From the NCBI RefSeq assembly GCF_021026315.1, contig NZ_JAJNCX010000013.1, positions 1 through 64,000 of the forward strand: a DNA stretch of 64,000 nt, written 5' to 3'. Shown one piece after another: positions 1 through 64,000 of the stretch. The stretch comes from Rhizobium sp. C4 (lineage in GTDB: Bacteria > Pseudomonadota > Alphaproteobacteria > Rhizobiales > Rhizobiaceae). The notes under the pieces are model-generated. The model was not told where the DNA came from. It ran no database searches and worked only from the letters and a program-made list of their open reading frames with translations. The translations under genes and the position numbers were made by a program. Numbering within the stretch: the stretch's first letter is position 1; each line of letters begins with the position of its first letter.

Positions 1-106
1 GCGCTCCATCAGTGGCCTCTGGAACACAATTGGGCGCGTCCTCAAACTCTTCACGCCAAACGAATGCCAGAACTATTTCGCCGCCGCTGGATACGATGCA
101 ACATGA
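1..106 (+). CDS. IS630-family transposase, C-terminal end (cut by window edge)
   Basis: Only the last 34 codons are visible, in the frame that begins at base 2 and stops at TGA 104-106. The visible peptide contains LWNTIGRVLKLFTPNEC and ends NYFAAAGYDAT, which matches the typical C-terminus of IS630-type DDE transposases (a W..IGR..LF.P.EC.NYF.AAGY pattern known from that family). The catalytic part lies outside the window, so it cannot be said whether the element is intact. It is followed by an AT-richer gene-free stretch, as expected at the edge of an insertion. Confidence 0.75.
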   Translation, partial: RSISGLWNTIGRVLKLFTPNECQNYFAAAGYDAT

Positions 107-519
107 TCGGATTCCGATCTAGTACAAATTACGCAGCGATGACTGGTTCAGCCAGCCCAAGCCTAATATCGCTCCTCCGCTTAAAAAGGAAACTCAATCA
201 GATTTCTTTTCTGACCACCATACAAAGCTAGTGACTTCAGGTTATGGCTGAAAACCGGGCCGAGCTTCGTCAGATCGACTTGTTGAAAAACTATTAAGCT
301 TGTGCTTTTCCCTTTCTCTTTCACGCCAACCAATTTGTAGATAAACACGATCGGGGCTTGTATACCTGTATCAAATCCAAGCCTTGGAATTTAAACGATC
401 CCTACCGAAAACTCCAAAAGATAAAAATGGCTTTACAAAGATAATTCAATGACATATTTGTTCGTATCTTGATGGCCAGTGGCGTGCCACCTTCCCCACC
501 CATAAAAACGAAGTTCGTC
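107..519. other. gene-free stretch downstream of the transposase
   Basis: About 410 bases with lower GC than the neighbouring genes. I find no ORF with a plausible start, ribosome binding site and rhizobial codon use on either strand; the 82-codon minus-strand frame at 402-650 runs into the flavin reductase gene and looks like chance. The right-hand terminal inverted repeat of the IS630 element should lie near its left end, but it cannot be defined without the left end of the element. Confidence 0.5.
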
Positions 520-1131
520 TTACGTGATCGGCCAGTTCGGGCGGAAAAGTTCGAACACGTCGCCCGCATCGCAATAATCCATGTAGCCCAGACGACCGAG
601 CGGCCGAACAAGGCCCATGTCGATTCGGCCATTCTTGATCGCCTCATCACGGATATGGACGCCGACGACCTGGCCGATGATCATCGTGTTCTCCGATTCG
701 ATCCCATCGAGGCCGACAAGCCGCTTCACCTCGACCACCCGGCATTCCAGCGCCGCATAGGCCTCCGCGACCACGGGTGCATCGACAAGCTGCCCGGTGA
801 CCGGGGTGAGACCGGCGAGCGCGAATTCGTCGATTTCAGGCGGCGCGGAAGCCGAGCTCAGGTTCATCGCATCCAGGAGCGCACGGCCGGCAAGGTTCGT
901 GGTGAATACGCCGGTCTCCTCGGCATTCCTCTGGCTGTCCTTGCGCCCGCTGGACGAAAACATGACGAGCGGCGGGCGGTCCGCAATCGCAGCGAAGAAG
1001 GAATAGGGCGCGAGATTGAGCGCGCCCGCCTTCGACTTCGTGCCGATCCAGCCGATCGGGCGCGGCGACACGATCGCCTTGAAGGGATCGTGTTTCAGAA
1101 GCGGCGGACGCTGCCCGGTCTCGTAGAACAT
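520..1131 (-). CDS. flavin reductase family protein (FMN-binding split barrel)
   Basis: A 203-aa protein beginning MFYETGQRPPLLKHDPFKAI. The segment VSPRPIGWIGT near residues 22-32, followed by NLAPYSFFAAI and PPLVMFSSSGRKDS, is the usual signature of the DIM6/NTAB-type flavin reductase fold that binds FMN. The ATG at 1131 is preferred over longer upstream frames because it lies 5 bases after the stop of the nitroreductase gene and gives the family's normal length. Both genes are probably one transcript, so the pair suggests an NAD(P)H-dependent flavin or nitro/quinone reduction function. The substrate cannot be told from sequence. Confidence 0.85.
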   Translation of the reverse strand: MFYETGQRPPLLKHDPFKAIVSPRPIGWIGTKSKAGALNLAPYSFFAAIADRPPLVMFSSSGRKDSQRNAEETGVFTTNLAGRALLDAMNLSSASAPPEIDEFALAGLTPVTGQLVDAPVVAEAYAALECRVVEVKRLVGLDGIESENTMIIGQVVGVHIRDEAIKNGRIDMGLVRPLGRLGYMDYCDAGDVFELFRPNWPIT

Positions 1132-1136
1132 GGGTC

Positions 1137-1715
1137 TCAGCCCTCCATCCAGGTGACCTTGTCGGACAGTTCCGGGCGCGGCCGCTCGACCACCGGAAAA
1201 TCCGTCGACCCGATATGGATGAAGCCCGCAACCTTCTCGCCGGGCTGCACGCCGAGCAGCGGAAACGCCCGCTCGTCGAAGGCGAACCATTCGGACAGCC
1301 AGTTCGCCACATATCCATGCGCATTGGCCGCCATGAGGACATTGAGGCAAAGTGCGCCGGCCGACATCACCTGCTCCCATTCAGGGACTTTGACGTGCGG
1401 CGCGGCGGTGCTGATCACGCCGATCACGACGGGGGCACGGGTGAAGCGGCAGCGCTCCACCTGGATCATTTCACCGGAAAGCTTCGGATCGCGCTCCAGC
1501 GCCATCTTGAGCAGTTCTTCGCCGATCTCAGCGCGGATGGCGCCCGTGTAGACGATGAAACGCCACGGCGCGATCTTGCCATGGTCGGGCACGCGCACTG
1601 CAAGCCTGAGGATATCCTCGATCCCTGCCCTGTCCGGCCCCGGCTCACGCATCTGGAAAGCCGGGATCGACCGGCGGACCTTGAGATAGTCGATGAGTGC
1701 GGGATTGGCGTCCAT
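1137..1715 (-). CDS. nitroreductase family protein
   Basis: A 192-aa FMN-dependent oxidoreductase of the nitroreductase fold. N-terminal RRSIPAFQ and [10 protein letters not shown] around residue 45 are the family's FMN-binding and substrate-pocket segments, and [10 protein letters not shown] with GFIHIGS near the C-terminus is typical of the YdjA-like branch. The start at 1715 has an AGAGGA ribosome binding site; the frame remains open upstream but without family sequence. It overlaps nothing, is followed after 5 bases by a flavin reductase gene, and is divergent from the secreted protein at 1913. Physiological substrate unknown. Confidence 0.85.
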
Positions 1716-1912
1716 GGCATGTCCTCTTTCACGTGTCTTTGAAACGCTTATCGCCGAGCGCCCGCGCCCATGCAAGGCACCCGGGGCTGAACACTGCGTC
1801 GCGGCCATCAAATTGCCAGACCGTGGCGCTTTATGCTCGCATCCGCAGAATTGGCTATGATATGACAGCACCGGTTTCGGCCACGCCGGGTTGCGGCTTC
1901 AAGCAGGACGAC

Positions 1913-2932
1913 ATGACGCGCATCAATTCCACAGCTTCTCTGGCGATCGCCACGGCCCTGCTGGTCGCCCTGACGCCGTCATGGGCGGCTGCCGTCGATC
2001 CGTTTGCCGCGTCTCCGAGTGGCGAGCCGAAGCTGAAGCTGCCGGGAATCAACAGTTTTTCTCCAGCTGGCGAACCGCCGGCCGTCCCAAAGGATGCGCG
2101 CACGGTGCGCTGCGACGCCAAGCTCACGGCCAACGGCCCGGCCATGCAGAACGGCATATCCTGGCATGTCTTTTCCGCCATTCCCGGCCAGGATGGCAAG
2201 TTGCAGCTCATTGCCGCCTCGGACGGCGGCTCGCACACCTTTCGCCTCGCCCCGGGCGACTACTTCCTCAACGCCGCCTTCGGCCGCGCGACCGCAACGA
2301 AGCGCTTCACCGTGCCGGCGAGCGGCGACGTCCCCAACCAGGAACTGGTGCTGGACGCCGGCGGCATCGTGCTGCACGCGGTTTCGGGCAGCGACACCAA
2401 GATCCCGGACAAGGACCTGAAATTCTCCATCTATACCAATGACGTTCAGGACGATGGCGAACGCGGGCTTGTCATGCAGGATGTGGCGCCCAACAGCGTC
2501 GTCCGGCTCAATTCCGGCACCTATCATGTGGTCTCGACCTATGGCAGCCTGAATGCCGTCATCCGCGCCGACATCCAGATCGCCGCCGGCAAGCTGACAC
2601 AGGCGACCATCCAGCACCGCGCCGCGCGCATCACCTTCAAGCTTGTCTCGAGCGTTGGCGGCGAAGCCATTGCGGATACGGCGTGGTCGATCCTGACGGC
2701 CTCCGGCGACATCATCGCCGAAAATGTCGGCGCCTTCGCCACCATGGTCCTGTCGGAAGGCAACTACACGGCCGTCGCCCGCAACAAGGACAAGATCTAC
2801 CAGCGCGATTTCGAGGTGAAGGCGGGACGCAACAGCGATGTCGAGCTGCTGCTCGGCCGTGACGACGCCAACCAGAACCAGATCCCGCAGGGCGCCGCCA
2901 GCACGGCCGCCGAAATGGCCTCCCCCGACTGA
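1913..2932 (+). CDS. secreted hypothetical protein with N-terminal signal peptide
   Basis: A 339-aa protein. The start at 1913 places MTRINSTASLAIATALLV directly at the N-terminus, with a hydrophobic core and an Ala-rich AAAVDP cleavage region, a standard Sec signal peptide; an in-frame ATG at 1862 would bury it. The mature part has repeated short beta-rich segments (for example GGSHTFRLAPGDYFLNAAFG, SGTYHVVSTYG and EGNYTAVARN) that resemble carboxypeptidase-regulatory-like or Ig-like units. The final residues are Asn/Gln/Ala rich. No catalytic motif is seen. It is divergently transcribed from the nitroreductase gene and convergent with tig. Function unknown. Confidence 0.8.
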   Translation: MTRINSTASLAIATALLVALTPSWAAAVDPFAASPSGEPKLKLPGINSFSPAGEPPAVPKDARTVRCDAKLTANGPAMQNGISWHVFSAIPGQDGKLQLIAASDGGSHTFRLAPGDYFLNAAFGRATATKRFTVPASGDVPNQELVLDAGGIVLHAVSGSDTKIPDKDLKFSIYTNDVQDDGERGLVMQDVAPNSVVRLNSGTYHVVSTYGSLNAVIRADIQIAAGKLTQATIQHRAARITFKLVSSVGGEAIADTAWSILTASGDIIAENVGAFATMVLSEGNYTAVARNKDKIYQRDFEVKAGRNSDVELLLGRDDANQNQIPQGAASTAAEMASPD

Positions 2933-3004
2933 CCTGACCCATCGGCCTGCAATCAGGCCACGGCTGGCCCGTTTCAGCCCGACATGGATTTCAAACACCC
3001 GAAA

Positions 3005-3037
3005 CAAAAAAAGGCGGCCCGCAAGGACCGCCTTTTC
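3005..3037 (-). terminator. rho-independent terminator of tig
   Basis: GC-rich stem (GGCGG with CCGCC, flanked by A-run and T-run) between the ends of two convergent genes. Read on the minus strand the stem is followed by a run of seven T residues, so it suits tig. The A/T flanks on both sides mean it may also work for the secreted protein gene on the plus strand. Confidence 0.8.
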
Positions 3038-3062
3038 AAATTCACGGAGAGATTGCCGACGA

Positions 3063-4559
3063 TTACTCGTCAGCAGCCTTCTTCTTGGCCGGAGCCTTCT
3101 TCTTGGCAGCCGGCTTGTCTTCAGAAGCAGCCTCATCGGCAGAAGCCTCTTCAGCAGCGGCTTCCTTCTTGGCAGCAGCCTTCTTCTTCGGAGCAGACTT
3201 CTTGGCCTCAGACTTGCCTTCGGCTTCGTCGTCAGCGAGCAGCTCTTCCTTGGAGACCTTCTTGTCCGTGACAGAGATCTCGTTCAGCAGATGGTCGATG
3301 ACCTTCTCTTCGAAGATCGGTGCGCGCAGCGAAGCGGCAGCACCGGGCGTGTTGCGGAAGTAGTCCAGGATTTCCTTCTCCTGGCCGGGGAACTGGCGCA
3401 GCTGTGCGAAGAGCGACTGCTGCATTTCCTCGTCGGAGACTTCGATCTTGGCCTTGTCGCCGATTTCGGAAAGAACGAGGCCGAGACGAACGCGACGCTG
3501 TGCGAGCTTGTTATACTCTTCGCGCGCGGCTTCTTCGGTCGTGTCTTCGTCAGCAAAGGTCTTGCCGGACTGTGCGAGATCGGTGTTGATCTGGCGCCAG
3601 ATGTTGTCGAACTCTGCCGAAACCAGCTTCTCAGGCGTTGCGAAGTCGTACATTTCGTCGAGCTGGTCGAGGATCTGACGCTTCAGCTTCTGGCGGGTGA
3701 CCGAGCCATACTGGCTTTCGAGCTGGCTGCGAACGATTTCGCGGAGCTTCTCGGCGGATTCGAGGCCGAGCTTGGTGGCCAGTTCGTCGTTGATCTCGAC
3801 GTCCTTGGAGGCAGCCACGTCCTTGACCTTGATGTCGAAGGTGGCGTCCTTGCCAGCAAGGTTGGCAGCCGGATAGTCAGCCGGGAAGGTTACGTTGATG
3901 ACCTTTTCATCGCCAGCCTTGACGCCGACGAGCTGGTCTTCGAAGCCCGGGATGAAGCGGTTGGAGCCGATGACGAGTTCTGCGTCTTCGTCCTTGCCGC
4001 CGTCGAAGGCAACGCCGTCAACCTTGCCGAGGTAGTCCATGGTGACGCGGTCGCCCTGAGCGGCCTTGCCCTTCTTGGTCTCGTAGGTCTTGGCGCTTTC
4101 GGCGATCTGCAGGACCTGCGTGTCGACTTCCTCGTCGGCAATGTCGACAACTTCGCGCGTGACCTTGATGGACGAGACGTCCTTGATTTCGAACTTCGGG
4201 ATCACTTCGTAAGCGATCGTGAATTCGAAATCGGCTTCAGCGGCCAGGATCTTGTCGGCTTCCGACTCGTCCTCGGTCATCGTGATGTCCGGCTGCGTCG
4301 CGGACTTTTCGCCGCGCTCGGTCAGGATTTCGTTCGGACGAACGCGGACGATCTCGTTGACCAGTTCGGCCATGACCGACTTGCCATACAGCTTCTTGAG
4401 CTGTGCGAACGGCACCTTGCCCGGACGGAAACCGTTGATCCGGACGCGATCCTTCACACCCTCAAGGCGCTCGTTCATCTGAGCTTCCATGTCCTTGGCC
4501 GGGATGACGACCTTGATTTCGCGCTTCAGCCCTTCAGCGAGCGTTTCGATTACCTGCAT
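3063..4559 (-). CDS. tig: trigger factor (ribosome-associated chaperone/PPIase)
   Basis: A 498-aa protein. The N-terminal ribosome-binding domain carries GFRPGKVP (family signature GFRxGKxP) near residue 45. A central FKBP-type peptidyl-prolyl isomerase domain follows ([20 protein letters not shown], with [11 protein letters not shown]), then the helical C-domain. The last ~50 residues are an Ala/Lys/Glu-rich tail beyond the usual length of E. coli Tig (432 aa); such tails occur in alphaproteobacterial homologues. The ATG at 4559 has a GAAGG ribosome binding site; a longer frame to 4598 lacks family sequence. It acts on nascent chains at the ribosome exit tunnel. A tRNA-Leu gene lies just upstream on the same strand. 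Confidence 0.97.
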
Positions 4560-4755
4560 GTCTAAACCTTCATTTCCAAGCGGCGGCGCGTGTATCAAGC
4601 CTCAAATGTCGCGAGGCGCGCTGCCGGAACCTCGATTTGCCGGAGTGGCTTCTATGCAAATTCCGGGCGCTTTGGCAAGCAAAATGGCGCATACTGCGCG
4701 CAAAAGCCCGATTATATCTACGAGCGCCGCCTGCCAATCTGCCACATTATATATA

Positions 4756-4840
4756 TGGTGCGGGTAGAGGGACTCGAACCCCCACGCCTTTCAGCGGTGG
4801 AACCTAAATCCACTGCGTCTACCAATTCCGCCATACCCGC
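4756..4840 (-). tRNA. tRNA-Leu (anticodon UAG)
   Basis: On the minus strand an 85-nt cloverleaf starts GCGGGTATGGCGGAATTGG and ends in an encoded CCA. The acceptor stem pairs GCGGGTA with TACCCGC, the T-arm carries GGTTCGAGTCC, and the anticodon loop TTTAGGT sits between GTGGA and TCCAC, giving anticodon UAG. The long variable arm is typical for leucine tRNAs. Confidence 0.97.
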
Positions 4841-5061
4841 CCCCGGAGCTGACCCGCACCTCTCCTCAAGGTGCCGGCCCGCACGGAAGCCGCCTCTATA
4901 TCACCCGTCATGAAGATCGCAACAAAAAATAGCGCGTTTCACACGCGTATCGCTGCCTCCCCTCCCTATATCTAAGGGGTCGGGACCTCGGGGCCTTTAG
5001 GACAGTTTTAAGAGAGGCGCGTTATCGTCACCCAAGATGATAGACAAAAGCCATGCGAATG
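4841..5061. other. intergenic stretch between tRNA-Leu and the NfeR1-like RNA
   Basis: No coding frame is credible here. It should hold the tRNA-Leu promoter (minus strand). A weak stem-loop lies around 4977-5001 (CTAAGG with CCTTTAG). Nothing else is recognised. Confidence 0.5.
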
Positions 5062-5118
5062 ATGCATGCCACGTATGTTTATTTCGCACTGCACAAAACG
5101 GAATGAACGATCTATATT
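5062..5118 (+). promoter_or_regulatory. promoter module of the NfeR1-like RNA
   Basis: Contains ATGCAT at 5062-5067, then exactly 18 bases, GCACTGCACA at 5086-5095, then exactly 17 bases, and TATATT at 5113-5118. The last six bases of the middle box (TGCACA) and TATATT have normal sigma-70 spacing. The same three boxes with the same two spacings recur before the second DUF1127 gene (6006-6062). From the literature I recall that nfeR1 promoters of alphaproteobacteria carry a conserved motif; that this is the same motif is inference. Predicted transcription start near 5125. Confidence 0.6.
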
Positions 5119-5124
5119 CAGATC

Positions 5125-5292
5125 ATCAGGACGGCGCAGTGAACTGCAGAACGATCTGAAACGCGAAATTGGAATTCGAGACTGCCTACTCCTCCTCCCA
5201 GGGCGTCTCGTTTATGACTGACAACACTCCTCCTCCCAGTTGTCAGTCGCTTATATGACGCCCGCCGCACCTCCTCCCGCGGCGGGCGTTAT
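5125..5292 (+). ncRNA. nfeR1: NfeR1/alpha-r14-type small RNA with three anti-Shine-Dalgarno hairpins
   Basis: Three consecutive perfect or near-perfect stem-loops each expose CCTCCTCCC in the loop. Hairpin 1 is 5177-5210 (loop motif 5191-5199); hairpin 2 is 5216-5248 with a perfect 10-bp stem (motif 5229-5237); hairpin 3 is 5258-5289 with a perfect 11-bp stem (motif 5270-5278), followed by TATAATTT and probably acting as terminator. The stems differ completely in sequence while the loops are identical, which is strong evidence for selection on RNA. Three identical unpaired anti-SD motifs are the hallmark described for Sinorhizobium meliloti NfeR1, a salt- and symbiosis-related translational repressor. 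The 5' end is uncertain: 5117-5160 contains a further inverted repeat (TTCAGATC with GATCTGAA) overlapping the -10 box, so the RNA may start later, near 5165-5175. Confidence 0.85.
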
Positions 5293-5649
5293 AATTTCCG
5301 GACCCCACTTCCCCAATTCTTCCCGTTGACGCGAAAAGCCGGCCATACAATCACTGGCCAGAACGGAACGTACATTCCGTTGGCCGACTTCCGGTTCGCA
5401 CACGCACGCGCAGAAGACGCTTTCATCGGCAAGGTGACGCCCAGCGCACAGCCATTCGGCGAGCAGGCGGAAAACTGCACCCGCCGAAAATTCCTTAACA
5501 AATTCTTATCCTTGCGCGACGCCATGCATCTGACGCATGGGTGATCTGCCGGATTTGCGCTTTATCATTGCTGCGCCGCAACATATAACGGTGATCAGAG
5601 ATGAAGAGGCAGCCAAACGTGTTGCCAAACCTGAAAGAAGGATAAGGCC
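5293..5649. other. leader/intergenic region between the small RNA and the first DUF1127 gene
   Basis: No convincing ORF; two 70-80-codon frames on opposite strands overlap each other and have no ribosome binding site. It contains a bulged hairpin at 5356-5385 (GGCC..AACGGAA with TTCCGTTGGCC), a copy of ATGCAT at 5524-5529, and TATAAC at 5584-5589 as a possible -10 box for the DUF1127 gene at 5650. Confidence 0.45.
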
Positions 5650-5793
5650 ATGAACATTGCTCGCTCTTTTGCTAACTGGCGCAAGTATCGTCAGACCGTT
5701 GTCGAACTCGACCGTATGTCGAACCGCGAACTGACCGACCTCGGCATCGCCCGTTCGGAAATCCAGCGCGTCGCCCGCGCCGCCGTCCGCTAA
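5650..5793 (+). CDS. DUF1127 small arginine-rich protein (first copy)
   Basis: A 47-aa protein beginning MNIARSFANWRKYRQT and containing LDRMSNRELTDLGIARSEI, the core L..LS..EL.DIG..R..I pattern of DUF1127 (YjiS-like) proteins. It is rich in Arg (about 1 in 6). The ATG has AAGGA 7 bases upstream and a strong terminator follows. Such proteins are implicated in RNA-related stress and nutrient regulation in Rhodobacter and Agrobacterium, but no molecular role can be read from this sequence. It lies 360 bp downstream of the NfeR1-like RNA and about 360 bp upstream of a second copy of identical length. Confidence 0.9.
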   Translation: MNIARSFANWRKYRQTVVELDRMSNRELTDLGIARSEIQRVARAAVR

Positions 5794-5816
5794 TCGGCAC
5801 AAACACTTTCCCCTAG

Positions 5817-5850
5817 AAAAGCCCCGCCGGCTCAGCCCGCGGGGCTTTTT
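5817..5850 (+). terminator. rho-independent terminator after the first DUF1127 gene
   Basis: Stem AAAAGCCCCGC with GCGGGGCTTTTT, loop of about 11 bases, ending in a T-run and lying 24 bases past the stop codon. Confidence 0.9.
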
Positions 5851-6005
5851 GTTGCCCATAGTCTTGCCACGACCTCGCCCAACTCTTTAACATTCTGTTA
5901 AAATTGGCATTTTAGATTCATAGCGACGCGCAATGGCTCAGAAGCGACATGCATCGCTGCCTATTTTCGCACCAGCGATTGCGACTTGAGCAAGCAATTG
6001 CACAA
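5851..6005. other. intergenic region before the second DUF1127 gene
   Basis: No ORF. Contains a small inverted repeat TTAAC-ATTCT-GTTAA near 5887-5901 and one ATGCAT at 5949-5954. The promoter module of the next gene begins with a second ATGCAT at 6006. Confidence 0.4.
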
Positions 6006-6062
6006 ATGCATAGCAGACGCTGAAATTCCGCACTGCACATTGCCGCTGCGATGCACTATATG
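6006..6062 (+). promoter_or_regulatory. promoter module of the second DUF1127 gene, matching that of the small RNA
   Basis: ATGCAT 6006-6011, 18 bases, GCACTGCACA 6030-6039, 17 bases, TATATG 6057-6062. Box sequences and both spacer lengths are identical to the module at 5062-5118, while the spacer sequences differ apart from a short AT..TC match before the middle box. This indicates the two transcripts answer to the same regulator. Confidence 0.6.
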
Positions 6063-6151
6063 AACCTCATCGAAGGACCACAGCGATGACGGGGCGGTTA
6101 TGCGACGCATACCGGCGCATGTGGATCTCGAAAACCATTGAGGAAACGACC

Positions 6152-6295
6152 ATGAACCCGATCCGTCTTGCCAAGAACTGGCTGTCCTACCGCCGCACGC
6201 TGTCCGAACTGAGCAACCTGCCCTCGCACACGCTCAGCGACATCGGCCTGACGCGTTATGACATCCGTATGGTTGCTGCCCGCCAGGCACGCTGA
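6152..6295 (+). CDS. DUF1127 small protein (second copy)
   Basis: A 47-aa protein with LSYRRTLSELSNLPSHTLSD followed by IGLTRYDIRMVAARQAR, the DUF1127 core. Same length as the copy at 5650 but clearly diverged. The ATG at 6152 is chosen because GAGGAAAC precedes it; the frame stays open to 6086 but the upstream residues are not family-like. A leader of about 85 nt is expected from the promoter at 6006-6062. Stands alone as a monocistronic unit ending in a hairpin. Confidence 0.9.
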   Translation: MNPIRLAKNWLSYRRTLSELSNLPSHTLSDIGLTRYDIRMVAARQAR

Positions 6296-6323
6296 ACCAT
6301 CCGATCATAAGACGCATGTCCGC

Positions 6324-6350
6324 AACGGCGCCAACAGGGCGCCGTTTCGA
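6324..6350 (+). terminator. hairpin terminator after the second DUF1127 gene
   Basis: Perfect 9-bp stem AACGGCGCC with GGCGCCGTT around a 5-base loop, followed by a short T-rich tail. Confidence 0.65.
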
Positions 6351-6425
6351 TTCTGGGGATGCGCTGCGGGGTTGTGATGAATTTTTTGTCGTGCTTGCGC
6401 CCGCGCTCATGATATGGAGCCGCCC

Positions 6426-7844
6426 ATGACAAACATCTTCGCCACCTCCATCTCTCCCGTCCATGTCGTCGGCGGCGGTCTTGCCGGTTCGGAAGCCGCC
6501 TGGCAGCTCGCACGCGCCGGCGTTCCCGTCATTCTGCACGAAATGCGCGGCGTCAAAGGTACGGACGCGCACAAGACCGATGGTCTTGCCGAGCTCGTCT
6601 GCTCCAACTCCTTCCGCTCCGACGATGCCGAGGCGAATGCGGTCGGCGTGATCCATGCCGAGATGCGCATGGCCGGCTCGCTGATCATGTCCTGCGCCGA
6701 CCGGCATCAGGTACCCGCCGGCGGCGCGCTTGCCGTCGACCGCGACGGCTTTTCCGAAGCCGTGACCCGTGCGCTCGAAGCCGAGCCGCTGATCACCATC
6801 GTGCGCGAGGAAATCGACGATCTGCCGCCGGAAGACTGGGACCTCGCCATCGTCGCCACCGGCCCGCTGACATCCACCGGCCTTGCTAAGGCGATCCAGA
6901 AGGCGACCGGCGAAGACCAGCTCGCATTCTTCGACGCCATTGCGCCGATCGTGCATCGCGATTCGATCGACATGGATATCTGCTGGTACCAGTCTCGCTA
7001 CGACAAGGTCGGCCCCGGCGGCACCGGCAAGGACTACATCAACTGCCCGATGGACGAAGAGCAGTACAACGCCTTCGTCGACGCCCTCGTTGCCGGTGAC
7101 AAGACCGGCTTTCACGAATGGGAGGGCACGCCCTATTTCGACGGCTGCCTGCCGATCGAGATCATGGCCGAGCGCGGCCGCGAAACGCTGCGCCACGGCC
7201 CGATGAAGCCGATGGGCCTCACCAACGCGCATAACCCGACCGTCAAGGCCTATGCCGTCGTGCAGCTGCGCCAGGACAATGCGCTCGGCACGCTCTACAA
7301 CATGGTCGGCTTCCAGACGAAGCTGAAATACGGCGCGCAAGCCGAGATCTTCCGCATGATTCCCGGCCTGCAGAATGCCGAATTCGCCCGCCTCGGCGGC
7401 CTGCACCGCAACACCTATATCAATTCGCCCGTCCTGCTCGACCGCTCGCTGACGCTGAAGTCGCGCCCGGGCCTGCGCTTTGCCGGCCAGATCACCGGCT
7501 GCGAAGGCTATGTCGAAAGCGCCAGCATCGGCCTGCTCGCCGGCCGCTTCGCTGCAGCGGAACGGCTTGGCCGCGACATCGTGCCGCCGCCGCCGGAAAC
7601 GGCGCTCGGCGCATTGCTCGGCCACATCACCGGCGGTCATCTCACCACCGACGAAGAACCGGGCAAGCGCTCCTTCCAGCCGATGAACGTCAATTTCGGC
7701 CTGTTCCCGGAACTGGAGCCCGGCTCGATCGTCAGGCCCGAAGGCCTCAAGCGTTTCCGCGGCAAGGACAAGGCAATCGCCAAGAAGAAGGCCATGAGTG
7801 CGCGCGCGCTGAGTGCCTGCAAAGCCTGGCTGGAAACGGCGTAA
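6426..7844 (+). CDS. trmFO: methylenetetrahydrofolate--tRNA-(uracil-5-)-methyltransferase TrmFO
   Basis: A 472-aa flavoprotein that makes m5U54 in the tRNA T-loop using methylene-THF and FADH2. The N-terminus has the FAD-binding [18 protein letters not shown], followed by family-specific [14 protein letters not shown] and [20 protein letters not shown], and near the C-terminus [20 protein letters not shown]. The ATG at 6426 is preferred to 6414 because GGAG sits 5 bases ahead of it. Monocistronic, between the DUF1127 gene and a leftward gene. Confidence 0.96.
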
Positions 7845-7918
7845 CGAAAGCCAGTTGTCGCTACGCCTTCACTGCCGCGATCGCACCGTTTCTCCTTGGG
7901 AGCCGTCGCGTCCCGGCA

Positions 7919-8374
7919 TCAGGCGGGGCTCAGCACCGTCGAATCATCGCCGCCACCGCTGGCGGCGAAGCTGCCGAGCAGCCAGAGTGACACTTCCGCA
8001 GCCTGACGCTCGGTTGCGAACACGAATTGACCGCTATCCGAGACGGAATTCTTGAAATCGAGCCGGACGGCGTTCTCGCTGTCGCCCGGCAGAACCGTCA
8101 CTGTGCCTGGATGCAGCAGCCGGCACGCCATGGTCCGCCCGCGATAATGCACGCAGCCAACCTTGTTGTCGAAAAGCCTAAGGAAAACCGTCTGCCGGTC
8201 CGCCGTCGCCACCACATCGCGAACGGCCTCCTTGGGAAAGGCGCGGCCGAACTCGATCAGCGCCGGTCCCGCATCATCTTCCTCATCCCGATGACGCGCA
8301 GCAAGCTGCATCGAGTAGATCGAGAACATGGTGATCAGGAAGATCGCCAGCAGCCAGACATAGATGGCGGGCAC
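7919..8374 (-). CDS. hypothetical protein with one N-terminal membrane helix
   Basis: A 151-aa protein starting at GTG 8374, with GGAG 8 bases ahead. Residues 4-22 (IYVWLLAIFLITMFSIYSM) form one membrane segment; the remainder is soluble. It contains RTMACRLLHPGTVTVLPGD, and the C-terminal part carries a predicted short domain ending in acidic/Ser residues. It is the last gene of the leftward yajC-secDF group, 78 bp after the phytoene-synthase-like gene. I do not recognise a family. Confidence 0.7.
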   Translation of the reverse strand: MPAIYVWLLAIFLITMFSIYSMQLAARHRDEEDDAGPALIEFGRAFPKEAVRDVVATADRQTVFLRLFDNKVGCVHYRGRTMACRLLHPGTVTVLPGDSENAVRLDFKNSVSDSGQFVFATERQAAEVSLWLLGSFAASGGGDDSTVLSPA

Positions 8375-8452
8375 GGGTCATCTCCGCAGTTTAAACGAGA
8401 GAACAAGCTTTCTCTTTAGAAGCCGGAGCTTGTCCGAATTTTGCCGAGGCGG

Positions 8453-9325
8453 TCAAAGGCTGCGCGTCCGGGAGGCCCGCCAGAGCCGCCACTGCGTACC
8501 CAGCGGACCGGCAGCGATATTCGCCGAGAAGACGCCCGACTTCACCTTCAGCGCCCGGGCCAGCACGCCGCGCGTCAGCGCAACCGGCAGGAATGGCGAG
8601 AAAGCCTCGCTCGCCGTCGGCAGATGCGCACGCGCCTTGTCGAGATGTTCCAGGCCGAAACTTGCGAAGATCTCGATGGCAGGATCGAGCTTGGCCCTGT
8701 CCGTTCGGGCCAGAAAGGCGTCCCGGTCGAGCCCTGCGGCTGCCAGCATGTCGAGCGGCAGATAGACCTGACCGCGCGCCGCATGACGTGGCATCAGGAG
8801 AAGCGCGCCGGCTACCGCCTGCGCCACGCCGGCATGGCCGGCAGCCTCGGCATGGGCCTGCGCAGACGCGGGCGCGGCAATCATCAGCCCGAGCTGGATC
8901 AGCGCGGAGGCGGTTTCTCCGGCATAGCCTTCGAAATCATGTCTGGCGGGCATCGGATCGTCATAGAGATCGAAGACACGCGCCTCGCACATGCTGGAGA
9001 GGACATTGCGCGGCAGCTTGTGGCGCCTGATGACATCGAACAATGCGGCGGCGAGCGGCCCCGCATCCTCGCCGTTCGCCGATTTCTCGAAGAGATCGCG
9101 CCACCATTGCAGGCGGATTTCGCCCGGCAGCAGCTCGCGCACCAGATCGCGCACCCGCGCGATTTCCGCATTGAAAAGATAGAGCGCCGCCATGTCGCGC
9201 TGCACCGGTTCCGACATCAGCAGACAGGCAAGATAGCGGTCGCGATCGAGATCGCGCAGCGTCGACAGACAATAGGCGAAGGCGTCGTCCAGTGCAGGCT
9301 TGCCGGCGGGATCGGACATGGTCAT
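8453..9325 (-). CDS. squalene/phytoene synthase family protein, NDUFAF6-like
   Basis: A 290-aa all-helical trans-isoprenyl diphosphate synthase-like protein. RYLACLLMSEPVQRDMAALY and IRLQWWRDLFE resemble the N-terminal half of squalene/phytoene synthases, but the usual DxxxD pair is replaced: the first region has no DELVD-type motif and the second has FEGYAGETASAL in the place of the Y..VAG..G segment. This matches the catalytically doubtful branch that includes mitochondrial complex I assembly factor NDUFAF6. Its neighbour (Mth938 domain) is the NDUFAF3 homologue, which supports that reading over carotenoid or hopanoid synthesis. The start at 9325 has GAGGAAA upstream. Confidence 0.8.
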   Translation of the reverse strand: MTMSDPAGKPALDDAFAYCLSTLRDLDRDRYLACLLMSEPVQRDMAALYLFNAEIARVRDLVRELLPGEIRLQWWRDLFEKSANGEDAGPLAAALFDVIRRHKLPRNVLSSMCEARVFDLYDDPMPARHDFEGYAGETASALIQLGLMIAAPASAQAHAEAAGHAGVAQAVAGALLLMPRHAARGQVYLPLDMLAAAGLDRDAFLARTDRAKLDPAIEIFASFGLEHLDKARAHLPTASEAFSPFLPVALTRGVLARALKVKSGVFSANIAAGPLGTQWRLWRASRTRSL

Positions 9326-9341
9326 GCGGTTTCCTCAGGCC

Positions 9342-9722
9342 TCAGACGGCGATGAAGGCCGCTGCGACCGGCCGATTCTCCGAGAGCATGATGTTATACG
9401 TGCGTACCGCAGCGCCGGTGCTCATCGGATCGGAATTCATGCCATGCGCGCGGAACAGCGTCTTGAGCTCGGCGGAAAGCGGCCTGATATCCCGGCCGGT
9501 TCCCACCAGCAGAAACTCGATCCGTTCCGCTTCCGCGATCACCTTGTCGAAATCCTCGGGCCTCAGCGGCGTCCCCTCCACTGCCGTCCAGGCATGAATG
9601 CCGGACGGCAGGCAGAGGATGGAACCGCGATGCGACATGTCGGCAAAGCGGAAGCCGCCATTGCCATAGACGTCCATCTGCACCTGTTCGGGCAGAAAGC
9701 CGGGACCTTCGGTCCTGCTCAT
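9342..9722 (-). CDS. Mth938-like domain protein (DUF498), NDUFAF3-like
   Basis: A 126-aa protein with the DUF498/Mth938 fold, recognised by VYGNGGFRFADMSHRGSILC near residues 18-37, FLLVGTGRDIRPL near residue 71 and TGAAVRTYNIMLSENRPVAA at the C-terminus. The ATG overlaps the secDF stop as ATGA, so the two are translationally coupled. The human member NDUFAF3 is a complex I assembly factor, and bacterial relatives are known to sit beside secDF. It probably acts at the inner membrane on NADH dehydrogenase biogenesis; that is inference from homology and context. Confidence 0.88.
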   Translation of the reverse strand: MSRTEGPGFLPEQVQMDVYGNGGFRFADMSHRGSILCLPSGIHAWTAVEGTPLRPEDFDKVIAEAERIEFLLVGTGRDIRPLSAELKTLFRAHGMNSDPMSTGAAVRTYNIMLSENRPVAAAFIAV

Positions 9723-12274
9723 TTTGCGCCAGCCGGCTGCGCCGCCTGGTCCTCGTCATCCTTCGCATCCGCGCCGTTATCCGAACGCAGCTTGAAGAGG
9801 ATGAGAACCGGGGCCGCGATGTAGATCGACGAATAGGTACCGACGATCACGCCGAACAGCATGGCGATGGTGAACGACCGGATCACTTCGCCACCGAAGA
9901 GAACGAGCGCCAGGATCGCGAGCGACGTCGTGATCGAGGTCATGATCGTGCGCGACATCGTCTGGTTCGTCGACGTATCGATGATCAGCGACATCGGCAT
10001 TTTCTTGTATCGTCGCATCGTCTCTCGGACACGGTCGTAGATGACCACCGTGTCGTTCAACGAGTAGCCGACAATCGTCAGCACCGCCGCGATACTTGAG
10101 ACGTTGAACTCGGTTCCGGTGACGACGAACATGCCTATGGTCAGCAGAACGTCGTGCACGGTCGCGATGATCGCTCCCACCGCGAACTGCCACTCGAACC
10201 GGAGCCAGACATAGATCAGGATGCCGATGAGCGCGACCGTCACACCGATCGTGCCGGTCTTGGCGAGTTCACCCGAAACCGTCGGTCCGACGACCTCGAC
10301 GCGCGAGAAGGTGTAATCCTTCTGCAATTCGCCGCGGACCAGCGAATCCACCGACTGTTCGGCATTCTCGCCACGGTTCTGCGCCTGAACGCGGATCAGC
10401 GCTTCCGACGGCGGGCCGAAACCCTGAACCTGGACTTCACCGAGGTTCAGGCCGGAAAGCCGTTCTCGGAGGCCCTCCAGATTGGCTTCCCCCTGGATCG
10501 CCTTCACCTGGAAGATCGAGCCGCCGGTAAAGTCGATGCCGAGATTCATGCCGAGCGTCATGAAGCCGACGACGGAGGCGACCGACAGCATGGCGGACAG
10601 GCCGAAGTTGAAGTTGCGCAGCCGCATGAAGCGGATGTTCGAGCCGTCGAAGAAACCGGTGCGAACACCCTTCGGAACGGCCTTCGGACGCGTACGACGC
10701 ACCCAGATGGCAACCAGCCAACGGGTCAGCGTGTAGGCCGTGAAGACCGTCGTCACGATACCGATCATAAGCGTGATGGCAAAGCCGCGGATCGGGCCGG
10801 AGCCGAGGAAGAAGAGCACGGCGGCGGCGATGAAGTGCGTGACGTTCGCGTCGACGATCGTCGCGAAGGCACGCGTGAACCCGCTTTCCACCGCCGGCAA
10901 GAACGACTTGCCGTTCTTGAAGTCTTCGCGGATGCGCTCGTAGACAAGCACGTTGGCGTCCACCGCGACACCGATGGTCAGCACGATACCGGCAATACCC
11001 GGCAGTGTCAGCGTCGCCCCCATCATTGTCAGGATCGCGAGGATCATGATGACGTTCAGGGTCACGGCGATGTTGGCGATGAAGCCGAGCATGCCGTAGA
11101 AGACCATCATGAAGACGACGACGAGCACGGTGCCGATGAGACCGGCAATGACGCCGCTCTTGATCGAGTCGGCACCCAGGCCCGGACCGACGGTGCGTTC
11201 TTCAACCACGGTCAGCGTCGCAGGCAGCGCACCGGCGCGCAGCAGGACGGCAAGGTCGTTGGCCGTCTGAACCGAGAAGCTGCCGGAGATCTGGCCCGAA
11301 CCACCAAGGATCGGCTCGCGGATGACCGGAGCGGACAGAACCTCGTTGTCGAGCACGATGGCGAAGGGCTTGCCGACATTCTCGCTGGTCGCCTGCGCAA
11401 AGCGCGTCGCGCCCTTGGAATCGAAGCGGAAGGTGACGACCGGCTCGTTGGTCTGCGAGTTGAAGCTCGCCTGCGCGTCGACCAGGTCTTCACCCGAAAC
11501 CAGCGCGCGCTTCTCGACGAGATAAGGAACCGGCGGATCGTCCTTGGAATAGAGCACTTCCGACGTGGCGGGCGCGCGGCCGTTCAGCGCGTCCTGCGCC
11601 GACATCGACTGGTCCACCATGTGGAAGGAAAGTTTTGCCGTCTGGTTCAGGATGTTCTTCAGGCGCTGCGGGTCCTGCAGGCCCGGAACCTGAACGATGA
11701 TGCGGTCGGCACCCTCGCGCTGGATGGTCGGCTCGGTCGTGCCGAGTTCGTCCACGCGGCGGCGGATGACTTCGGTCGACTGCGTGACGGCCGAGGCCAT
11801 GCGGTATTCGATACCCTGGTCGGTAATGGCAAGCTTCAGCAGGCCGTCGCCGCCATCCGTCAGCGTCGCTTCGACGACGGAACCACCCGTGATCGTGCCG
11901 GCGGAAATCGGCTGCGTCAGACTGGCCAGCGCCGTCTTGGCCGCATCGACCTGGCTGGCGTCACGAATGCGGACCTGGACGACCTGCCCTGTACCGGAAA
12001 GGCCCGTATAGCCGATATTGGCTTCACGCAGCTTGGTGCGAACGTCGTCCACGGTCGACTGCAGCCGTTCCTTGACGATGTCGTTGCGGTCCACCTGCAG
12101 CATGACGTGCGAGCCGCCCTGCAGGTCAAGGCCCAGCGTGATCTTGTGCCTGGGGAACCAGGACGGAAGCTCCGAGAGCGCCTTGTCACTGATCGCGTTG
12201 GGCAGCGCAATGATGACGCTGACCGCGATGACAAGCCAGATGAAGATGGACTTCCAACGGGAATAATAGAGCAT
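9719..12274 (-). CDS. secDF: protein translocase subunit SecDF (fused)
   Basis: An 851-aa fusion of SecD and SecF, inner-membrane RND-type subunits that use proton flow to help SecYEG export. N-terminal TM helix (IFIWLVIAVSVIIALP), then ITLGLDLQGGSHVMLQVD (SecD D1), the periplasmic P1 domain, and VLTIGVAVDANVLVYERIRE (SecD D4-like). The SecF half begins near residue 545 with GMNLGIDFTGGSIFQVKA and continues with LTIVGYSLNDTVVIYDRVRE. Fused SecDF is common in Rhizobiales. Preceded by yajC with a stem-loop between, and coupled to the Mth938 gene by a 4-bp overlap. Confidence 0.97.
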   Translation of the reverse strand: MLYYSRWKSIFIWLVIAVSVIIALPNAISDKALSELPSWFPRHKITLGLDLQGGSHVMLQVDRNDIVKERLQSTVDDVRTKLREANIGYTGLSGTGQVVQVRIRDASQVDAAKTALASLTQPISAGTITGGSVVEATLTDGGDGLLKLAITDQGIEYRMASAVTQSTEVIRRRVDELGTTEPTIQREGADRIIVQVPGLQDPQRLKNILNQTAKLSFHMVDQSMSAQDALNGRAPATSEVLYSKDDPPVPYLVEKRALVSGEDLVDAQASFNSQTNEPVVTFRFDSKGATRFAQATSENVGKPFAIVLDNEVLSAPVIREPILGGSGQISGSFSVQTANDLAVLLRAGALPATLTVVEERTVGPGLGADSIKSGVIAGLIGTVLVVVFMMVFYGMLGFIANIAVTLNVIMILAILTMMGATLTLPGIAGIVLTIGVAVDANVLVYERIREDFKNGKSFLPAVESGFTRAFATIVDANVTHFIAAAVLFFLGSGPIRGFAITLMIGIVTTVFTAYTLTRWLVAIWVRRTRPKAVPKGVRTGFFDGSNIRFMRLRNFNFGLSAMLSVASVVGFMTLGMNLGIDFTGGSIFQVKAIQGEANLEGLRERLSGLNLGEVQVQGFGPPSEALIRVQAQNRGENAEQSVDSLVRGELQKDYTFSRVEVVGPTVSGELAKTGTIGVTVALIGILIYVWLRFEWQFAVGAIIATVHDVLLTIGMFVVTGTEFNVSSIAAVLTIVGYSLNDTVVIYDRVRETMRRYKKMPMSLIIDTSTNQTMSRTIMTSITTSLAILALVLFGGEVIRSFTIAMLFGVIVGTYSSIYIAAPVLILFKLRSDNGADAKDDEDQAAQPAGAK

Positions 12275-12301
12275 GGGACTCTCGGGCTTTCATAAGAAGA
12301 A

Positions 12302-12328
12302 GCCCGCCCGGTTTGAGCCGGGCGGGCG
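12302..12328 (-). promoter_or_regulatory. stem-loop between yajC and secDF
   Basis: Near-perfect inverted repeat GCCCGCCCGG with CCGGGCGGGC around a 7-base loop, placed 5 bases past the yajC stop. On the minus strand it is followed by CTTCTTCTTA rather than a clean T-run, so it is more likely a partial terminator or mRNA-stability hairpin that lowers secDF relative to yajC than a full stop. Confidence 0.55.
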
Positions 12329-12333
12329 CAATG

Positions 12334-12681
12334 TCACTGCTTGGCGACGGGCTCGCCCTTGACGCGAACCTCGGTGATCAGCGAACGGACGACGCGGATC
12401 TTCACGCCGTCTGCAATCTCGACCTCGACTTCCTTCTCGTCCTCGAACACCTTCGTCACCTTACCGAGGATGCCGCCGCCGGTCACGACCTGGTCGCCGC
12501 GGCGCACATTGTTCAACATCTCCTCGCGGCGCTTCAACTGCGTGCGCTGCGGGCGGATGATGAGGAAATACATGACAACGAAGATCAGGAGGAAGGGCGC
12601 AACCGAGAGCAGGATCTCGACCGGACCGCCGCCTGCGGCAGGCGTTCCCGCGCTCTGGGCGAATGCGTCTGTGATGAACAT
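12334..12681 (-). CDS. yajC: preprotein translocase subunit YajC
   Basis: A 115-aa inner-membrane protein with one TM helix (residues ~24-43, ILLSVAPFLLIFVVMYFLII) followed at once by the family signature RPQRTQLKRREEML and GDQVVTGGGILGKV. It associates with SecDF and YidC. The ATG at 12681 has AAGGAG 5 bases upstream; a longer frame to 12756 lacks homology. First gene of the leftward yajC-secDF-Mth938-phytoene-synthase-like-membrane protein cluster. Confidence 0.96.
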   Translation of the reverse strand: MFITDAFAQSAGTPAAGGGPVEILLSVAPFLLIFVVMYFLIIRPQRTQLKRREEMLNNVRRGDQVVTGGGILGKVTKVFEDEKEVEVEIADGVKIRVVRSLITEVRVKGEPVAKQ

Positions 12682-12873
12682 GAAAACTCCTTGCAATTCA
12701 TGTGGAGCACAAGCCTGCGCCCCTGGTCTTAAGCCGCCGGAATATAGTGTTCGCACTCACGAATGCAACAAATAGCTACTTCATGCGAACGTTTTCCGGA
12801 CATATCGACCTTTCGGCCGGGTTTGCCTCATGTTACGCCCGGAAAAATTCGAAATGACATTGGAGGAAACGGC

Positions 12874-13740
12874 ATGTCGGACACAACGACGCACGAACTT
12901 CTCATCGAGATCAGGCAATTGCGCGAGGCGCTGGAAAGAATCGCAGGCCCGAAACCCGCAGAAAACGATTGGTCATCCGCCGATTGCTTCGTCTGGTCGC
13001 CGGCGCGAAGCTTCCTGCAGCCGGTCGCCCGCCCGAACCGGGTGAAGCTGGAGCTGATCCACGGCGTCGATCATGTCCGCGACATCCTGTTCGAAAACAC
13101 AAAGCGCTTCGCCGAAGGTCTGTCCGCCAACAACGTGCTCCTCTGGGGCGCGCGCGGCATGGGCAAGTCCTCGCTGGTCAAGGCCGTGCATGCGCGGCTC
13201 TGCGAAGATCCGGCGCTTGCCCTCAAGCTGGTGGAAATCCACCGCGAGGACATCAACAGCCTGCCCGCACTCATGGAGATCCTGCGCGCCGCGCCTGCCC
13301 GCGTCATCCTTTATTGCGACGACCTCTCCTTCGACCATGACGACACGTCCTACAAGTCGCTCAAGGCGGCGCTTGACGGCGGCATCGAAGGCCGTCCGGA
13401 CAATGTCATCTTCTACGCCACCTCCAACCGGCGTCATCTGCTTCCGCGCAACATGATCGAGAACGAGCAGTCGACGGCGATCAATCCGTCGGAAGCGGTG
13501 GAAGAAAAGGTCTCGCTCTCGGACCGCTTCGGCCTGTGGCTCGGCTTCCATCAGTGCAGTCAGGACGTCTATCTCGGCATGATTGACGGCTATGCCGACC
13601 ATTTCAGCCTCGAAGGCGACCGCGAGGACTTGCATCGCCGGGCGCTCGAATGGGCGACCACGCGCGGCGCGCGCTCCGGCCGTGTCGCCTGGCAGTTCGT
13701 TCAGGACGAAGCCGGACGGCAGGGCAAGGCTTTGGGTTAA
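12874..13740 (+). CDS. DUF815-type ATP-binding protein
   Basis: A 288-aa P-loop ATPase of the DUF815 family (COG2607). Walker A is LLWGARGMGKSSLVKA near residue 92 and Walker B is ARVILYCDDLSF near residue 150, followed by the family-typical KAALDGGIEGRPDNVIFYAT and SNRRHLLPR, which functions like sensor 1 of AAA+ proteins. SLSDRFGLWLGF is also conserved. Start at 12874 with GGAGGAAAC upstream; divergent from yajC. The physiological role of the family is not established. Confidence 0.9.
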   Translation: MSDTTTHELLIEIRQLREALERIAGPKPAENDWSSADCFVWSPARSFLQPVARPNRVKLELIHGVDHVRDILFENTKRFAEGLSANNVLLWGARGMGKSSLVKAVHARLCEDPALALKLVEIHREDINSLPALMEILRAAPARVILYCDDLSFDHDDTSYKSLKAALDGGIEGRPDNVIFYATSNRRHLLPRNMIENEQSTAINPSEAVEEKVSLSDRFGLWLGFHQCSQDVYLGMIDGYADHFSLEGDREDLHRRALEWATTRGARSGRVAWQFVQDEAGRQGKALG

Positions 13741-13757
13741 GCCACGGGTGCGGCATA

Positions 13758-13883
13758 CCCCTCACCCCGCCTCCGCTAGCGCTCGGCGGACCTCTCCCCA
13801 AGGGGCGAGGAGGCGTTGGACGCTGCGGCAATCTCCCTCTTCTCCCCCTGGTGAGAAGGTGGCCCGAAGGGTCGGATGAGGGG
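13758..13883. repeat. RIME-like Rhizobium intergenic mosaic element, copy 1
   Basis: Begins ACCCCTCACCCCGCCTCCGC and ends GGATGAGGGG, so the ends are inverted (CCCCTCA with TGAGGGG). Internal pieces include CGGCGGACCTCTCCCC and TTCTCCCC...GAGAAG. The same blocks, in the same order, occur at 18847-18974. Position after the DUF815 stop and before a convergent gene is typical for these non-coding palindromic elements. Confidence 0.85.
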
Positions 13884-13922
13884 TTATCAGGTTGCTTGCA
13901 ACCGGCCAATTTTACGTAGGAT

Positions 13923-14678
13923 TCACGGCAAACTATCGGTGACGGCGAGAATGGGGCCAAGCGGCTCGCTCTCGTCGCGGCGGCCCCATTCCGGCACCAT
14001 CATGCTGGAGATCGATCCGTCGAGAAACAGCGCGTTCCTGCAGTTCAGCACATCGCGATAGAACACCGCAAAATCATAGAAGCGCACCGGCCCCTTGGTG
14101 ACGACGAAGACCACCCTGCCCTTGTCATCGACGCCGACGCCGTTGCGCAGTTTCAGGCTGTCGCTTTGCGGCAGGAAGGCGGGGTGGATCTGCCCGTCGA
14201 TGACGAGCATGGGTCCGGATTGCGTGGCAAGCCGCGGCTGAATACCACTTGCGGCATAGGCTTCCGTCTCCAGGACGCCGGCCTTGCCGTCCTTGCCGAT
14301 ATAGAAGACGCCGTTCGGACGCAGGAAGAAATTGCCCCAGCCGCCGCCGCGCACCAGCGCGTGTTTCTCAACGCCCTCCTCCACATGCAATCCCACAGGA
14401 CCGAGGTCGTAGTGATACATGCCGGCATTCATGGCGAAGCGGATGACATGCTTGCCGGAAAACCAGATGTCGCGCCCGAGCGCCCGGAACCCGCCATAGG
14501 CCTTGCCGGTCGCATCGGCATTGAAAAGCCGGATATTGTCCTTGGCCGGATCGAAGGTGCAGACGGCGTAGTCGTTGCCGAGATAGCCGGTCCATTCGCA
14601 ATGGGCTGTCGCATGCGCAGTCAGAGGCGCGGCAGCAAAGAGACCTGCCGCAACCGAAAGCACCCGCCGCCAGCCCAA
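13923..14678 (-). CDS. phosphodiester glycosidase family protein (DUF2233), exported
   Basis: A 251-aa protein with an N-terminal signal peptide (RRVLSVAAGLFAAAPLTAHA). The remainder matches the NAGPA/DUF2233 fold: RFAMNAGMYH near residue 79, GWGNFFLRPNGVFYI, ATQSGPMLVIDGQIHPAF, NGVGVDDKGRVVFV, and a C-terminal ALFLDGSISSMMVPEWGRRD. The likely activity is removal of a sugar from a phosphodiester-linked glycan in the envelope. The start is TTG 14678, 5 bases after the kdsA stop; a GTG 5 codons later would drop the Arg pair of the signal peptide. Third gene of the VOC-kdsA unit. Confidence 0.82.
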   Translation of the reverse strand: MGWRRVLSVAAGLFAAAPLTAHATAHCEWTGYLGNDYAVCTFDPAKDNIRLFNADATGKAYGGFRALGRDIWFSGKHVIRFAMNAGMYHYDLGPVGLHVEEGVEKHALVRGGGWGNFFLRPNGVFYIGKDGKAGVLETEAYAASGIQPRLATQSGPMLVIDGQIHPAFLPQSDSLKLRNGVGVDDKGRVVFVVTKGPVRFYDFAVFYRDVLNCRNALFLDGSISSMMVPEWGRRDESEPLGPILAVTDSLP

Positions 14679-14683
14679 GGCCG

Positions 14684-15532
14684 TCAGCCCTTGGCGATGG
14701 CGTCGAAAGCCAGCAGCTTTTCGAGCAGCCGCGGCATGTCCTTCAGATGCACCATGTTAGGCCCATCGGACGGTGCGTGGTCCGGGTCCTCATGCGTCTC
14801 GATGAAGAGACCGGCGACACCAACGGCCACCGCGGCACGCGCCAGCGTCTCGACGAATTCGCGCTGGCCGCCCGTCGATCCACCCTGGCCGCCCGGCTGC
14901 TGCACCGAATGCGTGGCATCGAAGACGACCGGCGCGCCCATGGCCGCCATGATCGGCAGCGAGCGCATGTCGGAGACGAGTGTGTTGTAGCCGAAGGAGG
15001 CCCCGCGCTCGCAGAGCAGCACGTTCGGATTGCCGCTGGCGTTGAGCTTATGGAGCACATTCTTCATGTCCCAGGGCGCGAGGAACTGGCCCTTCTTCAC
15101 ATTGATCGCCTTGCCGGTCTTGGCGGCGGCGACCAGAAGATCGGTCTGGCGGCAGAGGAAGGCCGGGATCTGCAACACATCGACCGTCTCAGCGACAATG
15201 GCGCATTGCTCTTCCGTGTGGATGTCGGTGATGACCGGGAAGCCGAAATCCTTCTTGAGGTCGGCGAAGACTTCCATCGCCTTTTCAAGCCCGATGCCGC
15301 GCCCGGCGGACAGCGACGTGCGGTTCGCCTTGTCGAAGGACGACTTGTAGACGAGGCCGATGTTGAGCTTGGCGCAGATGTCCTTCAGCGCGCCGGCGAT
15401 CTGATAGGCATGATCGCGGCTCTCCATCTGGCAGGGGCCGGCGATCAGCGAGAAGCGGCCGGTATTGGAGAATGTCACCGCGCCGGCACCGGAACCGATC
15501 GTCACGCTCGCATTGGTTTTGACCTCAGTCAT
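14684..15532 (-). CDS. kdsA: 3-deoxy-8-phosphooctulonate synthase (KDO-8-phosphate synthase)
   Basis: A 282-aa aldolase-type enzyme condensing PEP with arabinose-5-phosphate to KDO-8-P for lipopolysaccharide. [15 protein letters not shown] (PEP site), [32 protein letters not shown], and [15 protein letters not shown] followed by [14 protein letters not shown] are the family signatures. Start ATG 15532 overlaps the stop of the VOC gene (ATGA), indicating coupling. In many rhizobia kdsA sits near pyrG and eno; here no such genes are in the window. Confidence 0.97.
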
Positions 15533-16413
15533 GCCTTTTCCTCAAATGTGTAGAGAACGCCCTGCCCGGACGCCTCGGGGACGATCAGCCTTGTGCCGAT
15601 CGTCTCGTGAACCACGCCATTGCGGCGCAAAAGTGTTGCCGTCGCAGCAAGCGAGGCCACATGGAACGAAACCGCCCGACCTCTTAAGCCGCGCGCATGA
15701 CCGCAATATTTCCGGCCGAAGCGGGTTTCGAATTCCGCATGCGTCACCACCGAGAGACTTGCGCCGCCTGCCCACATCTGAAGGCTCTCTCCGGCCTGCT
15801 CCGGACGTCCGCCACGAGAGGCGGCTTCCAGGAAATCGGCAAAATCCTGCGGATGCGGCTCGCAGAGCGTGATGCCGGCAAGTCCCGTCACCCCGTTTTC
15901 ATGCGCGACAAGCGCGGCACGATCGGCGGCCAAAGTATTGATGCGCTGGCAAGTAAAGGCAAAGAAATCCGGCGACCTCAGATCGGCCGCAAACGCGAGC
16001 CGGAACGAGGCGACGCTTTCCGCCCCATCCGGCGTGCGGAAAGGCCGCGAAAAATCAAGCATGCGCCCGGCCGAAAAGCCCGCCTGCCGGTAGGCTTCGT
16101 CATCGGCCAGGGCATCGTCGGTCTGAAACACCACGGCTTCCAGGCCTTCCTGTCCATGCCGGAACCGGAAGGCGCGATCTCGGGCCGTGAAGACATTGCC
16201 GGCCTCTGCAGATGCCAGGCTGTCCTCATCCGAGCCGATAGCCAGAGGCTCAAGATAGGTCCCGTCCTTCAGGAAAATACAAGCATTTTCAGTACCAAAG
16301 GGATGGCGGGCGTCGGGAGCGACGGTGAAGCCGAGCGAACCGAGCCGGGCGCGCGCGGTCGCCAGATCCGTCACGGCCAAGACAAGATGATCGATCGCCC
16401 TCGAACCGGACAT
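15529..16413 (-). CDS. VOC/glyoxalase-like domain protein
   Basis: A 294-aa protein beginning [20 protein letters not shown], the usual N-terminal strand-helix of vicinal-oxygen-chelate proteins, with [20 protein letters not shown] (metal-ligand strand) and a second, diverged module in the C-terminal half ([19 protein letters not shown]). Resembles the glyoxalase-like domain family of about 290 aa rather than true glyoxalase I. First gene of a three-gene leftward unit with kdsA; no biochemical reason for that link is evident. Substrate unknown. Confidence 0.82.
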
Positions 16414-16637
16414 GGCGGAACCTCTCTTTCGTTGCGCTTCATGTGCAATGTTCCCGCGCAGAATTCAAGACCGTAGTCCAGCCAAGATTTCTTTCGCCAC
16501 ACTCGTAAACAACGGCAATAGAAACGATTTAGGATTCTATAAACTTTTACCAAGTTGTTTTACGGCACATAATAGAAGATGCGCTAATCTGTACCCGTCA
16601 ATGAAACAGAGGGTCCTTGATAAACAGGACAATCGAC

Positions 16638-16922
16638 ATGGCACAGGTAATCACGGTGTCGCCCCCCACCGCTGCAGCTGTCAGTGACAGTTTCAAGCAG
16701 CCAGCGGTGCGGACAGCGGCTTTCAACCCGATGGCAGCCGCCATCGAGGACTGGCATGCCAAGGCCATCGCCGATGGAGACATCGCCGATCGGTCGCTTC
16801 TGCAATTGGTGCATCCGCCATCACTGGCTCTGACGTTCCTGACGGCAACCCATCACAAGGTGCCGCAGACAACGCCGCAGCATGCGACAGCCGCGTATCT
16901 CGACAACGGGCACGGCAAGTAA
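16638..16922 (+). CDS. hypothetical 94-aa protein
   Basis: Starts MAQVITVSPPTAAAVSDSF with AGGA 8 bases upstream; an in-frame TTG at 16617 is an alternative. Codon use is rhizobial with strong G/C preference in third positions, which favours real coding. No signal peptide, membrane helix or known motif is seen; the C-terminus is His/Gln/Thr rich. It is monocistronic, divergent from the VOC gene and followed by the glycine riboswitch leader. Confidence 0.6.
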   Translation: MAQVITVSPPTAAAVSDSFKQPAVRTAAFNPMAAAIEDWHAKAIADGDIADRSLLQLVHPPSLALTFLTATHHKVPQTTPQHATAAYLDNGHGK

Positions 16923-17073
16923 CGACCGGCGTTTGCATTCAGCCGTTTGGGTCCAGCGTGGCAGCGATGCCGCGCTCGCTGGTTTTTGCGTGCCATCTCG
17001 TTGCGACATTTTTTTGTGTCACAACGTCATTTCCCTCTTGTCAAATGCCATGCCGACCAAATAATTGGCGCAC

Positions 17074-17240
17074 CCCGTTGGGAGAATCCGGCCGATGAAC
17101 TCGGTCGGTGCCGAAGGAGCAACCGCCCCGGAAACTCTCAGGCCAAAGGACCAACGGATCGGAACTGCACTCTGGAGAATGGCGGTCAACCGCCTGCCGA
17201 AGGGATAACAATCTCAGGCAAAAGGGACAGAGGGGGCTCA
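17074..17240 (+). promoter_or_regulatory. tandem glycine riboswitch ahead of gcvT
   Basis: Two aptamers in series. The first (about 17075-17157) is closed by CGTTGG with CCAACG and contains GCCGAAGGAGCAA and CTCTCAGGCCAAAGGACC. The second (about 17167-17236) contains GCCGAAGGGATAACAATC and CTCAGGCAAAAGGGAC, closed by CTCT with AGAG. These are the invariant core blocks of the gcvT RNA motif. A short linker joins the two, as usual for cooperative glycine sensing, which turns on the glycine cleavage genes downstream. Confidence 0.95.
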
Positions 17241-17311
17241 AGAAGAAACCGGCGCGTCCGCGCCCAATCGAATGAGCCGGCGTAATCACGCCCTTGCCCG
17301 GAGACCCGCTC

Positions 17312-18451
17312 TTGAGCGCCGAGACAGATCTGAAAAAGACCCCGCTTCATGCGCTCCATCTGGAGCTTGGCGCCCGCATGGTGCCCTTTGCCGGCTACGA
17401 CATGCCGGTGCAATATCCCGCCGGCGTGCTGAAGGAGCATCTGCACACCCGCGCCAGCGCCGGCCTTTTCGACGTGTCCCATATGGGCCAGGTCATCGTG
17501 AAGGCGAAGTCCGGCGACAATGCAGACGCCGCGCGCGCGCTCGAAACCCTCGTTCCCGTCGACGTGCTGGGCATCGCCCCGGGCCGCCAGCGCTATGCGC
17601 TCTTCACCAACGAGACCGGCGGCATTCTCGACGACCTGATGATCGTCAATCGCGGCGACCATTTCTTCGTCGTCGTCAACGCTGCCTGCAAGGAAGCCGA
17701 TTTCGCCCATCTCGCCAGGCATATCGGCGACACCTGCGAGGTCACGCCGCTGCCTGAGCGGGCGCTGATCGCCCTGCAAGGCCCGAAGGCGGAAGCAGCC
17801 CTTGCCAGCCTCGCCCCGGAGGTCGCATCCATGAAGTTCATGGATGTCGCATCGGTCTCGCTGGTCGGTGCCGACTGTATCGTCTCCCGCTCCGGCTATT
17901 CCGGCGAGGATGGCTATGAAATCTCCGTGCCGAACGAAAAGGCGGAAGCGCTTGCCCGTGCCCTGCTTGCCATCGACGGCGTGATGCCGATCGGCCTTGG
18001 TGCGCGTGACTCGCTCCGCCTAGAAGCCGGCCTCTGCCTCTATGGCAACGACATCGACACGACCACGACGCCGGCGGAAGCCGCCCTCAACTGGGCCATC
18101 CAGAAGGTCCGCCGCACCGGCGGCGCGCGCGCCGGCGGCTTTCCGGGTGCGGACGCTGTCCTCAAGGGTCTGGACGCGGGCGTTTCCCGCCTGCGCGTTG
18201 GCCTGAAGCCCGAAGGCAAGGCCCCGATCCGCGCCCATACGGCACTTTTCGCGGACGAGGCCGGCACGCAAAAGATCGGCGAAGTCACCTCCGGCGGCTT
18301 CGGCCCGACGGTCGAGGGCCCGGTCGCCATGGGCTATGTCGCCTCCAGCCATGCCGCCTCCGGCACCACCATCTATGCGGAAGTGCGTGGCAAATACCTG
18401 CCCGTCGCCGTCTCCGCCCTTCCTTTCATCACGCCCGGCTACAAACGCTAA
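17312..18451 (+). CDS. gcvT: aminomethyltransferase (glycine cleavage T protein)
   Basis: A 379-aa enzyme that moves the aminomethyl carbon from lipoyl-GcvH to tetrahydrofolate, releasing ammonia. [42 protein letters not shown] and [20 protein letters not shown] (folate-binding region) identify it; the C-terminus has [18 protein letters not shown]. Of two TTG candidates, 17312 has GGAG 8 bases upstream, while 17294 has none, so the former is chosen. It lies about 70 bases past the glycine riboswitch and is followed by gcvH after 22 bases. Confidence 0.96.
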
Positions 18452-18473
18452 TATCCAAGCAAAGGGGAAATCC

Positions 18474-18836
18474 ATGCTGAAATTCACCGAAGAACACGAA
18501 TGGCTGCTCGTTGAAGGCGATGTCGCCACTGTCGGCATCACCACCCACGCCTCCGAACAACTCGGCGACCTCGTCTTCGTCGAACTGCCGGAAGAAGGCA
18601 CCTCTTTCGCCAAGGGTGCAGCCGCTGCCACCGTCGAATCCGTCAAGGCCGCCTCGGAAGTCTACTGCCCTCTCGACGGCGAAGTGGTCGAGGTCAACCA
18701 GGCCATCGTCGACGACCCGTCGCTGGTCGGCTCCGACCCGGAGGGTGCTGCCTGGTTCTTCAAGCTGAAGCTCGCCAACCCGGCCGATGCTGCGGCACTG
18801 CTGGACAAGGCCGCCTATGAGGCGCTGATCGCCTGA
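18474..18836 (+). CDS. gcvH: glycine cleavage system H protein
   Basis: A 120-aa lipoyl carrier. The lipoylated lysine is K58 in [20 protein letters not shown], and [20 protein letters not shown] is the N-terminal signature. The ATG at 18474 has GGGGAA upstream; longer frames are spurious. It shuttles the aminomethyl group between GcvP and GcvT and oxidised lipoate with the L protein. Separated from gcvP by 223 bp that contain a RIME-like repeat. Confidence 0.97.
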
Positions 18837-18846
18837 GGCGCGAAAA

Positions 18847-18974
18847 CCCCTCACCCCGCCTCCGCTCCGCTCGGCGGACCTCTCCCCACAAGGGGGAGAG
18901 GAGACCACGAACGCTGCGGCTCCTGCCCGCTTCTCCCCATCAGGGAGAAGATGTCCGAAGGACAGATGAGGGGG
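18847..18974. repeat. RIME-like Rhizobium intergenic mosaic element, copy 2
   Basis: Starts CCCCTCACCCCGCCTCCGCT, contains CGGCGGACCTCTCCCC and GCTTCTCCCCATCAGGGAGA, and ends GACAGATGAGGGG. Same block order as the copy at 13758-13883. It lies inside the gcv operon between gcvH and gcvP, so it is transcribed and its hairpins may influence the relative expression of gcvP. Confidence 0.85.
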
Positions 18975-19059
18975 CGGCCCGCAAGGCCCCAGCGAAAGGC
19001 CGAACACGGCCCTTCGCAGAAGACGAACAAACCCATTCCAGGAACCGGAACCAACCCCG

Positions 19060-21924
19060 ATGACCCGTTACGCCGATTTCACCTTCACGGACTACCAGCC
19101 CTATGACTTCGCCAACCGGCGTCATATCGGCCCCTCGCCGGACGAAATGGCCGCCATGCTCAAGGTCATCGGCTATCCGTCGCTCGATGCGATGATCGAC
19201 GACACGGTCCCGGCCTCCATCCGCGTCAAGGCCCCGCTCGCCTGGGGACCGGCGCTCACCGAACGCGAAGCGCTCGACCTGATGCGCGAGACGGCCAACC
19301 GCAACAAGCGCCTGACCTCGCTGATCGGCCAGGGCTATCACGGCACGATCACGCCGCCTGTCATCCAGCGCAACATTCTCGAAAACCCCGCCTGGTACAC
19401 GGCCTACACGCCTTACCAGCCGGAAATCAGCCAGGGCCGCCTCGAAGCGCTGCTCAACTACCAGACCATGGTCTGCGACCTGACCGGCCTCGACATTTCC
19501 AACGCCTCGCTGCTGGACGAAGCAACCGCCGCCGCCGAAGCCATGGCGATGGCGCAGCGCTCCGCCAAGTCCAAGGCCCTGACCTTCTTCGTCGACCAGA
19601 ACTGCCACCCGCAGACGATCGCACTCCTGAAAACCCGCGCCGAGCCCTTCGGCTGGACGATCAAGGTCGGCGATCCGCTGAAGGATCTGATGCCCGGCGC
19701 AATCTTCGGCGCAATCTTCCAATATCCCGGCACGCACGGCCATGTGCATGACTTCACGCCGCAAATCGAGGCACTGCATCAGGCACAGGCACTGGCCGTC
19801 GTCGCGGCCGATCCGCTGGCGCTGGCGCTCCTGAAATCGCCCGGCGAAATGGGCGCTGACATTGCTATCGGCTCCACCCAGCGCTTCGGCGTCCCGATGG
19901 GCTTCGGCGGCCCGCATGCAGCCTATATGGCAGCGAAAGACGCGCTGAAGCGCGCCATGCCCGGCCGCATTGTCGGCGTCTCGGTCGATGCGCGCGGCAA
20001 CCGCGCCTATCGCCTGTCGCTCCAGACACGCGAACAGCATATCCGCCGCGAAAAGGCGACGTCGAACATCTGCACCGCGCAGGTCCTGCTCGCCGTCATG
20101 GCCTCCATGTATGCCGTCTTCCATGGCCCGAAGGGCATCAAGGCGATTGCGCAATCGGTGCATCAGAAGACCGTGCGTCTGGCCGAAGGTCTCGAAAAGC
20201 TTGGCCTCAAGGTCGAGCCGGAAACCTTCTTCGACACGATCACCGTCGATGTCGGCGGTCTGCAGAAGGTCATCCTCAAGGCCGCCGTCGCGGAAGGCGT
20301 GAACCTGCGTGCGATCGGCGACACCAAGATCGGCATCACGCTGGACGAGCGCACCCGCCCCTGGGCGCTGGAAGCCGTCTGGCGCGCCTTTGGCGGCGAC
20401 ATGACCGTGGACGAGGCAAAGACGCCCGAATGGCGCCTGCCGGAAAAGAACATGCGCAAAACCGAATATCTGACGCATCCGATCTTCCACATGAACCGCG
20501 CCGAAAGCGAGATGACGCGCTATATCCGCCGTCTCGCCGACCGCGACCTGGCACTTGACCGCGCCATGATCCCGCTCGGCTCCTGCACGATGAAGCTCAA
20601 TGCAACAGCCGAAATGCTGCCGATCACCTGGCCGGAATTTGCCGAAATCCACCCCTTCGCGCCCGATGACCAGACGGAAGGCTATCGCGCGCTGATCGCC
20701 GATCTTGAAGCCAAGCTTTGCCAGATCACCGGCTATGACGCCTTCTCCATGCAGCCGAATTCCGGCGCGCAGGGCGAATATGCCGGCCTGCTGACCATCC
20801 GCGCCTATCACAAGGCGAGCGGCGGCGCGCATCGCCATATCTGCCTGATCCCGACCTCGGCCCATGGCACCAACCCGGCCTCGGCCCAGATGGCAGGTAT
20901 GACGGTGGTCCCGGTCGCGGTTCTCGAAAACGGCGACATCGACATTGCCGATTTCCGCGCCAAGGCCGAAGAACACGCCGAAAACCTCTCCTGCACCATG
21001 ATCACCTATCCGTCCACGCATGGCGTGTTCGAGGAAACGGTGCGCGAGATCTGCGACATCACCCACAAGCATGGCGGTCAGGTCTATCTCGACGGCGCCA
21101 ACATGAATGCCATGGTCGGCCTCTCACGCCCCGGCGATATCGGCTCTGACGTCAGCCATCTCAACCTGCACAAGACCTTCGCCATCCCGCATGGCGGCGG
21201 CGGTCCGGGGATGGGTCCGATCGGCGTGAAGAGCCATCTGATCCCGTTCCTGCCGACCGATCCGCGCACGGGCGAAGCGGGTGCCGTTTCGGCCGCACCC
21301 TATGCCTCCGGCTCGATCCTGCCGATCTCCTGGAGCTATTGCCTGATGATGGGCGGCGAAGGCCTGACGCAGGCAACCAAGGTTGCCATCCTCAACGCCA
21401 ACTATATCGCAGCCAGGCTGAAGGGCGCCTACGACGTGCTCTACAAGTCGGACAAGGGCCGCGTGGCCCATGAATGCATCCTCGACACCCGTCCGCTCGC
21501 CGCAAGCGCTGGCGTGACGGTGGACGACGTTGCAAAGCGCCTCATCGATTGCGGCTTCCACGCCCCGACGATGAGCTGGCCGGTGGCTGGCACGCTGATG
21601 GTCGAGCCGACGGAATCCGAAACCAAGGCCGAGATCGACCGCTTCTGCGACGCGATGCTGGCGATCCGCGCCGAGGCGCAGGCCATCGAAGACGGCACGA
21701 TGGACAAGACGAACAACCCGCTGAAGAACGCGCCGCACACGGTGGAAGACCTCGTCGGCGAATGGGATCGTCCCTATAGCCGCGAACAGGGCTGCTTCCC
21801 GCCCGGCGCCTTCCGCGTCGACAAATACTGGCCGCCGGTCAACCGCATCGACAATGTCTATGGCGACCGCAACCTCTTCTGCATCTGCCCGCCGGTCGAG
21901 GACTACAAGGAAGCTGCGGAGTAA
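19060..21924 (+). CDS. gcvP: glycine dehydrogenase (aminomethyl-transferring), P protein
   Basis: A 954-aa PLP enzyme, single polypeptide with both halves of the P protein. N-terminal [18 protein letters not shown], first-half [15 protein letters not shown], second-half [15 protein letters not shown]. The PLP lysine is K705 in [20 protein letters not shown]. The C-terminus, [17 protein letters not shown], is complete. It decarboxylates glycine and loads the aminomethyl group on GcvH. ATG 19060 has GGAA-type ribosome binding sequence. Last gene of the riboswitch-controlled gcvTHP unit. Confidence 0.97.
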
Positions 21925-21975
21925 TCTCCTGCCTGGAGCGCGACCTGAGAGCAGTTTCAGGTCGCGCATCAGAAC

Positions 21976-22075
21976 AATTCCAGCGAAAGTGGAAACCGGT
22001 TTCGCGTCCGGAATTGCGTGAAAACAAAGAGATAGAGCGCCTTCGCGTTTCCATGAAACGCGGAAACGCTCTAGG
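21976..22075. repeat. palindromic Rhizobiales intergenic repeat
   Basis: Nested palindromes: AATTCC (21976) with GGAATT (22015) enclosing GCGAAA...TTTCGC, then AAAACAAAGAGATAGAGCG, then CGCGTTTC-CAT-GAAACGCG (22044-22062) enclosed by TAGAGCG...CGCTCTA. The block is one I recognise as widespread between genes in Rhizobium and Mesorhizobium. It is preceded by a separate perfect hairpin at 21938-21967 (GCGCGACCTGA with TCAGGTCGCGC). Confidence 0.75.
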
Positions 22076-22111
22076 CGAACGCTTTCGCGCCTTCGGCAAA
22101 CATGCCAGCCG

Positions 22112-22136
22112 CCCCCGGATAAAACCGGGGGTATTT
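22112..22136 (+). terminator. probable terminator of the gcvTHP unit
   Basis: Stem CCCCCGG with CCGGGGG, loop ATAAAA, followed on the plus strand by TATTTC. It lies 190 bp past the gcvP stop, after the palindromic repeat. Confidence 0.6.
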
Positions 22137-22212
22137 CATATGAAATGAAGCAATCAGACTTGCAGCAGTTCCTGTTGGGCCGGACGGGGCGCCGGGGAGC
22201 GCGAGGACCGGC

Positions 22213-22620
22213 TCAGGTCAGCACGGCAACGTCGACCCAGAACGCGACGAAGGAGCGCGCAAAGCGGCGATAGAGTTCCATCGTCAGCGGCTTCTCGACA
22301 TAGGCATTTGCACCTGCCGCGTAGCCTTCCGAAATGTCACGATGATTGGTCGAGGACGAAAGGACGATCACGGGCAGCGTCGAGAATCGCGCGTCGGCCC
22401 GGATCGAACGCAGGACGTCCATGCCGGTGTCGCGACCCAAACTGAGGTCGAGGAGCACGATCCGGCAGGCCCTCGCTTCCAGCATCTCCTTCACCCGGTC
22501 GGCGGAGGGGCAGTGAAACAGCTCGACGGGCGCATCCACGCCCTCGAAGCCCTTTTTCACCAGAGAGAAGTCGATCGGGTCGTCTTCGATCACAAGGACA
22601 CGCACGGGCTCCAGGCTCAA
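22213..22620 (-). CDS. single-domain response regulator
   Basis: A 135-aa receiver domain without output domain. Acidic pocket IEDDP (D13, D14), phospho-acceptor D58 in IVLLDLSLG, conserved S/T in VIVLSSS and lysine in AYVEKPLTM. The sequence resembles Rcp1-type receivers that pair with phytochrome- or PAS-type kinases. The start is TTG 22620 with AGGAG 7 bases ahead, and that ribosome binding site overlaps the stop codon of the kinase gene, so the two are co-translated partners. Output is probably protein-protein phosphotransfer. Confidence 0.88.
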   Translation of the reverse strand: MSLEPVRVLVIEDDPIDFSLVKKGFEGVDAPVELFHCPSADRVKEMLEARACRIVLLDLSLGRDTGMDVLRSIRADARFSTLPVIVLSSSTNHRDISEGYAAGANAYVEKPLTMELYRRFARSFVAFWVDVAVLT

Positions 22621-22630
22621 GACAGTACTC

Positions 22631-24442
22631 CTAATGGTTCAGGTCCTGCGGAAGGCGAACGATGAAGCGCGCGCCGCCGCGATAGGTCGAGTCGAGTTCG
22701 ATGACGCCACGATGGCTTTCGGCAATCTGCCGGCACAGTGCCAGTCCGATGCCGAAACCCTCGTAGATCTTGTCGTCGCTATGCAGGCGCTGGAAGGCGG
22801 TGAAGATGCGGTCGGCAAATTTCGGATCGACACCGATGCCGTTGTCCTCCACCACCAGATTGACCATCGCCCCCTTGTCGGTCGCATAAATTCTCACCCG
22901 TGGGGTGACCCCCTTGCGACGATACTTGACCGCATTGGCGATCAGGTTCTGCATGAGATGCCGCATCAAATCCGGGTCGCCGTTGATCGAAGGCAGTTTC
23001 GACAGCAAGAGCTCAGCCTTTGCCTCATCGATCTGGCTTTCCAGATTCTGGATCGCCTGGATGGCGATATCGGCCAGATTGACCCGGCTGAAGGCGGCGA
23101 TCTTGTAGGCGATCTGCGAATATTCGAGCAGCCTGCGGATGACGCGATCCATGCGCTGGGCAGAGTTGCGCACCTGCTGCGCATAGACCTGCACATCGGC
23201 GAGATTGCCGCTTGCGGACTCCTCGACGATCATGTCGGAAAACACGGAAATATGCCGCAGCGGCGCCTTGAGATCGTGCGACACGACAGCGGCAAACTGT
23301 TCCAGCGACTTGTTCTTCTTCGCCAGCTCTTCGCTCTGGTGTTTCAGTTCCTGCTGCTGCGAATATTCCACCGTGATGTTGCGGCCGGTCGCGATGATGC
23401 CGACCGGCATGTCGCCGTGAAACAGCCCATGCGCGCTCCACCTCAGCCAGACGAATGTGTTGTCGGCCTTGCGCAGGCGCTGGTCAAACTTGACCGGGGG
23501 ACCGTCCACCTTGAGGTTGTGGACGACATCGCGCAGCGACGTCCCGAACGTATCGGCGAAGAATTCCGCCGAAAGCGATCGCCCCGAATCCCAGCCTTCG
23601 AGACCCAGCGCCTCGGCAAAGGGCGCATTGATGAATTCCGGTTTGCCGTCGAGATCCATGTGAACGACGAAGTCTGGAAGATAGCGCAGGAGGGTCAGGA
23701 AATATTCGGCGGTCGGACCCGGCGTGATGTGGCTCTGCTTCGGTTCATCCACCACTTCGTAGAAGGACACGATGAAGCCGCTCTCGCAGACATGCGAGGT
23801 GATCTTCATCCAGTCGCCATCCGCCATGCGCTCAATAGTGGAGGCACCGGAAATGAACGGGCGGCTGAACCAGCGCCGCTTGGAAAACTCCTGCGCCGGA
23901 ATTGTCAGGCCGACATATTTCTGTCCGAAGAGGCCGGACCTGACGGCTGAGAGCACGAATTCGACGCGGTCGGCGCCCGGCCGCAACGCCACGCCATAGG
24001 TGGCGTAGCGGTCGATCACCTGCCGGTTGGCTACAACAAGCTTGTCCCCCGCGTCCCACAGCGTGAGTCCGAAAGGCAAGGCCTCGATTGCACGCTCTGC
24101 GACAGCCGCCGCATCTTCCAGCATCGGCTCCCGCAAGGCGTCTTCCTCAAGGCGGGCGTAGTAGCCGATGGCAACCTTGCGCGACAGAAGTGGCTTGACC
24201 ACCATCTTCACGGCGCCGGCTATCCGCGGCAAGGAAATCTCGAGAGGGATCATGCCATCGGGGGCCAGGCTTTCGGCGAAGAGCTCCGGCAGGATGCGCC
24301 CGCGCAATTCTTCCTCACCCAGGCCGAAGCGCGCGCGGAAGGCTTCGTTTTCCCCGGCATAGCGGCCATCAAGCGTCGCAAGGAAGACAGGTTCCGCAAA
24401 AGCTGCGGCAAGCGCGTTTGCAATGATGGAATGAGATAGCAC
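22631..24442 (-). CDS. PAS-domain sensor histidine kinase (soluble)
   Basis: A 603-aa protein with no membrane helix. The N-terminal ~365 residues hold PAS-like modules (AEPVFLATLDGRYAGENEAF; AIEALPFGLTLWDAGDKLVV; LRYLPDFVVHMDLDGKPEFI), then a coiled-coil linker, HisKA with H389 in AAVVSHDLKAPLRHI, and HATPase_c with NLIANAVKYR, VEDNGIGVDP and GFGIGLALC. Start is GTG 24442 with only a weak ribosome binding site; no better start is visible. It forms a unit with the downstream receiver protein. The ligand (redox, small molecule or light) is not evident. Confidence 0.88.
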   Translation of the reverse strand: MLSHSIIANALAAAFAEPVFLATLDGRYAGENEAFRARFGLGEEELRGRILPELFAESLAPDGMIPLEISLPRIAGAVKMVVKPLLSRKVAIGYYARLEEDALREPMLEDAAAVAERAIEALPFGLTLWDAGDKLVVANRQVIDRYATYGVALRPGADRVEFVLSAVRSGLFGQKYVGLTIPAQEFSKRRWFSRPFISGASTIERMADGDWMKITSHVCESGFIVSFYEVVDEPKQSHITPGPTAEYFLTLLRYLPDFVVHMDLDGKPEFINAPFAEALGLEGWDSGRSLSAEFFADTFGTSLRDVVHNLKVDGPPVKFDQRLRKADNTFVWLRWSAHGLFHGDMPVGIIATGRNITVEYSQQQELKHQSEELAKKNKSLEQFAAVVSHDLKAPLRHISVFSDMIVEESASGNLADVQVYAQQVRNSAQRMDRVIRRLLEYSQIAYKIAAFSRVNLADIAIQAIQNLESQIDEAKAELLLSKLPSINGDPDLMRHLMQNLIANAVKYRRKGVTPRVRIYATDKGAMVNLVVEDNGIGVDPKFADRIFTAFQRLHSDDKIYEGFGIGLALCRQIAESHRGVIELDSTYRGGARFIVRLPQDLNH

Positions 24443-24628
24443 GCTTCAATGGCCCTTCAGTCCCGCCAACTTCGGGCTGCCTCGCATGCGTGACCCTGTC
24501 GACAAGTCACGGCGAACACAGGCCCCTCTGTGTCACGGGTATTCTATTGGAAAAAGACGTCGAAGAGCCGAGATTGTCAATGGACGGGACCGACGAACTC
24601 CCAGGAACAAAGTCTTGACCGGCAACCC

Positions 24629-25009
24629 TCAGACGCGCGCTTCCATCCCGGCAAGCTTGGCCAGATCCGCCGGCTTCAGCTCAACCGATTCGCCGCAGCC
24701 GCAGGCCGACGTCTGGTTCGGATTGTTGAAGACGAAACCGGAGCGCAGCGTGGTCGTCTCGAAGTCCATCTGCGTGCCAAGAAGATAGAGAATGGCAGCC
24801 GGATCGACCCAGACCTTGGCCCCGTCGCGCTCGATGAAATCGTCCTTGGCATTGGGCTCGGAAACGAGATCGACGGCATATTCCATGCCGGCGCAGCCGC
24901 CCTTGCGGATCGACACGCGAATGCCTTGCGCGTTAGAGCTGCTGTTTTCAACGATTTCCTTGACCCGATCGGCCGCAGCCTCGGTCAATGTCATGACCTG
25001 AAAAGCCAT
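24629..25009 (-). CDS. sufA: HesB/IscA-family Fe-S assembly scaffold SufA
   Basis: A 126-aa A-type carrier that receives Fe-S clusters from SufBCD and hands them to apoproteins. The three conserved cysteines are present: one in KGGCAGMEY and the pair in TSACGCGES. The ATG at 25009 has AAGGAGA; upstream extension is not family-like. Last gene of the leftward suf operon, 99 bp after sufT. Confidence 0.94.
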   Translation of the reverse strand: MAFQVMTLTEAAADRVKEIVENSSSNAQGIRVSIRKGGCAGMEYAVDLVSEPNAKDDFIERDGAKVWVDPAAILYLLGTQMDFETTTLRSGFVFNNPNQTSACGCGESVELKPADLAKLAGMEARV

Positions 25010-25108
25010 CTGTCTCTCCTTCCGCAACGGGTTCAAGGCCCGCGCTTCATGAATCGAAATGTAATCCCACGCGGCCAAGCCTTCAAGTTCGGCCGCGAAA
25101 GATAAACC

Positions 25109-25516
25109 TCAGTACCAGCCGAGCGCCACCTGCGCCTCTTCCGACATGCGGGCGGGCGACCACGGCGGCTCGAACACCATCTTGACCTCGACGCCCGACA
25201 CGCCCTCGACGGCGCCCACCGCATTTTCAACCCAGCCCGGCATTTCGCCGGCAACCGGGCAACCGGGTGCGGTCAGAGTCATGTCGATCTTGACCATGCG
25301 GTCATCCTCGACATCGATCTTGTAGATCAGACCAAGCTCGAAGATATCCGACGGAATTTCCGGGTCATACACCGTCTTCAGCGCGGCGATGATATCGTCC
25401 GACAGGCGGGCGAGTTCATCCGCCGGGATGGACGACTGCACGATGCCCTCGCGGACATTGGCCTGGGCCTCGTCGCTGGCGGTTTCGTTGGCACTGGTTG
25501 CTTCGTTTGCGCTCAT
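25109..25516 (-). CDS. sufT: SUF system Fe-S maturation protein SufT/SufX (DUF59, MIP18-like)
   Basis: A 135-aa protein with an acidic/Ala-rich N-terminus and a DUF59 domain: IIAALKTVYDPEIPSDIFEL, GLIYKID, and DMTLTAPGCPVAGEMP with the conserved Cys. This is the gene called sufX in the R. leguminosarum and Agrobacterium suf operons. It assists Fe-S maturation. The ATG at 25516 is preferred to TTG 25537, which would overlap sufS by 8 bases; the ATG has GAGA 7 bases upstream. Confidence 0.9.
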   Translation of the reverse strand: MSANEATSANETASDEAQANVREGIVQSSIPADELARLSDDIIAALKTVYDPEIPSDIFELGLIYKIDVEDDRMVKIDMTLTAPGCPVAGEMPGWVENAVGAVEGVSGVEVKMVFEPPWSPARMSEEAQVALGWY

Positions 25517-25529
25517 GGCGATCTCACTT

Positions 25530-26759
25530 TCAGGCAAAGAACTTGCGCGCCTGCTCCAGCGCCTCGGCCAATTTATCGACCTCGGCGCGCGTGTTATACA
25601 TGGCGAACGACGCCCTGCATGTGGACGTAACGCCGAACCGTTTCAAGAGCGGCTGGGCGCAATGGGTGCCGGCCCGAACGGCAACGCCCTGCCGGTCGAT
25701 GACCATCGACACGTCATGGGCATGAATGCCTTCGAGCTCGAAGGAGAAGATACCGCCCTTGCCGGGTGCATTGCCGAACACTTTCAGCGAATTGACCGCC
25801 CGCAGCCGCTCCGTCGCATAGGCCGTCAGATCCGCCTCATGCGCCGCAATCGCCGCACGGCCGACCTTCTCCATATAATCCAGCGCATAACCGAGCCCGA
25901 TCGCCTGCACGATCGGCGGCGTGCCGGCCTCAAAACGATGCGGCGGGTCGTTATAGGTCACGGCCTCTTCGCTGACATCGACGATCATCTCGCCGCCGCC
26001 CATGAAGGGCCGCATGGCCTTCATCCGGTCCATCTTGCCATAGAGCACGCCGATACCCGACGGGCCATAGAGCTTGTGGCCGGTCATGACATACCAGTCG
26101 CAATCGATATCGCGGACATCGACCGGCATATGCACGGCCCCTTGCGAACCATCGACCAGAACCGGAATGCCGCGCTCATGCGCAATGCGGCAGATCTCCT
26201 TGACCGGAACGACCGTGCCGAGCGCATTCGACATATGCGTAATCGCGACGAGCTTCGTCTTCTCCGTCAGCGACTTCTCGAAATCCTCGATATGGAAGGC
26301 GCCGTCATCATCGACCGGAACCCAGACCAGTTTCGCACCCTGCCGCTCGCGGATGAAATGCCACGGCACGATATTGGAGTGATGCTCCATGATCGTCAGC
26401 ACGATCTCGTCGCCCTCGCCGATATGCGGCATGCCCCAGCCATAGGCGACCGTGTTGATCGCCTCGGTCGAGGACTTGGTGAAGACGATCTCGTCCACCG
26501 AACCGGCATTGAGGAAGCGGCGCACCTTTTCGCGCGACGCCTCGTAAGCTTCCGTCGCGGCATTCGACAGGAAATGCAGGCCGCGATGCACATTGGCATA
26601 TTCGTGACTGTACGTATGCGAGACCGCATCGATCACGGCCTGCGGCTTCTGGGCCGAAGCGCCGTTGTCGAGATAGACGAGCGGCTTGCCATAGACTTCC
26701 CGCGACAGGATCGGGAAGTCCCGGCGAATGGCCTCGACGTCATAGGCGGTCGCGTTCAT
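25530..26759 (-). CDS. sufS: SufS-type cysteine desulfurase
   Basis: A 409-aa group II class V PLP aminotransferase-fold enzyme that supplies persulfide sulfur to SufBCD. PLP lysine K229 in VMTGHKLYGPSG, active-site C367 in RAGTHCAQPLL, and YLDNGASAQKP, EHHSNIVPWHF, GSQGAVHMPVDV are family signatures. ATG 26759 begins one base after the sufD stop and has GGGAA upstream. It corresponds to sufS1 in the rhizobial nomenclature; a second cysteine desulfurase of different subfamily heads the operon. Confidence 0.95.
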   Translation of the reverse strand: MNATAYDVEAIRRDFPILSREVYGKPLVYLDNGASAQKPQAVIDAVSHTYSHEYANVHRGLHFLSNAATEAYEASREKVRRFLNAGSVDEIVFTKSSTEAINTVAYGWGMPHIGEGDEIVLTIMEHHSNIVPWHFIRERQGAKLVWVPVDDDGAFHIEDFEKSLTEKTKLVAITHMSNALGTVVPVKEICRIAHERGIPVLVDGSQGAVHMPVDVRDIDCDWYVMTGHKLYGPSGIGVLYGKMDRMKAMRPFMGGGEMIVDVSEEAVTYNDPPHRFEAGTPPIVQAIGLGYALDYMEKVGRAAIAAHEADLTAYATERLRAVNSLKVFGNAPGKGGIFSFELEGIHAHDVSMVIDRQGVAVRAGTHCAQPLLKRFGVTSTCRASFAMYNTRAEVDKLAEALEQARKFFA

Positions 26760-26760
26760 G

Positions 26761-28035
26761 TCAGTTCCCATGCCTTTCGAGCCAGCCTTCGATCACGGCT
26801 TCCAGCGCTTCGACCAGCGGAGCGTCATCGAGTTCCTCGATCACTTCCGCCACGAAAGCCTGCACCAGAAGTCCGCGCGCGCGTCTTTCCGGAATGCCGC
26901 GCGCCATCAGGTAATAGAGATGGTTGCGGTCGATATCGGCGACCGTCGCGCCATGGGCGCATTGCACGTCGTCGGCAAAGATTTCCAGCTCCGGCTTGGT
27001 CGAGAAATCGGCCTCTTCGGAAAGCAGCAGCGTGTTGCAGGCCATGCGCGCGTCGGTCTTCTGCGCGTCCGGGGCAACCCGGATCTGGCCCTGGAAGACG
27101 CCGCTCGCCTTGTCGAACACGACATTGCGGACGATCTCTGTCGACGTCGTTTCCGGCACGTCATGGCCGAGCGTCATGGTGACATCGGTGTGGCTTTCGC
27201 CGCCCAGCAGATTGACGACGCGGAAGGTGAAATCAGCACCCTCGCCCAGCGTCACGCCATGCACTTCCTGACGCACCAGCTTGCCGCCGGCATTCACGAT
27301 GAAGAGCTTGAGCTTGGCATCCTTTTCCAGCCGGAAATTGATCTGGCCGAAATGGGTGTCGGAAACGCCCTGCTCCTGCACGATGATCCAGCTGACCTCC
27401 GCACCCGACTTCAGCGTCAGTTCCGAAACGCTCGAAACGAGAGCTGCCGAAGCCCCGTTGCCCTGCTGGCGCTCAACGATCTGCGCCGATGCGCCGGCAC
27501 CGACCGTCACGACGAAACGTGCATGCGACTGGCCGCCGGAATGCAGGACCTGCAATTCGATCGGCTCGGCCAAGGCGGCACCATCGGCGACTGCAATTTC
27601 GAGACCGTCACGCAGGAAGCCGCCATTGATACGGCCAACCGCATCATCGTCACCGCGCGGCGACATGAGGAACGCGCCCGAACCGTCTGCCAGCATCGTT
27701 TCGATGCGGCGGACTGTCACTCCCTCGGCCTTCGCCTTGGCTGCGACCTTGCCGTTTTCCAGCGTGAAGACCGCGCTGCCGGAGATCAGCGGCGCAAGCG
27801 CTTCCACGTCACCATTGGCATTGGCCGGCACCTGACGCAGCAGATTGCGCAGGTCCGTATAATGCCAGGCCTCGACGCGGCGCGTCGGCAGGCCCCTGGT
27901 CTTGATATCGGTGATCAGGCGGTCGCGGGCAATCAGCACATCGCCATTGCCCGGCAGGTCGCCGACCTGTTCGGTATAAGCAGCGAGAAGAGCATTTTCC
28001 GCTTCCGTCAGCTTGATCTGGGGTTGAGCACTCAT
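26761..28035 (-). CDS. sufD: Fe-S cluster assembly protein SufD
   Basis: A 424-aa member of the SufB/SufD beta-helix family, part of the SufBC2D scaffold. PTRRVEAWHYTDLRNLL near the N-terminus and DVQCAHGATVADIDRNHLYY with RGIPERRARGLLVQAFV at the C-terminus are diagnostic. The ATG at 28035 has GAGGA 9 bases upstream. It starts 11 bases after the sufC stop, so the genes are tightly packed. Confidence 0.95.
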   Translation of the reverse strand: MSAQPQIKLTEAENALLAAYTEQVGDLPGNGDVLIARDRLITDIKTRGLPTRRVEAWHYTDLRNLLRQVPANANGDVEALAPLISGSAVFTLENGKVAAKAKAEGVTVRRIETMLADGSGAFLMSPRGDDDAVGRINGGFLRDGLEIAVADGAALAEPIELQVLHSGGQSHARFVVTVGAGASAQIVERQQGNGASAALVSSVSELTLKSGAEVSWIIVQEQGVSDTHFGQINFRLEKDAKLKLFIVNAGGKLVRQEVHGVTLGEGADFTFRVVNLLGGESHTDVTMTLGHDVPETTSTEIVRNVVFDKASGVFQGQIRVAPDAQKTDARMACNTLLLSEEADFSTKPELEIFADDVQCAHGATVADIDRNHLYYLMARGIPERRARGLLVQAFVAEVIEELDDAPLVEALEAVIEGWLERHGN

Positions 28036-28046
28036 TGATCTGATCC

Positions 28047-28802
28047 TCAAGCCGCAGCTTCGATCACGTCGGCATAGCCGTTGGCTTCCAGTTCAAGCGC
28101 AAGCGACTTGTCACCCGACTTGATGATCTGGCCCTTGTAGAGAACGTGAACCGTATCCGGCACGATATGTTCCAGCAGGCGCTGATAGTGCGTGATGACG
28201 ATGACGGCGCGGTCCGGCGAACGCAGCGCGTTCACACCATCGGACACGATCTTCAGCGCGTCGATGTCGAGGCCGGAATCGGTCTCGTCGAGAATGCAAA
28301 GCTTCGGCTCAAGGAGCGCCATCTGCAGGATCTCGGCGCGCTTCTTCTCACCACCGGAGAAGCCGACATTGAGCGGACGGCGCAGCATTTCCGGCGCGAT
28401 TTTCAGATGCGCTGCCGCATCCTTGACCCGCTTCATGAAGTCCGGTGTCGTCAATTCGGCTTCGCCGCGCTGCTTGCGCTGCTCGTTGAGAGCCACTTTC
28501 AGGAACTGCATCGTGGCCACACCCGGAATTTCGACCGGATACTGGAAGGCAAGGAAAATGCCCTTGGCGGCGCGCTCGGCCGGATCGAGCTCCAGAATGC
28601 TCTCGCCGTTATAAAGGATATCGCCCTCGGTGACTTCATAGTCCTCGCGACCCGACAGGATATAGGACAGCGTCGACTTGCCCGACCCGTTCGGACCCAT
28701 GATGGCGGCCACTTCGCCGGCCTTCACGGTGAGGTTCAAGCCACGAATGATCTCGGTGCCATCCTCGGCGATCCGCGCATGAAGGTTTCTGATCTCAAGC
28801 AT
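28047..28802 (-). CDS. sufC: Fe-S cluster assembly ATPase SufC
   Basis: A 251-aa ABC-type ATPase of the SufBCD complex. Walker A GPNGSGKST near residue 36, Q-loop FLAFQYPVEIPGV, signature VGFSGGEKKRAEILQ, Walker B LCILDETDSGLDIDAL (the Suf-specific variant), and ITHYQRLLEHI as H-loop. Start ATG 28802. The 160 bp between it and the small membrane protein gene upstream show no further ORF. Confidence 0.97.
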   Translation of the reverse strand: MLEIRNLHARIAEDGTEIIRGLNLTVKAGEVAAIMGPNGSGKSTLSYILSGREDYEVTEGDILYNGESILELDPAERAAKGIFLAFQYPVEIPGVATMQFLKVALNEQRKQRGEAELTTPDFMKRVKDAAAHLKIAPEMLRRPLNVGFSGGEKKRAEILQMALLEPKLCILDETDSGLDIDALKIVSDGVNALRSPDRAVIVITHYQRLLEHIVPDTVHVLYKGQIIKSGDKSLALELEANGYADVIEAAA

Positions 28803-28962
28803 CGTATTTCTTCCTGTTCATCGGGCGGATCAAAGGCCGCCTGGACATTATCAGCGCGCCATTCGGCGCTCTTCAATTTCGTCATCCTCTGGCTATCCCA
28901 GAGGGTCTCAAGCGTTAGATGTAGTTACAGCCCTGCACCATTCAGGCCTGCTTGCGACGGCG

Positions 28963-29127
28963 TTAGGCGTCTAAATCGGATTGAGACTTTTTCTTTTCCT
29001 CAATCAGATGCATCGCGACAAATTCCGCAGCTTTGTCCTTCATATCTTTTTCTGCTTTGCGGTAGCCAAGGTACTTACCGACAAAATAAAACGCCATGAA
29101 GCTGCAGGCCAAAAGAAGGATTTTCAC
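28963..29127 (-). CDS. 54-aa single-pass membrane protein inside the suf operon
   Basis: Minus-strand frame from GTG 29125-29127 to TAA 28963-28965. The GTG overlaps the sufB stop as GTGA, the classic translational-coupling arrangement. The product begins with a hydrophobic helix ([20 protein letters not shown], residues 3-22) and then a highly charged amphipathic tail rich in Lys and Glu ([23 protein letters not shown]). Size, topology and coupling argue for a real gene. Its AT-leaning codons differ from sufB and sufC. I know no named family; it could tether or regulate the SufBCD machinery at the membrane, which is conjecture. Confidence 0.7.
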
Positions 29128-30593
29128 CCCACGCTACCCTCAAGCGAAATCCCGATCAGCTTCTGCGCTTCGACCGCAAATTCCATCGGCAGTTCCTGGA
29201 TGACGTCCTTCACGAACCCGTTGACGATCAGCGCAATCGCTGCCTCTTCCGGAATGCCGCGGGCGAGGCAGTAGAAGAGCTGGTCTTCGGAGATCTTCGA
29301 GGTGGTCGCCTCATGTTCCAGCTGCGCCGACGCGTTCTTCGCCTCGATGTAGGGCACGGTATGCGCGCCGCACTTGTCGCCGATCAGCAACGAGTCGCAT
29401 TGGGTGAAGTTGCGGGCGTTGTCCGCCCGGCGGTTGATCGCCACCTGGCCGCGATAGGTGTTCTGCGAGAAGCCGGCCGAGATGCCCTTGGAGATGATGC
29501 GGCTCGACGTGTTCTTGCCGAGATGGATCATCTTGGTGCCTGAATCGACCTGCTGATGGCCGTTCGACACGGCAATCGAGTAGAACTCGCCGCGCGAGCC
29601 GTCGCCACGCAGGATGCAGGACGGATATTTCCAGGTGATCGCCGAACCGGTCTCGACCTGCGTCCAGGAGATCTTGGAATTCTTGCCCCGGCAATCGCCG
29701 CGCTTGGTGACGAAATTGTAGATGCCGCCCTTGCCGTCCTTGTCGCCCGGATACCAGTTCTGGACGGTGGAATACTTGATCTCGGCGTCATCCATCGCGA
29801 TCAGCTCGACGACAGCCGCATGCAGCTGGTTTTCGTCGCGCTGCGGTGCGGTGCAGCCTTCGAGATAGGAGACGTAAGCCCCTTCTTCGGCAATGATCAG
29901 CGTGCGCTCGAACTGGCCCGTATTCTTCTCGTTGATACGGAAATAGGTCGACAGTTCCATCGGGCAACGAACGCCCTTCGGGACATAGACGAAGGACCCG
30001 TCCGTAAAGACGGCGCAATTCAGCGTCGCATAATAATTGTCCGTCACCGGGACAACGGAGGCCAGATACTTCTTGATCAGATCCGGATGCTCGCGGATAG
30101 CTTCCGAGATCGACATGAAGATGACGCCGGCCTTGGACAGCTCTTCCTTGAAGGTCGTGACAACCGAAACGCTATCAAACACCGCATCCACGGCGATGCG
30201 CGACGGCTTCACGCCGGCCAGGATTTCCTGTTCCTTCAGCGGAATGCCGAGCTTTTCATAGGTCTTGAGCAGTTCCGGATCGACCTCGTCCAGAGACTTC
30301 GGGCCGGAGGCCGATTTCGGCGCGGAATAGTAATAGATGTCGTTGAAGTCGATCTTCGGATAGTTGACGCGCGCCCAGGTCGGCTCTTCCATCGTCAGCC
30401 AGCGACGATAGGCCTCCAGACGCCATTCCAGCATCCATTCCGGCTCCTGCTTCTTGGCAGAAATGAAACGCACGATATCTTCCGACAGGCCCTTGGGCGC
30501 GCGGTCGGATTCGATCGTTGTCTCGAAGCCATATTTATACTGGTCCACGTCGATCTTGCGGACCTGGTCAATGGTTTCCTGAACGGCGACCAT
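29124..30593 (-). CDS. sufB: Fe-S cluster assembly protein SufB
   Basis: A 489-aa scaffold subunit on which clusters are built with SufC and Suf[74 protein letters not shown] and [18 protein letters not shown] are strongly conserved SufB segments. The ATG at 30593 has GGAG 6 bases ahead; the TTG at 30605 is rejected. Between it and the cysteine desulfurase gene are 131 bp with no ORF. Confidence 0.97.
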
Positions 30594-30724
30594 AGTGTGC
30601 TCCAATCTCGCCGGCTCAAGAACCGGCAGCTTGTCATCTTCATCTGTTGGCCGGAGCTTTTGCAGCGATTGCAGCGGCTCCGCAAGGAAAATTGCTTTTC
30701 CTCAAGTCTTATCTTGGCATCATC

Positions 30725-31891
30725 TCAAGCGGCAGCGCCCTGCCGATTGAGCCGCACCAGAAGCCGTTCAAAGGCGGCAATGGCGTGGTCGATATCGTCT
30801 TCGCTCGTTTCCGGCCCGATGGAGGCGCGCAGCGCCCCGAGCTTCGGGTCAAAACCCATCGCGGCAAGCACATGGCTCTCGCCCACCTTGCCGGACGAAC
30901 AGGCCGAACCTGCCGAAAGCGCGATCCCTTCAAGATCAAACGCAATCTGCCCGGTCTCGGATTTCAGCCCCGGCACGGAAAAGAAGGATGTATTGGGCAG
31001 TCTCAGGATGTCCGCACCGTGGATGATGATATCCGGGCAGATGCGCCGCATCGCGCTTTCCAGCCGGTCTCTCTTGATTTGGAGGTTTTCGGCCCGCGCT
31101 TCAAGGTTTTGCGCCTGTATTTCCGCCGCAGAACCAAAGCCGGCAATGGCCGCAATATTCTCTGTCCCCGCCCGATGGCCCTTTTCATGGCCGCCGCCGC
31201 GGAGCAGTGGCGCCGGCATCATCGCCTCGCCGCGCGAGATCAGCGCGCCCGCACCTTTCGGTCCACCAATCTTGTGGGCGGAGAGGATCAGGAAATCCGC
31301 GCCGATCGCGTCGATCGACAATGGCACACGCCCCGCCGCCTGAACGGCATCGCAGACAAAGATGCCACCGGCTTTCCGCGTCAGCGCCGCAACTTGCGCC
31401 GCCGGCTGAAGAATGCCCGTCTCATTATTGGCGAGCATGACCGCAACCATGGGCAGCCCAGCCGCCATGTCATGCGCGGCAAGCAGCACGCCCAGCGCAT
31501 CGAGATCGACAACACCCGCAGCCGTCACCGGAATTTCGACGACATCAGCCTTGGCAAACCGCCCACCCTCGCGAAGGGCGGGATGTTCGATAGCCGAAAC
31601 ATACAATTTTGAAACTTTCAGCGCCGAACGCCCCATGCGGAAATCCGGCGTCAGCACGAGATTGGCCGCTTCCGTCGCACCCGACGTGAAGACGACATGC
31701 GCGGGCTTCGTGCCGACAAGGGCTGCCACCTTGTCTCGCGCCCGGTCAATCACCGCGCGCGCCGCGCGCCCCTCGACATGGACGGAGGAAGCATTGCCCG
31801 GCAGCGACAGAGCGGACAGCATGGCCTCACGCGCTTCGGCAAGAAGCGGCGCGGTCGCATTCCAGTCCAGATATGTGCGCTTTCCAGCCAT
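30725..31891 (-). CDS. NifS/IscS-type cysteine desulfurase heading the suf operon
   Basis: A 388-aa group I cysteine desulfurase. YLDWNATAPLLAEAREAM, FTSGATEAANL, HPALREG, LANNETGILQP, PLP lysine in LSAHKIGGPKGAGAL, and active-site Cys in LSAGSACSSGKVGESHVL. It corresponds by position and subfamily to sufS2 of the rhizobial sufS2BCDS1XA operon. The ATG at 31891 is chosen because the family sequence starts there; its ribosome binding site is weak, and the frame remains open to 31951. First gene of the leftward operon; the promoter lies about 130 bp upstream under a palindrome. Confidence 0.92.
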   Translation of the reverse strand: MAGKRTYLDWNATAPLLAEAREAMLSALSLPGNASSVHVEGRAARAVIDRARDKVAALVGTKPAHVVFTSGATEAANLVLTPDFRMGRSALKVSKLYVSAIEHPALREGGRFAKADVVEIPVTAAGVVDLDALGVLLAAHDMAAGLPMVAVMLANNETGILQPAAQVAALTRKAGGIFVCDAVQAAGRVPLSIDAIGADFLILSAHKIGGPKGAGALISRGEAMMPAPLLRGGGHEKGHRAGTENIAAIAGFGSAAEIQAQNLEARAENLQIKRDRLESAMRRICPDIIIHGADILRLPNTSFFSVPGLKSETGQIAFDLEGIALSAGSACSSGKVGESHVLAAMGFDPKLGALRASIGPETSEDDIDHAIAAFERLLVRLNRQGAAA

Positions 31892-32012
31892 CACTTGCCG
31901 TGTCTTTCGCCAGCCTCGATGCATGGCGCATTTTTCTTGAAATTTCAGCATCGCATGCCGTAAGAGACATGCCCATCAGGAAAGCGGGCCCGCGCCCGGC
32001 TTTTTCGAATGG

Positions 32013-32031
32013 TTCTAAACTAGGTTTAGAA
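32013..32031. promoter_or_regulatory. perfect 8-bp inverted repeat, candidate iron/Fe-S operator
   Basis: TTCTAAAC-TAG-GTTTAGAA. It lies between the divergent cysteine desulfurase gene and the hydrolase gene and covers the predicted -10 box of the leftward suf promoter. The half-sites share TTTAGAA/TTCTAAA words with the ICE sites bound by Irr in rhizobia, although their order is inverted here. Rhizobial suf operons are known to be controlled by Irr and RirA; which protein binds this site is inference. Confidence 0.6.
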
Positions 32032-32051
32032 AAGCTGACTTGTTTCGTCAA
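32023..32051 (-). promoter_or_regulatory. predicted sigma-70 promoter of the suf operon
   Basis: On the minus strand TTGACG (32046-32051), a 17-base spacer, and TAAACC (32023-32028). The -35 box is close to consensus; the -10 box is weak and sits inside the palindrome at 32013-32031. Expected leader to the desulfurase ATG is roughly 120 nt. Confidence 0.5.
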
Positions 32052-32102
32052 GTACTAACACGTCCTTTTCCCGGTTAGAACCGGCAACAGACCGGAGAAA
32101 AA

Positions 32103-32780
32103 ATGCCCGAAATTATTTTCAATGGCCCGGCCGGCCGTCTTGAAGGTCGCTACCAGCCGTCCAAGGAAAAGAACGCGCCGATCGCCATCATCCTGCATCC
32201 GCATCCGCAGTTCGGCGGCACGATGAACAACCAGATCGTCTACCAGCTCTTCTACATGTTCCAGAAGCGCGGTTTCACGACGCTCCGCTTCAACTTCCGC
32301 GGCATCGGGCGCAGCCAGGGCGAATTCGACCACGGCGCCGGCGAACTGTCCGACGCGGCCTCCGCGCTCGACTGGGTACAGTCCATGCACACCGATTCGA
32401 AGAACTGCTGGGTTGCCGGCTATTCCTTCGGTGCCTGGATCGGCATGCAGCTTCTGATGCGCCGCCCGGAAATCGAAGGCTTCATCTCGGTCTCCCCGCA
32501 GCCGAACATCTATGACTTCTCCTTCCTCGCGCCCTGCCCGTCCTCCGGCCTGATCGTCTCCGGCGACAGCGACCGCGTGGCCCCGGAAAAGGACGTCACC
32601 GGCCTGGTCGACAAGCTGAAGGCCCAGAAGGGCATTCTCATCACCCACAAGACCATCCCCGGCGCCAACCACTTCTTCTCCAACCAGATGGAACCGCTGA
32701 TGGCCGAATGCGAGGACTACCTCGACCGTCGGCTGGCCGGCGACCTGGTCCCGGAACCTGCCGCCAAGCGCATCCGGTGA
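32103..32780 (+). CDS. alpha/beta hydrolase
   Basis: A 225-aa protein of the small alpha/beta hydrolase family (COG2945 type). IAIILHPHPQFGGTMNNQIV (oxyanion region), TTLRFNFRGIGRSQGEFDHG, nucleophile elbow GYSFGAW with Ser108, an Asp in VSGDSDRVAP and a His in IPGANHFFSN complete the catalytic triad. GGAG precedes the ATG. It is divergent from the suf operon and its promoter region contains the palindromic operator, so it may share iron-dependent control. Substrate unknown. Confidence 0.9.
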   Translation: MPEIIFNGPAGRLEGRYQPSKEKNAPIAIILHPHPQFGGTMNNQIVYQLFYMFQKRGFTTLRFNFRGIGRSQGEFDHGAGELSDAASALDWVQSMHTDSKNCWVAGYSFGAWIGMQLLMRRPEIEGFISVSPQPNIYDFSFLAPCPSSGLIVSGDSDRVAPEKDVTGLVDKLKAQKGILITHKTIPGANHFFSNQMEPLMAECEDYLDRRLAGDLVPEPAAKRIR

Positions 32781-32786
32781 TGTAAA

Positions 32787-33209
32787 ATGCGGATCGTGGT
32801 CGATACAAACGTCTTTATCGGCGCTTGCATCGGCCGCGGTCCTGCCTCGCAGGTCATCGAGTCCTGCCTGCTGGAGAAATTCACTCCTCAGCTCAGTCCT
32901 ACTCTGCTTCTCGAATACACAGACGTTTTGGGCAGAGAGGCAATCTTCAAAAATGCGCGTCTGGATTTTGAACAGCGGCGCAAGTTGTTACTGGCTTTTT
33001 CCGTTGCGTGCGAATGGCGACAAGTCTACTTTAGATGGCGGCCCAATTTGCGTGATGAAGCCGACAATCACCTTGTTGAATTGGCAATCTCATCCAACGC
33101 GTCTATAATAGTGACCGAAAACTTGCGGGATTTCGCGTTTCAGGATCTCAGATTTCCGCAGATCAGGGTCCTCAACTCGAGAGATTTTCTGGAGTTCGTT
33201 AAGCGATGA
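32787..33209 (+). CDS. PIN-domain toxin (putative toxin-antitoxin nuclease)
   Basis: A 140-aa PIN-fold RNase candidate of the COG1569 type. Acidic residues of the active site are visible: D6 in IVVDTNVFIG, an acidic residue in LLLEYTDVL, Asp in LRDEADNHLVELA and TENLRDF near the C-terminus. It follows the hydrolase stop by 6 bases and overlaps the antitoxin gene by ATGA. Codon use includes TTA, ATA and AGA, and GC is lower than in the neighbours, which suggests horizontal acquisition. The toxin gene comes first, opposite to the usual vapBC order. Confidence 0.85.
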   Translation: MRIVVDTNVFIGACIGRGPASQVIESCLLEKFTPQLSPTLLLEYTDVLGREAIFKNARLDFEQRRKLLLAFSVACEWRQVYFRWRPNLRDEADNHLVELAISSNASIIVTENLRDFAFQDLRFPQIRVLNSRDFLEFVKR

Positions 33210-33412
33210 ATGCAATCACCGTAAAAGTCTCGCCGGATGTAGAGGAAAAGCTGAAGGCGCTCGCAGTCCTGAGAGGCGTTGATGTGAGTGAACTCATCGA
33301 GGAGGCGACCAGTCAAATGGCCGCCGACTACGATGCCTATAAGCTGTTCCGCGAAATGCAGGAGGAAGGCCGAGGCCTCAAGGAAGAAGCCCTCGCGCTC
33401 CTGCGCAAATAA
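33206..33412 (+). CDS. antitoxin of the PIN toxin (ribbon-helix-helix type)
   Basis: A 68-aa protein beginning MNAITVKVSPDVEEKLKALA with GVDVSELIEEATSQMA, the strand-helix-helix pattern of RHH/CopG-like DNA-binding antitoxins. The C-terminal half is charged and probably binds the toxin. Starts inside the toxin stop codon (ATGA), ensuring coupled synthesis. Confidence 0.8.
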   Translation: MNAITVKVSPDVEEKLKALAVLRGVDVSELIEEATSQMAADYDAYKLFREMQEEGRGLKEEALALLRK

Positions 33413-33502
33413 CCTCCACCACCACCCCACATTGACAAACCCCGCCCCTCTTGCTCTGATCGATCTTCCTTTTACGTCTTCGTCAATCAGGCGCGTCAGG
33501 CG

Positions 33503-34354
33503 ATGTCCGCACCCTTCCGTTTCGATGCCATCGGATTTGCCGGTGGTGGCAATCGCTGTTACTGGCAATCCGGCTTCTGGGAAGCCTTTGCAGGCCTCCA
33601 TCCGCAGCGCCCCGACTATTACGTGACAGTCTCGGCCGGCGCCTATCACTGCGCGATGAACCTTGCCGGCAAGGCCCGACAGATACGCGAGGCGGCGATT
33701 GCTTTTGCGGAAGAAGGCCGTGCGGATGTTGTCTGGAAGAATCTCGTCTTCGGTCGGTCGCCCTTCGTCGTCGGCGGACTGTTCGAAGAGTTCCTGGGTA
33801 CAATGTTCAACGACGGCGATCTGGAGACGCTGCGCGGCCAGCCGCCGATCTTCATGCAGGTCTCGCGCCCGCCGCCGCTCCTGCCCTCGGCGATTGCCGC
33901 GCTCGGATCGATTGCCGCCTACCAGCTCGAAAAGCGCATCACCGGCGGAGCCTATTCCAAGGCCGGACGCTATCTCGGCCTATCGCCGGCCTGGATCTCC
34001 ACCTACGACATGCAGACCACAAGCGACCTGATCGATGGCATTCTGGCCACCGCCTCCGTGCCGCCCTTCATGCGCGTCGGCCGAATCCATGGCCGGCCCT
34101 GCCTTGATGGCGGACTGGTCGACAATCCGCCGCTCCTGATGCTGGAAGAGACCGAAGACGAAGGCGGCCGCACCCTGCTGCTCACCACCCGACACGGCCG
34201 CGTACCGCCCGCAACGCCCAACCGCACGGTCGTCAGCCCCTCCGAGCCGATCACCGTCAACAACTTCACCATCCGCGATCCCAACGGCCTGCGCCGCGCC
34301 TATGAGATCGGTTTGAAGGATGGCGAGCGGTTCGCAAAGACGCGGCAGGCCTGA
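33503..34354 (+). CDS. patatin-like phospholipase family protein
   Basis: A 283-aa protein. The N-terminal FAGGGNRCYWQSGFWEAF carries the glycine-rich oxyanion element (residues 13-17), Ser44 lies in VTVSAGAYH and Asp202 in CLDGGLVDNPP, giving the patatin Ser-Asp dyad. The nucleophile elbow reads V-S-A-G instead of G-x-S-x-G, since the first Gly is replaced by Thr/Val. No signal peptide or membrane helix. Probably a cytosolic acyl hydrolase; specific lipid unknown. Confidence 0.85.
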   Translation: MSAPFRFDAIGFAGGGNRCYWQSGFWEAFAGLHPQRPDYYVTVSAGAYHCAMNLAGKARQIREAAIAFAEEGRADVVWKNLVFGRSPFVVGGLFEEFLGTMFNDGDLETLRGQPPIFMQVSRPPPLLPSAIAALGSIAAYQLEKRITGGAYSKAGRYLGLSPAWISTYDMQTTSDLIDGILATASVPPFMRVGRIHGRPCLDGGLVDNPPLLMLEETEDEGGRTLLLTTRHGRVPPATPNRTVVSPSEPITVNNFTIRDPNGLRRAYEIGLKDGERFAKTRQA

Positions 34355-34690
34355 AAGCATTGTCACAACCAGGCAAACGGCTTACGCAGAGTCCGATTTC
34401 CCTTTTTGTTTTCAAGTGGATGTCCGAATTAATGTAGCACCCCATTTAAACCTATGGGCGAATCTACCAAGTATTCCTCGTCGAAATTTTTAAGGACACA
34501 TCGCATGTAACCGCTGTTTGCAGCACGCCTTTGGCCCTTTAGGTGCCCGAAGGCAAAGTCCGGCCGCCCGGCCGGAAACACATGTAGAAATTTCAATACC
34601 TTACGCCCGCCTGCACCTTTCCTTCGCTCTCCGCCCGCTTTCAAGCGGCGGCGAAGCCGTGCCTGCGCGCCTTCATTCGAGAGGAACTCG
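34355..34690. other. gene-free region between patatin and flotillin genes
   Basis: About 335 bases. It includes a small perfect hairpin TCCGGCC-GCCC-GGCCGGA at 34559-34576. A 71-codon minus-strand frame at 34429-34644 has no ribosome binding site or recognisable sequence. The flotillin promoter is probably here; no clear -35/-10 pair is seen. Confidence 0.45.
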
Positions 34691-36724
34691 ATGGACTACA
34701 ATCTCAACTGGACAGCCGCCGACTGGCATATTGCGCTGATCGTCCTTGCCGTCGTGGCGGCACTCGTGCTTCTCAGACTCAGTGGCGCCGTCCGCTACAT
34801 GCCCAACGACCGCATCGGCATTCCCGAAAAGCTCTGGAGCTTTCGCGGCTCGATCGAGGGCGGCTTCATTGCGCTCAAAGGCGAAGCCGGCTACCAGCCC
34901 GACATCATTCGTGGCGGCCTGCATTTCTTCGTACCCTTCCAGTACAGCCTGCACACCGCCAATCTGGTGACGATCCCGCAGGGGCAGATCGGCTATGTCT
35001 TTGCCCGCGACGGCAAGGCCTTGCCGCCGACGCAGACGCTTGCCTCCAACACCGAGGCCGATGATTTCCAGGATACGCGCGGCTTTCTCATGAAAGGTGG
35101 CCAGAAGGGTCCGCAGCGCAAGATCCTGCGCGAAGGCACCTATGCCATCAACCTCGCGCAATTCGTCGTGCTCACCGAGCAGCGGACCTATGCCATCAAC
35201 CTCTCGACCTCGGAAGCCACGCTTTTTGACGAGATGAAGCACCTGATTGCCGAGCGCAGCGGTTTCCAGCCTGTCGTCATCAAGGATTCCGAAGACCTGA
35301 TCGGCATCGTCACGATCCATGATGGTCCCGCACTTGCCGATGGCGAGATCATCGCCCCGACCGTTGCCAACGACCCGCAGAACCCGTTGTTCCACAACAA
35401 CTTCCAGGACCCGGAGAAGTTTCTCCAGGCCGGCGGCTATCGTGGCCGTCAGCTCCAGGTTCTGGCCGATGGCTCCTACTATCTCAATCGTCTGTTCGCG
35501 ACGGTGGAGCTGGTGGAAAAGACCATCATCGATGTCGGCACGGTCGGCGTCGTCGTCTCCTACACCGGCCGCCTCAGCGCCGACATATCCGGCTCGGCCT
35601 ATCGCCACGGCGAACTGGTGGAAAAGGGCGCGCGCGGCGTCTGGTCGACCCCGCTTCTGCCCGGCAAATACGCCTTCAACACCTATGCCGGCAGCATCGT
35701 GATCGTGCCGACCACCAACTTCGTGCTGAAATGGACCAAGGAACAATCCGGCGAACACAAGCTTGACGAAAACCTTTCCGAAGTCAGCCTCATCACCCGC
35801 GATGCCTTCGAGCCTGTCCTGCCGCTCTCCGTGGTCGTCCATATCGACTACATGAAGGCGCCGATGGTGGTACAGCGTTTCGGCGACATCAAGCGGCTGG
35901 TGGAACAGACGCTCGATCCAATGGTCTCGGCCTATTTCAAGAACATCGCCCAGACCAAGACTCTGATCCAGCTGCTGCAGGAGCGCAACGAGATCCAGCG
36001 GACCTCCGGCGAGGAAATGCGGGAGAAATTCGCCGCCTATTCGCTGGAACTCCAGGAAGTTCTGATCGGCACGCCGCGCGCCGAACAGGGCCAGGGCGCC
36101 ATCGAGACGATCCTTGCCCAGTTGCGAGACCGGCAGGTGGCCGTCGAAAAGGTGGAAACCTACAAGCTGCAGGAAATCGCCGCCGTGCAGGAGCGCACGC
36201 TGCGCGAAAAGCAGGCGCTGGCCGAACAGCAGGCGCGCATCACCTCCTCCATGCTCGCCATCGAGGTCAGTGAAAACGAGGGCAAGGCAAAGCTGGCGCT
36301 GACCCGTCAGGAAGCCGAAACGATCCAGGTCCAGGCCAAGGCCGAAGCCGAACGGCAGAAGCTGTCGGGCCAAGGCGAGGCCGACCGCATCAAGTATGTG
36401 GCGCAGGCAGAAGCCGAACGCATCAAGCTGACGGGTCTCGCCGACGCCGAAAAGGTCCGCGCCGTCGGTCTTGCCGAAGCGGAAGCGACGGAAAAGAAGG
36501 TCTCGGCCTTCGGTGGCCCGGACTACCAGCTGAACTCGCAGGTGCTGATGCGCTTCGCCGAAGCGATCGAAAACGGCAAGCTGCCGCTGGTCCCGCAAAT
36601 CCAGGTCGGCACATCAGGCGGCAACGGCAGCGCCAATGGCCTCGTCGAAATGCTGCTCAGCATGCTGGTGGCTGACAAGGCACGCAAGGAGCTTTCCGCA
36701 CCGCCCGCGCCACCGGCCGAATAA
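34691..36724 (+). CDS. flotillin-like SPFH/Band 7 membrane protein
   Basis: A 677-aa protein. One N-terminal membrane helix (residues ~14-32, [19 protein letters not shown]), then a long SPFH domain with [20 protein letters not shown] and [13 protein letters not shown], then a coiled-coil region rich in E-A-E repeats ([29 protein letters not shown]) ending in a Gly/Pro tail. This is the flotillin architecture that organises functional membrane microdomains. It is longer than typical YuaF/FloT (about 500 aa), with an insertion in the SPFH part. Monocistronic; ends at a shared terminator with anmK. Confidence 0.88.
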
Positions 36725-36740
36725 CACCGAAACACCAAAC

Positions 36741-36764
36741 GGAAGGCCGGACATCCGGCCTTCC
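36741..36764. terminator. bidirectional hairpin between flotillin and anmK genes
   Basis: Perfect 10-bp stem GGAAGGCCGG with CCGGCCTTCC around ACAT, centred in the 46 bp between two convergent stop codons. No T-run, so strength is uncertain. Confidence 0.65.
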
Positions 36765-36770
36765 CACCCA

Positions 36771-37889
36771 TCACGGGTGGACCAGAACCCCACCCGACAC
36801 GGAAGCCCTGACACCGGTCGTCCCCGGATAGGTCAGCGGCAGATCCTTCAGCGAGCGCACCGCCAGATAGGCCCAGGCCTCAGCCTCCATGCCCGCGCCG
36901 TTAAAGCCCAGATCCTCGGCAATCACCACTTTCGCGCCCTCTTCTCCCGCCATCCGGTCAAGATCGCCGACGATCGCGCGGTTCAGCCGGCCGCCGCCGC
37001 AGATGATATAGGTGCGGGGCTTCACCGGCAGGTGACGTGCGGATTTCAGGATCGCGGCGGCGCTCACATGGGCAAGCGTCCGCGCACCGTCATGCAGACC
37101 GATCTCATGGCTTTCCGGCGGACGGAAATCGTTCCGGTCGAGCGAGCGGCGCTTTTCGTCGGTGAAGAAGGCATGCGACAGATAGCGCTCGGCCAGCGAC
37201 GAGATCACCACGCCTTCCGAGGCAATCGCCCCGCCGGCGTCAAAGGGAATGCCGGCCTCCGCCTCCACCCACTGGTCGATCAACGTATTGCCCGGCCCGC
37301 TGTCGAAGGCGACGATCTCGCCATCGGCTCCGATATAGGTAAGGTTGGAAATCCCGCCGATATTGACGAAGACGACCGGAAACTGATCCCAGTAAAGCCC
37401 GCGTGCAAGCGCCGCATGATAGGCCGGCACCAGCGGCGCGCCCTGCCCGCCATGCACCATGTCATTGGCGCGCATGTCGAAAACGACCGGAATGCCAATT
37501 TGTTTAGCCAGCGAAAGACCGTCGCCGATCTGCACCGTATAGCCCTGATCCGGGCGGTGAATGACTGTCTGCCCATGGAAGCCGACAACGCCGATTTCCT
37601 CCGCCTTCAGCCAGTTCGCGGAGAGAAACCGCTTCACCGCATCCGCATGCAGATCGGTGATCTCGCGCTCGATGTCGCCAAGGCTTCCCGGCCGCTCGCT
37701 GCGCTGCTTGATCGCCTTTGCGTCTTCCAGGGACGCCGCCAGCCGCCGGCGGAAATCGGGCATATAGGGAAATTCCATCGCCGCCCCGCGCTTGACGTAA
37801 CCTTCCCCATCCGTCTCGATCAGCGCCACATCGACGCCATCCATCGACGTGCCGCTCATCAGCCCGATTGCGGTCATGGTCTCAAGCAT
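36771..37889 (-). CDS. anmK: anhydro-N-acetylmuramic acid kinase
   Basis: A 372-aa sugar kinase that phosphorylates and hydrolyses 1,6-anhydro-MurNAc in peptidoglycan recycling. [20 protein letters not shown] (phosphate-binding loop), [52 protein letters not shown] and ICGGGRLN are diagnostic. ATG 37889 has GGGAG 8 bases upstream and is preferred to ATG 37877. Divergent from tyrS. Confidence 0.96.
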
Positions 37890-38009
37890 TCAGAAAACTC
37901 CCAGCCCAAAGATCGCAATCGATGCGGAATCGGGTGCAATCGCCTGAAAACAGTGCTAAAGGCCCGCCCGTTACACGTCTACTGGCAAGAGTGCAGAGAG
38001 ATTAAGTCC

Positions 38010-39263
38010 ATGTCCGGTTTCAAGTCCGATTTCCTTCGCACGCTCTCCGAGCGCGGCTTCATTCATCAGGTCTCCGACGAGAGCGGCCTCGATGACCTGC
38101 TCGCCAAGGAAACCGTGACGGCCTATATCGGCTATGACCCGACAGCCCCGTCGCTGCATGCGGGCTCGCTCATCCAGATCATGATGCTGCACTGGTTCCA
38201 GAAGACCGGGCATCGCCCGATCTCGCTGATGGGCGGCGGCACCGGCATGGTCGGCGATCCGTCCTTCAAGGAAGAAGCCCGCCAGCTGATGACGATCGAC
38301 ACGATCGAGAGCAACATCGCCTCGATCAAGCAGGTTTTCTCCAATTACCTGACCTATGGCGATGGCCCCAAGGACGCGTTGATGATCAACAACGCCGAAT
38401 GGCTTCGCTCGCTGAATTACCTCGAATTCCTGCGCGACGTCGGCAAGCATTTCTCGGTCAACCGCATGCTCTCCTTCGACAGCGTGAAGACCCGGCTTGA
38501 CCGCGAGCAGTCGCTGTCCTTCCTCGAATTCAACTACATGATCCTTCAGGCCTATGACTTCGTCGAACTGTCGCAGCGCTATGGCTGCCGGCTCCAGATG
38601 GGCGGCTCGGACCAGTGGGGCAATATCGTCAACGGTATCGACCTTGGCCATCGCATGGGCACGCCGCAGCTCTACGCGCTGACCTCGCCGCTGCTGACGA
38701 CCGCATCGGGTGCCAAGATGGGCAAGTCGGCCACGGGTGCCGTCTGGCTCAACCCGGCCATGCTCTCGGCCTATGACTTCTGGCAGTACTGGCGCAACAC
38801 AGAAGACGCCGACGTGCCGCGCTTCCTCAAGCTCTACACGACGCTGCCAATGGAAGAGATCGCCCGCCTTTCGGCGCTCAGCGGCTCGGAAATCAACGAG
38901 GTCAAGAAGATCCTCGCGACCGAAGTCACCGCGATGCTCCATGGCCGCGCGGCTGCGGAAGAGGCTGCCGAGACCGCCCGCAAGACCTTCGAGGAAGGTT
39001 CGCTTTCCGAAAACCTGCCCTCGGTCGAGATTGCCAAGGCAGAACTCGACGCAGGCATCGGCCTGCTCGCCCTGCTCGTCAAGGCCGGCTTTGCCGCCTC
39101 CAACGGCGAGGCACGCCGCCATGTCCAGGGCGGCGCGATCCGCATCAACGACAAGGCAGTCTCCGACGAGCGCATGTCGATCGGCTCGGGCGAAATCACC
39201 GCCGATGGCGTGATCAAGGTCTCGATGGGCAAGAAGAAGCACGTTCTGGTGCGCCCGGCTTAA
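38010..39263 (+). CDS. tyrS: tyrosine--tRNA ligase
   Basis: A 417-aa class I aminoacyl-tRNA synthetase. [20 protein letters not shown] contains the HIGH-like motif, SGAKMGKSA is the KMSKS-like loop, [11 protein letters not shown] binds tyrosine/ATP, and the C-terminal S4-like RNA-binding domain ([18 protein letters not shown]) is intact. ATG 38010 follows GCAGAGAG. The frame is open far upstream but that part is antisense to anmK and not coding. Ends in a strong terminator. Confidence 0.97.
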
Positions 39264-39286
39264 GCTGCCGGCAAAGACAACAATAA

Positions 39287-39316
39287 GGGGCGGGTCCGCA
39301 ACGGCCCGCCTTTTTC
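39287..39316 (+). terminator. rho-independent terminator of tyrS
   Basis: Stem GGCGGG with CCCGCC around TCCGCAACGG, followed by TTTTT. Confidence 0.85.
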
Positions 39317-39445
39317 ATTGCATCAAGGGAAGCAGAGGTGGCCTCCCTTTCCTCATCATTCTCGGGCCTGTCCCGACAATCTGCCCCCGCAGCCTCAAGC
39401 AGCCGCGGGGATGCCTCCGACGCGATCGGAGCCCCCTCCATCACG

Positions 39446-42400
39446 TCACTGAAACTGGAAAATGCTCCGGAACACGCCCGGCGCGATCAGCGACAGCGGA
39501 TTGATCTGCAGCCCCGGCTGTTCTGCCGGTCCCGACAGGCGGAAGGTGATGCCGATCAGGCCGCGATCCTTGCCGTTGCCAAGGAAGAGCCCGATGATCG
39601 GCAATTCGGCAAAGAGACGGTTCAGCCCATAGGCCGGCATGAAGGTGCCGGTCATGTTCATCTGGCCGTTGCCGTCGCGAAGCACGCCCTGGAAGGTCGC
39701 GCCCACCTGCTCTCCGCGCACGACGCCGTTTTCAATGCGGACAATGTCGCCATCGATCAGAATGCGGCCGTATCCTCGCGAGAATTTCTGGCTGCTGACG
39801 TCGATATTCTTCTTCACCGCATCGTTCAGGCTCTTGCCGTCCTTGCCGGACCGCGTCGAGACAATCTCCTGCAGGCGCTGTTCGTTGACCAGCTGGAAGT
39901 CCCGCACGTCGATCACGCCGCGCCACACGCCATCGGCGACATAGCGCATGCCGACGTTCATAAGTCCGCCGCGCATGTTGTTGTAGAGGCCGGTGAAGCG
40001 CGACAGGGCACCCGCATCGGTCGCCGTCATGTCGATCGAGCGGGCAATGCCGGTATCCTGCGCAAGCTTCGCCACCACGGCCTGGTCGTTGCCCGTCACC
40101 GCCGTTAGCTTGACCGCGATCGGCTTGCCGTTCTTGACCGAATAGGCGGCCTCAACGTTCTTCAGCGTCTCGTTGTTGAAGCCGATGATCGAGGAAATCT
40201 TGGCGTTGACGGAGAAGTCGATATTGCCGCCCTCGGTCGCGCCCTGCGATTTCAGGCGCGTGAGGAGCCCGCGCGCGTCGGCGGATTTGCCGGACGCGGT
40301 GATGGCATAGCGCCCGCCGCTCCGTACGATCTTAACCGCAATGTCATCGGTGGGGGCAAGCCTGACCTTGGAAAATTCCGCCATGGCGACCCCCTGCCCG
40401 TCGGTCTGCAGGCTGCCCTTGGCGCCGAACCCGTCGCCGGAAAAATCGAAGTCGGAAATGACAAAGTGGTCGCCTTCCTTGCGGCTGACGAATTCGACGG
40501 TTGCCGGCACCCCGGCGCCCTTCTCCCAGCCGGCCCACGGAATGACGACCTTCGCCTTCGAAAGCCCCGCCGAAACCGCCTGCGATCCGTCGTCACGCAA
40601 TTCGGTGCGAAGCGTCAGCGGCCCCGTGGCCACGTCCGAGACGCCCGGAACCAGCTTGTCAAGCAGCTTGGCCTCAAGATTGGCCGTCACCACCCGTTGA
40701 CGTTTCTGCCGGCTCGCCTTGCTCAGGGGCTCGATGAGACTGAAATGCAGGCCGACACCCTCGACCTTCGCATCCGCCTCCAGCTTGGCCGACAGCGGGT
40801 TGATCTTCATCTCGCCATTGATATTGCTCACCTTGTGTCCGCCAAGCGGCTTGGTGACGGCAACGTCGGAGAGTTTCAGCAGCGCCGTCCATTCGGGTGG
40901 CCGGGCCTTCGGGCTATCCTTCAGCGCAAACCGCGCCTTGAGCGCCACATTCGCCATCCCCGAAAAGTCATCCGGCTTGAACCCGGTATCCTGCAGCGAT
41001 GAGATCGGCCGATAGGTCGTCAGCTCCAGAAGCGCCGAGGCATCGCCGGAGAGCTTGAACTCTGCGCGGGCAACGGCCGGATCCTGGCTGACGACATCGA
41101 CAGCGAAAAGCGCGTCTGCAACATTGATCGTGCGGCCGGAGGGGAAATAGGCGATGCCTTTCTTGATCTGCGTCTGGATGCGATCACCCATCATCTCGAA
41201 ATGCGCAATGGTATCGCGCATCGGGGGGATGTCGCCGGCAATGCTGACCCGCGCATTGTCGATGTCGAAGCGGATCTTCAGTTCGCTTTCATTCAGCGTG
41301 ACATGGTCTTCCGGGTAGAAGGGAAGCCGCCCCGCCGGCAGGAACACGGCCAGCGACCCGTTGGTGATCGTGCCGCCAAAGAGATTTCCGTAGACCCAGT
41401 TGCGCCCGTCGGGCGCCATCCAGAACGGCCAGAGCGCGCGGATCGTGTTGGCCGCGACGTTCTGCGTGAAGAGGCCGAGGCTGATCTCGGGCGAATCGCT
41501 TCCCATCTCGGGCGTCTGCGGTATTCCGAACTTCACCGTCACCGAACCGCCGATGAAACCGGATTGCGAGGAAATGACAATATCGGGCGCGACAAGCTCT
41601 CGCGTCTCGGGATTGAAGATGCCGAACGCCTTCCCCACGAAGTCGACCGGCTGGTCGCCCAGATTGGCCGGCGCGGCATGGCCCCGATCAATCATCAGGT
41701 CGATGGCGATGCCCTTCTTCTCCGGCCGGTCCAGCCGGTCGATGTCGATGAGCCCGCCCGTGAACGGCAGCCGCGTATCGCCGAACTCGAAGACGGACGG
41801 CTCGACCTCGATCTTTTCCGCACCGAAATCGTAATGCGCCAGAAGCTCGCCTTTGGTGATCGGCGAGGCCTTGGCCTCTCCGTAGAAGGCCCCGTCAGAG
41901 AGACGCGCGGCGATCTTCAGGCTCGCCGGCTGGTCGGCAGTCCTCCGCCTCGCGTCCATTCTCAGCGCCAGATTGCCATCGAGACCGATGACCGGCTCGC
42001 CGCTCCGGCTATGCTTCATCAGGAAGGAGCCGAGTTTGAACCGCTCGAGATCGAAGGTCGCGCCCTCGATCCCGCGTTCGCCGCGTTGCGTCACGGCGCT
42101 GAGCCCACCCTTCGCGCCATCGACCGTGTAATCCCCGGAGATTGTAATGTTTCCGTCCGCCCGCCGTTCCAGCAGGACCTGTCGCACAGCCACCTTCGCA
42201 TGCCGCTTCTGCTGTGCGGGCAGCTCGAAGCTGATCCCGGTCAGCTTCAGGCGGCGGATATCGGTCTTGCCGCTGGCATTATCGAAGGCGTCGAGCGCCT
42301 TGAAGACCGTGTCGAGCGCCTTCGGGATGCTGTCGATCCGGAATGCGTCCTTCGCCGCCTGCTCCGGCATCGCCTCAAGGTTGATGCCGGTCCCGTCGAC

Positions 42401-42853
42401 CGCGACGGAGGCGACGCTGAGCCGGCCTGTCAGAAGCGAAACCGTCTCCAGCGCGATATTGACCTGGCCGGTGCGAAACGCAGCACCTTCCGCCTCGGCC
42501 GGGCGAAGGGAGACATCGCGGGCGTCGATCACCAGCTGGCCGTGGGAATTGAAGCGCAGAGTGGCGGAGCCGACATCGGCGGTATAGTTCTCCGCACCCG
42601 CGGCACGCGTCAGGATGGCCACGGCCTCCCGCTTCAGAATGTCATCGAAAACACCGCGCTCGACGGCATAATAGAGCCCGCCGGCGATCAGCGCGACGAG
42701 CAGCGCAAGCTCCATGACGGCAACGAAAACGCGCCGGACGGAACCCTTGCGCCGGCGCACAGGCTTTCCCGCCGGCACGGCGGGCGCCGGAACCGGTTCA
42801 TGCGGCGCAGCCTCGCCCTGATCTCCGGCGTTTCCGCCGTTGACGTCAGTCAT
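39446..42853 (-). CDS. large AsmA-like/YhdP-type envelope protein (DUF3971)
   Basis: An 1135-aa protein. The cytoplasmic N-terminus is Pro/Ala rich and basic (KPVRRRKGSVRR), followed by one membrane helix (residues ~43-62, VFVAVMELALLVALIAGG). The remaining ~1070 residues are beta-rich and periplasmic, with GTFMPAYGLNRLFAELPIIG and GITFRLSGPAEQPGLQINPL at the C-terminus, typical of the AsmA-like C-terminal region of YhdP/TamB-type bridge proteins. Such proteins move phospholipids between membranes. ATG 42853 lies about 12 bases after GGGAGGAG, an unusually strong ribosome binding site; the longer frame to 43084 overlaps the divergent bcp gene and is rejected. Confidence 0.87.
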   Translation of the reverse strand: MTDVNGGNAGDQGEAAPHEPVPAPAVPAGKPVRRRKGSVRRVFVAVMELALLVALIAGGLYYAVERGVFDDILKREAVAILTRAAGAENYTADVGSATLRFNSHGQLVIDARDVSLRPAEAEGAAFRTGQVNIALETVSLLTGRLSVASVAVDGTGINLEAMPEQAAKDAFRIDSIPKALDTVFKALDAFDNASGKTDIRRLKLTGISFELPAQQKRHAKVAVRQVLLERRADGNITISGDYTVDGAKGGLSAVTQRGERGIEGATFDLERFKLGSFLMKHSRSGEPVIGLDGNLALRMDARRRTADQPASLKIAARLSDGAFYGEAKASPITKGELLAHYDFGAEKIEVEPSVFEFGDTRLPFTGGLIDIDRLDRPEKKGIAIDLMIDRGHAAPANLGDQPVDFVGKAFGIFNPETRELVAPDIVISSQSGFIGGSVTVKFGIPQTPEMGSDSPEISLGLFTQNVAANTIRALWPFWMAPDGRNWVYGNLFGGTITNGSLAVFLPAGRLPFYPEDHVTLNESELKIRFDIDNARVSIAGDIPPMRDTIAHFEMMGDRIQTQIKKGIAYFPSGRTINVADALFAVDVVSQDPAVARAEFKLSGDASALLELTTYRPISSLQDTGFKPDDFSGMANVALKARFALKDSPKARPPEWTALLKLSDVAVTKPLGGHKVSNINGEMKINPLSAKLEADAKVEGVGLHFSLIEPLSKASRQKRQRVVTANLEAKLLDKLVPGVSDVATGPLTLRTELRDDGSQAVSAGLSKAKVVIPWAGWEKGAGVPATVEFVSRKEGDHFVISDFDFSGDGFGAKGSLQTDGQGVAMAEFSKVRLAPTDDIAVKIVRSGGRYAITASGKSADARGLLTRLKSQGATEGGNIDFSVNAKISSIIGFNNETLKNVEAAYSVKNGKPIAVKLTAVTGNDQAVVAKLAQDTGIARSIDMTATDAGALSRFTGLYNNMRGGLMNVGMRYVADGVWRGVIDVRDFQLVNEQRLQEIVSTRSGKDGKSLNDAVKKNIDVSSQKFSRGYGRILIDGDIVRIENGVVRGEQVGATFQGVLRDGNGQMNMTGTFMPAYGLNRLFAELPIIGLFLGNGKDRGLIGITFRLSGPAEQPGLQINPLSLIAPGVFRSIFQFQ

Positions 42854-42954
42854 CCGATCAGGGTCTCCTCCCGTAAGGGTTTGTGGGCGATTCACGTCCA
42901 GATTATATATAGCCCGAACCGTTAAAACTGTCTCCCGTAGGGAAAGGAAATCCA

Positions 42955-43425
42955 ATGTCCGAACTGCAGCCCGGCGAACGTGCACCCGACTTTGAAATAC
43001 CGGCGGACGGTGGAACGACATTGTCGTTAAAGGACTATTCTGGCAAGAAAGTGGTGCTGTATTTCTATCCGAAGGCTGATACACCCGCCTGCACGACGGA
43101 AGCGATCGATTTCAGCGCCCTCAAGTCAGAGTTCGAAAAGGCCGGCGCCGTCATCATCGGCGTCTCACCGGATCCGGTGAAGAAGCACGGAAAGTTCGCC
43201 GCCAAGCACAATCTGTCCGTGGCGCTGGGCTCCGACGAATCGACCGAAATGCTGCAGCGCTATGGCGTCTGGCAGGAAAAGAGCATGTACGGAAAGAAAT
43301 ACATGGGCGTCGCCCGCACCACCTATCTCATCGGCCCCGACGGCAAGATCCTCAAGACCTGGGCCGGCGTGAAGGTCAAGGGCCATGCCGAAGAGGTGCT
43401 CGAAGCCGCAAAGGCAGCCTCCTGA
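42955..43425 (+). CDS. bcp: Bcp/PrxQ-type thiol peroxidase, one-Cys form
   Basis: A 156-aa peroxiredoxin reducing H2O2 and organic hydroperoxides. LYFYPKADTPACTTEAIDFS holds the peroxidatic C46 (PxxxTPxCT motif). The usual resolving Cys five residues later is Ile51, and C46 is the only cysteine in the whole protein, so it must use an external thiol. GVARTTYLIGPDGKI is the family C-terminal signature. GAAAGGAAA precedes ATG 42955, and a TATATATAG box lies 40 bp upstream. The next gene begins one base after its stop. Confidence 0.94.
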   Translation: MSELQPGERAPDFEIPADGGTTLSLKDYSGKKVVLYFYPKADTPACTTEAIDFSALKSEFEKAGAVIIGVSPDPVKKHGKFAAKHNLSVALGSDESTEMLQRYGVWQEKSMYGKKYMGVARTTYLIGPDGKILKTWAGVKVKGHAEEVLEAAKAAS

Positions 43426-43426
43426 C

Positions 43427-44263
43427 GTGAGCGAGAAGCCGGCCATTCCGCATTTCAAGTCTCTGCGCGACGGCGCCGTCCAGGCGATCCGGGCGGCAGA
43501 TCTCGACCTCAAGACGGCGCTCGCCTCGACGGTCGCCGAAACGTGGTATGGCCGCAGCCTCTCGCTTCGTCACCCTAGCGACGCTGCGGTGCCGGATCGT
43601 CCCGGCCGGCCGGACCGCCCACTTCTCGTGCCACCCACACAGGTGAAGCGGCGCAGCCTCGGCTCGGTCAAGGGGCGGGTCGCCATGCTCCATGCCCTCG
43701 CCCATATCGAGCTCAACGCCGTCGATCTGGCGCTCGACATCGTCGCCCGATTCGCCTCCGAACCGGTTCCGCGCTCCTTCTTCGACGGCTGGATGCAGGT
43801 CGCCTTCGAGGAAGCCAAGCATTTCAATCTGGTGCGCGGACGTCTGAAAGCGCTGGGTGCCGATTATGGCGACCTGCCCGCCCATGACGGCTTGTGGAAG
43901 GCGGCCCACGATACCCGCAACGACCTGACGGCAAGGCTCGCCGTCGTACCCCTGATTCTCGAGGCACGCGGCCTCGACGTCACCCCGTCGCTACAGGAAA
44001 AGATGCGCGAGACGGGTGACAGTGAAAGCGCGGAAGTGATTGATATCATTTACAATGATGAAAAAGGCCATGTGGCGATCGGGGCCAAGTGGTTCCGCTT
44101 TCTCTGCGCCCGCGAGAAGAAGGATCCGGCGGCAACCTTCCAGTCCCTCGTCCGCATCAACTTCCGCGGCCCCCTCAAGGCGCCGTTCAACGACATCGCC
44201 CGCGCCGAAGCCGGCCTGACGCCCTCCTTTTACCGTGCCCTGACCTCGACAAGCTCGGCCTGA
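43427..44263 (+). CDS. DUF455 ferritin-like protein
   Basis: A 278-aa four-helix-bundle protein of the DUF455 family (COG2833). Metal-ligand-like motifs are LHALAHIELNAVDLALD (E..H type), AFEEAKHFNLV and NDEKGHVAIGAKWF, which together form a ferritin-like di-metal site. Residues 1-60 are helical with ASTVAETWYGRSLSL. GTG 43427 is chosen because it begins one base after the bcp stop; a frame from 43385 would run inside bcp. Co-transcription with a peroxidase suggests a redox or tRNA-modification-like (MiaE-related) oxygenase role, which is inference. Confidence 0.85.
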   Translation: MSEKPAIPHFKSLRDGAVQAIRAADLDLKTALASTVAETWYGRSLSLRHPSDAAVPDRPGRPDRPLLVPPTQVKRRSLGSVKGRVAMLHALAHIELNAVDLALDIVARFASEPVPRSFFDGWMQVAFEEAKHFNLVRGRLKALGADYGDLPAHDGLWKAAHDTRNDLTARLAVVPLILEARGLDVTPSLQEKMRETGDSESAEVIDIIYNDEKGHVAIGAKWFRFLCAREKKDPAATFQSLVRINFRGPLKAPFNDIARAEAGLTPSFYRALTSTSSA

Positions 44264-44381
44264 CAAGGGTTTCGAGAGGGCTATCCAAAGTCCACGTTAA
44301 CGGGTCGGAACGATTTGTTAACCTTAACGGTGTGTAATTCCCCCATGAAAACGTGTGGTTTTTTGGTTTGGGGGTAGCCTC

Positions 44382-45671
44382 GTGGGCAGTGAAGCCGAGA
44401 AAAGCGTCTTTGCCAAACGTCGCAAAGCACCAGTCCTGATCCTGGCATCGGGCGACAAGGTTCGACATCTGACGGTCAAGCCGTGGATGACGGCGCTTGG
44501 CATTGCGGTGGCAGCAACGCTGACGATGGGATATTTTGGCGCCACGACCTATCTGGTCCTTCGCGACGACCTTCTGGGCGCCTCGATCGCCCGGCAGGCC
44601 CGCATCCAGCATGAATATGAAGACCGTATTTCGGCGCTCCGGGCACAGGTTGACCGCGTCACCTCGCGCCAGCTGCTCGACCAGCAGGTCGTCGAGAAGA
44701 AGGTCGAGAAGTTGATGGAGCGCCAGTCGGCGCTCACCGACCGCCACGGCAAGATCAACGAACTCCTGGAGCGCGCCGAAAGCGTCGGTGCCATGCAGCC
44801 GGAAATTCCGGTCCCGGCCACCAAGCCGACGACCGACGACCGCCGCGCCAGCGCCGATTCGCCCTTCGACGCGATCCTCGGCACCGATACGAAGACCGCA
44901 GCCATCGACCCGATCATCACGCGGGCGCTTGGCTTTGCGCCCACGGCGGCACCCGACTCGCCGGCCAACCGCGCCGACCGCATCTTCAGCAATGTCTCGC
45001 TGTCGCTGAAATCCATCGAGCAGCAGCAGATCGCCAAGATCGAAAACCTGCGTCTCGGCGCCTCTGAAAAGGCCGATGCCATCGCCGTCATCCTGCGCCG
45101 CACCGGCATCCAGCCCAAGGATGCGGACAGCACCGAAGACGTCGGCGGCCCGTATATTCCGGTCAACAACCCGACCGGCGACAAGTTCGATCTCAAGCTG
45201 ACCCAGCTCGACCTCGCGCTTCAGCGTCTGGAGGAAATCCGCAGCCAGGCCATGCGCTATCCCTTCGGCAACCCGATCCCGGGCGCCATGGAAACGAGCG
45301 GCTTCGGCTATCGCAAGGATCCCTTTCTCGGCACGCTCGCCCTGCATCCCGGCATCGACTTCCGCGGCGGCATCGGTGATCCCGCCCGTGCAACCGGCGC
45401 CGGCACCGTCATGACGGCAGGCCAGGCGTCCGGCTATGGCAACATGATCGAGATCGACCACGGCAACGGCATCACCACGCGCTACGGCCATCTTTCGGAG
45501 ATCCTCGTCCGCGTCGGACAGCATGTCGAGACCGGCGACACCATCGGCCGCGTCGGCAATACCGGTCGCTCCACCGGCCCTCACCTGCACTACGAAGTCC
45601 GCCGCAACGGCGTCGCCATCGACCCCTCGGGCTTCCTGAATGCCGGCCTGAAGATCACTTCGCTTCTCTGA
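44382..45671 (+). CDS. M23-family peptidoglycan endopeptidase with membrane anchor
   Basis: A 429-aa protein. Residues ~37-55 form a membrane helix (MTALGIAVAATLTMGYFG), followed by a coiled coil (RISALRAQVDRVTSRQLLDQ) and a flexible linker. The C-terminal peptidase domain carries LHPGIDFRGGIG (HxxxD), GHLSEILVRVGQHVETGD and GPHLHYEVRRNG (HxH), so zinc ligands appear complete. The start could be GTG 44382 (GGGGGT upstream) or GTG 44355; the former is preferred. Acts in the periplasm on cross-bridges. Several TTAAC words occur in its upstream region. Confidence 0.9.
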   Translation: MGSEAEKSVFAKRRKAPVLILASGDKVRHLTVKPWMTALGIAVAATLTMGYFGATTYLVLRDDLLGASIARQARIQHEYEDRISALRAQVDRVTSRQLLDQQVVEKKVEKLMERQSALTDRHGKINELLERAESVGAMQPEIPVPATKPTTDDRRASADSPFDAILGTDTKTAAIDPIITRALGFAPTAAPDSPANRADRIFSNVSLSLKSIEQQQIAKIENLRLGASEKADAIAVILRRTGIQPKDADSTEDVGGPYIPVNNPTGDKFDLKLTQLDLALQRLEEIRSQAMRYPFGNPIPGAMETSGFGYRKDPFLGTLALHPGIDFRGGIGDPARATGAGTVMTAGQASGYGNMIEIDHGNGITTRYGHLSEILVRVGQHVETGDTIGRVGNTGRSTGPHLHYEVRRNGVAIDPSGFLNAGLKITSLL

Positions 45672-45751
45672 GACAAATGAGATGGCCGACTTTGACAGGC
45701 GGCACTTTCGGGCGCAGTCTGCAATCCCGGTCCCAACCGGAGTAACACTGA

Positions 45752-46372
45752 ATGCAGGCCTCGACGCTTTTCGCCTTTGCGCTGACCTTCCTCGTTTTTG
45801 CCGCAAGCCCCGGCCCCGACAATTTCACGATTTTCACCCGAACCATATCCGGCGGCCTGAAGGCCGGCATCGCCTATGGCCTCGGCACGGTGACCGGCAT
45901 TCTGATCTTCCTGACCCTCGGCCTGGCAGGCCTGAGCTATGCCGCGCAATCACTCGCTCCCTATATGGTCTTCATTCGTTTTGCCGGGGCCATCTACCTG
46001 ATCTGGATGGGTGTTTCGCTCTGGTTTGCATCGCCCGCCGCAACACCGGCGCCGGGTGCTGCACGGATATCCCGCAGCTCACTCCTGAAAACCTACGCGA
46101 CCGGCGTCGCACTCAATATCGGCAATCCGAAAATGCCGCTTTTCTATCTCGCCATCCTGCCGAACGTCGCGGTCAGCGGCGTCAGCGTCACCGGCTATGT
46201 CGAGCTCGTAGCCGTCATTCTCGCGGTCGAGGCTTTGGTCATTGGCGTCTATGCCGGACTGGCGCTGAAAGCCCGCGCGCTGGCCGCCAACGCCACGGTC
46301 ATGCGCCGCATGAACCGGGCCGCCGGCACGATCATGGCGGCCACCGGTGTGGCAATCTTGTCAAACAGATGA
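45752..46372 (+). CDS. LysE/RhtB-family amino-acid exporter
   Basis: A 206-aa membrane protein with six predicted helices. The N-terminal FLVFAASPGPDNFTIFTRTI with its SPGPD motif and KAGIAYGLGTVTGIL are the LysE/RhtB signature; NIGNPKMPLFYLAILP is the conserved middle segment. Monocistronic, 80 bp after the M23 gene. Substrate (amino acid or homoserine lactone) cannot be told. Confidence 0.92.
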   Translation: MQASTLFAFALTFLVFAASPGPDNFTIFTRTISGGLKAGIAYGLGTVTGILIFLTLGLAGLSYAAQSLAPYMVFIRFAGAIYLIWMGVSLWFASPAATPAPGAARISRSSLLKTYATGVALNIGNPKMPLFYLAILPNVAVSGVSVTGYVELVAVILAVEALVIGVYAGLALKARALAANATVMRRMNRAAGTIMAATGVAILSNR

Positions 46373-46512
46373 AATTTCATCCAGATTAACCTTGGAAGTC
46401 CCGGAAAACTTGACTTTGCGGGGCAACAGGACTAATCCGCAGACGCACATCGAATGCAGATGCAGCCGATTAACCTGTCGTTCTTCTGAACGCGAATGGA
46501 TTATACCCCTCA

Positions 46513-48045
46513 TTGACCACCTTTTCTGATCTCGGCCTGAGCGCCAAAGTCATTTCCGCTGTAACCGATGCAGGTTACACAATCCCGACGCCAATCCAGG
46601 CGGGAGCAATCCCCAAGGCCTTGGAACGGCGCGATATTCTGGGAATTGCGCAGACCGGCACCGGCAAGACGGCAAGCTTCGTGCTGCCCATGCTGACGCT
46701 GCTTGAAAAGGGCCGCGCCCGGGCGCGCATGCCGCGCACGCTCATCCTCGAACCGACGCGCGAACTCGCTGCGCAGGTCGCGGAGAACTTTGAAAAGTAC
46801 GGCAAGAATCACAAGCTGAACGTCGCCCTTCTCATCGGCGGCGTCTCCTTCGACGACCAGGAAAAGAAGCTGGAACGCGGCGCCGACGTGCTGATCGCAA
46901 CCCCCGGCCGCCTGCTCGACCATTTCGAGCGCGGCAAGCTGCTGATGTCCGGCGTCGAGATCCTCGTCATCGACGAAGCCGACCGCATGCTCGACATGGG
47001 CTTCATCCCCGATATCGAGCGCATTGCCAAGACGATCCCCTTCACGCGCCAGACGCTGTTCTTCTCGGCGACCATGCCGAAGGAAATCCAGGTTCTGGCC
47101 GACCAGTTCCTGCAGAACCCGGAGCGTATCGAAGTCTCGACCCGCTCCTCGACAGCCCTGACCGTCACGCAGCGTCTCGTCGCCGTCCAGTCGAAGGATT
47201 ACGAGAAGCGCGCAGCCCTGCGCGATCTCATCCGTGCTCAGGAAGAACTGAAGAACGCGATCATCTTCTGCAACCGCAAGAAGGATGTCGCAGATCTGTT
47301 CCGTTCGCTCGAGCGCCACGGCTTCTCCGTCGGCGCCCTGCACGGTGACATGGACCAGCGCTCGCGCATGGCCATGCTGCAAGGTTTCAAGGACAACCAG
47401 ATCACGCTTCTGGTTGCCTCCGACGTCGCGGCCCGTGGCCTCGACATTCCTGACGTGAGCCACGTCTTCAACTTCGACGTCCCGATCCATGCGGAAGACT
47501 ATGTCCACCGCATTGGCCGCACTGGTCGTGCCGGCCGTTCGGGCGCCGCCTTCACCCTCGTTGCCAACCGTGACCGCAAGGCGCTCGATGCGATCGAAAA
47601 GCTGATCGACAAGAAGCTCGAGTGGCTTGACGGCGATCTCTCGGCACTGCCGCCGAGCGTGGCCGGCGAAGAGGATGAACGCCGTGGTGGCCGCGATCGC
47701 AATGATCGCAGCCGTGGTGGCAAGGGCCGCAGGGATCGCACCGAAGGCCGGCCAGAAGGCCGCAGCGAGCCCCGCGCGGAGACAAAGAAGCCGGAACGCG
47801 ACATCGAAGTCGCGGCCGAGAAGCGACAGGAAACAATTGAGGAAACACCCGTGGCAAGACCCGCACGCAATGAATCTGAAAAGAGCAATCGTCCGCCGCG
47901 CGACTATCGCGTCAACCCGGCAAACGACGATCATCGCGAGCGCCGTCAGCGCAACCATCGCCGCAACGATGACGACGGTCCGACGCCGGTTGGCTTCGGC
48001 GACGACATCCCGGCTTTCATGCTGATCGTCGCAAATAGCAAGTAA
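46513..48045 (+). CDS. DEAD-box RNA helicase, RhlE-like
   Basis: A 510-aa helicase. Q motif FSDLGLSAKVISAV with TPIQAGAIP, motif I AQTGTGKT, Ia PTRELAAQV, II VIDEADRMLDMGF, III SATMP, V VASDVAARGLDIP, VI HRIGRTGRAG are all present. After residue ~390 the tail is low-complexity and Arg/Asp/Glu rich (RRGGRDRNDRSRGGKGRR), typical of RNA chaperoning tails. The start is TTG 46513; no Shine-Dalgarno sequence is seen, and the ATG at 46496 runs into a stop. Followed after 4 bases by a NUDIX gene. Confidence 0.93.
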   Translation: MTTFSDLGLSAKVISAVTDAGYTIPTPIQAGAIPKALERRDILGIAQTGTGKTASFVLPMLTLLEKGRARARMPRTLILEPTRELAAQVAENFEKYGKNHKLNVALLIGGVSFDDQEKKLERGADVLIATPGRLLDHFERGKLLMSGVEILVIDEADRMLDMGFIPDIERIAKTIPFTRQTLFFSATMPKEIQVLADQFLQNPERIEVSTRSSTALTVTQRLVAVQSKDYEKRAALRDLIRAQEELKNAIIFCNRKKDVADLFRSLERHGFSVGALHGDMDQRSRMAMLQGFKDNQITLLVASDVAARGLDIPDVSHVFNFDVPIHAEDYVHRIGRTGRAGRSGAAFTLVANRDRKALDAIEKLIDKKLEWLDGDLSALPPSVAGEEDERRGGRDRNDRSRGGKGRRDRTEGRPEGRSEPRAETKKPERDIEVAAEKRQETIEETPVARPARNESEKSNRPPRDYRVNPANDDHRERRQRNHRRNDDDGPTPVGFGDDIPAFMLIVANSK

Positions 48046-48049
48046 GACC

Positions 48050-48454
48050 ATGGGTCAGCCGGGAACAGATTTTCCGGGATTGGGTGTCGGCCTCGTTATC
48101 AAACGGGGCCGTTCCATTTTGCTCTACCGCCGCACTAAGATGCCCGAAGCCGGCCACTGGAACATTCCAGGCGGCAAGGTCGATCACATGGAATCGTCCG
48201 AGGACGCCGGCCGCCGCGAAACGCTGGAAGAAACGGGCCTCACCATTGGCGAGATGCGTTTCCTCTGCGTCTACGAATACCGCTCAGCCTCCGACGGTCA
48301 TCACTGGGTGTCATTGATCTACGTGACCGACGATTTCACCGGTGAGCCCCGCGTCATGGAACCGGACAAGCTCCCCGAATTCGGCTGGTTCGACATCGAT
48401 GCCCTGCCGGAGACGGTGTCAAAGTTCACGCTGCATGCGGTTGGGCATTTGTGA
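48050..48454 (+). CDS. NUDIX hydrolase
   Basis: A 134-aa pyrophosphohydrolase. The NUDIX box GKVDHMESSEDAGRRETLEE followed by TGL fits GX5EX7REUXEEXGU, with Thr in place of the first hydrophobic residue. HWNIPGGKV and WVSLIYVTDDF fit the ADP-ribose/dNTP-type fold. Begins 4 bases after the helicase stop, so probably co-transcribed. Substrate unknown. Confidence 0.9.
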   Translation: MGQPGTDFPGLGVGLVIKRGRSILLYRRTKMPEAGHWNIPGGKVDHMESSEDAGRRETLEETGLTIGEMRFLCVYEYRSASDGHHWVSLIYVTDDFTGEPRVMEPDKLPEFGWFDIDALPETVSKFTLHAVGHL

Positions 48455-48491
48455 AATGGCTGACGCGGCGCAAAGCTGCTAAAATCATCCC

Positions 48492-48698
48492 ATGTCCATC
48501 TCTGATCACTCACTGACTGACATCAGACCAAAGGCAACACCCAGCCCGGCAGAGATTGCCGCCTGGGAAGCTCTCCCTCAAGACGAGCAACTTCGTCGGC
48601 TTCGTGAGAGCTTTGAAGACCCCGAATGCTCGCGTCTCAGCAACAAGAGCATGACGGAGATCTTGGCTGAGGCGCTCAGCAGGGCATCACTTCCATAA
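48492..48698 (+). CDS. hypothetical 68-aa protein, antitoxin-like
   Basis: Begins MSISDHSLTDIRPKATPSPA and contains EIAAWEALPQDEQLRRLRES, with KSMTEILAEALSR at the C-terminus. The pattern is reminiscent of small antidotes or stability determinants found beside ParE/RelE toxins in rhizobia, but no toxin gene is adjacent here. No Shine-Dalgarno sequence precedes the ATG. Reading continues for 68 codons with acceptable codon use. It could be an orphan antitoxin. Confidence 0.55.
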   Translation: MSISDHSLTDIRPKATPSPAEIAAWEALPQDEQLRRLRESFEDPECSRLSNKSMTEILAEALSRASLP

Positions 48699-48799
48699 AC
48701 GTCACAAAATCAACTTCGCTCATGAACTAGCAGAACATTGAATTGGACGGCTAAAACCGGACACAATAGCCTTTCTGACGAAACTCAGGAGACCGCGCC

Positions 48800-49252
48800 T
48801 TGTCCGCCGACATCACCATCCGTCCCGTTACCCGCGAAGACCACGACATCTGGATGCCGCTCTGGAAGGGCTATCAGCGCTTTTACAAGACCGATATTCC
48901 CGACGAGACCAGCGCCGTCACCTGGCGCCGCTTCCTCGATCCGGATGAGCCGATGTTTGCGGCACTCGCCTTTGACGGCGCCAGGGCGGTCGGCATGGTG
49001 CATTACATCTTCCACCGCTCCTGCTGGACGGTCGGCGACTATGTCTATCTGCAGGATCTCTATGTCGCTGAAGGCCTTCGCGGCGGCGGCATCGGCCGCA
49101 AGCTCATAGAATTCGTCTACGAAGACGCCAAGGCCAAGGGCGCGTCCCGCGTCCACTGGCTGACGCACGAGACGAATACCGACGCGATGAAGCTCTATGA
49201 TCGCATCGCATCCAAGTCGGGATTTATCCAGTACCGTCAGATGTTTGCCTGA
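48800..49252 (+). CDS. GNAT-family N-acetyltransferase
   Basis: A 150-aa acetyltransferase. ITIRPVTREDHDIWMPLWKG is the N-terminal strand-helix, YLQDLYVAEGLRGGGIGRKL contains the acetyl-CoA-binding R/QxxGxG/A loop, and THETNTDAMKLYDRIASKSG is the final motif. Start is TTG 48800 with AGGAG 9 bases ahead. Monocistronic. Acceptor substrate unknown. Confidence 0.9.
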   Translation: MSADITIRPVTREDHDIWMPLWKGYQRFYKTDIPDETSAVTWRRFLDPDEPMFAALAFDGARAVGMVHYIFHRSCWTVGDYVYLQDLYVAEGLRGGGIGRKLIEFVYEDAKAKGASRVHWLTHETNTDAMKLYDRIASKSGFIQYRQMFA

Positions 49253-49285
49253 GCGGCTGAGTGCTGCTGAGGTGCGGTGAGAACG

Positions 49286-49386
49286 CCCTCACCCTGAGGT
49301 GGCCGCGCAAGGCGCGGCCCTCGAAGAGTCCTTCGCCGCACTCTGATCCGTCGAGGCCACCCTTAGGGCGGCGCCTCGGGATGACG
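49286..49386. repeat. rhizobial intergenic palindromic repeat (second family)
   Basis: Starts CCCTCACCCTGAGGTGGCC, includes a perfect hairpin GGCCGCGC-AAG-GCGCGGCC (49301-49319), and ends CGGCGCCTCGGGATGACG. It is not related to the RIME-like copies at 13758 and 18847; the CCTCACCCTGAGG...GGATGACG frame is one I recognise as widespread in Rhizobiales. Confidence 0.65.
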
Positions 49387-49417
49387 CCAGAACGTGCGGC
49401 AGGAGCCAATGAAGCGC

Positions 49418-50245
49418 TCAGGCGGCTTCCGCGGCCTGTGCCTTCTCGCCGCGCGCGGCAAGCTGCAGGACCTTCGGCTTCGGCACCAGCTCGGAGGCCG
49501 GGGTCCAGTGGATCAGTTCCATCGTGCCGTCGAAATGCTCGACGACAGCCGTGCAGCTTTCCACCCAGTCGCCGGTATTGATATAGCGGATACCCTCGAT
49601 ATCCTCCATCACCGCATGGTGAATATGCCCGCAGACGACGCCGTCGACCTTGTGGCGGCGGGCTTCTTCGGCGACGAAATGCTGGAACTCGCCGATGAAA
49701 TTGACGGCGTGCTTGACCTGCAGCTTCGCCCAGGCCGAGAACGACCAGTAAGGCAACCCGAGACGGCGGCGCACGGCCGCAAGGCCGCGATTGACGAGGA
49801 TGGCCGCATCATAGGCCCAGTCGCCGAGATAGGCGAGCAGGCGGTAGTTGCGCACCACGATATCGAATTCGTCACCATGGATGACGAGATATTTCTTGCC
49901 GTCGGCGGCCTCATGGATCCAGTTCAGCGCCACCTCGATGCCGCCGAAATGCATGCCCGGGAAGTCGCGCAGGAATTCGTCGTGATTGCCCGGCACATAG
50001 ATGATGCGGGCGCCCTTGCGTGCCTTGCGCAGCAGCTTCTGGACGACATCGTTGCAGCTCTGCGGCCAGTGCCAGCTGCGCTTCAGCCGCCAGCCGTCGA
50101 TGATGTCGCCGACGAGAATATAGGTCTCGGCATCGTGGTAGCGCATGAAGTCGATGAGAAAATCGGCCTTGGCCGCCTTCGAGCCCAGATGGACGTCGGA
50201 AATGAAGATGGTGCGGAATGTCCTTGCTTCAGGTTCTGCGCTCAT
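49418..50245 (-). CDS. UDP-2,3-diacylglucosamine diphosphatase-like metallophosphoesterase
   Basis: A 275-aa calcineurin-like phosphoesterase (COG2908). The metal ligands are visible in FISDVHLGSKAAK, LVGDIIDGWRLK, YVPGNHDEFLRD, VIHGDEFD and VVCGHIHHAVM. This is the LpxH-like group; alphaproteobacteria often use LpxI for lipid A, so the actual substrate may differ. ATG 50245. Convergent with the GNAT gene, divergent from maeB. Confidence 0.88.
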   Translation of the reverse strand: MSAEPEARTFRTIFISDVHLGSKAAKADFLIDFMRYHDAETYILVGDIIDGWRLKRSWHWPQSCNDVVQKLLRKARKGARIIYVPGNHDEFLRDFPGMHFGGIEVALNWIHEAADGKKYLVIHGDEFDIVVRNYRLLAYLGDWAYDAAILVNRGLAAVRRRLGLPYWSFSAWAKLQVKHAVNFIGEFQHFVAEEARRHKVDGVVCGHIHHAVMEDIEGIRYINTGDWVESCTAVVEHFDGTMELIHWTPASELVPKPKVLQLAARGEKAQAAEAA

Positions 50246-50440
50246 CGTCCCAGCCTTTCATCGCTGCGCTTGTCATGGCTCTCAAAACCAGACTCGTGTT
50301 TCAGGATGATGACAGAAAGGATGCCTTACCAGCTGGCCGTCACAAAATCGCCCGAGGCGGCATTGAGGGGACTACCCGACACCGACAATTGGTGTAAGGA
50401 AGATTCGCGCAAACAAAAAAGACCACCGGAGATGGCAGGC

Positions 50441-52765
50441 ATGGAATCGCTTGATGACAACAAGGCGCCGCAGGGCGCGCCTCAAACAGCAGACCTCGAC
50501 GCGCAGGCGCTATTTTATCATCGCTATCCACGCCCCGGTAAGATGGAAATCACGGCGACGAAGCCGCTCGGCAACCAGCGCGACCTCGCGCTCGCCTATT
50601 CGCCGGGCGTCGCCGCCCCCTGCCTCGCCATCAAGGACGATCCGGCAACCGCCGCCTTCTACACGGCCCGTTCCAACCTTGTGGCCGTCGTGTCCAACGG
50701 AACCGCGGTTCTCGGTCTCGGCAATATCGGCGCACTCGCGTCCAAGCCCGTGATGGAAGGCAAGGCCGTCCTCTTCAAGAAATTCGCCGGCATCGACGTC
50801 TTCGACATCGAGATCAACGCGCCCGCCGTCGGGGACATGGTCAAGGTCGTCTCGGCGCTGGAGCCCACATTCGGCGGCATCAACCTTGAGGACATCAAGG
50901 CGCCGGAATGTTTCGAGGTCGAGCGGCAGCTCCGCGAAATCATGGACATCCCGGTCTTCCACGATGACCAGCACGGCACCGCCATCATCGTCGCCGCCGC
51001 CGTCCTCAACGGTCTGGAGCTTGCCGGCAAGGACATCTCCAAGGTCAAGATCGTCGCCTCGGGCGCCGGTGCAGCAGCACTCGCCTGTCTCAACCTGTTG
51101 GTCGCGCTCGGCGCCCGGCGCGAGAACATCTGGGTGCATGACATCGAAGGCCTCGTCTACAAGGGCCGCGAAGCCCTCATGGACGAATGGAAGTCGGTCT
51201 ACGCCCAGGAAAGCGACAAGCGCACGCTCGCCGACAGCATCGGCGGCGCCGATATCTTCCTCGGCCTCTCCGCCGCCGGCGTGCTGAAGCCGGAACTGCT
51301 GGTGCAGATGGCTGAAAAGCCGCTGATCATGGCACTGGCCAACCCGACGCCGGAAATCATGCCGGAACTTGCCCGTACGGCGCGCCCGGATGCGATGATC
51401 TGCACCGGCCGGTCGGACTTCCCGAACCAGGTCAACAACGTTCTCTGCTTCCCCTATATCTTCCGAGGCGCGCTCGACTGCGGCGCCCGCACGATCAACG
51501 AGGAAATGAAGCTCGCCGCCGTGCGCGCCATCGCCTCGCTTGCCCGCGAGGAGCCTTCGGATGTAGCCGCCCGCGCCTATTCCGGCGAAACACCGGTCTT
51601 CGGGCCGGAATATCTCATCCCCTCGCCCTTCGACCAGCGCCTCATCCTGCGCATTGCCCCTTGCGTCGCCAAGGCAGCCGCAGAAACGGGTGTTGCCACC
51701 CGTCCGATCCAGGATTTCGACGCCTATCTCGATGAGCTGAACCGCTTCGTCTTCCGTTCCGGCTTCATCATGAAGCCGCTCTTCACCGCCGCGAAGACGG
51801 CCGCCAAGAAGCGCGTCATCTTTGCCGAAGGCGAAGACGAACGCGTTCTGCGTGCCGCCCAGGTCCTGCTGGAAGAAGGCATTGCCAAGCCGATCCTCAT
51901 CGGCCGCCCCTCCATCCTGCAGTCGCGCCTGGAGCGCTTCGGCCTCAAGATCCGGCCGGATGTCGACTTCGAAGTCGTGAACCCGGAATCCGACCGCCGC
52001 TATCGCGACTATGTGGACGAATATTTCGCCCATGTCGGCCGCAGCGGCGTCACGCCGGAAGCCGCCCGCACGATCGTCCGCACCAACTCCACCGTGATTG
52101 CGGCGCTCGCCGTCAAGCGCGGCGATGCGGATGCGCTGATCTGCGGCCTCGAAGGCCGCTATGACCGGCACCTCCGCGACGTCAAGCAGATCATCGGCAA
52201 GAAGCCCGGCGTCATCGATTTCTCGGGTCTCAGCCTGCTGATCTCGCAGCGCGGCGCCACCTTCTTCACCGACACCTATGTCACCTACAATCCGAGCGCC
52301 GAAGAAATCGCCGAAATGACAATCATGGCGGCGCGCGAAATCCGCCGCTTCGGCATCAAGCCGCGCGCAGCCCTCGTCTCGCATTCGAATTTCGGTTCGC
52401 GCGATTCCGAATCCGCCCGCAAGATGCGCCTCGCCACGCAGCTCGTGCGCGAACAGGCGCCCGACCTTGAGGCAGATGGCGAAATGCACGGCGATTCCGC
52501 GATCTCCGAAATCCTGCGCAAGCGCGTCATGCCCGACACGACTCTTACCGGCGAAGCCAACCTCATCGTCTTCCCGACGCTGGACGCCGCCAACATCACG
52601 CTCGGCATCGTCAAGACCATGACGGACAGCCTGCATGTCGGCCCGATCCTGCTCGGTGCCGCCATGCCCGCGCACATCCTGACGCCCTCCGTCACCTCGC
52701 GCGGCGTCGTCAACATGGCGACGCTCGCCGTGGTCGAAGCGTCACATCCGGAAGGCGGCCTCTAA
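50441..52765 (+). CDS. maeB: NADP-dependent malic enzyme with phosphotransacetylase-like domain
   Basis: A 774-aa two-domain enzyme. N-terminal malic domain: [70 protein letters not shown] (NADP fold). From about residue 440 a phosphotransacetylase-like domain follows ([41 protein letters not shown]), which is thought to be regulatory and to bind acetyl-CoA. It decarboxylates malate to pyruvate with NADPH. ATG 50441 has GGAG 9 bases upstream; the earlier ATG at 50432 abuts it. Confidence 0.94.
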
Positions 52766-52807
52766 GGCCGGAGAACAGCGCACAGTTGCCAAGGGCCCGA
52801 CCATTGG

Positions 52808-52832
52808 TTATCCCGTAGATTTTTAGGGATAA
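52808..52832 (+). promoter_or_regulatory. inverted repeat enclosing the ribosome binding site of the luxR-type gene
   Basis: TTATCCC (52808-52814), 11 bases, GGGATAA (52826-52832), three bases before the ATG at 52836. In the mRNA the right arm contains the AGGGA ribosome binding site, so the hairpin would hide it. As DNA it could equally be an operator. Confidence 0.5.
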
Positions 52833-52835
52833 GCA

Positions 52836-53600
52836 ATGCCGGGCCCGACTGGCTATAGCGCGCTCCTCGCAGCACTTGGAAATCCCGCCAGTTTCGACCC
52901 GCAAGCCTTCCTCACAAGGCTGCAGGCGGAATATGGGCTCGCGCATGTGCTTTACGGCGACCTGCGGCGCGACGGCAGTGCGTTTATCCCCGGCAGGCTG
53001 ATCCACGGCCAAGATCCCGAGTTCGAGCGCCTGATCCGTGAGGAAGGCCTCGCCGTGCTTCATCCGCTGTTCGAAGCCGCGGCCCGGCGGTTCGGGCCGG
53101 CCGTTCTTGAGCCCTCCAACCGGGCAAAGACGGGAACGGACACGATCCGGGTGCATCCCCGTTGCCGCGACAGCCGGCCCCTCCTCGTCTTTCCGCTGGT
53201 GCCGTCGCGACCGGGCGTCGCCTTTCTGGCTGCCGACCCCGGCCGGCTGGAAGATCGGCGCGAAGCACGGGAAATCCTGATGCGCGACCTCGCCGCCCTT
53301 GCCGGCCTTTTCCATGCGCGACAGCTCGCACTTGCCCCCCTCCGCTCGCAAGGCGGAGCACAGGCAGACGCACGGCCCCGTCTGACGCCGCGCGAACGCG
53401 AAGTTCTTGAATGGGTTGCGGGTGGAAAGACCTATTGGGAAATCGCCCGCATCCTCGGCATTTCCGAACGCACGGTGCGCCATTTCATGTCGGCCTGCCG
53501 CGAAAAACTCGATGCCGTGTCCAACAAGCAGGCGGTGGCGAGGGCCGTGGCGACAGGGTTGATCGAGATCGGCTATCCAGCGCCGCCGCCTCGGAAATAG
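52836..53600 (+). CDS. LuxR-family quorum-sensing regulator
   Basis: A 254-aa protein. The N-terminal ~165 residues resemble the autoinducer-binding domain in shape (LQAEYGLAHVLYGDLRRDGS, DPEFERLIREEGLAVLHPLF), though canonical Trp/Tyr/Asp positions are poorly conserved. The C-terminal HTH_LuxR is clear: LTPREREVLEWVAGGKTYWE followed by IARILGISERTVRHFMSACR. A luxI-type gene follows about 120 bp downstream on the same strand, so this is a cognate regulator rather than a solo. AGGGA 9 bases upstream of the ATG lies inside a hairpin. Confidence 0.88.
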   Translation: MPGPTGYSALLAALGNPASFDPQAFLTRLQAEYGLAHVLYGDLRRDGSAFIPGRLIHGQDPEFERLIREEGLAVLHPLFEAAARRFGPAVLEPSNRAKTGTDTIRVHPRCRDSRPLLVFPLVPSRPGVAFLAADPGRLEDRREAREILMRDLAALAGLFHARQLALAPLRSQGGAQADARPRLTPREREVLEWVAGGKTYWEIARILGISERTVRHFMSACREKLDAVSNKQAVARAVATGLIEIGYPAPPPRK

Positions 53601-53722
53601 GCCTATACTACCCACCCGCATACAATCAAATTTTATACATTTAAAGTTGTCCATACCGACAGTACACAATCAAAGATGCAAGTGGCCTTCTTCTCCGGTC
53701 AATGACCTTCCGGAGAAATGCC

Positions 53723-54367
53723 TTGATCGAGATTTTTTCAGGCCTTGAACGCCATTTCAGACCGCAGGCGCTGGCGCCGATGTTCCAGCTCCGCAAGCGC
53801 GTCTTCCACGACCTGCTCGGATGGGACGTGTCGGTCCGCGGCGACATCGAGATCGACCAGTATGATGACATCAACCCCATCTACGTCCTGTCCTACACGC
53901 CGGACACGCGCCATCTGCGCGGCGCGCTCCGCCTCCTGCCGACGCTGGGGCCTAACATGCTGGATGACACATTCCCCATCCTGCTTGGAAACAGCCCGGT
54001 GATCCGCCGGCCTGACATCTGGGAATCCAGCCGCTTCTGCATCGATCCCGAGATCTCGCAGGATCGCGCCTCCAACCAGGTGACAGTCGCCGCCGCCGAA
54101 CTCATGTGTGCGGTCGGCGAGCTTGGCCTTGCCTCCGGCATCCGCCAGATCGTCACCGTGACGGATGTGTTCCTGGAGCGCATGTTCCGCCGCATGGGCT
54201 GTCCCGGCACGCGCATCGGCGAACCGCAGAAGATCGGCAGCGTCCATGCGGTCGCCGTCGGCTGGGATGTGAACGACAAATTGCTGACCGACATGAAGGC
54301 GATCGCCGGAATTTCCGCCCCGCTTCTGGCAACCCCGCCCGAGATGCGCATCGCTGCCGCCGCCTGA
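53723..54367 (+). CDS. acyl-homoserine-lactone synthase (LuxI family)
   Basis: A 214-aa autoinducer synthase. All invariant residues of LuxI proteins can be placed: Arg and Phe in FQLRKRVFHDLLGWDV, Trp in the same segment, Glu/Asp/Asp in DIEIDQYDD, Arg in LRGALRLLPTLGPNML, Glu and Arg in DIWESSRFCIDPE. It makes an N-acyl-HSL from SAM and acyl-ACP; chain length is not predictable. TTG 53723 is preferred because GGAG lies 7 bases upstream; ATG 53702 in the same frame has no ribosome binding site. The 120-bp AT-rich gap from the luxR gene probably holds its own promoter. Confidence 0.93.
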   Translation: MIEIFSGLERHFRPQALAPMFQLRKRVFHDLLGWDVSVRGDIEIDQYDDINPIYVLSYTPDTRHLRGALRLLPTLGPNMLDDTFPILLGNSPVIRRPDIWESSRFCIDPEISQDRASNQVTVAAAELMCAVGELGLASGIRQIVTVTDVFLERMFRRMGCPGTRIGEPQKIGSVHAVAVGWDVNDKLLTDMKAIAGISAPLLATPPEMRIAAAA

Positions 54368-54489
54368 AACAAAAGGCGGCTCCCGTCGTTGTTAAGCAAA
54401 GAAACACGTCGCGATTGCGAGCACCGCCCGATTGGCTCACAATGGGCACTCTCAACACACGACTTGCCTGACCGACAGGAGCCGCCAAC

Positions 54490-55656
54490 TTGGTTTGGTC
54501 CACGAGACTTAGTCCGAAAATCCGTGCCGTCACGCTGGCCGTTCTGGCCAGTCTGGCGCTCAGCGGAACTGCGGGCGCGACCTCCATCTGCGGCTCGATC
54601 CGCATGGAGCTCAATACGGACACCGAGACGATCGGCAATACGCGCGAGACCCGCGCCTACCAGCAGGCCATCTCCCGCCAGCAGCGCGAGATCGACACCG
54701 TGCAGCGCGACCTGCGCCGGCTGGGCTGCACGTCGGGCAGTTTCCTCGTCTACGGTGGCGCGAATGCTGAGGCCTGCGACAGGCTGAGCGACGCGCTCGA
54801 CCGCATGTATGACAATCTGGCGGAACTGCAGAACCACGACATTCCGCTCGTCACCCGCTCGATGAGCCCGGCGCGCCGCGCCAAGCTTCTCGACGCACTG
54901 GAGCGGAACGGCTGCAACGACGTGCCGGACAGCCCGCGTGCCGCGCGCGACACCGCCCCGCCGGAGCCCGCAAGCTACGATCCGGGCGCGGTCGAGCCGC
55001 AGCGCCCAGCACCACGCCAGCCGGAGATCCGCAACCTCGGCGGCGGTGACCGTGGCGGCAATCTGCAGACGGTCTGCGTGCGCACCTGCGACGGCGGCTT
55101 CTTCCCCGTTTCGACGAATACCAGCCCGGCAAGCTTCGAACGCGACGCACAGGTCTGCTCGATGATGTGCCCGGGCGTCGAAACCGAGCTCTTCTATCAC
55201 GGTGTCGGCACGCAGGAGATGTCGGAAATGGTCTCGGCCAGCGGCGGCATGCCCTACAAGGAAGAGCCCTATGCCTTCCGCTTCCGCGCCTCGGCCCGCA
55301 AGCAGGACAAGTCCTGCAGCTGCAACTTCTCCGCCTATTATCGCGAAATGATGAAACGCGAGGCAGCGAAGAACGGCGGCACCGACATCGCGCCGCCGCA
55401 GGACCACTCCTCGACGGAACCCGCGCCCGAGAAGCCCTATTCCTCGATCCTCAATCTGGATACGAAGCCCGAGCCCAAGGCGGCACCCGTGCCCACCCCG
55501 AAGCCACCGGCCACTGCCGAGAAGCCGCCGGAACCCGCCCCCGCCGTGCCATACGATCCGTCGAAGGCCAATGTCCGCAAGGTCGGCCCGCAATTCCTGC
55601 CCGGCAAGGACACGGCCATAGACCTGCGCCACCCGAAGGAGCCGACGGCGAACTGA
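54490..55656 (+). CDS. DUF2865 domain protein, exported
   Basis: A 388-aa protein with a signal peptide (KIRAVTLAVLASLALSGTAG). A coiled-coil stretch (YQQAISRQQREIDTVQRDLR) is followed by paired cysteines and the DUF2865 core TVCVRTCDGGFFPVSTNTS, CSMMCPGVETELFYHG, and CSCNFSAYYREM. The C-terminal third is Pro/Ala/Lys rich and ends in DTAIDLRHP. DUF2865 proteins are mostly confined to Rhizobiales, and their function is unknown; the cysteine pattern suggests periplasmic disulfides. TTG 54490 has AGGAG 9 bases upstream. Confidence 0.85.
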   Translation: MVWSTRLSPKIRAVTLAVLASLALSGTAGATSICGSIRMELNTDTETIGNTRETRAYQQAISRQQREIDTVQRDLRRLGCTSGSFLVYGGANAEACDRLSDALDRMYDNLAELQNHDIPLVTRSMSPARRAKLLDALERNGCNDVPDSPRAARDTAPPEPASYDPGAVEPQRPAPRQPEIRNLGGGDRGGNLQTVCVRTCDGGFFPVSTNTSPASFERDAQVCSMMCPGVETELFYHGVGTQEMSEMVSASGGMPYKEEPYAFRFRASARKQDKSCSCNFSAYYREMMKREAAKNGGTDIAPPQDHSSTEPAPEKPYSSILNLDTKPEPKAAPVPTPKPPATAEKPPEPAPAVPYDPSKANVRKVGPQFLPGKDTAIDLRHPKEPTAN

Positions 55657-55659
55657 GGC

Positions 55660-56605
<946 letters not shown>

Positions 56606-56647
56606 AGCGGCAAGCGGAAGACAAGCCGGTGTGGCGGGGGACAAGCG

Positions 56648-56685
56648 TTCACCGCCATCGGGCGTGAGGCCCTGACGGCGGTGAA
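56648..56685 (-). terminator. hairpin downstream of the third DUF1127 gene
   Basis: Perfect 9-bp stem TTCACCGCC with GGCGGTGAA, with an inner GGGC/GCCC pairing in the loop. It lies 23 bases past the DUF1127 stop and ahead of the riboswitch on the same strand. No T-run, so termination is uncertain. Confidence 0.5.
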
Positions 56686-56707
56686 TGGCGTCGAACCAGC
56701 CCACGCT

Positions 56708-56938
56708 TCAGAAGAGATCGACCTTCCGGCATTCGCGCTCCGCCTCGTGGCGGCTGATACCGATATCGGAGAGCTGGTCGTCGGTCAGTTCCGAAAGGGC
56801 CACCCGCGAGCGATTGAGCGTGATGGCCCAGCGGAGTGCGGCAAAGACTTTCGCGACGCGTGCGCCGATTGTCATCGTCGTGACCGGCGCCCGTTCGAGC
56901 GATACACTTTCCATCATTGTCTCCATCGTTTCCATCAT
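56708..56938 (-). CDS. DUF1127 small protein (third copy)
   Basis: A 76-aa protein whose C-terminal part, LSELTDDQLSDIGISRHEAE, is the DUF1127 core, preceded by AALRWAITLNRSRVA. The N-terminus is unusual: MMETMETMMESV results from near-repeats of ATGATGGAAACG. ATG 56938 (AAGGG upstream), GTG 56944 and ATG 56914 (GGAG upstream) are all possible; translation may initiate at more than one. It is divergent from a MocR-type regulator and upstream of the B12 riboswitch. Confidence 0.82.
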   Translation of the reverse strand: MMETMETMMESVSLERAPVTTMTIGARVAKVFAALRWAITLNRSRVALSELTDDQLSDIGISRHEAERECRKVDLF

Positions 56939-57039
56939 TGTCACCCTTGCTATGGACCTTTCTTGCCTTTCGCTGAAACTTGACTATGATGACCTTATCA
57001 ATTGACTCGCCGAGTGGTTCAATACGGATAATTGTCACC

Positions 57040-58458
57040 ATGACAAATTGGCTTCCATCGCTGCAGGAGGGCTCCGGCCCGCTCTATGTCCGCCTGGCGG
57101 ATCAGATCGAGGCGGATATCGCCGCCGGCATTTTGCCGCCCGGCGCGAAGCTTCCGCCGCAGCGCGACCTCGCCTATGATATCAAGGTGACAATCGGTAC
57201 AATCGGCCGCGCCTATGCGCTGGTGCGCGAACGCGGCCTCGTTTCCGGCGAGGTTGGACGCGGCACCTACGTGCTGGCGCAGCAGGAAGAACCCGCCAAT
57301 GACGGGCGAGACCGGATTGTCAGCGCCTTTTCCGGCACCCGCGTCCCCGTCCCGCCCGCCGGCAAACTGCGCTTCGACACGACTGCAGCGCCCGATGTGG
57401 GACAATCCGGCCCGATCGAGACATTCCTGACGCGCACCGTGCGCGACTATCGCGACGAGATTTCGAGCTACACCCGCATCATTCCCGATCGCTGGAAGGA
57501 GGCCGGGCGCAAGTGGCTTTCGAATGCCAACTGGCAGCCGACGCTCGATTGCATCGTGCCGGTTCTCGGTGCCCATGCCGGCATCATGTCGGTCATTCAC
57601 GCGATCTCGCAGCCGGGCGACTATATCGCCTTCGAGGAACTGACCTATGCGCAGGTGTCGCGCGCCGCCGCCATGACCGGCCGCCGCATCGCCACCGTCG
57701 CCTCCGACGAGGGCGGCATCCTGCCGGACGATCTGGAGCGGGTCTGCGCGCAGAAGCACCCGAAGGCGGTCTTCCTGATGCCCTCGGCGCAGAACCCGAC
57801 GGCCACCACCCTCTCCGTCGAGCGCCGCAAGGCGATTGCCGAGATCGCGCGGACCTACAATGTGTGGCTGATCGAGGACAATCTCTATGGCGCGATGACC
57901 GAGGACGGCCTGCCCTTCCTGGCGGAACTTGCGCCTGACAAGACCTTCCATATCGGCGGCCTCTCCAAGTCGGTCGCGGCCGGCGTGCGCGGCGGCTGGG
58001 TCGCTTGCCCGCCGCATTTCGCGGCCCGCGTCAACATCACCCACAAGCTCTCGACCGGAGGCATTCCGTTCCTGCTGTTCGAACTCTGCGCCTCGCTGGT
58101 GCTGTCGGGCACGGCCAGCACGATCCGCCGGCAGGTTCTGGCCGAATGCCGGGCGCGCGAGGAATTGGTGGAGGCGATCTTCGGCGATCTCGACATCAGC
58201 CACCAGCGCGGCGCGCCCTTCTTCTGGCTGCGCCTGCCCGAGCCCTGGCATGCCGGCACCTACAAGCAGGCCGCTTTCGACCGCGGCATCCTCATCGACG
58301 ACGAGGACGAGTTCAAGCCGGCGCGCTCCGACAAGGTCCACCATGCCGTGCGCATCAGCTATTCCTCGCCGCAGGATCGGAAAGATGTTGAAAACGGCCT
58401 GAAAACGCTGAAAGCGCTCATAGACGCCGGCCAGACCGGCTATGACACGGATGCCTGA
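57040..58458 (+). CDS. MocR/GabR-type PLP-dependent transcriptional regulator
   Basis: A 472-aa fusion of a GntR winged helix-turn-helix and an aminotransferase-fold effector domain. N-terminal GSGPLYVRLADQIEADIAAG and GAKLPPQRDLAYDIKVTIGT are the HTH; the C-terminal part has YAQVSRAAA, MPSAQNPTATTLS, IEDNLYG and the PLP lysine K310 in HIGGLSKSVAAGVRGGW. Such regulators use PLP adducts as signals, and often control a divergent gene. ATG 57040 is chosen because protein homology begins there; the frame is open to 56980. Two ATTGTCACC repeats lie at the starts of this gene and its divergent neighbour. Confidence 0.9.
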   Translation: MTNWLPSLQEGSGPLYVRLADQIEADIAAGILPPGAKLPPQRDLAYDIKVTIGTIGRAYALVRERGLVSGEVGRGTYVLAQQEEPANDGRDRIVSAFSGTRVPVPPAGKLRFDTTAAPDVGQSGPIETFLTRTVRDYRDEISSYTRIIPDRWKEAGRKWLSNANWQPTLDCIVPVLGAHAGIMSVIHAISQPGDYIAFEELTYAQVSRAAAMTGRRIATVASDEGGILPDDLERVCAQKHPKAVFLMPSAQNPTATTLSVERRKAIAEIARTYNVWLIEDNLYGAMTEDGLPFLAELAPDKTFHIGGLSKSVAAGVRGGWVACPPHFAARVNITHKLSTGGIPFLLFELCASLVLSGTASTIRRQVLAECRAREELVEAIFGDLDISHQRGAPFFWLRLPEPWHAGTYKQAAFDRGILIDDEDEFKPARSDKVHHAVRISYSSPQDRKDVENGLKTLKALIDAGQTGYDTDA

Positions 58459-58500
58459 CGGGAACGTCCGGCATCCGGCAACATACCGTCAGAGCGCATC

Positions 58501-58848
58501 TTGAACGTCACCATTCTGCACAATCCCCGCTGCTCGACCTCGCGCGCCGTGCTGGAAATGATCCGCGAGAAGGGTCACGACCCGGCGATCGTCGAATATA
58601 TCAAGCATCCGCCGGAGCGCGCCGAGCTCGTTCGCATGCTGATGGCCCTGGAGATGAACCCGCGCCAGCTGATGCGCCGCAAGGAAGCGGTCTACAAGGA
58701 GCTCGACCTCGACAACCCGTCGCTGACCGACAATGATCTGCTGGACGCCATGCTGGCAAACCCGATCCTCATCGAACGGCCGATCGTCATCTCGGAAAAA
58801 GGCATCCGCCTTGGCCGCCCGAAAGAGCGGGTCAGTGAAATTCTATAA
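58501..58848 (+). CDS. arsC: ArsC-family (glutaredoxin-type) reductase
   Basis: A 115-aa thioredoxin-fold protein. The catalytic Cys lies in ILHNPRCSTSRAVLEM, with RPIVISEKGIRLGRP as the conserved C-terminal arginine-bearing loop. It fits arsenate reductase (glutaredoxin) or the closely related YfgD group, which differ little in sequence. No ars genes are nearby, so arsenate may not be its only substrate. Start is TTG 58501 with a weak ribosome binding site, 42 bp after the MocR gene. Confidence 0.88.
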   Translation: MNVTILHNPRCSTSRAVLEMIREKGHDPAIVEYIKHPPERAELVRMLMALEMNPRQLMRRKEAVYKELDLDNPSLTDNDLLDAMLANPILIERPIVISEKGIRLGRPKERVSEIL

Positions 58849-58870
58849 TCAAGTATTTTGATTATAGAAT
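58840..58870. terminator. AT-rich palindrome at the convergent arsC/ilvA ends
   Basis: Perfect 13-bp inverted repeat ATTCTATAATCAA with TTGATTATAGAAT around GTATT. The left arm includes the end of the arsC coding region and its TAA stop. A third TATAATCAA word follows at 58876-58884, reaching the ilvA stop region. It has no G/C core, so it may be a weak bidirectional terminator or a protein-binding site. Confidence 0.5.
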
Positions 58871-58872
58871 AG

Positions 58873-60123
58873 TCATATAATCAAACTGGACAGGATTTCG
58901 TTCTCGGTGATGTCCTGATATCCAAGCCCTGCAGCATCAAAGGCGCCGGTCAGACGCGCGAAATTCTCCGGCTTTGCGGTCTCGATACCGATCAGGATCG
59001 AGCCAAAGTTCCGAGCAGATTTCTTTAGATATTCGAAACGAGCGATATCGTCTTCCGGCCCGAGCAGATTGAGGAAATCCTTCAATGCGCCCGGTCGCTG
59101 GGCCAGCCGGAGGATGAAATATTTCTTCAGTCCGGAGTGGCGCATGGCCCGCTCCTTCACATCCGGCAGCCGCTCGAAGTCGAAATTGCCGCCCGAGACA
59201 ATGGCAACAACGCGCTTGCCCTTCAGCCGATCCGCCGGCAATTGCGCCAGCGCCGCAATCGACAGCGCACCGGCGGGCTCCAGCACCACGCCCTCGATAT
59301 TCAGCATCTCGATCATCGACACGCAGATGGCATTCTCGGCAATCGTCATCACCTGGTCGGGCGAAAACTTGGAAAGGGCCGCAAAGTTCAGGTCGCCGAT
59401 CCGCGCCACGGCAGCCCCGTCGACGAAATTGTCGACCTTCGGCAGCGTCACCGGCTCGCCCGCCTCCAGCGCCCGCTTCAGGCTCGGCGCGCCCTCCGGT
59501 TCGCAGAAGAGAAAACCGTCGCGCGCGACCGTCCCGTCGAGATATCCCGTCACGCCGGAGGACAATCCGCCGCCGCCAACCGGGATCACGACGAGATCCG
59601 GCACGCTGCCATCTGGCAGTTGAGCGAGGATTTCCGCCGCAACGGTCGCCTGCCCCTCGATGATATCCGGATGATCGAAAGGCGGCACCATCATGGCGCC
59701 GGTTGCCTCCGCGTGGTCGCGGGCGGCCTTGTAGCACTGGTCGAAAAAGTCGCCGAACAGCTTGATCTCGATGAAGCCGGCGCCAAACATGCGCGTCTTC
59801 TCGATCTTCTGCTGCGGCGTCGTCACCGGCATGAAGACGGTGCCGCGCACGCCGAAATGGCGGCAGACATAGGCAAAGCCCTGCGCGTGATTGCCGGCAG
59901 AGGCGCAGACGAAGGTCTGGTCCGTCCCGCCCTCGCCGATCGCCTTGCGCAGGAAATTGAACGCGCCGCGGATCTTGTAGGAGCGCACCGGCGACAGGTC
60001 CTCGCGCTTCAGCCAGATTTCCGCGCCATAGCGTGCGCTCAAGTGATCGTTGAGCTGCAACGGCGTTTCGGGAAACAGCCCGCGGATCGCGGTCAGCGCA
60101 TCGTCGATAGTCTGCCTGTTCAA
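58873..60123 (-). CDS. ilvA: threonine ammonia-lyase (threonine deaminase)
   Basis: A 416-aa PLP enzyme converting threonine to 2-oxobutanoate for isoleucine synthesis. PLP lysine lies in SPVRSYKIRGAFNFL, SAGNHAQGFAYVC binds phosphate, and PVGGGGLSSGV is the glycine loop. The C-terminal ~85 residues (KKYFILRLAQRPGALKDFL) form one ACT-like regulatory domain, shorter than the double domain of E. coli IlvA. Start TTG 60123 has GAGG 6 bases upstream. Monocistronic. Confidence 0.94.
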   Translation of the reverse strand: MNRQTIDDALTAIRGLFPETPLQLNDHLSARYGAEIWLKREDLSPVRSYKIRGAFNFLRKAIGEGGTDQTFVCASAGNHAQGFAYVCRHFGVRGTVFMPVTTPQQKIEKTRMFGAGFIEIKLFGDFFDQCYKAARDHAEATGAMMVPPFDHPDIIEGQATVAAEILAQLPDGSVPDLVVIPVGGGGLSSGVTGYLDGTVARDGFLFCEPEGAPSLKRALEAGEPVTLPKVDNFVDGAAVARIGDLNFAALSKFSPDQVMTIAENAICVSMIEMLNIEGVVLEPAGALSIAALAQLPADRLKGKRVVAIVSGGNFDFERLPDVKERAMRHSGLKKYFILRLAQRPGALKDFLNLLGPEDDIARFEYLKKSARNFGSILIGIETAKPENFARLTGAFDAAGLGYQDITENEILSSLII

Positions 60124-60351
60124 AATCGGCCTCGTTGCCCTGAGCCAGAATGAAAATCGCTATCGCATACCGCAGCGCATGAAGCCACCCCAATTTCACC
60201 TCGGAAAGACGGCTTCGGCACGGTCCGGCAGTGGCAGTCCGCATCCACTGTTCAGACGGCTGTATTTTGGATTTCTGAAGGGACTTTGGCACTTCAGGCG
60301 ACAAGCGACCTTGATTGCAACCGCAAGCTCGGCTAGGCGAAAAGGATCGTT

Positions 60352-60436
60352 GCGGGCGTGGCGAAACTGGTAGACGCAAGGGACTTAAAATCCCTCGGCC
60401 TTGGCTGTACGGGTTCGATCCCCGTCGCCCGCACCA
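60352..60436 (+). tRNA. tRNA-Leu (anticodon UAA)
   Basis: An 85-nt cloverleaf, GCGGGCGTGGCGAAACTGG at the 5' end and an encoded CCA at the 3' end. Anticodon loop CTTAAAA between AGGGA and TCCCT gives UAA; the T-arm has GGGTTCGATCCCC. The long variable arm (CGGCCTTGGCTG) is typical for leucine. Confidence 0.97.
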
Positions 60437-60558
60437 GAATGATGCACGCGCCGTCTCAAGATTCAGGCCAGGCAGGCCCATGGGTCCATATGCTTGCGGA
60501 CAAGGGGCGCGACGGCAGCTTCCGTCGTCAGGGCTGCGTCGACAATGAAGGGTAAGCC

Positions 60559-60762
60559 ATGAAATTTCTGATTGTTGTTGCCGGCATTTGCGTGATCGTC
60601 GCCACGCTGGGCGCAGGCTTTGTCGGCTACACCTTCTACACCAAGGGCCGAACGGAAGGTCTGAAGGCGCAGTGCGAGGAACTCGCGAAAGCCGATCCCG
60701 CCGCCATGAGCGATCTGGAGCGCGTCCAGGCGAAATCACTCGCTGATAAGTGCCGCGGCTGA
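60559..60762 (+). CDS. small membrane-anchored hypothetical protein
   Basis: A 67-aa protein. Residues 2-26 (KFLIVVAGICVIVATLGAGF and following) form a signal anchor, and the rest is soluble and Ala/Lys/Glu rich (LKAQCEELAKADPAAMSDLE) with a second Cys near the C-terminus. AAGG lies 7 bases before the ATG. It stands alone between the tRNA gene and wrbA. Function unknown. Confidence 0.75.
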   Translation: MKFLIVVAGICVIVATLGAGFVGYTFYTKGRTEGLKAQCEELAKADPAAMSDLERVQAKSLADKCRG

Positions 60763-60833
60763 CGCCCCGGCGCCAACGAAAAAACGCGCGCCCCTTTCGG
60801 AACGCGCGCCCTTGAATTCAAACCGCTAACAGA

Positions 60834-61433
60834 TCACGCGATCTGCTTGGCAGCGATCTTGGCTACGTGTGCGCCCTGGAAGCGTGCGCCTTCCAGTTCG
60901 ACTTCCGAAGGCTGGCGCGAGCCGTCGCCGTTGGTGATCGTGGATGCGCCGTAGGGCGAGCCGCCCTTGACTTCTTCGGTGCCCATCTGGCCCTGGAATG
61001 CATAAGGAAGGCCGACAACGACCATGCCGTGATGCAGGAAGGTCGGGATGAAGCCCATGATGGTGGTTTCCTGGCCGCCGTGCTGCGTGGCGGTCGATGT
61101 GAACATCGAGCCGACCTTGCCGACGAGCTTGCCGTTGAACCACAGGCCGCCCGTCTGGTCCCAGAAATTGCGCATCTGCGAGGCAACCGTGCCATAACGC
61201 GTGCCGGCGCCAACGATGATGGCGTCGTATTCGGCCAGTTCGTCAACCGTTGCGATCGGAGCAGCCTGGTCGAGCTTGTAGTAGGAAGCCTTGGCGACTT
61301 CTTCCGAAACGAGTTCCGGAACGCGCTTCACGGTCACTTCAGCACCGGCAGACTTGGCGCCTTCGGCAACCGCATAAGCCATGGTTTCGATATGGCCATA
61401 GGCCGAATAGTAGAGAACGAGAACTTTAGCCAT
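60834..61433 (-). CDS. wrbA: NAD(P)H:quinone oxidoreductase WrbA
   Basis: A 199-aa flavodoxin-like quinone reductase. [19 protein letters not shown] is the FMN phosphate loop, [20 protein letters not shown] and [16 protein letters not shown] are WrbA-specific, and [10 protein letters not shown] with [12 protein letters not shown] completes the family. ATG 61433. Two-electron quinone reduction protects against redox cycling. Monocistronic, with divergent promoter region to the CinA-like gene. Confidence 0.96.
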
Positions 61434-61644
61434 TGTGATGTCCTTTCGTGGAGCAACCGTTCAAGACGATGACGCAACCATAAACGGTTCCGTTGTTCAG
61501 TAATACCGGCACGATAGAAACGCAGTGTTCACAAGAAGGCGATGAAATTTCACCCGCCGGTCACATACCGCATTGCAAAATGTCCTTGCAATGCGAGGCC
61601 GGGAACTCCATTTTCGGCATCCACCGCACGCCCGGAGACCGACC

Positions 61645-62400
61645 TTGAACAAGCACAAAATCGTCACTGCCGCCATGCTCGCCATTGGCGACGAACTGCT
61701 CTCCGGCCGCACCAAGGACAAGAATATCGGTTATCTGGCCGAAAACCTGACGGTTGCAGGCATTGACCTGAAGGAAGTGCGCATCGTCGCCGACGATCAG
61801 GACGCGATTGTCGAGGCCGTCAATGCGCTTCGGGCGAAATACGATCTCGTTTTCACCTCCGGCGGCATCGGCCCGACGCATGATGATATCACGGCGGATG
61901 CCATGTCCGCCGCCTTCGGCCTGCCCTGCCTGCACGATCCGGATGCGATGCGCCTGCTCGGCGAGATGTATGAGCGCCGCGGCCTCGAGTTCAACGAGGC
62001 CCGCCAGCGCATGGCGCGCATGCCGCAGGGCGCCCGCCATATCGAAAACGCCGTCTCCACCGCGCCGGGCTTCATCGTCGAGAATGTTCATGTGATGGCC
62101 GGCGTCCCTGCCGTGTTCCAGGCCATGCTCGGCTGGCTTCTGCCGCATCTGCCGACGGGAGCAACCGTGATGAGCCGCACGGTCGTCTCGCCCTTCGGCG
62201 AAGGCGAGATCGGCAAGCCGCTGACGGAGGTCCAGAAGAACCATCCGGAAACCTCGATCGGCTCCTACCCGAAATTTGATGGCAAGGGCTTCTATACGGA
62301 AATCGTCGTCAGGGCCCGCGACGAGGCCGTGCTGCAGTCTGCCGTTTCGGCGGTCGAAGCCATGCTGGATGCCATCAGCGCCACGCGCGAAACGGCCTGA
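61645..62400 (+). CDS. CinA-like molybdopterin-binding domain protein
   Basis: A 251-aa protein equal to the N-terminal MoaB/Mog-like half of CinA, without the amidohydrolase (PncC) half. AMLAIGDELLSGRTKDKN, FTSGGIGPTHDDITADAM and MAGVPAVFQAML are the family signature. The start is TTG 61645 with GGAG 7 bases ahead; the frame is open to 61573. Such proteins may act in nucleotide repair (ADP-ribose pyrophosphatase in CinA) rather than competence or molybdopterin synthesis. Confidence 0.88.
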   Translation: MNKHKIVTAAMLAIGDELLSGRTKDKNIGYLAENLTVAGIDLKEVRIVADDQDAIVEAVNALRAKYDLVFTSGGIGPTHDDITADAMSAAFGLPCLHDPDAMRLLGEMYERRGLEFNEARQRMARMPQGARHIENAVSTAPGFIVENVHVMAGVPAVFQAMLGWLLPHLPTGATVMSRTVVSPFGEGEIGKPLTEVQKNHPETSIGSYPKFDGKGFYTEIVVRARDEAVLQSAVSAVEAMLDAISATRETA

Positions 62401-62417
62401 TCCTCAAGACAGACGAA

Positions 62418-62431
62418 TTGACCAAGGTCAA
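62418..62431 (+). promoter_or_regulatory. FNR/FixK-type anaerobox ahead of the universal stress protein gene
   Basis: TTGA-CCAAGG-TCAA, a perfect TTGA-N6-TCAA palindrome (the inner bases CC/GG also pair). It lies 118 bp before the USP start, consistent with class II or III activation by FixK/FnrN in micro-oxic conditions. No clear -10 box at the expected distance is seen, so the transcription start is uncertain. Confidence 0.7.
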
Positions 62432-62548
62432 AGCGTGCGTACCCGCGACGCGCGAAGGTGGATTTGTGGAACCGGCAAGGCGTTTCGCGCGCTTATAGAG
62501 ACAATCTATCGCCGGATTGAAATTCGTCAGAGTCCCAGGAGGCACCCC

Positions 62549-63391
62549 ATGTCGATCAAGACCATTCTTGCCGTTCTCAATTCACCCGAAGCTGCCGACA
62601 GCGTCATCGAGACGGGCGTGGCGCTGGCGACCAAAAATGACGCCCACCTGATCGCGGTCTATGCGGAGGCGCCCGAACAGGTGTTCATCTACGCGCCGAT
62701 GGAAATTCCCGATCCCGCCGCCATCATGGCGCTGCAGGAAGCCGCCGAACAGCGCGCGGCCACCATCCAGGCCAAGTTCCTCTCGATCACCGAGCGCGAA
62801 GGCGTCTCGCATGAATGGCGCAAGTTCCGTGGCGCCGGTGGCTACTCGTCGGCCGGCGTGGTCGACAGCGCCCGCAGTGCCGATCTCGTGCTGTGCGCCC
62901 AGTTCGATGAGAAGACATCGTCCGCCCAGCGCGCAGACATCGAAGTGCTGATCTTCGAATGCGGCCGCCCGGTCATCATGGTGCCCTATATCCAGACGAC
63001 CCCGAAGCCGATCGAGCGCGTGCTAATCGCCTGGAACGGTTCGCGGGAAGCCGCCCGCGCCGTCTTCGACGCCATGCCCTTCCTGCTGGGCGCCAAGGAA
63101 GTCGAAATCCTGTCCATCGATGCCCGCAACGACATGAACCAGTCGGCCGATTTCGCAGGCTCCGAACTCGGCGTCACGCTTGCCCGCCACGGCATCAAGG
63201 TCAATGCCAACAATGTCGAGTCCGGCGGCAAGCCGGTCGGCGCGGTGATCGAGAACCGTGCGTCCGACTTCTCCGCCGACCTGCTGGTCATGGGCGCCTA
63301 CACCCATTCGCGCATCCGCGAACGCATCTTTGGCGGCGCCACGAAGACGCTGCTGGGCTCCATGACGACGCTGACACTGATGTCGCGCTGA
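62549..63391 (+). CDS. universal stress protein, tandem UspA domains
   Basis: A 280-aa protein with two UspA folds. The first begins MSIKTILAVLNSPEAADSVI (residues 1-140), and the second starts at IERVLIAWNGSREAARAVFD and ends DLLVMGAYTHSRIRERIFGG, with the ATP-binding G-2x-G-9x-G(S/T) region reading GAYTHSRIRERIFGGATKTL. AGGAGG precedes ATG 62549. The upstream FNR/FixK box suggests induction at low oxygen. Ends in a strong terminator. Confidence 0.92.
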   Translation: MSIKTILAVLNSPEAADSVIETGVALATKNDAHLIAVYAEAPEQVFIYAPMEIPDPAAIMALQEAAEQRAATIQAKFLSITEREGVSHEWRKFRGAGGYSSAGVVDSARSADLVLCAQFDEKTSSAQRADIEVLIFECGRPVIMVPYIQTTPKPIERVLIAWNGSREAARAVFDAMPFLLGAKEVEILSIDARNDMNQSADFAGSELGVTLARHGIKVNANNVESGGKPVGAVIENRASDFSADLLVMGAYTHSRIRERIFGGATKTLLGSMTTLTLMSR

Positions 63392-63457
63392 CATTTGCCC
63401 ACACGGTGCTATGACGCACCCGTTGCAAATTCTGGAATTTTCCGGTTAGAGAAAGTG

Positions 63458-63490
63458 CCACGCCCCGTTTTCGGGGCGTGGTTTTTGTTT
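63458..63490 (+). terminator. rho-independent terminator of the universal stress protein gene
   Basis: Perfect 10-bp stem CCACGCCCCG with CGGGGCGTGG, loop TTTT, then TTTTTG and further T residues. Confidence 0.93.
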
Positions 63491-63535
63491 TTGGCCCTGC
63501 CCCTTGCCCCAGCCTAGCTGATTTGGAGATTGCTG

Positions 63536-64000
63536 ATGTCCCTGCCCGAAAAAGCCTTTCCCGTGACCTGGGACCAGTTTCACCGCGACGCGCGCGCGCT
63601 CGCCTGGCGTCTGGCAGGCCTCGGCCAGCAGTTCCGCGCCATTGTCTGCATCACGCGCGGCGGCCTGGTGCCGGCGGCCATCATCTCGCGTGAGCTGAAC
63701 ATCCGCCTCATCGACACGGTCTGCATCGCCTCCTACCACGACTACGTGAACCAGGGCGACATGAACCTGCTGAAGGGCATTGCCAGCGACCTTCTGACCG
63801 AAGACGGCGCCGGCGTCCTCGTTGTCGATGACCTGACCGATACCGGCAAGACAGCGATGGAAGTGCGCGCCATGCTGCCGAAGGCGCATTTCGCCTGCGT
63901 CTACGCCAAGCCGAAGGGCGTGCCGACCATCGACACGTTTGTCACCGAAGTCAGCCAGGACACCTGGATCTACTTCCCCTGGGACATGGGCTTCACCTAT
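63536..64000 (+). CDS. gpt: xanthine phosphoribosyltransferase (3' end beyond window)
   Basis: 155 codons are visible; the family length in rhizobia is about 165, so only the C-terminal end is missing. [19 protein letters not shown] is the N-terminus, [19 protein letters not shown] holds a conserved loop, and [20 protein letters not shown] is the PRPP-binding motif. [14 protein letters not shown] and FPWDMGFTY are gpt-specific. It salvages xanthine and guanine. GGAG lies 9 bases before the ATG. Confidence 0.95.

Follow-up and report, generated by a model that had tools for sequence, protein, structure and literature searches.

The NfeR1 promoter of S. meliloti drives an RNA of the ar14 family from a sigma70 core and carries an LsrB element about 70 nt upstream of the transcription start. 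According to the accessible text of the study describing it, LsrB activates this promoter via a TGCA-N6-GCAT site, as supported by EMSA and reporter data, and NtrC acts as a repressor (PMC10746234). PHB is not among the reported inputs of NfeR1, which are LsrB and NtrC, and the word is absent from the main text of that paper in the available version. Genes for small DUF1127 proteins are also known to be activated by LsrB, or VtlR, from a box of the form GCAT-N3-TG-N3-T. As stated in the accessible parts of the respective papers, VtlR controls three DUF1127 proteins in B. melitensis (PMC12595884), and Agrobacterium atu1667, termed a small hypothetical protein and orthologous to BAB1_0914 and BAB2_0512, is under LsrB/VtlR control (PMC7486931, also the source of the VtlR box). 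The regulon of PhaR (AniA) in S. meliloti includes phaP1, phaP2, phaZ, mmgR, and SMc02051; its operator consensus, as available from PMC12542648, is YGCRNYGCR with AT arms, and the phaP1 site TTATTGTGCACTGCACAAATT includes GCACTGCACA. In the accessible portion of that paper, ar14 RNA is not listed in Table 3, and NfeR1 and DUF1127 are absent from the main text. The AniA-repressed and NtrC-activated sRNA mmgR, a member of a different RNA family than ar14, likewise has a promoter with a PhaR operator in its core. Rhodobacter provides a further parallel in ccaF1-CcsR, an RpoH-driven co-transcript in which a DUF1127 gene lies beside RNAs with the anti-SD motif CCUCCUCCC.

The window, i.e., the whole 64-kb stretch of DNA analyzed here, contains a comparable arrangement in the order trigger factor, tRNA, ar14 RNA (5171–5294), two DUF1127 genes (5650–5793 and 6152–6295), and a GidA-family gene. 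The ar14/NfeR1-family sRNA, encoded on the plus strand, reached 112.9 bits with Rfam RF02344 (gathering score 58.8) and harbors three CTCCTCCC anti-SD motifs. Both DUF1127 genes are also located on the plus strand and encode small, arginine-rich proteins of 47 aa, matching Pfam PF06568 with 55.7 and 49 bits, respectively (cut-off 23.3). As in ccaF1-CcsR, DUF1127 genes are found beside an anti-SD RNA, but here they possess separate promoters of the LsrB/PhaR type. A third DUF1127 match (31.7 bits) is located on the minus strand at 56414–56827, just upstream of a cobalamin riboswitch.

An earlier note on this DNA had described a three-box module, ATGCAT-N18-GCACTGCACA-N17-TATAT, at 5062 and 6006. 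Boxes and spacer lengths proved to be exact, with ATGCAT at 5062–5067 and 6006–6011, GCACTGCACA at 5086–5095 and 6030–6039, and TATATT at 5113–5118 or TATATG at 6057–6062, all on the plus strand. The spacers have indeed diverged, as the note had claimed, with identities between the copies of just 6/18 and 5/17, and the four ATGCAT reported for this region (5062, 5524, 5949, and 6006) were all recovered. Nine occurrences in the 64-kb window compared to about 8.2 expected make the ATGCAT count ordinary, and only the clustering is notable. Likewise, GCACTGCACA alone is not enriched, because with up to one mismatch it was found only at these two places of the window compared to 3.9 expected by chance. 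The note had proposed to ask whether the pattern occurs equally often at random positions; the composite with up to three mismatches was found twice in the window and not once in 100 window shuffles. Across the 5.2-Mb genome, furthermore, the pattern GCACTGCACAN{15,19}TATAT has two matches, each of them in this region, and its backwards control has none. TATAT is the −10 of the module: sigma70-like core promoters of the form CTGCAC-N17-CTATAT, compared to a published consensus of CTTGAC-N17-CTATAT, are present on the plus strand for ar14 (5089–5117) and for the second DUF1127 gene (6033–6061). Transcription is predicted to start near 5124 and 6068; for ar14, about 47 nt separate the start expected from the TATAT box and the 5′ end of the RNA further downstream. 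This 47-nt leader (5124–5170) contains a short inverted repeat (TCAGATC...GATCTGA); judged by anti-SD positions, the leader length varies among species, up to about 200 nt.

The upstream part of all three promoters resembles the published LsrB/VtlR sites. For ar14, the plus-strand element ATGC-N7-GCAT-N7-ATGT (5053–5078) includes ATGCAT and agrees with the abcR promoter element as well as with TGCA-N6-GCAT, the published site of LsrB. The first DUF1127 gene is preceded by ATGC-N7-GCAT-N7-CTGC (5524–5549, plus strand) with an exact VtlR box at 5535–5547, and the second by a T-N11-A site with ATGCAT (5997–6011, plus strand), which is weaker than the other two elements and contains an exact VtlR box on the minus strand (5997–6009). 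Such motifs (T-N11-A, TGCA-N6-GCAT, or GCAT-N3-TG-N3-T) are located about 50–72 nt upstream of the inferred starts; they are short, and LsrB boxes alone are near chance in the 64-kb window. Aligned promoters share ATGC-N7-GCAT-N7-ATGC in their upstream part, which includes the LsrB site TGCA-N6-GCAT and, in its right part, the VtlR box GCAT-N3-TG-N3-T. ATGCAT is half of the published LsrB/VtlR site. The genome of the window encodes lsrB itself (G000:C47:1885–2787), 87% identical to the query taken from locus L270. The one unnamed activator of the earlier note was not supported: ATGCAT belongs to the site of a named regulator, and GCACTGCACA would most likely serve another regulator as its operator. 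Nor is the extension to DUF1127 genes unreported, as the note had assumed, since LsrB/VtlR control of such genes is described in the accessible texts of PMC12595884 and PMC7486931. The idea that the anti-SD RNA is co-regulated with a DUF1127 gene was supported and extends to the DUF1127 gene in between (5650–5793), which has both elements in another geometry. It was therefore right in kind, but the activator has a name, because LsrB/VtlR control of NfeR1 and of genes for DUF1127 proteins has been published.

For the middle box, we built a PhaR matrix from 17 S. meliloti sites of promoters tabled as efficiently bound (Table 3 in the accessible part of PMC12542648), excluding weakly bound or unevaluated promoters and three of the four sites tabled for exoH. 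The highest score among 63,980 positions of the window (20.9 bits) was obtained for the operator-like 21-mer TTATTTCGCACTGCACAAAAC (5079–5099), which lies over the ar14 −35 and spans GCACTGCACA; it was also the best window match of model R1. The second rank was held by CATTGCTGCGCCGCAACATAT (5566–5586; 18.9 bits) over the apparent −10 of the first DUF1127 gene, which reaches 21.7 bits in two relatives of the genus. The promoter of the second DUF1127 gene showed two sites with modest scores, AAATTCCGCACTGCACATTGC over its −35 (6023–6043; rank 4, 12.1 bits; identical in two relatives) and TGCCGCTGCGATGCACTATAT over its −10 (6041–6061; rank 5, 11.5 bits; 17.7 and 16.4 bits in two relatives). All four sites are on the plus strand. 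Hence, four of the five top sites of the window fall into this 1 kb and are distributed over all three promoters (binomial p ~3e-7); the same four places came out on top of the window in a profile search from the same 17 sites, and the relatives G117 and G014 keep all of them. The third-best site of the window is located at 61563–61583 (13.45 bits), at the start of the ORF 61573–62400. When compared by eye to the operator WNWD2NYGCRNYGCRNH2WNW, the sites at 5079 and 6023 agreed at 20/21 positions each. By its fit to these operators, GCACTGCACA, which overlaps the −35, is most likely a binding site for the repressor PhaR as the second regulator.

The genome of the window encodes PhaR (PF07879 at G000:C2:176019), as well as a phasin and a PHB depolymerase. 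A genome-wide scan with the PhaR model, in which 150 of 1167 first-look candidates were scored and four downstream proteins were tested against Pfam, revealed 16 distinct places (E ≤ 10). Some of these sites are located upstream of ppdK and of genes for a phasin, a PHB depolymerase, and an AMP-binding enzyme, which resembles the published regulon; others belong to two further ar14 promoters and one abcR promoter. The window's own sites (10.4 bits in the profile search) are not part of that list, and, with 150 of 1167 candidates scored, ranks within it do not represent a full census. At G000:C2:176019–177368 (L068), a second copy of ar14 has phaR and a DUF1127 gene as neighbors on one strand; phaR and ar14 are equally close in the two other genomes of the genus examined, in one of which (G014) a DUF1127 gene is also present. 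RF00519 loci, which we read as mmgR-like, provided a positive control, with 26 of 30 scoring at least 12 bits with the PhaR matrix. RF00519 was rejected as a route to abcR, as its loci are mainly mmgR-like promoters, and abcR was retrieved by RF02345 instead.

Conservation of the composite was analyzed in two genome collections. Among 199 family genomes, 39 contain the pattern GCACTGCACAN{16,18}TATAT (44 matches), and none contains the backwards pattern. A scan of named genomes yielded at least 120 core matches; of the 120 listed, 46 are in Hyphomicrobiales as assigned by record titles. The targets were defined as ar14-type if two or more CTCCTCCC motifs occurred within 330 nt, and as DUF1127 by a home-made five-sequence profile within 200 nt (weak: E 1e-6 to 1e-4). 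Among the matches listed, 35 of the 46 in Hyphomicrobiales precede an ar14-type RNA (15) or a DUF1127 gene (20; 12 strong and 8 weak), compared to 0 of 74 elsewhere. This wider search, which the earlier note had suggested, indicates that the composite is specific, with chance core matches existing elsewhere. Six further Hyphomicrobiales matches among those listed, from Mesorhizobium and Aminobacter (L130, L178, L185, L204, L211, and L214), precede a shorter DUF1127-like protein, MGF[FY]TE[ML]F[AS]RPRP...ADIG[VI]KPADFPRIARE. Three of these proteins were tested and reached 17 to 21.9 bits (cut-off 23.3); they probably form an unrecognized DUF1127 branch. The remaining listed matches comprise L117 and L159, which have the upstream element but no frame resolved, and L153, L174, and L212, which lack both target and upstream element. 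A Robiginitomaculum MAG contig (L148, 2761–2792) carries the core together with an upstream ATGC-type element (tatgcaaacttgcatagcag), representing either a mis-binned contig or a case outside Hyphomicrobiales.

PhaR (PF07879) is encoded in 105 of 121 family genomes, and the site follows its distribution. We compared 90 ar14 units from 70 PhaR-positive genomes (30 best-per-genome loci, 40 more genomes, and 20 further copies, selected from a longer list of matches) to PhaR-negative units, for which 28 of 34 matches were used; four had no locus, and L325 and L326 were omitted as weak. G031 was removed from the PhaR-negative group after its score was known, because its mmgR has an operator (L058) and a phasin-like frame is present at L323, so that the PhaR gap is probably due to the assembly. 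A best upstream site of at least 12 bits was found in 74 of 90 PhaR-positive units compared to 2 of 25 PhaR-negative units (Fisher p ~9e-12, which overstates the case, since an LsrB tree indicates about three phaR losses, seven of the nine PhaR-negative rows form one clade, and G044, itself one loss, keeps a 16.6-bit site). The tree does not contain G006, whose start motif was not found by the frame search. With G031 included, the PhaR-negative count is 4/28, two of these being the same promoter, and the counts per genome are 60/70 and 3/12, respectively. The PhaR-negative genome G110 (68% complete) showed a high PhaR-site score too. Sites of at least 12 bits occurred in 0.7% of shuffles, and 16 of the 90 PhaR-positive units have no such site. 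A close LsrB match was present in all 30 genomes tested, including 10 of the 11 PhaR-negative genomes counted, where the match was 57 to 71% identical (the tested set did not contain G110 and G031). The LsrB template matched at a median of 9 of 12 positions in PhaR-negative units compared to 11 in PhaR-positive ones, and at 10 or more positions in 12/25 compared to 76/90 units, so part of the contrast may reflect general promoter divergence. A GCAT-N7-ATGCA or GGCAGCTATGCA-like core, a pattern set post hoc, is kept in 18 of 25 PhaR-negative units.

The published S. meliloti data connect PhaR to this gene neighborhood. SMc02051 has been described as a PhaR-repressed 'small hypothetical protein' that is strongly raised without PhaR, and was not recognized as DUF1127; published proteomics gives log2 increases of 1.51 (low P) and 4.63 (TY) for phbC phaR compared to phbC. 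Its site is tabled, as unevaluated, in the accessible part of the PhaR study (PMC12542648). In S. meliloti 4H41, S. medicae, and others, we found the published 21-mer with 0 mismatches before a DUF1127 gene that has two copies of ar14 beside it. SMc02051 is thus a DUF1127 gene beside ar14 RNAs, flanking an intergenic region with NfeR1 (SmrC14) and a second predicted copy, sm7'. The first ar14 copy of strain 4H41, taken by coordinates as sm7', carries the full module; its counterpart in S. meliloti 1021 is predicted only. The second copy, taken as NfeR1 by published coordinates, carries the LsrB element, whereas a PhaR-like site is absent (best score 4.5 bits), and a PhaR box in the NfeR1 promoter was rejected for this copy. 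PhaR control would therefore be copy-specific, and the ar14 promoter of the window, with its PhaR-like box over the −35, resembles that of sm7' and differs from that of NfeR1. SMc03998 was rejected as a second DUF1127 target, since the 2-mismatch locus in 4H41 encodes an 86-aa protein that is ArsR-like by eye. As side evidence, which is mixed, H2O2 induces phaP1 and one DUF1127 gene in S. meliloti, and tetracycline raised only the phaP1 promoter fusion (PMC12218461, accessible text).

Taken together, we read the module as a sigma70 promoter with two regulators, to which we assign a probability of about 0.7: LsrB as the activator and PhaR as a repressor that would exclude RNA polymerase and be relieved by PHB. 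An alternative, which we consider unlikely, needs LsrB alone and takes GCACTGCACA as the second (activation) site of a LysR tetramer, with half-sites ATGC, GCAT, ATGC, and GCAC about 11 bp apart, of which GCAC would coincide with the −35. In its favor, GCAC keeps to the 11-bp spacing of the half-sites in this architecture, and sites close to the −35 are common among LysR-type regulators. However, the place of GCACTGCACA fits the PhaR matrix better than any other in the window, and most PhaR-negative promoters lack the box although LsrB is present. The S. meliloti copy taken as NfeR1, whose promoter is bound and activated by LsrB, also lacks it. Among the abcR promoters scored (the best 15 of 30 fetched), all 15 keep the LsrB element, at one fixed place, yet nine have no box; a PhaR-like site is located somewhere upstream in the other six. 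Strong sites (22.5 to 23 bits) overlapping the LsrB element were seen at the abcR promoter G000:C12:541615–541632 (L282) and at L271 and L276. Finally, the box occurs in three registers. In the 68 PhaR-positive units with both elements, its start relative to the LsrB element was −10 in 26, +26 in 22, +12 in 16, and another value in 4. These three registers place it on the first half-site of LsrB, on the −35, and on the third half-site, respectively. Three discrete registers are expected of an independent protein and not of a fixed second LsrB site, and such a variable position would suit the operator of a repressor, for which obstruction is enough; since the registers −10 and +12 overlap LsrB half-sites, part of the match there could be a by-product of TGC repeats.

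We regard it as very improbable that GCACTGCACA simply extends the −35 of a shared sigma factor in an unusual way, with co-regulation being incidental. CTGCAC-N17-CTATAT does align with the published CTTGAC-N17-CTATAT, but other ar14 promoters have the same box displaced against the LsrB element by 14 or 36 bp, and conservation extends over both halves of the palindrome. A recent duplication of a promoter shared by the ar14 and DUF1127 units is hardly credible. The two promoters do lie 1 kb apart on the same strand, but the spacer identity of only 6/18 and 5/17 and the separate retention of each version before its own gene in other species speak against it.

Under the two-regulator reading, the redox-responsive LysR-type activator LsrB (VtlR) would bind the upstream element (T-N11-A, ATGC-N7-GCAT, with ATGCAT as the right half) and recruit RNA polymerase to a core promoter whose −35 is poor. 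PhaR (AniA), a repressor titrated away by PHB granules, would bind the palindrome around GCACTGCACA (YGCRNYGCR with AT-rich arms). As this palindrome lies over the −35, PhaR would block polymerase and probably hinder LsrB. Production of the silencing RNA and the DUF1127 proteins would consequently be expected with LsrB active and PhaR withdrawn by PHB. We infer the predicted PhaR binding at ar14 and the window promoters, the competition with LsrB, and the physiological logic from motif matches.

That LsrB controls NfeR1 as well as DUF1127 genes was known before, and the window resembles the VtlR/LsrB-activated DUF1127 genes of B. melitensis and Agrobacterium (atu1667) in having small DUF1127 genes behind a GCAT-N3-TG-N3-T box. 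It differs from them by a PhaR-like box over the −35 or −10, which follows the same operator scheme as the S. meliloti PhaR regulon. New, as judged on open-licence papers and partial texts, is the combination of LsrB and PhaR on ar14/DUF1127 promoters. The PhaR reading would name the second half of a conserved promoter for multi-copy silencing RNAs and for DUF1127 proteins, whose role is largely unknown. SMc02051, an 'unknown' S. meliloti protein with strong PhaR dependence, gains an identity as DUF1127. Beyond this locus, we lean slightly towards PhaR acting throughout Rhizobiaceae and relatives as a gate on post-transcriptional control, by which PHB granules, in removing PhaR, would free LsrB-driven anti-SD RNAs (ar14, some abcR, and the known case of mmgR) together with DUF1127. 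If this is true, PhaR operators would have been placed repeatedly over LsrB half-sites, the −35, or the −10, and translation silencing would be tied to both carbon storage and redox state.
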